DNA of 32,551 bases from Bacteroidota bacterium (GTDB taxonomy: Bacteria > Bacteroidota > Bacteroidia > 2-12-FULL-35-15): assembly GCA_021323165.1 (NCBI GenBank), contig JAJTCJ010000121.1, positions 1-32,551 on the forward strand. The letters are read 5' to 3'. This document shows, piece by piece, positions 1 through 32,551 of this stretch. Numbering within the stretch: position 1 is the stretch's first letter; each line of letters begins with the position of its first letter. The position numbers were made by a program, and so were the translations under genes. Under the pieces are notes generated by a model. That model did not search any database and was not told where the DNA came from. It saw only the letters and a list, made by a program, of their open reading frames with translations.

Positions 1-837
1 AAATTCATTCAAACTAAAATAAATACCAGAAAGTCCAAGCAACGTTTCTCTTCTTTTCGGATCTAATTCATACGCTTTTTCCATGAATGGAAGGGATTCT
101 TTAAAAAGATTGATCGAATTATCCTGAATATCATTTAGCGCAACTATATCAAGATCGTAATCAGATTGATTAATCAGATTTACAGCCTGATTATAATACA
201 AAATTCCCATATTATAATTTGCAAAAATATTATTCGGATCCTGAGCCAAGATCTTGTTATAAGCTTCTTTTGCAAGTTTAAGGAATTCCGTTTTCTTCCG
301 GTCGCCTTCAAATATCTTAGTGTACAAAGATGCGATCGCCAAAGTAAAATCTATGTCTTTTTGTTTAACGGTAGCAGGAGATGGATCTACCAAAAGATAA
401 TATTCCTTAAATCTTTCAAAATTACTGATCGCAATTTTATAATCAATAGAATCAAGACTTGCAGCGGCATCGTTATATAAAGTTGTTGCCAGGTACTTCA
501 CATTTTTAATACACTCCTGAACGTTCTCCTGAGATGAATCAATCGATACAGATTTCTTAAAGGAAGTGAGCGCTTCTAATCGTGAAGGGGATAATTTGTT
601 GCCTTTTTCCTGTTTGTTATAAATGGATTTATAAACAAATCCACGTAAATACCAGGCCTGAGGGTCATTTGATGTTTCAGGATGTTTCACAGCAAAGTCA
701 ATTGAAGCCTTTGCGCTATCCAACTGATCGTTTTTCAAGAACGCATACGCAGCAGAAACCCTGCTTTGCTGGGCTTTTAGCACTACCGCTGTGAGAAGCA
801 GTAATGTAAAACACATTGTTCTTTTTAACTTTAACAT
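1..837 (-). CDS. Secreted TPR-like protein, 3' end beyond the window
   Basis: The frame is open from an ATG at 835-837 through 279 codons to the left edge of the window, so the C-terminus is missing. The first ~23 residues form a signal peptide (MLKLKRT, then a Leu/Val-rich core ending in LKAQ), so the product is exported. A second in-frame ATG at 816 would cut away the positively charged n-region, so 837 is preferred. The rest is helical with TPR-like pairs, for example NYNMGILYYNQA near residue 210 and LLGLSGIYFSLNEF at the cut edge. Such repeats normally mediate protein-protein contacts. It reads the same way as the YfiR-like remnant upstream of it (gap about 27 nt), so the two could be co-transcribed. 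No catalytic domain is visible in the part present, and I cannot assign a specific function. Confidence 0.8.
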   Translation of the reverse strand, partial: MLKLKRTMCFTLLLLTAVVLKAQQSRVSAAYAFLKNDQLDSAKASIDFAVKHPETSNDPQAWYLRGFVYKSIYNKQEKGNKLSPSRLEALTSFKKSVSIDSSQENVQECIKNVKYLATTLYNDAAASLDSIDYKIAISNFERFKEYYLLVDPSPATVKQKDIDFTLAIASLYTKIFEGDRKKTEFLKLAKEAYNKILAQDPNNIFANYNMGILYYNQAVNLINQSDYDLDIVALNDIQDNSINLFKESLPFMEKAYELDPKRRETLLGLSGIYFSLNEF

Positions 838-864
838 CTTAATTATCATGTAAATATATAAAAA

Positions 865-1300
865 TTATTTAACTTGAACAGCCATATCCACAAGTGTGGA
901 TGCAACCTTTAATTTATATTTTTCTATATTCCCTCTATTCAGCTCAATTTTCTGCTTATTTTCTACTACCGAAAAGTTTATGCCATAAAATGTAAATAAT
1001 ATGGCATTGAGAGGCCTCTGCAGAAGAGGAAATATTCTTTATTTCCATCTTTTGAGCTCCAACCATTTTAGAAGTTGCCATTTTATTCAGTTCATTCAGT
1101 AATGGCATATTTGTACCATACACACCAATTACAAAATTCCCATCCTTATATTCTGTTGGCCACTCTATGTATTTAGTAAAATTATAGATATAGATAGCTT
1201 TGATCTTAGCACCAGCTTCTTCTGCCTGATCAAGCTTAATTGCTGCACTTTGGGTGAGCAGTATTAAAGGCAATAATAATATGAAAAGTAGTTTTTTCAT
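865..1300 (-). pseudogene. YfiR-like (DUF4154) periplasmic protein, internal deletion with frameshift
   Basis: The first ~100 codons encode a signal peptide (MKKLLFILLLPLILL...) and the typical YfiR/DUF4154 core: IYIYNFTKYIEWP, then FVIGVYGTNMPLLNEL, then SQCHIIYI. The frame then runs into LWHKLFGSRK and a stop at 956. A different frame picks up immediately at about 984 and reads GINFSVVENKQKIELN, continuing to ...STLVDMAVQVK and a stop at 865-867. That is the C-terminal part of the same family. The roughly 35-40 residues that usually separate these two blocks are absent, so this is an out-of-frame internal deletion with its junction near 984-990. Intact family members are about 170-190 aa and are periplasmic, often linked to sensor or cyclic-di-GMP signalling. 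A TAnnTTTG box lies upstream at 1351-1358. The family call is strong. The size of the loss is inferred from what I know of the family, not measured. Confidence 0.75.
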
Positions 1301-1350
1301 TGATCCGGACGCCCAAAAGCAAATTATAAGCCAGTTTTAATTTGTGTGCG

Positions 1351-1358
1351 CAAATATA
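1351..1358 (-). promoter_or_regulatory. Bacteroidota -7 box (TATATTTG) for the YfiR-like gene
   Basis: Read on the minus strand this is TATATTTG, a match to the Bacteroidota sigma-A -7 consensus TAnnTTTG, about 50 nt upstream of the ATG at 1300. T-rich sequence lies upstream, but I see no clear TTTG -33 element at ideal spacing. The divergent sigma gene has its own box at 1435-1442. Confidence 0.45.
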
Positions 1359-1434
1359 AACAAATTTACAAACCGAAACCAGATATTGACAGACTCTTAT
1401 GGTTCACTCAGGTTAAAAGCATAAATAAAAAAAC

Positions 1435-1442
1435 TATTTTTG
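1435..1442 (+). promoter_or_regulatory. Bacteroidota -7 box (TATTTTTG) for the ECF sigma gene
   Basis: TATTTTTG matches TAnnTTTG and lies only 6 nt before the ATG at 1449. A transcript starting at the usual distance would have little or no 5' leader. This supports 1449, not 1586, as the original start of the sigma factor. Confidence 0.5.
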
Positions 1443-1448
1443 TTTCGA

Positions 1449-2041
1449 ATGCATTCCGTTAAGTTAAATAATCTTGAAGATCTTGAACTTGTTTCTTTGT
1501 ATAAGAATACGGGAGATAAACGGGAGATAAGAATTGTGTCGGAATCTTATTTCAAAGACATACCCATCTTATTTTCGGTGTTTGCATGAAATATCTTAAA
1601 GATGAGGATGATAGTGAAGACGCTTCAATGCTAATCTTCGAGAAACTCCTGACCGATCTCAAAAAATATGAGATCCAGCAATTTAAGGCATGGCTACATA
1701 TGGTTTGTAAAAATTTCTGCCTTATGCAATTGAGATCCGGTAAGACTAAGCTCAAACATCAAAAGGAATTACAGAAAGATTTAGAAGCGAATATGGAAAC
1801 GGACCATGAATTGCATCTATCCATGGCAAGGATGAAAGAAGTGCAGCTATCTCTGATGGAAGACTGTATAAAGGAACTTAATAAAGACCAGAAAATCTGT
1901 ATTGAACTTTTCTATTTACAGGAAAAAAGTTACAGTGAAGTTGCTGAAATGACTAGCTTTTCGATGAATAATGTAAAAAGTTTTATTCAGAATGGGAAAA
2001 GAAATTTAAAAATCTGCATTGAATCTCAGAAGATTCATTAA
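1449..2041 (+). pseudogene. ECF-family RNA polymerase sigma factor, frameshifted by an 11-bp tandem duplication
   Basis: From ATG 1449 the frame encodes MHSVKLNNLEDLELVSLYKNTGDK, a normal N-terminus for a Bacteroidota ECF sigma factor. It then goes out of frame and stops at 1587-1589. Removing one copy of the duplicated 11-mer (1509-1519 or 1520-1530) joins it to TGDKNCVGILFQRHTHLIF and GVCMKYLKDEDDSEDA, giving one 193-aa protein. In that protein region 2 is at residues ~20-90 and a region-4 helix-turn-helix is at residues ~125-185 (LNKDQKICIELFYL, then SYSEVAEMTSFSMNNVKSFI). As it stands, the longest intact piece is 1586-2041 (151 aa). It starts inside region 2 and lacks its N-terminal ~42 residues. 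The ATG at 1586 overlaps the upstream TGA (ATGA), so a truncated product by reinitiation is possible. The next gene, 2 nt downstream, is its presumed anti-sigma partner. Confidence 0.85.
1509..1530 (+). repeat. Exact 11-bp tandem duplication inside the sigma factor gene
   Basis: The unit ACGGGAGATAA occurs twice back to back, at 1509-1519 and 1520-1530. Eleven is not a multiple of three, so the second copy shifts the frame. With one copy the gene is continuous. Confidence 0.97.
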
Positions 2042-2043
2042 AA

Positions 2044-3339
2044 ATGAGTGAGAAACTAAAACATATTATTTATACCAAAGGAGATTGTATCCCGGAGAAA
2101 ACAATGTTTGATTACATTGATAATCTTTTGAGTTCCCGTGAACAACATAATGTCGAAAAGCATTTGATTGATTGTGAATTTTGTTCTGATGCACTGGAAG
2201 GTCTACGACTGGTGAAGAATAGAAATAAAACTTCCAAAATTAATACATCAATAAATAGAAAGCTGGCAGTTCCTGAGAAAAAGAATAAGATTGTTGATAT
2301 TAGGTTTATAATGACGGCAGCAGCTGGCCTGCTTCTATTGATCGGAGGAGTATTCTTCTTCAATCAATTTATCTCGAATTCTAAAGAAAATATCGCTGAG
2401 CTTAAATCTACTGTTACAAAAGAAAGAAAGTCTTCGGAAAGCCTAACTCCTCAGGAGGAGAGTATCACAACCTCAGAAACTGTAGAAACTGCAAATGATA
2501 ATGAAACGGATTTAAAAGAACCTGATAAAAAAACACCTCAAAAAGAGCCGTTAGAAGTAGGATCAAAACTACTTGAAAATAAGAATGAAAAGGGTGAAGG
2601 TTATTTGAGTACCGAAATAGCAGATGAAATATCGGTTTCCGAGGAAGAGAAAAACACGAGCGTCAACAAAGATTCTGACTACAACAATGAGCAAGCAATT
2701 TCGGCAAACCAGAATTCCATCGTTTCCGCTCCGGTCATGGATAAAATTGTTTCTAAAGAATCAAACGTTCGTTTAGATGATACAAAGGCAAATTCTGGGA
2801 AAGCTGAAAATAATGATGGGATTTTAGCCTTTGAAAAACGGTCTGTTAAGGGGGATGAAAAATCCAAAAACAAATATGAAAAAAAGAAAGAGGAGCAAAA
2901 AGAACCTGAACAAAAACCTTCTTCTGCTGCAAACAATACTTCTGATCAGTCTATAGAAACATTAAAGCAAACGAGTGATCTTGAAAGTCAGATGGATTCA
3001 GCTATTACATTTACAGGAACAACAGAAAAAATATTCAGCCAGGTAGATCAGATGCCTGATTTTCCAGGCGGTGAAACCGCATTACAAAAGTATTTTAATG
3101 ATAAGATAAATACGATCGAAAATAAAGATCTTCTAAAAGTAGCTACTCTAAACATTCAATTTATAATTAATTCAAAAGGAAAAGCAATTAACGGAAAACT
3201 TGTTAATCCAAAAAACAAGACAATTGAAATACAAATTATTGACGCAATTAACAACATGCCCCTCTGGACTCCAGCAAAATCAAATGGAGAAGCGGTAAAT
3301 ATTCTTTTTGATCTTCCAATTAAAATCAATATCAGATAA
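2044..3339 (+). CDS. Transmembrane anti-sigma factor with TonB-like C-terminal domain
   Basis: The N-terminus carries an anti-sigma zinc-finger signature, H-x3-C-x2-C, at His40, Cys44 and Cys47 (KHLIDCEFC), which in this family holds an ECF sigma factor inactive in the cytoplasm. One membrane helix follows at about residues 87-110 (IMTAAAGLLLLIGGVFFF). A long charged linker rich in Lys, Glu, Ser and Asn spans about residues 115-330 and would cross the periplasm. The last ~95 residues resemble the TonB C-terminal domain: MPDFPGGETALQKYF, a central NIQFIINSKGKAINGKLV, and an end in NMPLWTPAKSNG. The gene starts 2 nt after the sigma gene, so the two are a pair. The fused layout suggests that an outer-membrane or periplasmic contact controls sigma release. 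The anti-sigma and TonB-like calls come from motifs; the joint function is inference. Confidence 0.85.
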   Translation: MSEKLKHIIYTKGDCIPEKTMFDYIDNLLSSREQHNVEKHLIDCEFCSDALEGLRLVKNRNKTSKINTSINRKLAVPEKKNKIVDIRFIMTAAAGLLLLIGGVFFFNQFISNSKENIAELKSTVTKERKSSESLTPQEESITTSETVETANDNETDLKEPDKKTPQKEPLEVGSKLLENKNEKGEGYLSTEIADEISVSEEEKNTSVNKDSDYNNEQAISANQNSIVSAPVMDKIVSKESNVRLDDTKANSGKAENNDGILAFEKRSVKGDEKSKNKYEKKKEEQKEPEQKPSSAANNTSDQSIETLKQTSDLESQMDSAITFTGTTEKIFSQVDQMPDFPGGETALQKYFNDKINTIENKDLLKVATLNIQFIINSKGKAINGKLVNPKNKTIEIQIIDAINNMPLWTPAKSNGEAVNILFDLPIKINIR

Positions 3340-3404
3340 AAGCAATTAACATCATGTGTTTAATAACCTTTTAAAATGCGAGTTTTAAGAGAGCAACTGG
3401 AAGG

Positions 3405-3412
3405 TATTTTTG
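3405..3412 (+). promoter_or_regulatory. Bacteroidota -7 box (TATTTTTG) for the NlpC/P60 gene
   Basis: TATTTTTG lies 15 nt before ATG 3428. The alternative TTG codon at 3410 falls inside this box, which argues for the ATG as the real start. The box would give the NlpC/P60 gene a promoter separate from the sigma/anti-sigma pair. Confidence 0.45.
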
Positions 3413-3427
3413 AGAAAAGCTTTTTGT

Positions 3428-3988
3428 ATGAGCCTCTTAAAAATCAAAATCTGCTTTTTTTATTTATCCTTCAGCTTAACATTTACTTTGTTCTTCACTT
3501 CCTGCAAATCAGGCAGGAATATTACAATTGACAAAAACTCCCAACACAATCATTCAGGCAATTCTAAAAAAATAAGTGAAAAATACGCTCTGCTTTTAGA
3601 TATATCTGAAGATCAAATATCCAATTCGGAGCTATACTTCTTTATCGATGAGTGGTATGGAGTTCCTTATAAGTACGGAGGATGCAACAAAAAAGGAATT
3701 GATTGTTCTAATTTCACAGCTACACTTTATAAGGACATCTACCATAAGTCCGTTTCAGGCTCTTCTTCATCGATATACAAGCAATGTAAAGTAATTTCAA
3801 CAAAAGATCTTAAGGAAGGAGATCTGGTATTTTTCAAAATAGAGAAAAATGAAGTTTCTCACGTAGGCATTTATCTTCACAATAATAAGTTTGTTCATGC
3901 AACTACAAAAAAAGGAGTAATGATCAATGATTTGAATGAAAATTATTACAAAAAATATTTTTTCAAAGCCGGACGCATACTTAATTAA
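3428..3988 (+). CDS. NlpC/P60-family peptidoglycan endopeptidase, lipoprotein
   Basis: This 186-aa protein starts with a lipoprotein signal peptide: a hydrophobic stretch ending in LFFTSC, with the lipidation Cys at residue 26. It should therefore be anchored in the outer or inner membrane. The rest is an NlpC/P60 cysteine peptidase domain. Catalytic Cys93 lies in GIDCSNFTA, His145 in VSHVGIYL, and a third polar residue, His157, in FVHATTKKG. YGVPYKYGGCNKKGIDC is the usual entry to the active site. Such enzymes cut peptide stems of peptidoglycan, commonly between D-Glu and a diamino acid. Starting at TTG 3410 would add six residues but overlaps a promoter box, so ATG 3428 was chosen. The next gene begins 2 nt after the stop, so they are co-transcribed. 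Confidence 0.9.
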   Translation: MSLLKIKICFFYLSFSLTFTLFFTSCKSGRNITIDKNSQHNHSGNSKKISEKYALLLDISEDQISNSELYFFIDEWYGVPYKYGGCNKKGIDCSNFTATLYKDIYHKSVSGSSSSIYKQCKVISTKDLKEGDLVFFKIEKNEVSHVGIYLHNNKFVHATTKKGVMINDLNENYYKKYFFKAGRILN

Positions 3989-3990
3989 AT

Positions 3991-5106
3991 ATGACAAACC
4001 AAAACTCCTGTACTCAGATTCGAATAATTACCCGTTTGACTGCTATTGGTTGTATCATAAGTATGATTCTTTCAACGAAGCTTTGGTTTGGTGAACGAAC
4101 TTTTCCCGAGGTTCCCGCCTTTGAATTCTTAACTTTTTTACAACCGGTCGGAAACATCTTAGCGTGTTTAGCAATTCTACTTTTAATATGTATTTTATTT
4201 ACACGTTTTCCTCAAAAATTTATTATTGGATTTGTTATTACAGCGGGTTTCCTTGCTTTAATGGACATTAACCGTTTTCAACCATGGTTTTATCAATATC
4301 TTTTAATGTTCTTTCTCTTAAGTTCCTTCAATTTCAGATGTGATGATACACGAAAACAACAGGCTTTAGTTACTACATTAAAACTAATGGTTGCAGCCAT
4401 CTATTTTTGGAGCGGATTGCAAAAACTTAATCCTCATTTTTTAACCGATACCTTTCCCTGGCTGATGGAGCCAATCACTAATCATCTTTCCGGGGGCAAT
4501 ATCGGGTATGCATTTCCTTTAATAGAAACATTCACCGGAATTTGTTTATTAATTAATGGTTTACAACGACCGGCTATAATCATAGCCAGTTTAATGCATC
4601 TCTTTATTCTATTTGTATTAAGTCCCTTCGGTCATAATTATAATTATGTTGTTTGGCCATGGAACGTAGTTATGATAGGATTTAATTTTATGCTTTTCTT
4701 TGATGAAACCGCACTAAAATTAATCGACTTCAGAAATACAGTAAGCTATCATGCTCCAAAAATTGTTATCATTCTATTTGTAATGATGCCTTTATTTAAT
4801 TTCTTTAATTCATGGAGTTCATATCTCTCTCACAATTTATATTCGGGAAATACAGATAACGGAGTTATTTGCATCTCAGATTCTGTCAAAACCAGGCTTT
4901 CTTCTAATATTTCGAAATATGCAGTCGCTGACGGACATCAATACCAGATAAATATTAAATACTGGTGTATGCAGGAATTGGGTATTCCGGCCTTCCCTGA
5001 AAGAAAAAATTTCGAGAAGGTTACCGACCTTTTTTATAATTATACAGAAGACCCATCTCAGGTTTTTCTTTATTATACTCCCAAATTAAGATTTAACGAA
5101 AAATAA
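3991..5106 (+). CDS. Polytopic inner-membrane protein, HTTM/DoxX-like
   Basis: The 371-aa product has about eight hydrophobic helices in residues 10-275, followed by a soluble tail of roughly 95 residues. Recognisable pieces are AAIYFWSGLQKLNPHF and SPFGHNYNYVVWPWN. They recall the helical core shared by HTTM (vitamin K-dependent carboxylase-like) and DoxX-like proteins, where a Gly-Leu-x-Lys-Leu motif in a helix is typical. The similarity is from memory of the motifs and is weak, so enzymatic activity should not be assumed. The gene starts 2 nt after the NlpC/P60 lipoprotein and is followed by a strong terminator at 5137-5168, so it ends that transcription unit. The pairing with a wall hydrolase suggests an envelope role. 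Existence of the gene is near certain; function is unknown. Confidence 0.8.
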   Translation: MTNQNSCTQIRIITRLTAIGCIISMILSTKLWFGERTFPEVPAFEFLTFLQPVGNILACLAILLLICILFTRFPQKFIIGFVITAGFLALMDINRFQPWFYQYLLMFFLLSSFNFRCDDTRKQQALVTTLKLMVAAIYFWSGLQKLNPHFLTDTFPWLMEPITNHLSGGNIGYAFPLIETFTGICLLINGLQRPAIIIASLMHLFILFVLSPFGHNYNYVVWPWNVVMIGFNFMLFFDETALKLIDFRNTVSYHAPKIVIILFVMMPLFNFFNSWSSYLSHNLYSGNTDNGVICISDSVKTRLSSNISKYAVADGHQYQINIKYWCMQELGIPAFPERKNFEKVTDLFYNYTEDPSQVFLYYTPKLRFNEK

Positions 5107-5136
5107 AACAGGTTCTATTAGAAATAGCAATGAAAC

Positions 5137-5168
5137 GAAAAAGGTTGCATTATTAAGCAACCTTTTTC
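5137..5168. terminator. Bidirectional intrinsic terminator between convergent genes
   Basis: A perfect 12-bp stem (GAAAAAGGTTGC at 5137-5148 with its complement at 5157-5168) encloses an 8-nt loop. The stem base supplies an A run on one side and a T run on the other, so it can stop transcription of the membrane-protein gene (plus) and of hemF (minus). Confidence 0.9.
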
Positions 5169-5190
5169 AGCATACACGTTCTGATACGTG

Positions 5191-6093
5191 TTAAACCCAG
5201 TTAATTCCTTTTTTTAAGAGTAATAGAGTTGACTCTTCATCACTTCCTTTATCCGGAAGGAAATTATACAGCCAACCGGCAGTTTCCGGTAAGCTCATTA
5301 AAATAGATTCGGTTCGACCGTTTGTCTCAAGCCCGAATTTTGTACCTTTATCATATACAAGATTGAATTCCACATACCTCCCTCTTCTGAGAAGCTGCCA
5401 TTGTTTATTTTTTTCAGAAAATGTTTTTGTTTTATTACGATTCATCAGACTCGTATAAACCGGGGCAAAAGTATTTCCGATTTCTTTAATGAAATCGAAT
5501 CTTGCATGTTTTGTTATTGCATCAGTCGCTGTAAGCTTATCAAAGAAGATTCCTCCTACTCCACGTGTTTCTTTTCTGTGAGGTATATAGAAATAATCAT
5601 CAGCCCATTTTTTAAAATGAGGGTAGAATGATCGATCATGTTTATCACATGCCTCTTTCAACGAATTATGGAAGAATTTCGCATCCTCTTCAACTATATA
5701 ATGAGGAGTAAGATCTATTCCTCCTCCAAACCAGAATACTCCATTGCTCATTTCAAAGTAACGAACATTCATATGGATAATCGGCACCATAGGATTAGAT
5801 GGGTGAATGACAATGGATACACCAGCTGCGTAAAATGTGAGGTCTTTATTCGTATTGAGATTTGATTCCCGTGTTAAAAACTCAGGAACAGGACCATGGA
5901 CTGCAGAAAATAAAACACCCCCTTTTTCAATTACATTTCCATGTTGAATAATTCGTGTCCGGCCTCCCCCGCCTTCTTCTCTTGTCCAGTTATCTTCTGT
6001 AAATTTTCCTTTGCCATCTTCTTTTTCAAGAGAAGCGCAGATTGAATCCTGAAGTGACTTAAACCAGCTTGTGATCTCTTCTTTTGAGGGCAT
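5191..6093 (-). CDS. hemF: Coproporphyrinogen III oxidase, oxygen-dependent
   Basis: This 300-aa protein has the length and sequence of HemF, which uses O2 to decarboxylate two propionates of coproporphyrinogen III to protoporphyrinogen IX in haem synthesis, in the cytoplasm. Family-typical stretches are NWTREEGGGGRTRII, GVSIVIHPSNPMVPIIHMN, WFGGGIDLTPHY, HRKETRGVGGIFFDKL and RRGRYVEFNLVYDKG, ending in the usual LPD...GINWV tail. The start ATG lies 1 nt after the stop of the upstream LysM gene, so it is translated from the guaA-LysM-hemF transcript. The terminator at 5137-5168 closes the operon. The oxygen-dependent enzyme implies that the organism meets O2. No active-site anomaly is visible. 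Confidence 0.97.
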   Translation of the reverse strand: MPSKEEITSWFKSLQDSICASLEKEDGKGKFTEDNWTREEGGGGRTRIIQHGNVIEKGGVLFSAVHGPVPEFLTRESNLNTNKDLTFYAAGVSIVIHPSNPMVPIIHMNVRYFEMSNGVFWFGGGIDLTPHYIVEEDAKFFHNSLKEACDKHDRSFYPHFKKWADDYFYIPHRKETRGVGGIFFDKLTATDAITKHARFDFIKEIGNTFAPVYTSLMNRNKTKTFSEKNKQWQLLRRGRYVEFNLVYDKGTKFGLETNGRTESILMSLPETAGWLYNFLPDKGSDEESTLLLLKKGINWV

Positions 6094-6094
6094 A

Positions 6095-7798
6095 TTAATT
6101 TGCTTTCACTAATTTATAGTCTTTGTATTTAAGAATGTATACAAATCTGTTTTCAAAACCACTATCGGAAGGAAACTGAGCGAAGTTGAAATTTGTCTCG
6201 AGGCAACTTTTTTTATTCTGTGGTAAAGATTGAAGAAACGCCTCACCTTTCTCCTGCAATGCAGTTAAGAAATAGTAAGTCACATCAAATCCCTGGTATG
6301 CATAATTTTCAGGTTCTGCTTTATAACGTTCGCGGTAAGTTTCAATAAAGCGTTTTGAAACGGGATTACCGAAGTCGATATAATTATTTGCAGGAACATG
6401 AAGAGATAAATTATTCAAATATTCCAGATCAAGATTGTCATAATTGGTCCAGGTCTGAAGGCCGAAAAGAACTATATCATTCTTTTCTTTCAATGTATTC
6501 AGTTTACTGATAAAATCTGTAACATAGGATTGATTGTTAGACGGCAAAATCACAATATTTTTTTTTGTCGCACTCATTGCATTTTGAATTCCTCCAAACC
6601 CCAGAACTTCTTTCACCGAATCTGCGGGAAGATGTCCTTTTTCAATCAGCATTTTATTTGCGGTATTTTTAAAGGAGTTATAGAAAGCAACTTCTTTAGC
6701 ATTCGCATTATTAATAAGTATGATATTTTGAGTATGAAATGTATCAATTACAAAGGCGGCCATCTGCTCTATCTGTAGAGTAATAGAAGGTGTTACTTTA
6801 CATACGTAAGGATTATTAAACAGAATTTTGTTAACCTGGGTAAACGGAGAAACAATTGGAATCTCATGGTCTTTTGCAAATTTCGAAAATGGAAGGAAAC
6901 CGGAACCGTACAGAGGTCCGATCATAAGATCCATTTCGGCAAGTTCAGGCTTCTTTAAAAGATTGGCAATGCCTATTGAATCAGAATCGTCCACATCATA
7001 AACAAATACCTTTGCATTAAAATGAAGTTTTTTTAAAGAATCCAATGCAAGTAAAGCTCCTTCGTAAAACTGAAGAGCCACAGTGGTTTTATTTGAAAAC
7101 AGAACATCCCCTTTTGTAAGTCTTTCCATATCCATCTGCAAAGCATCAGCAGCATAAAAAGGAAGAAAAAAAGCAATGTTATACTCATCTTTTTTTTCTC
7201 CGGTATAGATTATTGGTGGTGGAAGGACAGTGGTTCTGTCAGCAGCTAAAGTATCAGATATGGCAACTTTAGCGAGAACGCTTCCGTTACCATTCGAAAC
7301 AGGAGCTTTTGCTATATCAGTTTTAGGTTTATTATTAGGAATTCTCAAAACCTGAGTAGCCTTTAAGCCATCTTTCAGATCGGGATTCAATAATTTAATT
7401 TTCTCTACATCAACTCCATAATGTTTGGATATAGAATACAGTGTTTGCCCCTGCTCCACTTTATGAAGAATATAATTTGATGTATCAACGGTTGCAAGGG
7501 AAACTTTTTTCTTTTCAAAAGGGATCTTTAAGATCTGCCCTGGCTTAATTCCATCAATTGCATCAGGATTCTCAATTACAAGATCATTCACATCAATACT
7601 GTAAAACTTAGCAATAGCAAAAAGAGTTTGTCCTTTTTCAACAGTATGCAGATAATACTTAACTCCTCCGATTAAGGCAGAGCTTCTTGTTTTGTGGATC
7701 TCAGACGATGGTTTTTCCTGGGCATAGGAATAGTCTGAAGATCCGATGCAAAAAAGGCAGGAGAAAAAAAGGAAATTATATTTAATTAAATGTTTCAA
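6095..7798 (-). CDS. Secreted LysM protein with periplasmic-binding-protein-like domain
   Basis: The 567-aa product starts with a signal peptide (to about residue 27, ending SYAQ). Two LysM peptidoglycan-binding repeats follow at about residues 50-93 (VEKGQTLFAIAKFYSI...PGQILKIP) and 108-153 (VEQGQTLYSISKHYGV...ATQVLRIP). After a spacer, residues ~205-560 form a type I periplasmic-binding fold of the Leu/Ile/Val-binding kind: NIAFFLPFYAADA, MDLMIGPLYGSG, IPIVSPFTQVN and YQGFDVTYYFLTAL. No ABC transporter subunits lie nearby, so it is probably a wall-anchored sensor or structural protein in the periplasm and not a transport component. It sits between guaA and hemF, 64 nt after guaA and 1 nt before hemF. 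The domains are clear; the ligand is unknown. Confidence 0.9.
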   Translation of the reverse strand: MKHLIKYNFLFFSCLFCIGSSDYSYAQEKPSSEIHKTRSSALIGGVKYYLHTVEKGQTLFAIAKFYSIDVNDLVIENPDAIDGIKPGQILKIPFEKKKVSLATVDTSNYILHKVEQGQTLYSISKHYGVDVEKIKLLNPDLKDGLKATQVLRIPNNKPKTDIAKAPVSNGNGSVLAKVAISDTLAADRTTVLPPPIIYTGEKKDEYNIAFFLPFYAADALQMDMERLTKGDVLFSNKTTVALQFYEGALLALDSLKKLHFNAKVFVYDVDDSDSIGIANLLKKPELAEMDLMIGPLYGSGFLPFSKFAKDHEIPIVSPFTQVNKILFNNPYVCKVTPSITLQIEQMAAFVIDTFHTQNIILINNANAKEVAFYNSFKNTANKMLIEKGHLPADSVKEVLGFGGIQNAMSATKKNIVILPSNNQSYVTDFISKLNTLKEKNDIVLFGLQTWTNYDNLDLEYLNNLSLHVPANNYIDFGNPVSKRFIETYRERYKAEPENYAYQGFDVTYYFLTALQEKGEAFLQSLPQNKKSCLETNFNFAQFPSDSGFENRFVYILKYKDYKLVKAN

Positions 7799-7862
7799 AT
7801 TTCAGATTTCAATTTTACTCATAGGAATCAGCAATTTACAAATTGCTTAATTTCTAAATTAG

Positions 7863-9392
7863 CTACTCCCATTCTATTGTTGCAGGTGGTTTTGAACTTA
7901 TATCATACACAACCCGGTTTATCCCTTTTACTTTGTTAATGATCTCATTAGAAACCTTTCCTAAAAATTCATATGGTAAATGACACCAGTCTGCTGTCAT
8001 ACCGTCAGTGCTTGTAACGGCTCTTAAAGCCACAGCATTTTCATAAGTTCGTTCATCTCCCATAACTCCGACAGATTGTACAGGTAAAAAAATTGCTCCT
8101 GCCTGCCAAACATCCTTATACAAATTTGAGGATTTCAGATTATCAATGAAAATAGAATCCACTTCCTGCAATATCCGTACCTTTTCCGGAGTAATGTCCC
8201 CAAGAATTCTAATAGCAAGGCCCGGACCCGGGAAAGGATGACGATTCAATATTACTTCATCTATCTCTAATGTTCTTCCAACCCTGCGAACTTCATCTTT
8301 AAAAAGCGTATTTAATGGCTCTACGATCTTCAGTTTCATAAAATCAGGCAGGCCACCAACATTATGATGTGACTTAATTGTTGCTGAAGGACCTTTCACA
8401 GAAACAGATTCAATCACATCAGGATAAATAGTTCCCTGAGCAAGCCATTTAACATCTTCGATGCGTTTTGACTCATCATCAAAAACATCAATAAAAACTT
8501 TACCGATTGCTTTCCTCTTTTTCTCCGGATCAGTAACTCCTTCAAGCTCTGAATAAAAACGATCTTTCGCATTGACACCTTTTACATTAAGCCCCATGTG
8601 CTTATATGATTCCAGTACGGTTTCATATTCGTTCTTTCTCAATAAACCATTATCTACAAAAATGCAATAGAGATTCTTACCGATAGCTTTGTGTAATAAA
8701 ACAGCAGCAACACTTGAATCGACACCACCGCTTAAGCCTAAAACAACCTTATCGTTTCCTATCTTATTTTGTAAAGCTTTAACTGTTGTTTCCACAAATG
8801 AATCGGGAGTCCAGTCCTGTTTACACCCGCATATTCCAACTACAAAATTTTTCAACAGAACCGCACCTTCTGTAGAATGATAAACTTCAGGATGAAACTG
8901 AATACCATATGTCTGCTCCCCTTTAACCTGATACCCTGCAAACTTCACATCTTTTGTACTTGAAATAATCTCGTAATTATCAGGGATCTTAGTAATAGTA
9001 TCTGCATGACTCATCCATACCTGGGAATTGTTGCTGACTCCTTTGAAAAGTATATTATCTGCCTTTACAAAGGAAAGATTTGCACGGCCGTATTCACGAT
9101 GTTCCGAAGACTGCACTTCTCCTCCGAACTTATGCGCCATTAACTGAGCACCGTAACATACTCCTAAAAGCGGCAGTTTATTTTTGAAAGAAGAAAGATC
9201 AGGATTGGGTGCATCTTTAGCACGAACAGAAAACGGAGATCCGGATAAAATAACACCTTTAATGTCCTTTGTGATTTCCGGGATCTTATTATACGGGTGG
9301 ATCTCACAATATACATTTAACTCGCGCACTCTGCGTGCTATCAGCTGTGTATATTGAGAACCGAAATCTAATATCAATATTGTTTCTTGCAT
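7863..9392 (-). CDS. guaA: GMP synthase, glutamine-hydrolysing
   Basis: This 509-aa GuaA converts XMP to GMP with ATP and glutamine-derived ammonia, the last step of guanine nucleotide synthesis. The N-terminal class I glutamine amidotransferase has nucleophile Cys79 in GVCYGAQ and the His167/Glu169 pair in FHPEV. The ATP-pyrophosphatase loop SGGVDSS is at residues 221-227. The C-terminal dimerisation domain ends in the conserved PPATIEWE. All key residues are present and the length is normal for the family. The ATG at 9392 follows a TATCTTTG box with only 5 nt between, so the mRNA may be nearly leaderless. It heads the transcript that continues into the LysM gene and hemF. Confidence 0.98.
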
Positions 9393-9397
9393 GGGCG

Positions 9398-9405
9398 CAA
9401 AGATA
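9398..9405 (-). promoter_or_regulatory. Bacteroidota -7 box (TATCTTTG) for guaA
   Basis: On the minus strand this reads TATCTTTG, a match to TAnnTTTG, ending 5 nt before the guaA ATG. Only 39 nt separate guaA from the TPR lipoprotein gene upstream. No -33 TTTG at good spacing is evident. Confidence 0.5.
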
Positions 9406-9431
9406 CAAAATTGGAGTCAATTATACGATGG

Positions 9432-10445
9432 TTATTTAAGACCTAAAGCTGTTTTTGCAGGAGTGAATTCAGGATCTAGTGACAGACATGTCTGGAATTC
9501 GGCAATTGCTTTTTTCCCTTCATTCATATCCTGGTAGCAGAGCCCGCGGCCATAGTAAGCTTCTGTGTATTTAGGATCGATATTAATTGCACCGGTAAAG
9601 AATTCCAGCGCTTTATTATATTTCTTAAGAGCAACAAGATGTATTACGCCCAAGTTGTAAAAAGCATTCTTATTATTATCAAATGAAATAAGGGTTGTGT
9701 ATGTGCCAATTGCATTATTCCAATCCTGAACGTCCTGATAATATTTACCCAATGCATACCAGGCTTCAGAACTTTTTGGCTGAAGCTTAATTGCATTTTT
9801 ATAATAATCAACAGCAAGTTTGTTCTTTTGTGCTGCACAAAGAATGCCCAGCTGCATGTATGCATTGTAATACTGCTGATCCTGTTCAACGGCTGTCTGC
9901 ATACTTGAAATAGCTTTTGCTGTGTCTCTTAAATCTTTATAATTCATTCCTTTCATGAAATAAGCTTTTGAATTATACTGATCTATCTTTAAAGCCTGGT
10001 TTATATACTCGATCGATTTATCATTTTTACGTACATAAAGATAAAGCTCAGCCAGCTTCAGAAGTCCATCCACATTCTTAGAATCAAGACTTACGCATTT
10101 TTCAAGCGCTTTTTTTGCTTCGCCAGAATTATTCACAGAAAAATGCAGATCTGAAAGTGTAAGATAATATTCGGCTTTGGTAGAATCCAGACTTAATGCA
10201 CGATTCATATCCGCCAATCCCTGATCAAAGGATTTATTATCAAGATAATATTTTGCTCTCTTTTGATAAAGATCCGGATTTTTCGGATTGGCTAAGATCT
10301 CATCGTTAATGGCTTTTAATTCGGGAGCTGCAGTATATGTTAATGAGTCTTCAGCGGTCTCACCGGTTTTAATTTTAGTTTCATTTCCGCATGAAGCCAA
10401 TAATAAGAGGCTGAATAAAAAAATTCCTGGTATGGTTCTGATCAT
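9432..10445 (-). CDS. TPR-repeat lipoprotein
   Basis: The start was set at ATG 10443-10445 because it gives a clean lipoprotein signal peptide, MIRTIPGIFLFSLLLLASC, with the lipidation Cys at residue 19. The frame is open further upstream to 10559, but that stretch runs into the recA terminator hairpin. The mature part consists of about eight TPR units of 34 residues, for example LYQKRAKYYLDNKSFDQGL, AYFMKGMNYKDLRDTAKAI and AYYGRGLCYQDMNEGKKAI. Such proteins act as scaffolds; no enzyme domain is present. Some Bacteroidota TPR lipoproteins serve in gliding or type IX secretion, but nothing here marks it as one of those. It lies downstream of recA on the same strand, separated by a hairpin. Confidence 0.9.
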   Translation of the reverse strand: MIRTIPGIFLFSLLLLASCGNETKIKTGETAEDSLTYTAAPELKAINDEILANPKNPDLYQKRAKYYLDNKSFDQGLADMNRALSLDSTKAEYYLTLSDLHFSVNNSGEAKKALEKCVSLDSKNVDGLLKLAELYLYVRKNDKSIEYINQALKIDQYNSKAYFMKGMNYKDLRDTAKAISSMQTAVEQDQQYYNAYMQLGILCAAQKNKLAVDYYKNAIKLQPKSSEAWYALGKYYQDVQDWNNAIGTYTTLISFDNNKNAFYNLGVIHLVALKKYNKALEFFTGAINIDPKYTEAYYGRGLCYQDMNEGKKAIAEFQTCLSLDPEFTPAKTALGLK

Positions 10446-10509
10446 GTGAGCAAATGTAATAAATAGTTTTTCCATAAACATATTTAACCTTTCGGCAATT
10501 GATAAAATA

Positions 10510-10556
10510 CAAACATCCCCAACATCGTAATTACTATTACGGATCGGGGATGTTTG
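10510..10556 (-). terminator. Likely recA terminator, long two-part hairpin
   Basis: An 11-bp perfect outer stem (10510-10520 with 10546-10556, CAAACATCCCC and complement) encloses an inner 6-bp stem (10526-10531 with 10536-10541, CGTAAT/ATTACG). On the minus strand it is followed by GTATTTTATC, a weak U tract. It lies 34 nt after the recA stop. Confidence 0.75.
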
Positions 10557-10590
10557 CAATAATTAAATAATTTATTCTAAAAGAGTCGAA

Positions 10591-11607
10591 TTATTTCACG
10601 GCAGCAAGAGCAGCAGCAGGTGCAGCAACTTCAGCAGCATGACCGCTTAATGCTTCTCTTATCTTGTTTTCGATCTCTTCCATCAGATCAGGATTATCAT
10701 TGAACAGTGATTTCACTGAATCACGGCCTTGTCCTAATTTAGTATCACCGTAACTGAACCATGAACCGCTTTTCTTAATGATGTTATGTTCAACACCAAG
10801 ATCCACAATCTCACCAACTTTTGAAATTCCTTCACCATACATGATATCAAATTCTGCCTGACGGAAAGGAGGTGCTACTTTATTCTTAACGATCTTAACG
10901 CGGGTACGGTTTCCAACAACAGCATCACCTTCTTTGATCTGGCCAATTCTTCTGATATCGATACGTACTGAGGCGTAAAACTTAAGGGCATTACCACCGG
11001 TGGTAGTTTCAGGATTACCGAACATAACACCTATCTTTTCACGCAACTGGTTAATAAAGATGCAGCAGCATCCTGTCTTATTGATGGTTCCGGTTAATTT
11101 ACGTAATGCCTGAGACATTAAACGCGCCTGTAATCCCATTTTAGAATCCCCCATCTCTCCTTCTATTTCACTCTTAGGAGTTAAAGCAGCAACCGAGTCG
11201 ATTACAATAATATCAATAGCTCCTGAACGGATCAGATTTTCTGCAATTTCCAATGCCTGCTCACCATTATCCGGCTGAGAGATCAAAAGATTTTCAGTGT
11301 CAACGCCTAATTTTTCAGCGTAAGTACGGTCAAAAGCATGTTCTGCATCAATAAAAGCAGCAATACCACCAGCTTTCTGTACTTCAGCAATTGCATGAAT
11401 TGTTAAAGTTGTTTTACCGGAAGATTCTGGTCCGTATATCTCAATCACACGGCCTTTTGGTAAACCGCCAATTCCTAAAGCGATATCGATACCAAGTGAT
11501 CCTGTCGGGATAACCTCAACATTATCTACCGGTGCGTCACCCATTTTCATGAACTTTTCTTTATTTACTGATTCTTTCGCGCTTTTTTCTTTGGCTTCTT
11601 TGCTCAT
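10591..11607 (-). CDS. recA: Recombinase A
   Basis: This 338-aa RecA is a normal-length bacterial recombinase that forms filaments on single-stranded DNA, drives strand exchange and induces the SOS response where one exists. Walker [10 protein letters not shown] is at residues 59-67. Walker B is the [12 protein letters not shown] stretch, with the L1 loop next to [22 protein letters not shown] and the polymerisation/L2 region around [27 protein letters not shown]. The C-terminus ends in an Ala-rich stretch instead of the acidic tail of the enterobacterial protein. It sits between bcp upstream and the TPR lipoprotein downstream. I found no recognisable LexA-type operator in the 100 nt upstream. 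Confidence 0.99.
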
Positions 11608-11709
11608 CTTATATATAGTTATTAGTTACAAATTAATTACGAATTGGAGAATGGTGAATTAGAGAATAATCCGCTTCGCATTGTTTATTATTTGGTTTGT
11701 TGTTGTTTG

Positions 11710-12186
11710 TTATTTATTTAGTTCATCGAGTATCTGTTGCGAGTGATTCTTTGAATCAACTTTAGTGATCACTAACTCGATCTTTCCTTTTTCATCTATT
11801 ACAAATGTTGTTCTCACTAGGCCATCATAGATCCTTCCCATGAATTTTTTCAAGCCCCAAACATCGTAAGCTTTAATTATCTTCATTTCTGTATCTGCAA
11901 TCAGAGGAAAGGGAAGATCAAATTTATCAATGAACTTTTTATGTTTTTTTTCATCATCCGGGCTTACACCAATTATAGCAAAACCTTTCTTTTTTAATGC
12001 TGAGAAATTGTCTCTTAAATTACAAGCTTCATTTGTACAAGTTGGTGTATTGTCCTGAGGATAAAAATAAAGAACGAGTTTTTTTCCTTTGAAATCTTTC
12101 AGCGAAATAATATTTCCATCCTGATCTAATCCTTTAAAATCAGGTGCTTTATCACCTTTTTTTAAACTTGTTATATAGTTTGTCAT
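11710..12186 (-). CDS. bcp: Thioredoxin-dependent peroxiredoxin, Bcp/PrxQ type
   Basis: This 158-aa cytoplasmic peroxiredoxin reduces hydrogen peroxide and organic hydroperoxides. The peroxidatic Cys50 lies in NTPTCT and the resolving Cys55 five residues later in the same helix (CTNEAC), the atypical two-cysteine layout of the PrxQ group. The family motif is more often TPGCT; here Gly is Thr, which is unusual but leaves both cysteines intact. It begins 10 nt after a TAATTTTG box at 12197-12204. About 100 nt of AT-rich sequence without a visible terminator separates it from recA on the other side. A role in oxidative defence fits the oxygen-dependent hemF and the bacillithiol gene bshA elsewhere in the window. 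Confidence 0.96.
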   Translation of the reverse strand: MTNYITSLKKGDKAPDFKGLDQDGNIISLKDFKGKKLVLYFYPQDNTPTCTNEACNLRDNFSALKKKGFAIIGVSPDDEKKHKKFIDKFDLPFPLIADTEMKIIKAYDVWGLKKFMGRIYDGLVRTTFVIDEKGKIELVITKVDSKNHSQQILDELNK

Positions 12187-12196
12187 TTTCTTATTT

Positions 12197-12204
12197 CAAA
12201 ATTA
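12197..12204 (-). promoter_or_regulatory. Bacteroidota -7 box (TAATTTTG) for bcp
   Basis: On the minus strand TAATTTTG matches TAnnTTTG and ends 10 nt before the bcp ATG at 12186. The rest of the 186-nt gap to nth (12187-12372) is AT-rich, and I see no gene in it. Confidence 0.45.
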
Positions 12205-12372
12205 GGAGATAAAATCCTAGTAAAAAAACGTATTGTTATTTTTTATTAACAAAAGGGACATAATACTACATATCGTAGCAGGATTTGATCAAAAAAGAGA
12301 AAAAATTGCAACGAAAGTGGAAATGGACAAAGAAAAATGAGGGAGAATTTTATCTAAAACAACGAGAAGATA

Positions 12373-13026
12373 TCAGATCTTACCTTTTTTCAGAAGCTCC
12401 TGAAAATATTTACACCATTCTGTAAGCGGACAAATTTCACATTTTGGGGTTCTTGCAACACAAATATAACGACCATGCAGAATCAGCCAATGATGGGCAA
12501 TAGCAACCTTATCCAGGGGAATATATCTCATTAATTGCTTTTCGGTATCCAGAGGCGTTTTGGAATTGATGGTAAGACCTAATCTTGCAGAAACCCTGAA
12601 GACATGCGTATCAACCGCCATCGCAGGTTTTTCATACACAACAGATGCTATGACATTGGCTGTCTTTCTGCCTACTCCCGGCAGTTTCTGAAGCTCATCA
12701 ACATCTGAAGGCACAATTCCTTTGAATTCGTTGATCAGCATCTTAGCCATACCAACAAGATGTTTTGCCTTGTTATTGGGATAACTGATACTTCTGATAT
12801 ATTGGAAAACTTCATCACTGCTTGCTTCAGCTAAAACCTCAGGCACAGGAAAAGCTTTGAATAAAGCCGGTGTAACCATATTCACACGTTTATCGGTACA
12901 TTGAGCAGAAAGTATAACCGCTACCAATAATTCGTATGGATTTGAGTATTGCAGTTCCGTTTCAGCGATCGGCTGATGCGTGCTGAAATAATGAATAATT
13001 TTTTCGAAGCGTTCTTTTTTTGTCAT
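12373..13026 (-). CDS. nth: Endonuclease III, base-excision repair glycosylase/AP lyase
   Basis: This 217-aa protein is a full-length Nth, which removes oxidised pyrimidines from DNA and cuts the abasic site. The helix-hairpin-helix LPGVGRKTANVIA contains catalytic Lys121, and VDTHVFRVSARLG contains catalytic Asp139. The [4Fe-4S] loop is complete: Cys189, Cys196, Cys199 and Cys205 (C-x6-C-x2-C-x5-C). The start was set at ATG 13024-13026; the GTG one codon upstream is also possible and changes nothing. It lies 49 nt after the stop of the last TPR-SpoIIE gene on the same strand, so it may share that transcript, but no functional link is apparent. Confidence 0.97.
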   Translation of the reverse strand: MTKKERFEKIIHYFSTHQPIAETELQYSNPYELLVAVILSAQCTDKRVNMVTPALFKAFPVPEVLAEASSDEVFQYIRSISYPNNKAKHLVGMAKMLINEFKGIVPSDVDELQKLPGVGRKTANVIASVVYEKPAMAVDTHVFRVSARLGLTINSKTPLDTEKQLMRYIPLDKVAIAHHWLILHGRYICVARTPKCEICPLTEWCKYFQELLKKGKI

Positions 13027-13075
13027 CACACGCTCAACTTATTTGTGATCATTACTTAATATTAAAGAAGTCGCT

Positions 13076-15511
13076 TTATATCTTAATTCCAATAACAGTT
13101 ATATCATCTATTTGTTCTAGATTTCCTTTCCAGCTAATTAAAGTCTTATGCAGATGTATTTGTTGTTCAGATAAAGGCCAACTTGCAATTTTCAAAAGAG
13201 TGTCCTGCAATTGTTTGTACTTGTACTTTTTTCCTCGTGGTCCACCAAACTGATCAGCAAAGCCATCCGTAAATGTATAAATGATATCACCTTTCTCAAG
13301 TGAAACTTCAGTTTGAGAGAATGGTTTTAGCTTTTCACCATAAATGCCAACAGGCTGTTTATCACCTTTGAATTGCTTCAAAACAAAATCTCCATCGCTA
13401 TTTTTTCTTATGATATAAAAAGTATGATTGGCTGCAGAAAATACGAGCTTCATTTCTTTCTTATCAATCACCAGTAAGGTAAGATCCATTCCATCCTGAT
13501 GCTCACCGCTCACTCCTTTCTGCTTCAGAGAGGTGATTACTTTTTTACGAAGTTTGCTCATTACGAGTGCCGGCTCAGTAAGTGCATATTCATTAATTAT
13601 TTCATTCAGCATAGAGATTCCCAGCATACTCATAAATCCGCCGGGAACACCATGACCGGTACAATCGGCTGTTACAAATATTATCTTTCCTTCTTTATCA
13701 GAGATCCAGTAAAAATCTCCACTAATAATATCTTTTGGTTTAAATAAAATAAAGCTTTCCTCAAAGTATTTTTCAAAATCTATTTTAGATGGAATCAATG
13801 AGGTCTGAATATTTTTTGCGTAAAAGATACTATCTGTTATCTCCCTGTTCTTTGTTTCAATTAACTTGTGCTGATGTTCTATCTGCTCATTTTGTCTCTG
13901 TAAACGAAACTTCTGCTCTGTAAGGGTTGCATTCACCTGATTTAAAAAAAGGTTAGACTCTTTCTTCCGTTTCAGTGATCTGAAAACCAGAAATAAGATC
14001 AGCGCAATAAGTGAAAGACCTATAACAAGTCCATTGCGGATATATTTTTGTTTTTGAATTTGCTTCTCTGCTACTGCATCTTTTTTATCCTGCAGTAGAC
14101 CTTGAATTTTCTGTTGCTGTGAAAATTCAAAATTCAATTGTTTTTTTGTAAGATCTCTTGAGGTTTCAATATTATAAATGCTGTCACGTATGCTTATAAA
14201 ATTCCGGTAACTATAAAAGGCGTTTTTATAATCATTGAGCTTAACGTAGCTATCACTCATTTCATGATAAGCTTCCATTATAGATGAAGAGAGTCCGGAG
14301 CTATCAGCAATTTCCAATGCTTTTAAGGCTGCATTTATTCCTTTTTCATATTGTTTTGTCTGGTTACACGCTTTAGCCAATGTTAAATAATTATCAGCCA
14401 GGCCTTCAGGATCTCTGATCAGCTCGCGGATCGCAAGTGAAGAATCAATATATAAGAAGGCTTCATTATCTCTGCCAGTTTTTAGAAATGTTTTTGCAAT
14501 ATTATTCAGTACAAGGGCTTCTCTGTTCTTTATTCCTATTCTTCTGCTGATTGCAAGAGCTTTAAAATGATAATCCAATGCTTCATCATACCTCTCAAGT
14601 CGCAGATAAAGATCTCCGATATTTGTATATCGGCCCGAAACGCATTGTTCATCTTTAATTTCCGAGCAAAGAGAAAGACTTTTAAGCTCCGATCCGAGCG
14701 CTCTTTCCCACTCTTTCATTATATAAAAGATCTTATATTGACTTAAAAAAGAATTCGCAAGTCCTCGCTTATCACCAACCTTTTCACGGATCACAATACT
14801 TTTTTGAATGTGATCAAGCGCTTTCTCATAATTCCCTAAGTAAGAATAATTAACGCCTAAAAAGGAATGGACTGCACCCAGGCCAATGGTATCCTTGATT
14901 TCCAATCTTAATGCTAAACTCTTTTCAAGAGCTTCACCGGCTTCAATGTATTCACCTCTGTCGTTAAGAACCGAACCTTTTACATAATAGCAATAACCTA
15001 AACCTTTTTTGTCTGAGATCTCAATAGCCATTTTCTCTGCAATTACCAGCAAAGCAAGGGCTTCCCTGTGCTTATCAAGAGCATTCAGAGATTTAGCCTT
15101 ATTGTTAATGCATTTTATTTCATTTACAATATCGGCAGCTGAATGATAAATCGCACGGGCGGAATCAAATAATACGATCGAATTATAATATTGGCTTTGA
15201 TTATATTTTATTACACCTTTGGCGCATAAAGCAGAGGCCGTACCGTAATGATAACGTAGTTTTTCAGACAGGATCAAAGTGTTATGAATCTCTATGGAGG
15301 CACTGTCATATTTGCCATAAAGGATATAGAGATCAACGATACTAAGCCCCAGATTCACTTTAGAAGTATCATCGGGATAGCCTTTGAATCTTTTTATCAA
15401 AGAATACAGATTATCCGCTTTCGCTGTTTGAATTAACAACAGGAAAAAAAGAAAGAAAACGTAATAACTTCTTTTTATTCTTAGATCAGACACGAGCATA
15501 AAATTCCGCAT
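13076..15511 (-). CDS. TPR receptor with transmembrane helix and SpoIIE/PP2C phosphatase (array gene 4, catalytic)
   Basis: The 811-aa product has an N-terminal signal or anchor helix (about residues 14-32), then about nine TPR units of 40 residues that would lie in the periplasm. A membrane helix follows at about residues 490-512 (GLVIGLSLIALILFLVF), then a cytoplasmic coiled coil. The linker DSIFYAKNIQTSLIP leads into a SpoIIE-type PP2C phosphatase over the last ~235 residues. Metal-binding Asp motifs are all present: SGDFYW, TADCTGHGVPGG, TDGFADQFGG and QIDDITVIGI. SpoIIE-type enzymes usually dephosphorylate STAS anti-anti-sigma proteins; no STAS partner is encoded in this window. This is the fourth and last gene of a tandem array of related receptors, starting 34 nt after the truncated third member. 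Confidence 0.93.
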   Translation of the reverse strand: MRNFMLVSDLRIKRSYYVFFLFFLLLIQTAKADNLYSLIKRFKGYPDDTSKVNLGLSIVDLYILYGKYDSASIEIHNTLILSEKLRYHYGTASALCAKGVIKYNQSQYYNSIVLFDSARAIYHSAADIVNEIKCINNKAKSLNALDKHREALALLVIAEKMAIEISDKKGLGYCYYVKGSVLNDRGEYIEAGEALEKSLALRLEIKDTIGLGAVHSFLGVNYSYLGNYEKALDHIQKSIVIREKVGDKRGLANSFLSQYKIFYIMKEWERALGSELKSLSLCSEIKDEQCVSGRYTNIGDLYLRLERYDEALDYHFKALAISRRIGIKNREALVLNNIAKTFLKTGRDNEAFLYIDSSLAIRELIRDPEGLADNYLTLAKACNQTKQYEKGINAALKALEIADSSGLSSSIMEAYHEMSDSYVKLNDYKNAFYSYRNFISIRDSIYNIETSRDLTKKQLNFEFSQQQKIQGLLQDKKDAVAEKQIQKQKYIRNGLVIGLSLIALILFLVFRSLKRKKESNLFLNQVNATLTEQKFRLQRQNEQIEHQHKLIETKNREITDSIFYAKNIQTSLIPSKIDFEKYFEESFILFKPKDIISGDFYWISDKEGKIIFVTADCTGHGVPGGFMSMLGISMLNEIINEYALTEPALVMSKLRKKVITSLKQKGVSGEHQDGMDLTLLVIDKKEMKLVFSAANHTFYIIRKNSDGDFVLKQFKGDKQPVGIYGEKLKPFSQTEVSLEKGDIIYTFTDGFADQFGGPRGKKYKYKQLQDTLLKIASWPLSEQQIHLHKTLISWKGNLEQIDDITVIGIKI

Positions 15512-15545
15512 TTAATCTGTATTAAAAAAGGAAATTAAATGTTTA

Positions 15546-17216
15546 TTATAATATTATTCTTTTAGCATAAGTAATACTGTCAATTATCTCTTTCTGATGT
15601 TCCTCAACTAATTGCTTTTGATATTCCACTTCTATTTTCTGACTTTCCACCAGGTCCTTTTGAATTTCAATAACCTTCTTTTGTTTTCGGGTAGTTTGAA
15701 GCGATCTATAAATAAACCCGGCAAAGAATATCACTAATAAAAGACCGCATGCCACAAATAAAATAATCAGATTCTGTTTTCTGTTTCTTTCTTCTGCCAG
15801 CAATCCCTGATTATATAATTCTTTTTTATGTTCTGCTTCGGCAATAGCTTCCTTTTTTTGAAAATCATAGTTCATTTGATTCTGAACAGTCATTTTACGT
15901 GTTTCTTCATTATCAAGACTATCGCGATATAAAACAAACAACTTATGATTTTTAAATGCGCTTTTAAAGTCTCCTTCAATACTATCAAGGACTGCAAGCG
16001 AGCCATACAGATGCATAAAATAATTTTTAAAGCCGATTTCTTTTGTTATAATTTCCGCTTTCTTCAGATATAATTTCCCTTCAATGTAATTCTTCTGAGC
16101 AATGTATAAATTTCCGATATTCAGATAAGTGCTCACTATGCCTGCCTTATCACCTATTTCATTTTTGATCTCAGCAGACCTCATAAAATTTTTCATGGCC
16201 TCAGTATAAAATTGCTTAGACTGATTCGCACCCTTTTCCCGGTTTCCTTTTAAAAAGAATACATTCCCGATACTGTTTAAAGCAGATGCAATACCTTCCT
16301 TATGGCCGATCTCTTCACGGATCTTTAAAGATTGTAAATAACTTTTCAAGGCCTCTTCCCAATTCCCTTGAGCTTCATATATAATTCCGATATTGCCGTA
16401 TGAAGATCCCAGCCCCCGCTTATGCCCTATCTCTTTCCTGATCTTTAAAGCTTCCAAATGATTCTTTAAAGCTTCTGCATTGTTATTCTGACTGGAATAG
16501 ATTAAACCGATATTATTTAATGCGGAAGCTGCAGCCCTCTTTTCTCCGATGGAATCCATTATTTTTAAACATTCAAAATAATTTTTTAATGCTTCCGGAT
16601 AATTCCCCATATTGGCGTGAACCAATCCCATATTATTATAAGAACCGCCCACACCTTTAAGATCACCAATAGCTTTCCTTATTTTAAGGGAAGCTGTATA
16701 GTATTTTAATGCCTGAGAATTATCACTTAAATTATCATAAACATTCCCTATATTGTTATAACAGGAAGCTATACCTTTCTGATCATTTATGTCTACAAAT
16801 ATTTTGAGAGAAGCAGCGAGATATTTCAATGCATCAACTGAATTCCCCTGATCCGAATATATTATTCCGATATTACAATACGATTTGGCCTTGTATTTAA
16901 GAGCAGTTTGAATAACATTTCCGGGTGGCTTTGACTTCAGAATTTTTCCTGCAATGTCCAACGCTTTCCAACCATAAACTATTCCCTGGTTATAATTACC
17001 TACAGTTTCATACTCATCACTTAATTGATAATGAAGGCTAAGCTGAGTCGTATCAACCTCCATAGGTTTAACCAAACGAAAAATAGAATCAATTTTTTCC
17101 TGCTGAGCATTAGCTGGTACACTTATGATCAAATAAGTGAAGGAAATCAGTAAACGTAATTCAACACTACTGACTTTTCTTTTATAAAAAACTTTGTATA
17201 AATTCTTAGCTTTCAA
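15546..17216 (-). CDS. TPR transmembrane protein lacking the SpoIIE domain (array gene 3)
   Basis: The 556-aa product has a signal peptide (ending VPANAQ), seven 40-residue TPR units (such as SCYNNIGNVYDNLSDNSQAL and SSYGNIGIIYEAQGNWEEAL), and a membrane helix near residues 485-507. A coiled coil then leads to the linker EIIDSITYAKRI. The protein ends two residues later (IL, stop), exactly where array genes 1 and 4 enter the phosphatase. No phosphatase remnant remains in the 34 nt before the next gene. The only start upstream of the signal peptide is TTG at 17216, because no ATG is in frame there. That codon lies 10 nt after the preceding stop, so translation may be coupled. It may be a genuine non-catalytic partner or a deletion product; the intact upstream frame favours a translated protein. 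Confidence 0.85.
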   Translation of the reverse strand: MKAKNLYKVFYKRKVSSVELRLLISFTYLIISVPANAQQEKIDSIFRLVKPMEVDTTQLSLHYQLSDEYETVGNYNQGIVYGWKALDIAGKILKSKPPGNVIQTALKYKAKSYCNIGIIYSDQGNSVDALKYLAASLKIFVDINDQKGIASCYNNIGNVYDNLSDNSQALKYYTASLKIRKAIGDLKGVGGSYNNMGLVHANMGNYPEALKNYFECLKIMDSIGEKRAAASALNNIGLIYSSQNNNAEALKNHLEALKIRKEIGHKRGLGSSYGNIGIIYEAQGNWEEALKSYLQSLKIREEIGHKEGIASALNSIGNVFFLKGNREKGANQSKQFYTEAMKNFMRSAEIKNEIGDKAGIVSTYLNIGNLYIAQKNYIEGKLYLKKAEIITKEIGFKNYFMHLYGSLAVLDSIEGDFKSAFKNHKLFVLYRDSLDNEETRKMTVQNQMNYDFQKKEAIAEAEHKKELYNQGLLAEERNRKQNLIILFVACGLLLVIFFAGFIYRSLQTTRKQKKVIEIQKDLVESQKIEVEYQKQLVEEHQKEIIDSITYAKRIIL

Positions 17217-17226
17217 AACAAGTTAA

Positions 17227-18780
17227 TTATTTTTTTATCAGCCCGGAATCAGGATCACGTTTATTCAATTTTCTGAGATTCACATCAATATACCTTTCGG
17301 TAGGCAGCAATGCCATCTGGATCCTTTTAGCGTAGGTTATACTATCAATGATTTCTTTTTGGTGTTCTTCAACAATATGCTTTTGATGTTCCACTTCCTT
17401 TTTCTGTTTTTCAACAAGATCTTTTTGAATTTCTATAATATCCTTTTGTTTTCTGGTTGTCTGAAGCGATCTGAAAATAAAGCCGGCAAAAAAGAGGACA
17501 AGTAAAAGTCCGAACAACACAAATAAAATAATAATATTCTGTTTTCTGCTCTTTTCTTTTGCCAGCAACTCCTGATTCTGTAATTCCTTATTAAACTCAG
17601 CTTGAGCAATAGCTTCTTTTTTTTCAAAATCAAAATTCATCTGATTCTGGATAGTTTGTTTTCGTGATTCTTCATTATCAAGGCTATCACTGTAAAGAAT
17701 ATATAATTTATGATTTTCGAATGCACTCCTGTAATCCGAGCGGGCACTATCAATATGAGATAAAGTAAGGTATACTTCTTTAAGACAATCTTTCGAACCT
17801 ATTTTTAAAGCAACTTCCTTTGCAGTAGACAGGAATTTTAATGCTTCGTTATATTTTTTCTGTTTGGTTAGAAAACTTCCGATATGCTTATTTGAAATGG
17901 CAATTCCAAGACTATCCTCAATTTCTTCCTGGATCTTTAAGGAGGCCTGATAATTTTTTAATACTTCCGAATAATTTCCCTGAGCTTCATACACCACACC
18001 GATCCCATCATAATTCTTTGCAAGCCAATTATAATTTTCAAGTTCTTTGTTGATCTTCATGGCTGCATTGTATTCTTTTAGAGCAGCCGGATAATTGCCT
18101 TGTGCGTAATAAACATTTCCAAGATTATGATAAGAACTGGCAATGGTTTGCTGTTCCTTAAGTTCTTCCCTTATTTTTAAAGCTTTTAATTGGTTCTTTA
18201 AAGCTTCTGGATAATTACCCTGATCATAATATAGATTTCCGATATTATTGTAAGATGAGGCAATTCCTTTTTTATTTCTTGAATTGTTGGGATCCTTAAT
18301 TGCTATCAGCTCCCTAATTTTCAAGGAACTTAAATAGTTTTTTAATGCTTCAGGATAATTTCCCTGTTCATAATATACGAGTCCGATATTATTCAAAGAA
18401 ATTGCGATCCCATTCTGATCATTCATTGCCTGATTGATTTTATTGGCATTCAAATAATTTTTCAATGCCTCCGCAAGATTTCCTTTATCCTCCGCCAAAT
18501 AACCAAATAATATATAGGTATCAGCCAAGAACTTTTTATTAGAAACGGTTTCCGATAATACTAATGCCTGATTTAAATATTCCTTCGCTTTTTCATCATC
18601 AGAAAATTCGTATTCCAGGAAAAGTTCATGATAAGTAATTATCTTAACTGTATCTTCGTTAACAGTTTTGATGACAGTTAAAAGAGAATCTATTTTTGGA
18701 GATTGGGAGTACAGGGAAGACATTCCTGCAAGACAGAAAAAAATGACAGAAAGAATATTTGTAATAAAATACTTCTTCAT
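17227..18780 (-). CDS. TPR transmembrane protein lacking the SpoIIE domain (array gene 2)
   Basis: The 517-aa product has a signal peptide (MKKYFITNILSVIFFCLAG...), at least six TPR units of 40 residues (for example SSYNNIGNLYYDQGNYPEAL and SSYHNLGNVYYAQGNYPAAL), and a membrane helix near residues 415-437 (NIIILFVLFGLLLVLFFAGF). A coiled coil follows, then the linker EIIDSITYAKRIQMALLP. It continues with TERYIDVNLRKLNKRDPDSG and stops, without the phosphatase present in array genes 1 and 4. The ending is longer and more ordered than in array gene 3. From memory, phosphatase-less proteins with similar endings occur in other Bacteroidota, so this may be a stable form. The gene starts 51 nt after array gene 1 and is followed after 10 nt by array gene 3. 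Confidence 0.9.
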   Translation of the reverse strand: MKKYFITNILSVIFFCLAGMSSLYSQSPKIDSLLTVIKTVNEDTVKIITYHELFLEYEFSDDEKAKEYLNQALVLSETVSNKKFLADTYILFGYLAEDKGNLAEALKNYLNANKINQAMNDQNGIAISLNNIGLVYYEQGNYPEALKNYLSSLKIRELIAIKDPNNSRNKKGIASSYNNIGNLYYDQGNYPEALKNQLKALKIREELKEQQTIASSYHNLGNVYYAQGNYPAALKEYNAAMKINKELENYNWLAKNYDGIGVVYEAQGNYSEVLKNYQASLKIQEEIEDSLGIAISNKHIGSFLTKQKKYNEALKFLSTAKEVALKIGSKDCLKEVYLTLSHIDSARSDYRSAFENHKLYILYSDSLDNEESRKQTIQNQMNFDFEKKEAIAQAEFNKELQNQELLAKEKSRKQNIIILFVLFGLLLVLFFAGFIFRSLQTTRKQKDIIEIQKDLVEKQKKEVEHQKHIVEEHQKEIIDSITYAKRIQMALLPTERYIDVNLRKLNKRDPDSGLIKK

Positions 18781-18831
18781 ATTGATTTCATTGTTTAACC
18801 TTCAAGCTTGTTAAACACTTTAACCTAAGGG

Positions 18832-20985
18832 TTAAACCCTTATACCAATTAATGTAACGTCATCTATCTGCTCAAGATCACCTTTCCATTCGTCAAATGT
18901 TCTTTCAAGGATTTGCTTCTGCAGATCAAGAGGCTGAAATGCTATTTGCCGAACAAGTTCTTTCAATTGTGAACGTTTGAATTTTTTCTTTTTTTCTCCT
19001 CCAAACTGATCTGCGAACCCATCTGTAAACAAGATCAACTGATCATCTTTTTGGAGTTGTACTTTATGATTTGTAAAAGGCAAAAGTCTATCAGCATAAC
19101 CTATTGGCTGCTTGTCTGCCTTTATTTCAATTGTTTCGGAGCCTCTGATGATCCATAATGGATTATTTGCTCCAGACCATTCCAGCTCAAAGGTCGATAA
19201 ATTCATACGCATAATAGACATATCCATTCCATCTTTGTTATCACCGATCCTTCCGGTCTGACTAAGATCTTTTATAATGCGTGTTCGAAGCTGCTCCATT
19301 ATTTCTGCCGGACTCAGCAATTCGGGAACTGCATTTATTTCATTTAGAAATGAAGTTCCCAGCATTGTTAAAAAAGCGCCCGGAACACCATGACCGGTGC
19401 AATCCGCAGCAGTTAAATACCAGAATTTATCAGAAGTATTGAGTGCTTTTTTTTCAAGAGACCAATAAAAGTCTCCGCTTACAATATCTTTCGGACGATA
19501 GAAAACAAAATGCTCCGGCAGATGTTTGCTCACATGCTCTTCCTCTTTCAATAATGCGAGCTGTATCCTTTTCGCATAAGTGATGCTGTCAATGATCTCT
19601 TTCTGCTTTTCATCAACGATCGCTTTCTGTCCTTCAATGATCTTATTTTTTTGCTGAGTGTTCTTATAACGATTCAATACATACAAAGAGAAAGCGATCA
19701 TTAATGCGATTCCGCCAAAAAGAGCATACTTTAATGTCCGCTGCTGCTTCAAAGAACTTTGCTGAGCAGCGATCTGTGCATCTTTTACTTTTTCTGCTTC
19801 CATATTCTTAACACTATCGGCTGCAACTTTTCTTTCATAAGAATATTGAAACTGTTTTTGAAGAGATGCTTTTCTTGTTGATTCATTCAGTGCACTATCC
19901 TTCATTTTCATATAGAACTCATGCATTTCAAGAGCTTCTTTATAATTTCCCTGTTTCTTGAATATTTGTCCGAGTAAGTTAGACGCATCAGCCAGTTCAT
20001 ACACATATCCTATTTCCTTTGCAAGCGAAAAAGCTTCTTTTGCAAAAACAGAAGCTTTAACAAGGTTTCCAATTTTAAGATAAACAGAACCGAGATTAAT
20101 GGTAGTACTTGTAAGAGAAGGCTTATCATCAAGTGTTTTCAAAAGATCATAACTTTTCAGATGATATTGGAGCGCTTCCTGATCTTTTCCCTGATCCTCA
20201 AAAATATTACCAATATTGGTATATGAATATGCGATGCCGTTTTTATCTCCGATTTCTTCCTGGATTTTCAAGGCTTTATTCAGATATGATAATGCTATAT
20301 CATATTTATTTTTTTTCCTGTAAAGCATTGCGAGATTTCCAAGAGATATTTCCTCACCTCTTTTGTTACCAAGTTTTTCATTAATAGCTAAACTTTTTAA
20401 ATTATAAGAGATAGCTGTTTTAATATCTCCTTGACGATTGTAAATTATTGCCAGATTATTTGTTGTACTTGCTATTCCTGATGAATCCTGTACATTCTCA
20501 TACATCTTCAGACTCATGTGATAGTAATCCAATGCGCTTAAGATATCTCCCTGGGATTTATACACATAACCGATATTATTTAATGTGGCAGCAACTCCAT
20601 TCTTATTACCGATTGCCTTCATTATCTCTGCGGCTTTCTGATAATAATATATTGAGCTGTCAAGCATACCTCTGTTGTTAAACAGATAGCCTTTATTGAT
20701 TAATGAATTGGCATAGTGGTAAGTACCTCGCTTACGATAAGATTCGTTTTTATGAGACATTAAAGACAAGCCCAACAATCGCATCTGTTCGTTATAAACA
20801 GGCCATACATTATCATCAGTACTTTGTTCAACGATCTTATTTAATATATGAAGTTTAACTGTATCGTCAACGGAAACATTAAGTTCCTTAATCAGCGAAT
20901 CAACAATGGGCTGTGAAGCAGCTGATGCTGCGTAGAAACAGATCAGAAAAACAAAAAAGAATTTAAGCTTTGATCGTATTGACAT
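18832..20985 (-). CDS. TPR receptor with transmembrane helix and SpoIIE/PP2C phosphatase (array gene 1, catalytic)
   Basis: The 717-aa product opens with a signal peptide (to about residue 25, ASAASQP), then seven TPR units (for example ATLNNIGYVYKSQGDILSAL and YSYTNIGNIFEDQGKDQEAL). A membrane helix near residue 420 (YALFGGIALMIAFSLYVL) and a coiled coil precede the linker EIIDSITYAKRIQLALL. The SpoIIE-type PP2C phosphatase fills the last ~230 residues, with all acidic motifs: SGDFYW, TAADCTGHGVPGAF, FTDGFADQFGG and QIDDVTLIGI. The likely topology is periplasmic TPR sensor, one membrane pass, cytoplasmic Ser/Thr phosphatase. It is the first gene of the array and has the only clear promoter box, at 21057-21064, with a leader of about 70 nt, so it probably drives the whole unit down to nth. 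Confidence 0.93.
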   Translation of the reverse strand: MSIRSKLKFFFVFLICFYAASAASQPIVDSLIKELNVSVDDTVKLHILNKIVEQSTDDNVWPVYNEQMRLLGLSLMSHKNESYRKRGTYHYANSLINKGYLFNNRGMLDSSIYYYQKAAEIMKAIGNKNGVAATLNNIGYVYKSQGDILSALDYYHMSLKMYENVQDSSGIASTTNNLAIIYNRQGDIKTAISYNLKSLAINEKLGNKRGEEISLGNLAMLYRKKNKYDIALSYLNKALKIQEEIGDKNGIAYSYTNIGNIFEDQGKDQEALQYHLKSYDLLKTLDDKPSLTSTTINLGSVYLKIGNLVKASVFAKEAFSLAKEIGYVYELADASNLLGQIFKKQGNYKEALEMHEFYMKMKDSALNESTRKASLQKQFQYSYERKVAADSVKNMEAEKVKDAQIAAQQSSLKQQRTLKYALFGGIALMIAFSLYVLNRYKNTQQKNKIIEGQKAIVDEKQKEIIDSITYAKRIQLALLKEEEHVSKHLPEHFVFYRPKDIVSGDFYWSLEKKALNTSDKFWYLTAADCTGHGVPGAFLTMLGTSFLNEINAVPELLSPAEIMEQLRTRIIKDLSQTGRIGDNKDGMDMSIMRMNLSTFELEWSGANNPLWIIRGSETIEIKADKQPIGYADRLLPFTNHKVQLQKDDQLILFTDGFADQFGGEKKKKFKRSQLKELVRQIAFQPLDLQKQILERTFDEWKGDLEQIDDVTLIGIRV

Positions 20986-21056
20986 TCTGACTCAGCCGGT
21001 TATTCAACCGAAGGATTAATATTTTATAATTAATATAATGTTGTTATTCTGTAAAA

Positions 21057-21064
21057 CAAATATA
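21057..21064 (-). promoter_or_regulatory. Bacteroidota -7 box (TATATTTG) for the TPR/SpoIIE array
   Basis: On the minus strand TATATTTG matches TAnnTTTG, 71 nt before the ATG of array gene 1 and directly after the terminator of the E1 gene. The leader contains a small stem (CGGTT/AACCG near 20997-21009), whose role is unknown. Confidence 0.5.
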
Positions 21065-21071
21065 AACTAAA

Positions 21072-21097
21072 ACAGCCCCGAAAAACTCCGGGGCTGT
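21072..21097 (-). terminator. Intrinsic terminator of the E1 dehydrogenase gene
   Basis: A perfect 9-bp GC-rich stem (ACAGCCCCG at 21072-21080 with 21089-21097) and an 8-nt loop are followed on the minus strand by TTTAG. It lies 19 nt after the stop codon. Confidence 0.9.
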
Positions 21098-21115
21098 AAC
21101 TATTTAATGTCAATA

Positions 21116-23113
21116 TTAATAATTTACCAAGTCCTGCAATTGCTTTTCAAATCTGGCTTTTGGGAGAAAGTTCCATTCAAGGTCAGCGTTCATTGGAACA
21201 GGGGTATCTAAGCTTGCGGAACGAACAACAGGCGCATCCAGATTTTCGAAACATGATTCAGAAATCACAGCTGCCAGCTCACCTCCAAAACCTCCGATCA
21301 ACGTGTCTTCATGAAGTATGATCGCTTTACCTGTTTTGTTAACCGAATTGATGATCGCCTCTTTATCATAAGGAAGTAGAGTTCTAAGATCGATTAGATC
21401 TGCAGAAATCCCAGGATGCTTATCAAGCACTTCCATTGCCCAATGCACTCCGATACCATAAGTAATGATGCTTACTGCATTACCTTCTCTTACAAGCTTT
21501 GCTTTCCCGATAGGAACAGTGAAATAATCATCAGGCACATCTTCAGTGATACTTCTGTAAAGTGCTTTCTGCTCAAAATACATAACAGGATTCGGATCCT
21601 CAAATGATGCAAGAAGCAAACCTTTTGCATCAGATGGGAAAGCAGGATAAACTACTTTTAAACCCGGAGTATGAGTAAACCATGCTTCATTGCTTTGCGA
21701 ATGAAATGGTCCGGCAGCTACGGCAGCACCTGTAGGCATACGAACAACCACATCCGCATTTTGTCCCCAGCGGTAATGTGATTTAGCAAGATTATTCACG
21801 ATCTGATTGAATCCCTCTGTCACGAAATCAGCGAACTGCATTTCAACCATCGCTTTCATACCGTTTATAGAAAGTCCGAATCCGCTGCCAATAATAGCCG
21901 ATTCACAAAGAGGTGTATTACGAACTCGTTTCTTCCCGAACTCTTCTACAAATCCATCCGTGATTTTAAAAACACCACCGTATTCAGCAATATCCTGTCC
22001 CATAAGCACAAGATTCGCATGCTTTCTCATCGCTAGCCTTAATCCGTCAGAGATCGCATCGATCATTCTTTTATTTGTTTTATTTCCGGATGCTTTTGTT
22101 TCCTTAAAATCAAAAGGAGCGTACATCGCTGCTAGCTCTTTTTCTGTATCAGGAGGCGGTAATGTCTCTGCATAAGCAAGTTCAAGACCTCGTTCAATTT
22201 CTTCTTTTATTTCAGAGCGGAACTCCTCTATCATTTTTTCATCAAGCACACCTTCCTCCAATAAAAATTTCTCATAATTATTTAAAGGATCTTTTTTTCC
22301 CCAGATCTCTAATAATTCTTTGGGAACATATTTGGTTCCGGAAGCTTCTTCATGTCCTCTCATCCTGAAAGTAATGAGTTCTAGTAATACCGGGCGTGGA
22401 TTTTTACGGATTGATTCTGCAAGTTTTTTTACGGTATCATAAACTTCAAGGATATTGTTCCCATCAACCTGCACTGCTTCCATGCCGTATCCAATACCTT
22501 TATCGATGAACTGCTTACAGCGAAATTGCTCATTGCTAGGTGTAGATAATCCATAACCATTATTCTCGATCGCGAAAATAACAGGCAGATCCCATACCGC
22601 AGCAACATTCAGGGCTTCATGGAAATCTCCTTCACTTGCTCCACCATCTCCACTATAAACCAATGTTGCTTTATTATTATTCTTTAAAAGATTTCCCAAT
22701 GCAATACCGTCAGCTAATCCTAGCTGTGGGCCTAAATGAGAGATCATACCAATTATCTTGTATTCCTGTGTTCCGAAGTGAAATGAACGATCACGGCCGT
22801 TAGTAAATCCGCTTGGTTTTCCCTGGAACTGACAAAACAAGCGGTTCAAAGGAATCTCCCTTGAAGTAAATACTCCGAGATTCCGATGCATTGGTAAAAT
22901 ATATTCTTCTTTATCCAATGCCATGGCAGCACCAACAGAACCGGCTTCCTGCCCAATACCACTGAACCATTTAGCGATGCGGCCCTGACGCAAAAGCACC
23001 AGCATCTTCTCTTCTATCATTCGTGGCTTTAAAACACCTTTGTATAATGCAATAAGCGTTTCATCCTTGTGTTTTTTCCGGTCGTAACGAATGGCAGTTT
23101 CTGCTGTGATCAT
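21116..23113 (-). CDS. Fused 2-oxoacid dehydrogenase E1, alpha and beta in one chain
   Basis: The 665-aa protein joins both E1 subunits of a thiamine-diphosphate-dependent 2-oxoacid dehydrogenase. The alpha half (residues ~1-335) has the ThDP motif starting GDGGASEGDFHEALN and ending IENNGYGLST. The beta half (from ~345) has GQDIAEYGGVFKITDGF, TPLCESAIIGSGFGLS and MQFADFVTEGFNQIVNN. The complex decarboxylates a 2-oxoacid and passes the acyl group to a lipoyl E2, feeding acyl-CoA to central metabolism. The overall look is closest to branched-chain 2-oxoacid dehydrogenase, but pyruvate cannot be excluded. E2 and E3 are not next to it. It has its own promoter box (23139-23146) and terminator (21072-21097), so it is monocistronic. 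Confidence 0.94.
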   Translation of the reverse strand: MITAETAIRYDRKKHKDETLIALYKGVLKPRMIEEKMLVLLRQGRIAKWFSGIGQEAGSVGAAMALDKEEYILPMHRNLGVFTSREIPLNRLFCQFQGKPSGFTNGRDRSFHFGTQEYKIIGMISHLGPQLGLADGIALGNLLKNNNKATLVYSGDGGASEGDFHEALNVAAVWDLPVIFAIENNGYGLSTPSNEQFRCKQFIDKGIGYGMEAVQVDGNNILEVYDTVKKLAESIRKNPRPVLLELITFRMRGHEEASGTKYVPKELLEIWGKKDPLNNYEKFLLEEGVLDEKMIEEFRSEIKEEIERGLELAYAETLPPPDTEKELAAMYAPFDFKETKASGNKTNKRMIDAISDGLRLAMRKHANLVLMGQDIAEYGGVFKITDGFVEEFGKKRVRNTPLCESAIIGSGFGLSINGMKAMVEMQFADFVTEGFNQIVNNLAKSHYRWGQNADVVVRMPTGAAVAAGPFHSQSNEAWFTHTPGLKVVYPAFPSDAKGLLLASFEDPNPVMYFEQKALYRSITEDVPDDYFTVPIGKAKLVREGNAVSIITYGIGVHWAMEVLDKHPGISADLIDLRTLLPYDKEAIINSVNKTGKAIILHEDTLIGGFGGELAAVISESCFENLDAPVVRSASLDTPVPMNADLEWNFLPKARFEKQLQDLVNY

Positions 23114-23138
23114 AATAATGTTCTGATTGAATAAGCGA

Positions 23139-23146
23139 CAAAATTA
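23139..23146 (-). promoter_or_regulatory. Bacteroidota -7 box (TAATTTTG) for the E1 gene
   Basis: On the minus strand TAATTTTG matches TAnnTTTG, 25 nt upstream of the E1 ATG at 23113. It stands back to back with the plus-strand box at 23183-23190, making a compact divergent promoter region. Confidence 0.45.
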
Positions 23147-23182
23147 TTAAAATTTAAGGACTTTAGGAGGGTTATTTTTTCG

Positions 23183-23190
23183 TAAATTTG
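23183..23190 (+). promoter_or_regulatory. Bacteroidota -7 box (TAAATTTG) for the FeoB-associated gene
   Basis: TAAATTTG matches TAnnTTTG and ends 7 nt before ATG 23198. It supports that ATG as the original start of the broken small gene, and it could also serve the secreted protein gene downstream. Confidence 0.45.
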
Positions 23191-23197
23191 TTTTATA

Positions 23198-23337
23198 ATG
23201 CTTCAACAGTCAGTTTATCCGGAGCCGTTGCTTATGTTGTATACAGGATGTATTCCGCAGTCAAAAAAAAACAGGCATGCGGCAAATGCGTATTAATGAA
23301 AGCTGCTAAATCGAGCGGTAAGACAATCTCCGAATAA
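23198..23337 (+). pseudogene. FeoB-associated Cys-rich membrane protein, frameshifted
   Basis: From ATG 23198 the frame reads MLQQSVY, the usual kind of start for these proteins, then turns to unrelated sequence and stops. One base out of phase, from about 23215, another frame reads LSGAVAYVVYRMYSAVKKKQ, then ACGKCVLMKAAKSSGKTISE, and stops at 23335-23337. That is a single membrane helix, a basic stretch and a Cys-x-x-Cys pair, the layout of the small FeoB-associated proteins linked to ferrous iron uptake. Joining the two needs one extra base (or one plus a multiple of three) between about 23213 and 23218. The hydrophobic part is short, so slightly more than one base may be missing. No feoA or feoB is in the window. 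The family call rests on layout and motif, not a search. Confidence 0.6.
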
Positions 23338-23373
23338 AGGAACAATGTTTGTTCTGAGCTTCAAAAAAACTTC

Positions 23374-23937
23374 ATGAAAAATATTTTCCTTTTTATTGTC
23401 CTCTATACTTCTACTTACACTTTAAAAGCTCAGGATTCCACGAGAACCAAACTTCTTTATGGCTTCAATAATGCCTATTACTTAACTGCTCCTACAGGAT
23501 GGGTCATGGATAGTGAAAGCGGAAAAGAAGAAGGATTCACAGCAGTGCTTTATCCTGAAGGTTCCACCTGGAGCGGTGGTAAAACCGTTATGTATACAAC
23601 TTTCGCAAATTATGATTCTACGAAGAATGAGACACTGAAAGATTTTATCAAATCCGACAGCATACGATTCAAACAGAATTCACATAATCCAACCATCAGC
23701 CGTCAGAAATCGATAAACCTTGGAAAAAATAAAGATGCAATTGTTTACAGCTACATTGATCATGATAATAAAAACCATGATCTCGTTGCATATATTGGAG
23801 AAAAGAAAGGTGTAACCATGATCGTAATCACATCGCTTGATAAAAACGGATGTATAAACAATTACAGCAAATTCCAGTCTTTGGTGAGATCTTACAGATT
23901 TTTAACCGATAAAGTGAATATAAGAATTGGTAAGTAG
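23374..23937 (+). CDS. Secreted protein of unknown function
   Basis: The 187-aa product has a signal peptide (MKNIFLFIVLYTSTYTLKAQ) and should be exported. The mature part is a mixed alpha/beta domain with LTAPTGWVMDSESGKEEGF, a following AVLYPEGSTWSGGKTVMYTTF, and a C-terminal FQSLVRSYRFL helix. That arrangement resembles small domains in which a beta-sheet carries one packed helix, as in PsbP/DUF1795-like proteins, but the match is too loose to name a family. The gene starts 36 nt after the FeoB-associated remnant and may have been in one transcript with it. Its 3' side is an AT-rich inverted-repeat region shared with the convergent GLPGLI gene. Confidence 0.8.
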   Translation: MKNIFLFIVLYTSTYTLKAQDSTRTKLLYGFNNAYYLTAPTGWVMDSESGKEEGFTAVLYPEGSTWSGGKTVMYTTFANYDSTKNETLKDFIKSDSIRFKQNSHNPTISRQKSINLGKNKDAIVYSYIDHDNKNHDLVAYIGEKKGVTMIVITSLDKNGCINNYSKFQSLVRSYRFLTDKVNIRIGK

Positions 23938-23940
23938 TAA

Positions 23941-24126
23941 GTTCGAAGCTGGGAGAGCGTAGTTGGGAGTTAGGAGAACTTAGTTCGTAGACGGTTAGAA
24001 TATTAATTATATCTCTTCGTATTAATATCTGAACATGCGAGTTTAAGATTATATTTATAGGACATTAGTATAAAACTTGAGGTTAACCGTTTCCGAACTA
24101 CAAACTAGAAACTACAAACTCCTAAC
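23941..24126. repeat. Imperfect composite inverted repeat between convergent genes
   Basis: Left-arm pieces GTTAGGAG (23969), TAGTTCG (23981) and ACGGTTA (23991) are mirrored in reverse order by TAACCGT (24084), CGAACTA (24094) and CTCCTAAC (24119). The centre holds an 8-bp stem ATATTAAT/ATTAATAT (24000-24007, 24021-24028). Sequence of the GTAGTTNGTAG type is a common intergenic repeat in Bacteroidota. It may also act as a two-way transcription stop. No gene is visible here. Confidence 0.6.
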
Positions 24127-24851
24127 TACCACAAACCAAACATACTCTTGATCATCTGCCGGCCCCAGGGGTTCTTACTGAAATCTTTTTCAAGTTTTGC
24201 CTTTATCTCTGCAGTCTTATAGATCTTGAATTTGCCTTTTGGAGGAGGTACTAATAATACAGCATCCTGCTTTGACACCTCAACAGTTTTGGCAAAATAG
24301 ATCACTCCGCCATCTTCGGTTGCCAAACCTAATATTGTTCCGGGCAAACCGTTAAAACTTTCAGGTCCTGTGCTTGTTGTTAATTCTTCGGAATACCAGG
24401 CATAGATCCTTGTACTGTCATTTGCCTGCCAAATGGCTTTACGACAGTTATATCCTGCAATAGTTCGGGTACTTTCTGTGATCTTCCAGGTTCTTCTCCA
24501 TAAGGAATCTTCTATGTAAATTTTTTCGCCCCAAACATCCTTGATTGTAAACCTTTTGTCAGCTGCAAGGTTCTGATACACCACATTCTTTTCAGTTGCC
24601 CAGCTCATACGTTCTTTCAATTCACTGTCCTGAGGTTTAAAATAAGAAAGACTGTCATTAAAATACAATTCCAGGACATCTACCTTGTTCTTATCTTCTT
24701 CACGAAGCCATTCTTTTACATCCTCACCTTTGAACTTTTTATAAAGGTTTGTCTTTCTTTCGTAAATGATCTTACCGCTGCTCACCTGAGAAAATGAGAA
24801 CACAGGAAACAAAAAAAGAATGATCAAAAGAATCTTAAAAATCGAATTCAT
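24126..24851 (-). CDS. GLPGLI-family secreted protein
   Basis: The product is 241 aa from the ATG at 24849-24851 (a GTG one codon earlier is less likely). A signal peptide (MNSIFKILLIILFLFPVFSFSQ) is followed by SSGKIIYERKTNLYK, typical of the N-terminus of this family. The family-defining motif appears as FNGLPGTILGLATEDGG around residue 180. Function is not established; family members are known mainly from Bacteroidota and commonly sit beside outer-membrane barrel genes, as here. The gene overlaps the end of the barrel gene by 17 nt, so the two are translationally coupled and probably act together at the outer membrane. Confidence 0.9.
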   Translation of the reverse strand: MNSIFKILLIILFLFPVFSFSQVSSGKIIYERKTNLYKKFKGEDVKEWLREEDKNKVDVLELYFNDSLSYFKPQDSELKERMSWATEKNVVYQNLAADKRFTIKDVWGEKIYIEDSLWRRTWKITESTRTIAGYNCRKAIWQANDSTRIYAWYSEELTTSTGPESFNGLPGTILGLATEDGGVIYFAKTVEVSKQDAVLLVPPPKGKFKIYKTAEIKAKLEKDFSKNPWGRQMIKSMFGLW

Positions 24852-27564
24852 CACTGTCTTTCGTTTTTGTACTGTTAAATTTATAAGTTAATCTCAAAAG
24901 GAAATACCTGCTGATTATATTGGTTTTACTATCGGTAATAACATTATCCTGAACAGTTCTCTGAGTGCTTATATTCTGATTCAGGATATCATTACCTGAG
25001 ATCGTAAGAATAAGATTATCATTCTTCAGGAACATCTTACTTAAACTCGCATTCCATAACACATAATTAATATTATATCCTGCAGCTCTCTGACTGTTGA
25101 TGTTATATTCTGCATCGGTTTCCAGCATCATCTTAAATGGAAGGCGTAATGTTAAATTGGCTCTCAGTTGCTGCTGTGAATAAGGCTTGTTGCTTGCATT
25201 ACTCAAAGTTGATCTTGGAATGTTGTAATCATAATTATAAGAGAATCTGAATTCAAGTGTATCCAGGTTGATCCCAATATCAATACTAGCATTTGTATTG
25301 ATCGTTTCAGTTATATTCTTTTTCCCGTTTATAAAACTTGAGTAGCTGTTATAATTCGCACTTATGCTTGGATTAAGTTCCAACATTCGTGAAAAGAAAG
25401 GAATTCCTCCTCCAACATAAGCATTACCATTATAATTACCATCAACATTCACTGTCTGGGTGATTGTCCGGCCCAGACTGTCATAAACTATGGCGTTTGC
25501 AAACGCGTTATCAGTTGCCGTGAAATTAATACTGCTCCAGATATATTTGCCGCTGATTGGTTTATAGCTGTTAAAAGACATATTGATATTATGACTGAAA
25601 GTTGGTAATAAGCGTGGATTTCCCAATCTCACCTGGTTTGGGTTACTGTTATCAGGTACAGGCTGGAGCTGGTTAATTGAGGGCTGATTGGAGTTTGTAG
25701 TGTAACGCAGATGATAACGGCTATTGTCACTGAACTTATACATGTATCCCATAAAAGGCAATACATTATTAACCGATTGTTTGATTTGTTGATCAGTGAT
25801 AAGGTTGGAATTAACAATTGAAACATTTCTCACTTTTGCTCCGAAATTGAAGCTTTGTTTTTTTACCTCATAAATGAATTTAGTTCCAAAACGGTTGGTA
25901 CTCTTAGTATTCTTAAAATTATTTGTAAGATCCGGATCATAAGCAGAGTATTCCCCATTAATATAATTCTGAGCTTTTTTATCCTGCAGGCCGATGTTAT
26001 AATTGAAATTATACTCAAACTCTAGTTTTATTTTCTTACTAAGCGGTTCTGTATATGTAACAGTCGCATTATGTGTTTGGGAATTACTTGCATTAGTCTT
26101 TTGCTGATCGATAACATTACCAAGTGTGTCATTTGCAATTGAGTCAGTATAAAAAGTGTTATGCGATTTCAAAAGGCCTTTTGATCTGTCATCACTCAAA
26201 ATAAAATTATAATTAGCACGCAGAAGCCTGTCGCGATTCTTAAATCTTCGCGTAAGCTTAGCAATAGTATTTATATTATATCCTTCCGCCTTATTCGTAT
26301 TTAATATATCGGTCTGATGTGAAAGCGTATCACTTGTCGTCAGAAACTTTGTGGTTTGAAAGTTTGTCTGATCAAGTTCATTCAGTTTAAACTTGGGCTC
26401 GATCACCAGATCGGTAAGTGAATCTAATGTTTGAGATATCGAGAAATTAAGACTATGGGAATTGGTCTTTTGATTATTATTAGTTTCATTCTCTGTTACG
26501 TAGCTTGTATCTGATAAGAAGAACTGGGATTTAGTTGAGCCCGAAGCCCTAAGTTGATTGTTATTATAGCTATAATTGAACCCTAGCTTGGTTTTCTTAC
26601 TTAACCTATCGTTATAATAAATTCCGGTTTTAAATGTCTGAGGGATTCCATTAGCACCATCTCCTCCGTTTCCGTACCAATAGGTATTTCCTTCATCATC
26701 CGATTCCTTATTCATTTCATTATCAAGGCCGTATTTATACATATCCCCCCAGCCAAAACCTGAACGTGGAGTATTGCTTCCCAAAGCGAATACCGATATT
26801 TTCTGAGAGCCTTTAAATTTATTAGCCAGTAATTCACCTTCATGAAAGTTCTGAAAGTCACTCGCACCTGATACTTTTCCGAAATATCCTTTCTTAGCAT
26901 CCTCTTTCATTTTTAAGTCCATCACCTGGATGGTCTCTTCTCCCCCTTCTGTCGCATTATCATTTTTTTTCTCGTAAACCTGGACTGATTCAACACCGTT
27001 AGCAGCAAGGTTTTTAGTGGCTACTGTTGGATCCGCTCCAAAAAATTCATCCCCATCCACAAGAACCTGGCTCACTTCTTTTCCCTGGGAAGTTATCTTT
27101 CCCTGTGCATCTACTTTGATACCGGGTAATTTCTTAAGAAGATCCTCTACAGTCGCATTAGGTTTTACTTTAAATGAATCAGCTGTATATACAAGCGTGT
27201 CGCCTTTATAGTAAACAGGGTCTTTAAAAGCATAAATAATAACTTCATTCAGCTGCTGGCTTTTTGGCGGAAGGACGATCTTTCCAAAATCAAAATCTTT
27301 ATTGGCCGGGCTTCCGAAAACATAAAAGGATTGGTCTCCGAAGCGCGGGCTGCTTACAGTTACCTGAACTGTATCTATTGTAAGATCTTTTAATTCAAAC
27401 CTGCCATTAGCATCTGTGCGTGCGAATGAGATCAGGATAGAATCCTTTATACGAACTGCAGTGGCAAGAGCATTTTTTACCGGAGCCTTAGCAACGGTAT
27501 CAATGACAGTTCCGGCAATATTCATCTTCTGAGCGTATGCTTGACATGCGATCAGAGAAATCAA
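24835..27564 (-). CDS. Outer-membrane beta-barrel protein, TonB-receptor-like, start codon uncertain
   Basis: The ~909-aa product has a carboxypeptidase-like regulatory beta-sandwich at residues ~14-95 (VIDTVAKAPVKNALATAV...). A plug-like domain follows at ~100-230 (DTLVYTADSFKVKPNATVED, LLKKLPGIKVDAQGKI, VLVDGDEFFGADPTVATKNL). A long barrel rich in alternating aromatic strands ends in YFLLRLTYKFNS. The protein belongs with OMP_b-brl_3/TonB-dependent-receptor relatives and would sit in the outer membrane as a transporter or a partner of the GLPGLI protein. TTG 27562-27564 gives a short signal peptide without positive charges. The frame is open to 27591 and adds FKYLLVL before it, which looks like the true signal peptide without its ATG. 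A terminator hairpin (27583-27605) overlaps exactly that place. The 5' end may therefore be damaged. Confidence 0.88.
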   Translation of the reverse strand: MISLIACQAYAQKMNIAGTVIDTVAKAPVKNALATAVRIKDSILISFARTDANGRFELKDLTIDTVQVTVSSPRFGDQSFYVFGSPANKDFDFGKIVLPPKSQQLNEVIIYAFKDPVYYKGDTLVYTADSFKVKPNATVEDLLKKLPGIKVDAQGKITSQGKEVSQVLVDGDEFFGADPTVATKNLAANGVESVQVYEKKNDNATEGGEETIQVMDLKMKEDAKKGYFGKVSGASDFQNFHEGELLANKFKGSQKISVFALGSNTPRSGFGWGDMYKYGLDNEMNKESDDEGNTYWYGNGGDGANGIPQTFKTGIYYNDRLSKKTKLGFNYSYNNNQLRASGSTKSQFFLSDTSYVTENETNNNQKTNSHSLNFSISQTLDSLTDLVIEPKFKLNELDQTNFQTTKFLTTSDTLSHQTDILNTNKAEGYNINTIAKLTRRFKNRDRLLRANYNFILSDDRSKGLLKSHNTFYTDSIANDTLGNVIDQQKTNASNSQTHNATVTYTEPLSKKIKLEFEYNFNYNIGLQDKKAQNYINGEYSAYDPDLTNNFKNTKSTNRFGTKFIYEVKKQSFNFGAKVRNVSIVNSNLITDQQIKQSVNNVLPFMGYMYKFSDNSRYHLRYTTNSNQPSINQLQPVPDNSNPNQVRLGNPRLLPTFSHNINMSFNSYKPISGKYIWSSINFTATDNAFANAIVYDSLGRTITQTVNVDGNYNGNAYVGGGIPFFSRMLELNPSISANYNSYSSFINGKKNITETINTNASIDIGINLDTLEFRFSYNYDYNIPRSTLSNASNKPYSQQQLRANLTLRLPFKMMLETDAEYNINSQRAAGYNINYVLWNASLSKMFLKNDNLILTISGNDILNQNISTQRTVQDNVITDSKTNIISRYFLLRLTYKFNSTKTKDSDEFDF

Positions 27565-27582
27565 TACAAGAAGATATTTGAA

Positions 27583-27605
27583 AGAGTATCGCTATCCGAT
27601 ACTCT
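27583..27605 (-). terminator. Hairpin between the lipoprotein remnant and the barrel gene
   Basis: A 9-bp perfect stem (AGAGTATCG at 27583-27591 with 27597-27605) encloses a 5-nt loop. On the minus strand it lies 24 nt after the lipoprotein stop and is followed by TTTC, fitting a terminator. It also runs into the expected signal-peptide codons of the barrel gene. Confidence 0.65.
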
Positions 27606-27629
27606 CTTTTAAGTCATGCAAAAAGAAAA

Positions 27630-27869
27630 TTATTTCTTTTTACCTTTACCTGCAGCTTCAGTAGAATCAGCGATTCTCTTAGCTTCAGCTTCTTGTGCAG
27701 ATGCATAAGCAGCAGTTGAATCAGCAGCAGCCTGAGCTTTAGCAGCTTCTTCAGCAGCATGAGCAGCTTCAACAGCAGCAATTGAATCTTGTTTTGCTTT
27801 TTCCATAGCAGCTTTTTCTTCAGCTGAAGGACCGCAAGCTACTAACGCAGAGATAGAAGCTACAGCAAC
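27630..27869 (-). pseudogene. Small Ala/Glu-rich lipoprotein with lost start codon
   Basis: The frame reads VAVASISALVAC as the hydrophobic part and lipobox of a lipoprotein signal, then GPSAEEKAAMEKAKQDSIAA and a long Ala/Glu/Lys helix (AAHAAEEAAKAQAAADSTAA) ending in AAGKGKKK and a stop at 27630-27632. The 79 codons are preceded directly by an in-frame TAA (27870-27872), and no ATG, GTG or TTG lies in frame before the lipobox. Minus-strand sequence there is AAAATATAAGTTGCTG. Restoring about 5 nt (ATGAAAAAAGTTGC in place of ATAAGTTGC) would give MKKVAVASISALVAC, a perfect lipoprotein start. An internal ATG at codon 22 could give a cytoplasmic fragment only. Short alanine-rich lipoproteins like this are common in Bacteroidota; function is unknown. 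Confidence 0.65.
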
Positions 27870-27989
27870 TTATATTTTATTTTTAATACAATGCAAATTT
27901 TTTATGTATTTTTTTAGAAAAGGCTGTTTTAGTTTCCGTTACCCTGAAATTAATAAGTAAAAGAAAACTCAGCTTTCCCTATATTTATT

Positions 27990-27997
27990 AGCTTTGC
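27990..27997 (+). promoter_or_regulatory. Bacteroidota -7 box (TAGCTTTG) for the LTA-synthase-like gene
   Basis: TAGCTTTG matches TAnnTTTG and ends 6 nt before ATG 28004, so the transcript is predicted to have almost no leader. It would drive the LTA-synthase-like and lipid kinase genes together. Confidence 0.5.
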
Positions 27998-28003
27998 CCC
28001 CGA

Positions 28004-29899
28004 ATGAAACTGTTCGAATCGAATACCTGGGTATTATTAAGAAAGTTGGTGTTCCTCCTCCTGATCTTTACCATTTGCCGTATTCTCTTCTATTCTTTCA
28101 ATTATTCTCATTTTTCTGATCTGAGTGCCGGCAACCTCCTGCTTATTCTTTTTTACGGTCTCTACTTCGATGCCTCAACCATTGTCCTGCTTAATTTCGC
28201 ATTTATTTTTTTATTTCTGATTCCCTTTCCTTTCAGAGAGAAAAAAGCTTTTCAAAACATACTTTTATGGCTCTTTGTTGTAATTAACAGCATAGCTGTA
28301 CTCGCCAACTGTGCTGATCTCGTTTACTTCCAGTTTACCGTAAAACGAACCACAGCGGATGTATTCAACTTCTTTAGCGGTGGAATGGGTCAGGATCTTG
28401 CGAGACTCCTGCCTCTTTTCCTGAAAGATTACTGGTATGTTTTCCTAATCTGGGCCGTTTTTATTTATGTATTATGGTTGGGCTACAAAAAAACAGGAGA
28501 ACCTAAAAGTATAAAATGGGATGCAAGGCAGTATTTACGTCAAACACTTACCCTCATCCTTGGCATAGGGATCACTATTGTTATTTTAAGAGGAGGATTG
28601 CAGCTTCGTCCGATCGGAATCACAAATGCCGGTGAATTCGTAGAAAGTAAATATGTTCCCCTGGTCCTGAACACTCCCTTTTCGATTTTAAAAACCCTTG
28701 AAGTAAGAGGGATAGAACCGAAGATCTACTTTGAGAATGAAAATGAGATGAAGAAGTTCATTGAACCTCATAAAAAAGGACAGACCGGGGAATTTAAAAA
28801 ACTGAACGTATTTGTGATCGCACTTGAAAGCTTTTCCAAAGAATTTGTTGGCGCACTCAACCCCGGCAGAAAAACATATACACCTTTCCTTGATTCACTT
28901 ATCGGTCAAAGCCTGGTCTTTACTAATGCTTTTTCCAACGGCAAAAAATCCATCGAAGGAATTCCAGCTATTGTTGCAGGAATACCAAGCTGGTCAGATG
29001 AACCTTTTATCACTTCCCGCTACGGAAACAACCAGATCAACTCACTTGCGAATTTATTGAAATCTGAAGGCTACAGCACTTCTTTCTTTCATGGTGGTAC
29101 TAATGGAACCATGGGCTTTGATGCATTTGCCGGAATGGCAGGATATTCTAATTATTACGGTCGGACAGAATACAACAATGAAAAGGATTATGACGGCAAC
29201 TGGGGGATATGGGATGAAGAATTCCTTCAATATACTGCCAATAAGATCAATAAAGAAAAACAGCCATTCTTTACCACTCTCTTTACTTTAACTTCTCATC
29301 ACCCTTACCCTATTCCGGGAAAATACAAATCAGTTTTCAAAGAAGGACCTTTAGAAATTCATAAAACCATTCAATACAGTGATCACTCATTGAAACTGTT
29401 TTTTGAAACCGCTAAAAAAATGTCCTGGTTCAGCAATACACTTTTTGTGCTTGCAGCTGACCATACTGGTATATCAGATGATCCTTTCTACGCAAACAGA
29501 TTAGGTAATTACGCTATCCCTGTCATTTACTATTTACCGGGATCCGATCTTAAAGGTATCGACAGCACATTCACTCAGCAGATTGATATAATGCCAACTA
29601 TCCTTGATTACCTTAATTATCCTAAACCTTATTTTGCGTTTGGCAGCAGTTCTTTTGATTCAACCACTTCGCACTATGCATTTATTTATCATGCCGGTTA
29701 TCATGAGTTAATAGAGAATTATTATGTGTCTCAATTTGCCGATGGCCGCAAATTGGATCTTTATGATTTTAAAAATGACAGCACCTTAAAATACAATATC
29801 ACCGATCATTATCCCAATATCCAAAGCTTTATGGAGAATAAAACGAAAGCTCTTATTCAGACATATCAGCAAGCTCTCATTTCAAACAAACTCAGATAG
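28004..29899 (+). CDS. LTA-synthase-family membrane sulfatase-fold phosphotransferase
   Basis: The 631-aa product has about five membrane helices in residues 10-205 and a large sulfatase-fold domain outside the membrane at ~265-560. Visible sites are the metal-binding NVFVIALESFSKEF, the nucleophile region SNGKKSIEGIPAIVAG, HHPYPIPGKY, and the metal pair in LFVLAADHTG. Gram-positive LTA synthases use Thr as the nucleophile; here the matching position seems to be Ser (KKSIEG), which can still act. Members in Gram-negatives transfer phosphoglycerol or similar groups from phosphatidylglycerol to periplasmic or lipid-linked sugars. Bacteroidota do not make classical LTA, so the acceptor is unknown. 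The next gene, a lipid kinase, starts 6 nt downstream, which fits recycling of diacylglycerol released by this reaction. Confidence 0.92.
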   Translation: MKLFESNTWVLLRKLVFLLLIFTICRILFYSFNYSHFSDLSAGNLLLILFYGLYFDASTIVLLNFAFIFLFLIPFPFREKKAFQNILLWLFVVINSIAVLANCADLVYFQFTVKRTTADVFNFFSGGMGQDLARLLPLFLKDYWYVFLIWAVFIYVLWLGYKKTGEPKSIKWDARQYLRQTLTLILGIGITIVILRGGLQLRPIGITNAGEFVESKYVPLVLNTPFSILKTLEVRGIEPKIYFENENEMKKFIEPHKKGQTGEFKKLNVFVIALESFSKEFVGALNPGRKTYTPFLDSLIGQSLVFTNAFSNGKKSIEGIPAIVAGIPSWSDEPFITSRYGNNQINSLANLLKSEGYSTSFFHGGTNGTMGFDAFAGMAGYSNYYGRTEYNNEKDYDGNWGIWDEEFLQYTANKINKEKQPFFTTLFTLTSHHPYPIPGKYKSVFKEGPLEIHKTIQYSDHSLKLFFETAKKMSWFSNTLFVLAADHTGISDDPFYANRLGNYAIPVIYYLPGSDLKGIDSTFTQQIDIMPTILDYLNYPKPYFAFGSSSFDSTTSHYAFIYHAGYHELIENYYVSQFADGRKLDLYDFKNDSTLKYNITDHYPNIQSFMENKTKALIQTYQQALISNKLR

Positions 29900-29905
29900 G
29901 AAACA

Positions 29906-30778
29906 ATGAAAAAAAAGATCTGTTTTATTGTTAATCCTATCTCGGGTATCGGGAGGCAAAAAATAATTGAGCGTTTAATAGATGAGCAGCTCGACAGAAC
30001 GATTTTCGAATATGAGATCGCATATACTAAAGCTGCTAAACATGCAATAGAACTTGCCAAAGACGCTGCTTCAAGAAAAATTGATATTGTTGTTGCTGTA
30101 GGTGGTGATGGTTCTGTGAATGAAACGGCCAAAGGTTTAGTGAATACCGATACTACAATGGCTATCATTCCTACAGGATCCGGGAACGGCCTTGCTAGAC
30201 ATTTAAACATTCCATTGGATCTTAAAAAAGCAATGCAGGTGATCAATCGCTGCAAAGAACAAAAAGTTGATACTATTAAATTAAATGATGAAACATTTGT
30301 AAACGTTGCAGGTATTGGCTTTGATGCACATATAGGATGGGAATTCGCACGCTTCGGCAAAAGAGGATTTTCTTCTTATGTAAAAGTGATCATGAGGGAA
30401 TTCCCTAAATACAAAGCGCAGGATTTTGAGTTAACTATAGATGGCAAAACAGTAACCCAGAACGCTTATCTTATCAGCTTCGCAAACGGCTCGCAATGGG
30501 GCAATAATGCATACATTGCTCCGACTGCTGACATTTCTGACGGCATTATGGATATTGCCATTTTACGTGATTTCAAACTGATAAACGGGCTGGCGATTGG
30601 TTATCATTTGTTCAGAAAGACACTTCACCTCTCCACTTATCTTGAAGTAATAAAAGCCAGAGAAATAATTGTGAAACAACCGGGAATAATCGCACACATT
30701 GACGGTGAACCAATTGAAGCAGGCAATGAGTTAAAAATAAAGGTAAATCCTTTATCTTTGAAAGTTATTGTCCCTTAG
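29906..30778 (+). CDS. Diacylglycerol kinase-like lipid kinase (DgkB/YegS type)
   Basis: This 290-aa cytoplasmic protein belongs to the soluble DAGK-catalytic family. It has KKKICFIVNPISGIGRQK at the start, the nucleotide-binding VVAVGGDGSVNETAKGL at about residues 60-77, IPTGSGNGLARHLNIP at about 87-102, and the later FVNVAGIGFDAHIGWEFAR. The C-terminus carries AHIDGEPIEAGNELKIKV, typical of the second beta domain. It uses ATP to phosphorylate diacylglycerol or a related lipid, returning it to phospholipid synthesis. It starts 6 nt after the LTA-synthase-like gene, so translation is coupled. After its stop there is a 170-nt repeat-rich gap and no obvious terminator. Confidence 0.94.
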   Translation: MKKKICFIVNPISGIGRQKIIERLIDEQLDRTIFEYEIAYTKAAKHAIELAKDAASRKIDIVVAVGGDGSVNETAKGLVNTDTTMAIIPTGSGNGLARHLNIPLDLKKAMQVINRCKEQKVDTIKLNDETFVNVAGIGFDAHIGWEFARFGKRGFSSYVKVIMREFPKYKAQDFELTIDGKTVTQNAYLISFANGSQWGNNAYIAPTADISDGIMDIAILRDFKLINGLAIGYHLFRKTLHLSTYLEVIKAREIIVKQPGIIAHIDGEPIEAGNELKIKVNPLSLKVIVP

Positions 30779-30796
30779 GGGAAGTTATTAGAAAAT

Positions 30797-30918
30797 GGTT
30801 AATGGTTATTTAGCTACGTGTTATAAAAGTTAATAGTTAATGGGTAATAGTTGATTTAGGCTAAACGTGATATAAAAGTAACAGATATTGGTTAATGGTT
30901 ATTTACTCTAGCCTAAAT
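30797..30918. repeat. AT-rich intergenic repeats
   Basis: An exact 16-bp direct repeat GGTTAATGGTTATTTA occurs at 30797-30812 and 30890-30905. A near repeat, CGTGTTATAAAAGTTAA against CGTGATATAAAAGTAA, lies between. There is also an inverted pair ATTTAGGCT (30854-30862) and AGCCTAAAT (30910-30918). The 172-nt gap between the lipid kinase and the eIF1-like gene otherwise holds no gene. Confidence 0.8.
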
Positions 30919-30950
30919 TAACTCAATCAACGAATAACTAATTACTAAAC

Positions 30951-31289
30951 ATGAGTAAAAAAAACAATAAAGACGGATTTGTATTTTCCACAAACAAAGA
31001 TTTTAAGTTTGAACCTGAGCATGAAGAAACAGGCTCTTCACTTCCCCCTCAGCAACAGCAATTAAAGATCTTTCTTGATCGTATGGGTGGCGGTAAATTA
31101 GTTACCCGGGTTCAGGGATTTATTGGAACCGAATCAGATCTTGAAACACTTGGTAAAACACTGAAACAGAAATGCGGAGTTGGAGGAAGTGTAAAAAATG
31201 AGGAGATCCTTTTGCAGGGAGATCACAGGGATAAAGTACTCAAGCTTCTTACAGATATGAATTATAAGGCAAAGAAGGCCGGAGGATAA
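30951..31289 (+). CDS. Translation initiation factor, SUI1/eIF1-like (YciH type)
   Basis: This 112-aa protein carries the SUI1 fold in its C-terminal ~80 residues: [40 protein letters not shown] and [20 protein letters not shown]. The preceding ~30 residues are a polar tail ([17 protein letters not shown]). In bacteria the YciH group binds the 30S subunit and is thought to tune start-site selection or stress-time translation; it is not essential. The gene is convergent with bshA with only 4 nt between stop codons, so no separate terminator fits and transcripts must overlap. Confidence 0.94.
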
Positions 31290-31293
31290 TGTT

Positions 31294-32433
31294 CTACTTT
31301 CCTGATTCAGCCAATACCTTTTTATAAAGATCTTCATACATAGGAAGGATCTTTGATATCTCAAATTTCTTCGCCTGCTCGTATGCATTCGCCTTAAATT
31401 GATTGAGAACCGAATCATCTTTCAGAATGCTGATCGCATTCGCAGCCATTTCATCAACATCACCTACATTACTCATATATCCCGAATAACCGTTAGTTAC
31501 AACTTCAGGAAGACCTCCTGAATTAGTGGATATCACAGGCACTTTCGCTGCCATTGCTTCTAATGCAGCCAATCCGAAGCTTTCAGTTTCTGATGTTAAT
31601 AGAAAAAGATCAGCGATACTTAACACCTGCTCGGGATTTACAATTTTACCAAGCGAACGGATATCATTGCAGGTATCCAGCTCACGACAGAGCTTTTCTA
31701 TATTCGGTCTTTCCGGTCCATCTCCCACCAATATAAGTTTGGAAGGAATAACTTTTCTTACTTTATCAAATACTCTTAACACATCCTCTACTCTTTTTAC
31801 TTTTCTGAAATTTGAAACATGTATCATCAAACGTTCGCCATTTGGGGCGTACATTTTTTTCTGGCATTTGGTCTTATTGTCGAACTGATAATCCTCCAGA
31901 CAAATAAAATTCGGAATCACATGTATGTCCTTCTTAACATTCGGGAAGTTGTTATAGGTATCCCGTTTCAGGCTCTCCGAAACAGAAGTCACAGCATCAC
32001 TGTTATTTATCGCGAAAGTAATTGCAGGTTCAAATGAAGGATCTTTTCCCACAAGAGTTATGTCTGTTCCATGCAAAGTGGTAATAAAAGGAATGTGAAT
32101 TCCCTGGGAGGCAAGGATCTGTTTTGCCATATATGCAGCGGATGCATGCGGGATAGCATAATGCACGTGAAGCAGATCCAGCTTTTCATATTTAACTACA
32201 TCAACAAGCTTACATGAAAGAACAAGTTCATAAGGCTGATATTCGAACAAAGGATAATCAGAAACAGAAACTTCGTGATATACCAGGTTCTCAGAAAAAT
32301 ATTCAAGTCGTACCGGCTGGCTGTAAGTGATAAAATGAACCTGGTGGCCCTTCTCTACCAATGCTTTTCCTAATTCAGTTGCTACAACTCCACTTCCACC
32401 AAAGGTTGGATAACAAACAATTCCTATTTTCAT
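31294..32433 (-). CDS. bshA: N-acetyl-alpha-D-glucosaminyl L-malate synthase
   Basis: The product is 379 aa from ATG 32431-32433, which gives the standard start MKIGIVCYPTFGGSGVVATE; the frame is open 21 nt further to a GTG, which is less likely. It is a GT4-family glycosyltransferase that joins L-malate to GlcNAc from UDP-GlcNAc, the first step of bacillithiol synthesis, in the cytoplasm. Family marks are the glycine-rich GGSGVVATELGKAL, HVHYAIPHASAAYMAK, TTLHGTDITLVG and the E-x7-E motif in SETESFGLAALEAMA. bshB and bshC are not in the window. The 98 nt upstream of the start to the window end hold no gene; a weak TAATTTCG could be its -7 box. Confidence 0.97.
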   Translation of the reverse strand: MKIGIVCYPTFGGSGVVATELGKALVEKGHQVHFITYSQPVRLEYFSENLVYHEVSVSDYPLFEYQPYELVLSCKLVDVVKYEKLDLLHVHYAIPHASAAYMAKQILASQGIHIPFITTLHGTDITLVGKDPSFEPAITFAINNSDAVTSVSESLKRDTYNNFPNVKKDIHVIPNFICLEDYQFDNKTKCQKKMYAPNGERLMIHVSNFRKVKRVEDVLRVFDKVRKVIPSKLILVGDGPERPNIEKLCRELDTCNDIRSLGKIVNPEQVLSIADLFLLTSETESFGLAALEAMAAKVPVISTNSGGLPEVVTNGYSGYMSNVGDVDEMAANAISILKDDSVLNQFKANAYEQAKKFEISKILPMYEDLYKKVLAESGK

Positions 32434-32551
32434 ATGCTCATAACTTCTATTCACGAAATTAATTAATAAACATCAATTTAAAACATTTGTTCATTCATAT
32501 CTGAATTCAGCAAATCTTTCAGGAGAAATTCATTAATAAATATAACTTATC

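Follow-up and report, generated by a model that had tools for sequence, protein, structure and literature searches.

An exact 11-bp tandem duplication in an ECF sigma factor gene of a Bacteroidota genome points to a probable lineage-specific loss of function

A gene for an ECF sigma-70 factor in the window (by which we mean the whole analysed stretch of 32,551 nucleotides) contains an exact tandem duplication of 11 bp which is missing from the relatives compared, and we regard a lineage-specific loss of the function of this sigma factor as the likely explanation. The proposed course of events is the following: the duplication, which sits at codon 21 of the gene, shifts the reading frame in such a way that translation stops after 46 amino acids, and the neighbouring YfiR-like gene, as comparison with relatives shows, is broken separately by a 98-bp deletion. 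Because the neighbour carries this separate lesion, the locus as a whole seems to be decaying in this lineage, its anti-sigma-like partner being still open. The preliminary description of this DNA had offered both a simple loss and a reversible switch as interpretations, and it is the simple loss which fits best.

A lone frameshifted sigma gene in a metagenome assembly would be ordinary. What the window would document is the decay of a locus which recurs in the genus and which is made of genes for a TPR-repeat protein, a YfiR-like protein, the ECF sigma factor, a TonB_C-bearing anti-sigma-like protein, an NlpC/P60 peptidase and a membrane protein. As both the sigma gene and the YfiR-like gene are broken in the same genome, the idea can also be raised that their products belong to one pathway.

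The duplication and the broken frame

The features of the locus are collected in Table 1. The unit ACGGGAGATAA occupies positions 1509-1519 and then 1520-1530, that is 11 bp each time, with zero mismatches between the copies. Read from ATG 1449, the frame ends prematurely at the TGA 1587-1589; residues 1-24 of the resulting product of 46 amino acids are as in P0003, the closest homologue, and the last 22 are out of frame and foreign. The second frame is closed upstream by the TAA read at 1517-1519. The piece encoded there scores above the cutoffs of Sigma70_r2 (35.6 bits, cutoff 24), Sigma70_r4_2 (41.1 bits, cutoff 25.7) and TIGR02937 (82.7 bits, cutoff 42.9), and the partial gene is below the curated cutoff of TIGR02985, the Bacteroidetes sigma-70 subfamily (73.4 against 126.4 bits). 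ECF sigma-70 factors are defined by sigma-70 regions 2 and 4. By these two regions the gene of the window reads as a member of this class, yet as a broken one, because a TGA closes one of its frames and a TAA the other.

Table 1. Coordinates of the features of the locus in the window
Feature	Position	Strand	Remarks
TPR-repeat gene	1..849	-	open to the contig end; neighbour in 14/19 distinct relative loci
YfiR-like DUF4154 gene, C-terminal part	865..984	-	separate frame
YfiR-like DUF4154 gene, N-terminal part	956..1300	-	114-aa ORF, of which 105 native; deletion at ~985
Sigma gene, 5' part	1449..1589	+	ATG to premature TGA, 46 aa
8-bp direct repeat ATAAGAAT	1501-1508 and 1527-1534	+	flanks the array, spacing 26
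Tandem duplication ACGGGAGATAA	1509..1530	+	exact, 2.00 copies; missing from the relatives compared
Sigma gene, remainder in the other frame	1520..2041	+	Sigma70_r2 and Sigma70_r4_2; 173 residues, 94% identical to P0003
Longest ORF with ATG/GTG/TTG start left in the main frame	1586..2041	+	151 aa; without residues 1-42
Anti-sigma-like protein	2044..3339	+	431 aa in one unbroken frame; a hydrophobic stretch separates a zf-HC2 match from a TonB_C match, neither of which reaches its curated cutoff
NlpC/P60 peptidase-like gene	3410..3988	+	neighbour in 16/19 distinct relative loci
Membrane protein (DUF3556 match)	3991..5106	+	neighbour in 15/19 distinct relative loci

The preliminary description had been made from the letters alone, and most of it stands. 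The exact duplication has the coordinates, the sequence and the effect on the frame which had been claimed for it, the two-copy frame does end in a TGA after 46 amino acids, sequence of regions 2 and 4 does lie in the shifted frame, and a frameshifted ECF sigma gene adjoining an anti-sigma-like gene was the right identification. The 193-amino-acid sigma factor which had been predicted for a single copy of the unit agrees with P0003, intact and of that very length.

Frameshift pseudogenes produced by short tandem duplications are a known kind. The window resembles such loss-of-function alleles in having an exactly doubled unit, not a multiple of three in length, within a conserved gene of which relatives have intact copies; it differs from them in that the damage extends to another gene of the locus, and there is otherwise no notable difference.

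The sigma gene in relatives

Among 7,016 homologues P0003 ranks first, with 94% identity and no interruption; both it and P0004 are intact proteins of 193 amino acids. All 13 named relatives were assembled from metagenomes and belong to Bacteroidetes, Bacteroidota or Bacteroidia, and two records are named Chitinophaga pinensis. When the DNA of the 5' part was aligned, 11 columns were found in the window only, against 19 of 19 relatives, a total which is partly due to construction as the relatives had been cut to 141 bases and the window to 152. Independent support comes from the distance between the initial ATG and the aligned Thr/Ser codon downstream of it, which is exactly 60 bases in 18 of the 19 relatives and 71 in the window (the nineteenth relative, L025, has a TTG where the other 18 have the ATG). 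An alignment which was cut differently and which holds 11 of the 19 relatives displays the gap of 11 columns again. On these alignments, the 11 bp read as an insertion relative to the relatives. A chance repeat was ruled out, since the copies sit exactly where the 19 relatives are 11 bases shorter.

The doubled unit of 22 bases was found in one of 36 genomes of the genus, namely the window's own, and in none of the 35 others. It is also absent from the wider collection of genome contigs, in which the window's own genome is possibly not included. Comparison with related genomes had been proposed in the preliminary description, which had allowed for relatives all having two copies together with a working alternative start; what was found is a gene which lacks the additional 11 bases in the 19 relatives aligned and which forms one open frame in 22 of the 22 relative loci examined. 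Five of 24 other genomes of the genus (G008 and G020-G023, which are 75-87% complete) gave distant sigma matches only, and 11 further genomes were covered by the search for the DNA unit only. The sigma gene may be missing from those five as well, and the term "lineage-specific" is limited to the loci examined. Two stops flagged in G005 had made us consider a disruption there, which was rejected as the frame runs over 191 amino acids from stop to stop.

The neighbouring genes

The neighbourhood was compared at 27 loci on 19 distinct contigs, some of them truncated by contig ends. In 19 of the 19 distinct loci the sigma gene is followed by an anti-sigma match (a partial one in L037, L039, L041, L048 and L049); in the window, the zf-HC2 match of this protein reaches 19.3 bits for a cutoff of 22.2. 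Its closest homologue, P0123 (85% identical), has 343 amino acids and begins at the hydrophobic stretch with no N-terminal part, perhaps through truncation or a wrongly assigned start.

The YfiR-like gene is divergent from the sigma gene and is broken by a deletion of 98 bp with a frameshift (865-1300, minus strand). Its N-terminal frame (to ~986) and its C-terminal frame (from 984) are 98 bp closer to each other than in the three relatives that were aligned, and the N-terminal ORF covers only positions 2-73 of the 143 of the DUF4154 profile, so that the whole domain is not in one frame. The gene was found in 15 of 22 relative loci and is open in all 15, with a match which begins at residue 24 in two of them (L040 and L072). 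It is a neighbour in 14 of the 19 distinct loci, lying in several of them (L033, L035 and L038 for instance) ~2 kb from the sigma gene. The nearest YfiR homologue is P0148 (96% identical, 177 amino acids). For both P0003 and P0148 the longest contig given measures 5860 bp and, since these lengths are equal, the two probably share one contig, which would mean that both genes are intact side by side in the nearest relative.

Two other features of the relatives were noticed in passing. The membrane-protein gene of G009 matches as two overlapping pieces in different frames (L029, 7403-7419) and may be frameshifted; the TPR gene of G006 matches in two pieces ~300 bp apart (L038, 10511-10818), a gap which is perhaps an insertion.

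Constraint on the remnants and quality of the assembly

Polarised with P0004, the sigma remnant has 7 amino-acid changes on the branch of the window for 1 on the branch of P0003, with 2 left unassigned. Four of the 7 fall on sites which are at least 93% conserved, as expected for random change when 49% of the sites are of this kind. In the control of 69 branches, such sites received 29 of the 361 changes, and no single branch had 4 (Fisher p = 0.0016); in a wider control they received 39 of 529 changes on 92 branches (p = 0.001). The p-value shifts with the threshold chosen (0.044, 0.007, 0.001, 0.067 and 0.20 at 85, 90, 93, 95 and 97% respectively), and the comparison is drawn from 7 substitutions set against control branches which are not independent of each other. 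A leave-one-out count at sites conserved at 98% gives 1 of 68 for the window, which is unremarkable: 24 of 121 sequences also have 1, and 6 have more. We take the substitutions in the sigma remnant as a weak hint of relaxed constraint and not as a proof of it. Any loss of the sigma gene would have to be young, because no other stop interrupts the rest of the frame and the frame of the anti-sigma-like gene is open.

The pieces of the YfiR-like gene display no relaxation, with 1 change on the window branch in the piece of 105 residues and 0 in the piece of 39 residues. This suggests that the deletion is recent, or that it is a fault of assembly. The latter leads to a reading of the whole locus which we consider unlikely, though it survives better than the others: an assembly or strain-mixing artefact would have created false indels near the left end of the contig, the real gene being intact. 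The window makes up contig C165 in full, and the assembly is fragmented (171 contigs, 4,017,970 bases or 4.02 Mb, 89.61% complete); both frame-breaking indels, ~0.5 kb apart, are less than 1.6 kb from the contig end, and the absence of relaxation in YfiR and the otherwise clean sigma frame are what false indels would leave behind. To our knowledge, however, neither short-read nor long-read assembly typically errs by expanding a short unit exactly, and this counts against an artefact, as do the changes at conserved sites of the sigma remnant, which hint at a genuine loss. Moreover the TPR, anti-sigma-like, NlpC/P60 and membrane-protein genes of the window align unbroken with those of relatives; this comparison reached position 5106, beyond which 15 ORFs were scanned for families only, one of them being without a match. 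We retain the loss of the gene as the preferred reading.

Repeat context and reversibility

The 11-bp duplication is uncommon in its own genome and is not unique there: 3 exact tandem duplications with units of 10-40 bp were counted in 332,421 bp (the window and 16 stretches of the same genome, ~8% of it). When units of 8-40 bp are admitted, these 332,421 bp contain 20, where three shuffled sets contain 15, 12 and 5; the relatives contain 28 in 216,501 bp, where the shuffled sets contain 9, 9 and 9. Low-complexity units were excluded, the shuffles are first-order Markov samples, and the stretches were picked by contig and are thus not random. Since the excess over the shuffles is no greater than in relatives, a genome-wide proneness to tandem duplication was rejected. 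The unit ACGGGAGATAA does not occur elsewhere in the window, even with one mismatch allowed, where 0.39 matches would be expected by chance. The 8-bp direct repeat which surrounds the array may have rendered the site unstable. Imperfect inverted repeats are also seen near ATAAGAAT and the array (1501-1534).

The preliminary description had raised a reversible on/off switch for a sigma/anti-sigma pair; slippage between the two copies would then bring back the one-copy frame in some of the cells. We find this improbable. Known phase-variable simple-sequence tracts have many copies; the window has exactly 2.00, with no base outside 1509-1530 extending the match, and the other genomes of the genus lack the tract. 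What the window has in common with phase variation by simple-sequence repeats is that copy number sets the reading frame, and the rates of such variation depend on repeat number (PMC11868660). A precedent for a switch is that of two-copy tandem duplications which revert in a beta-lactamase gene (PMC4169377). There, 11 duplicated units spanned 9-60 bp, two alleles reverted at rates of 9.3e-7 (TR10) and 3.6e-5 (TR11, unit of 60 bp), and direct repeats were found near duplications even where their position does not explain slippage, with no clear role. Like these duplications, the array of the window is a short coding unit present twice, removable by slippage and with direct repeats nearby, ATAAGAAT in our case. 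The beta-lactamase repeats, however, keep the frame (they are multiples of three), arose under selection, and two of them reverted, whereas for the duplication of the window there is no known revertant and no known selection.

Because two-copy duplications can revert in this manner (PMC4169377), the array of the window, too, might plausibly lose a copy on rare occasions. A switch would also need a route from one copy to two: the flanks do not extend the match, so that the one-copy form would have no matching ends from which to re-create the unit, and slippage on the flanking repeat would yield a step other than 11 bp. Slippage could not reverse the 98-bp deletion of the neighbour either, and the sigma remnant is altered at conserved sites. 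The reversible half of the earlier interpretation is thus not upheld, given two copies only, their presence in a single genome of the genus, the lack of extending bases and a second lesion which is beyond slippage. We consider just as doubtful that the two-copy allele represents OFF in a population toggle with rare one-copy ON cells or, in another form of speculation, that the YfiR-like protein and the sigma factor are functionally coupled, the loss of one making the other dispensable. Among the open-access titles listed, none concerned this locus or a two-copy switch in an ECF sigma gene.

Possible products of the remaining frame

With gene loss as the preferred reading, we may ask what the sequence as it stands could still encode. 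In the main frame, no start codon (ATG, GTG or TTG) remains before ATG 1586, which overlaps the upstream TGA as ATGA. The 42-residue N-terminal part which is missing from this ORF is present in all the 120 homologues listed (of 7,016), with conservation of 93% or more at 14 of the 42 sites, and the score of Sigma70_r2 falls from 35.6 bits when read from 1520 to 22.7 bits when read from ATG 1586, for a cutoff of 24. The sequence as it stands does not yield a full-length sigma factor; at most, a re-start at ATG 1586 would give the fragment of 151 amino acids, probably inactive because part of region 2 is gone, and we infer that no functional sigma factor is produced.

The least probable reading, that the gene still works through re-initiation at ATG 1586 (giving an active sigma factor truncated at its N-terminus) or through a ribosomal frameshift after the first copy, could draw on the ATGA overlap, on an ORF which retains region 4 and most of region 2 with no later stop, and on the open anti-sigma-like gene, but the conserved N-terminal part common to the 120 listed homologues and the region-2 score below the cutoff argue against the former variant, and a scan confined to in-frame slippery heptamers of the X XXY YYZ pattern finds none between 1449 and 1589 that could provide for the latter. 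On the same grounds, programmed frameshifting and an alternative start shared with relatives were both rejected.

Finally, the same genome holds a paralogue of the sigma gene (L002, 1504-2076, minus strand) which is 44% identical and has its own partner gene. A stop flagged in this paralogue (C105) was rejected as a sign of disruption, since its own ORF is intact over 190 amino acids. It could take over some of the functions of the sigma factor.
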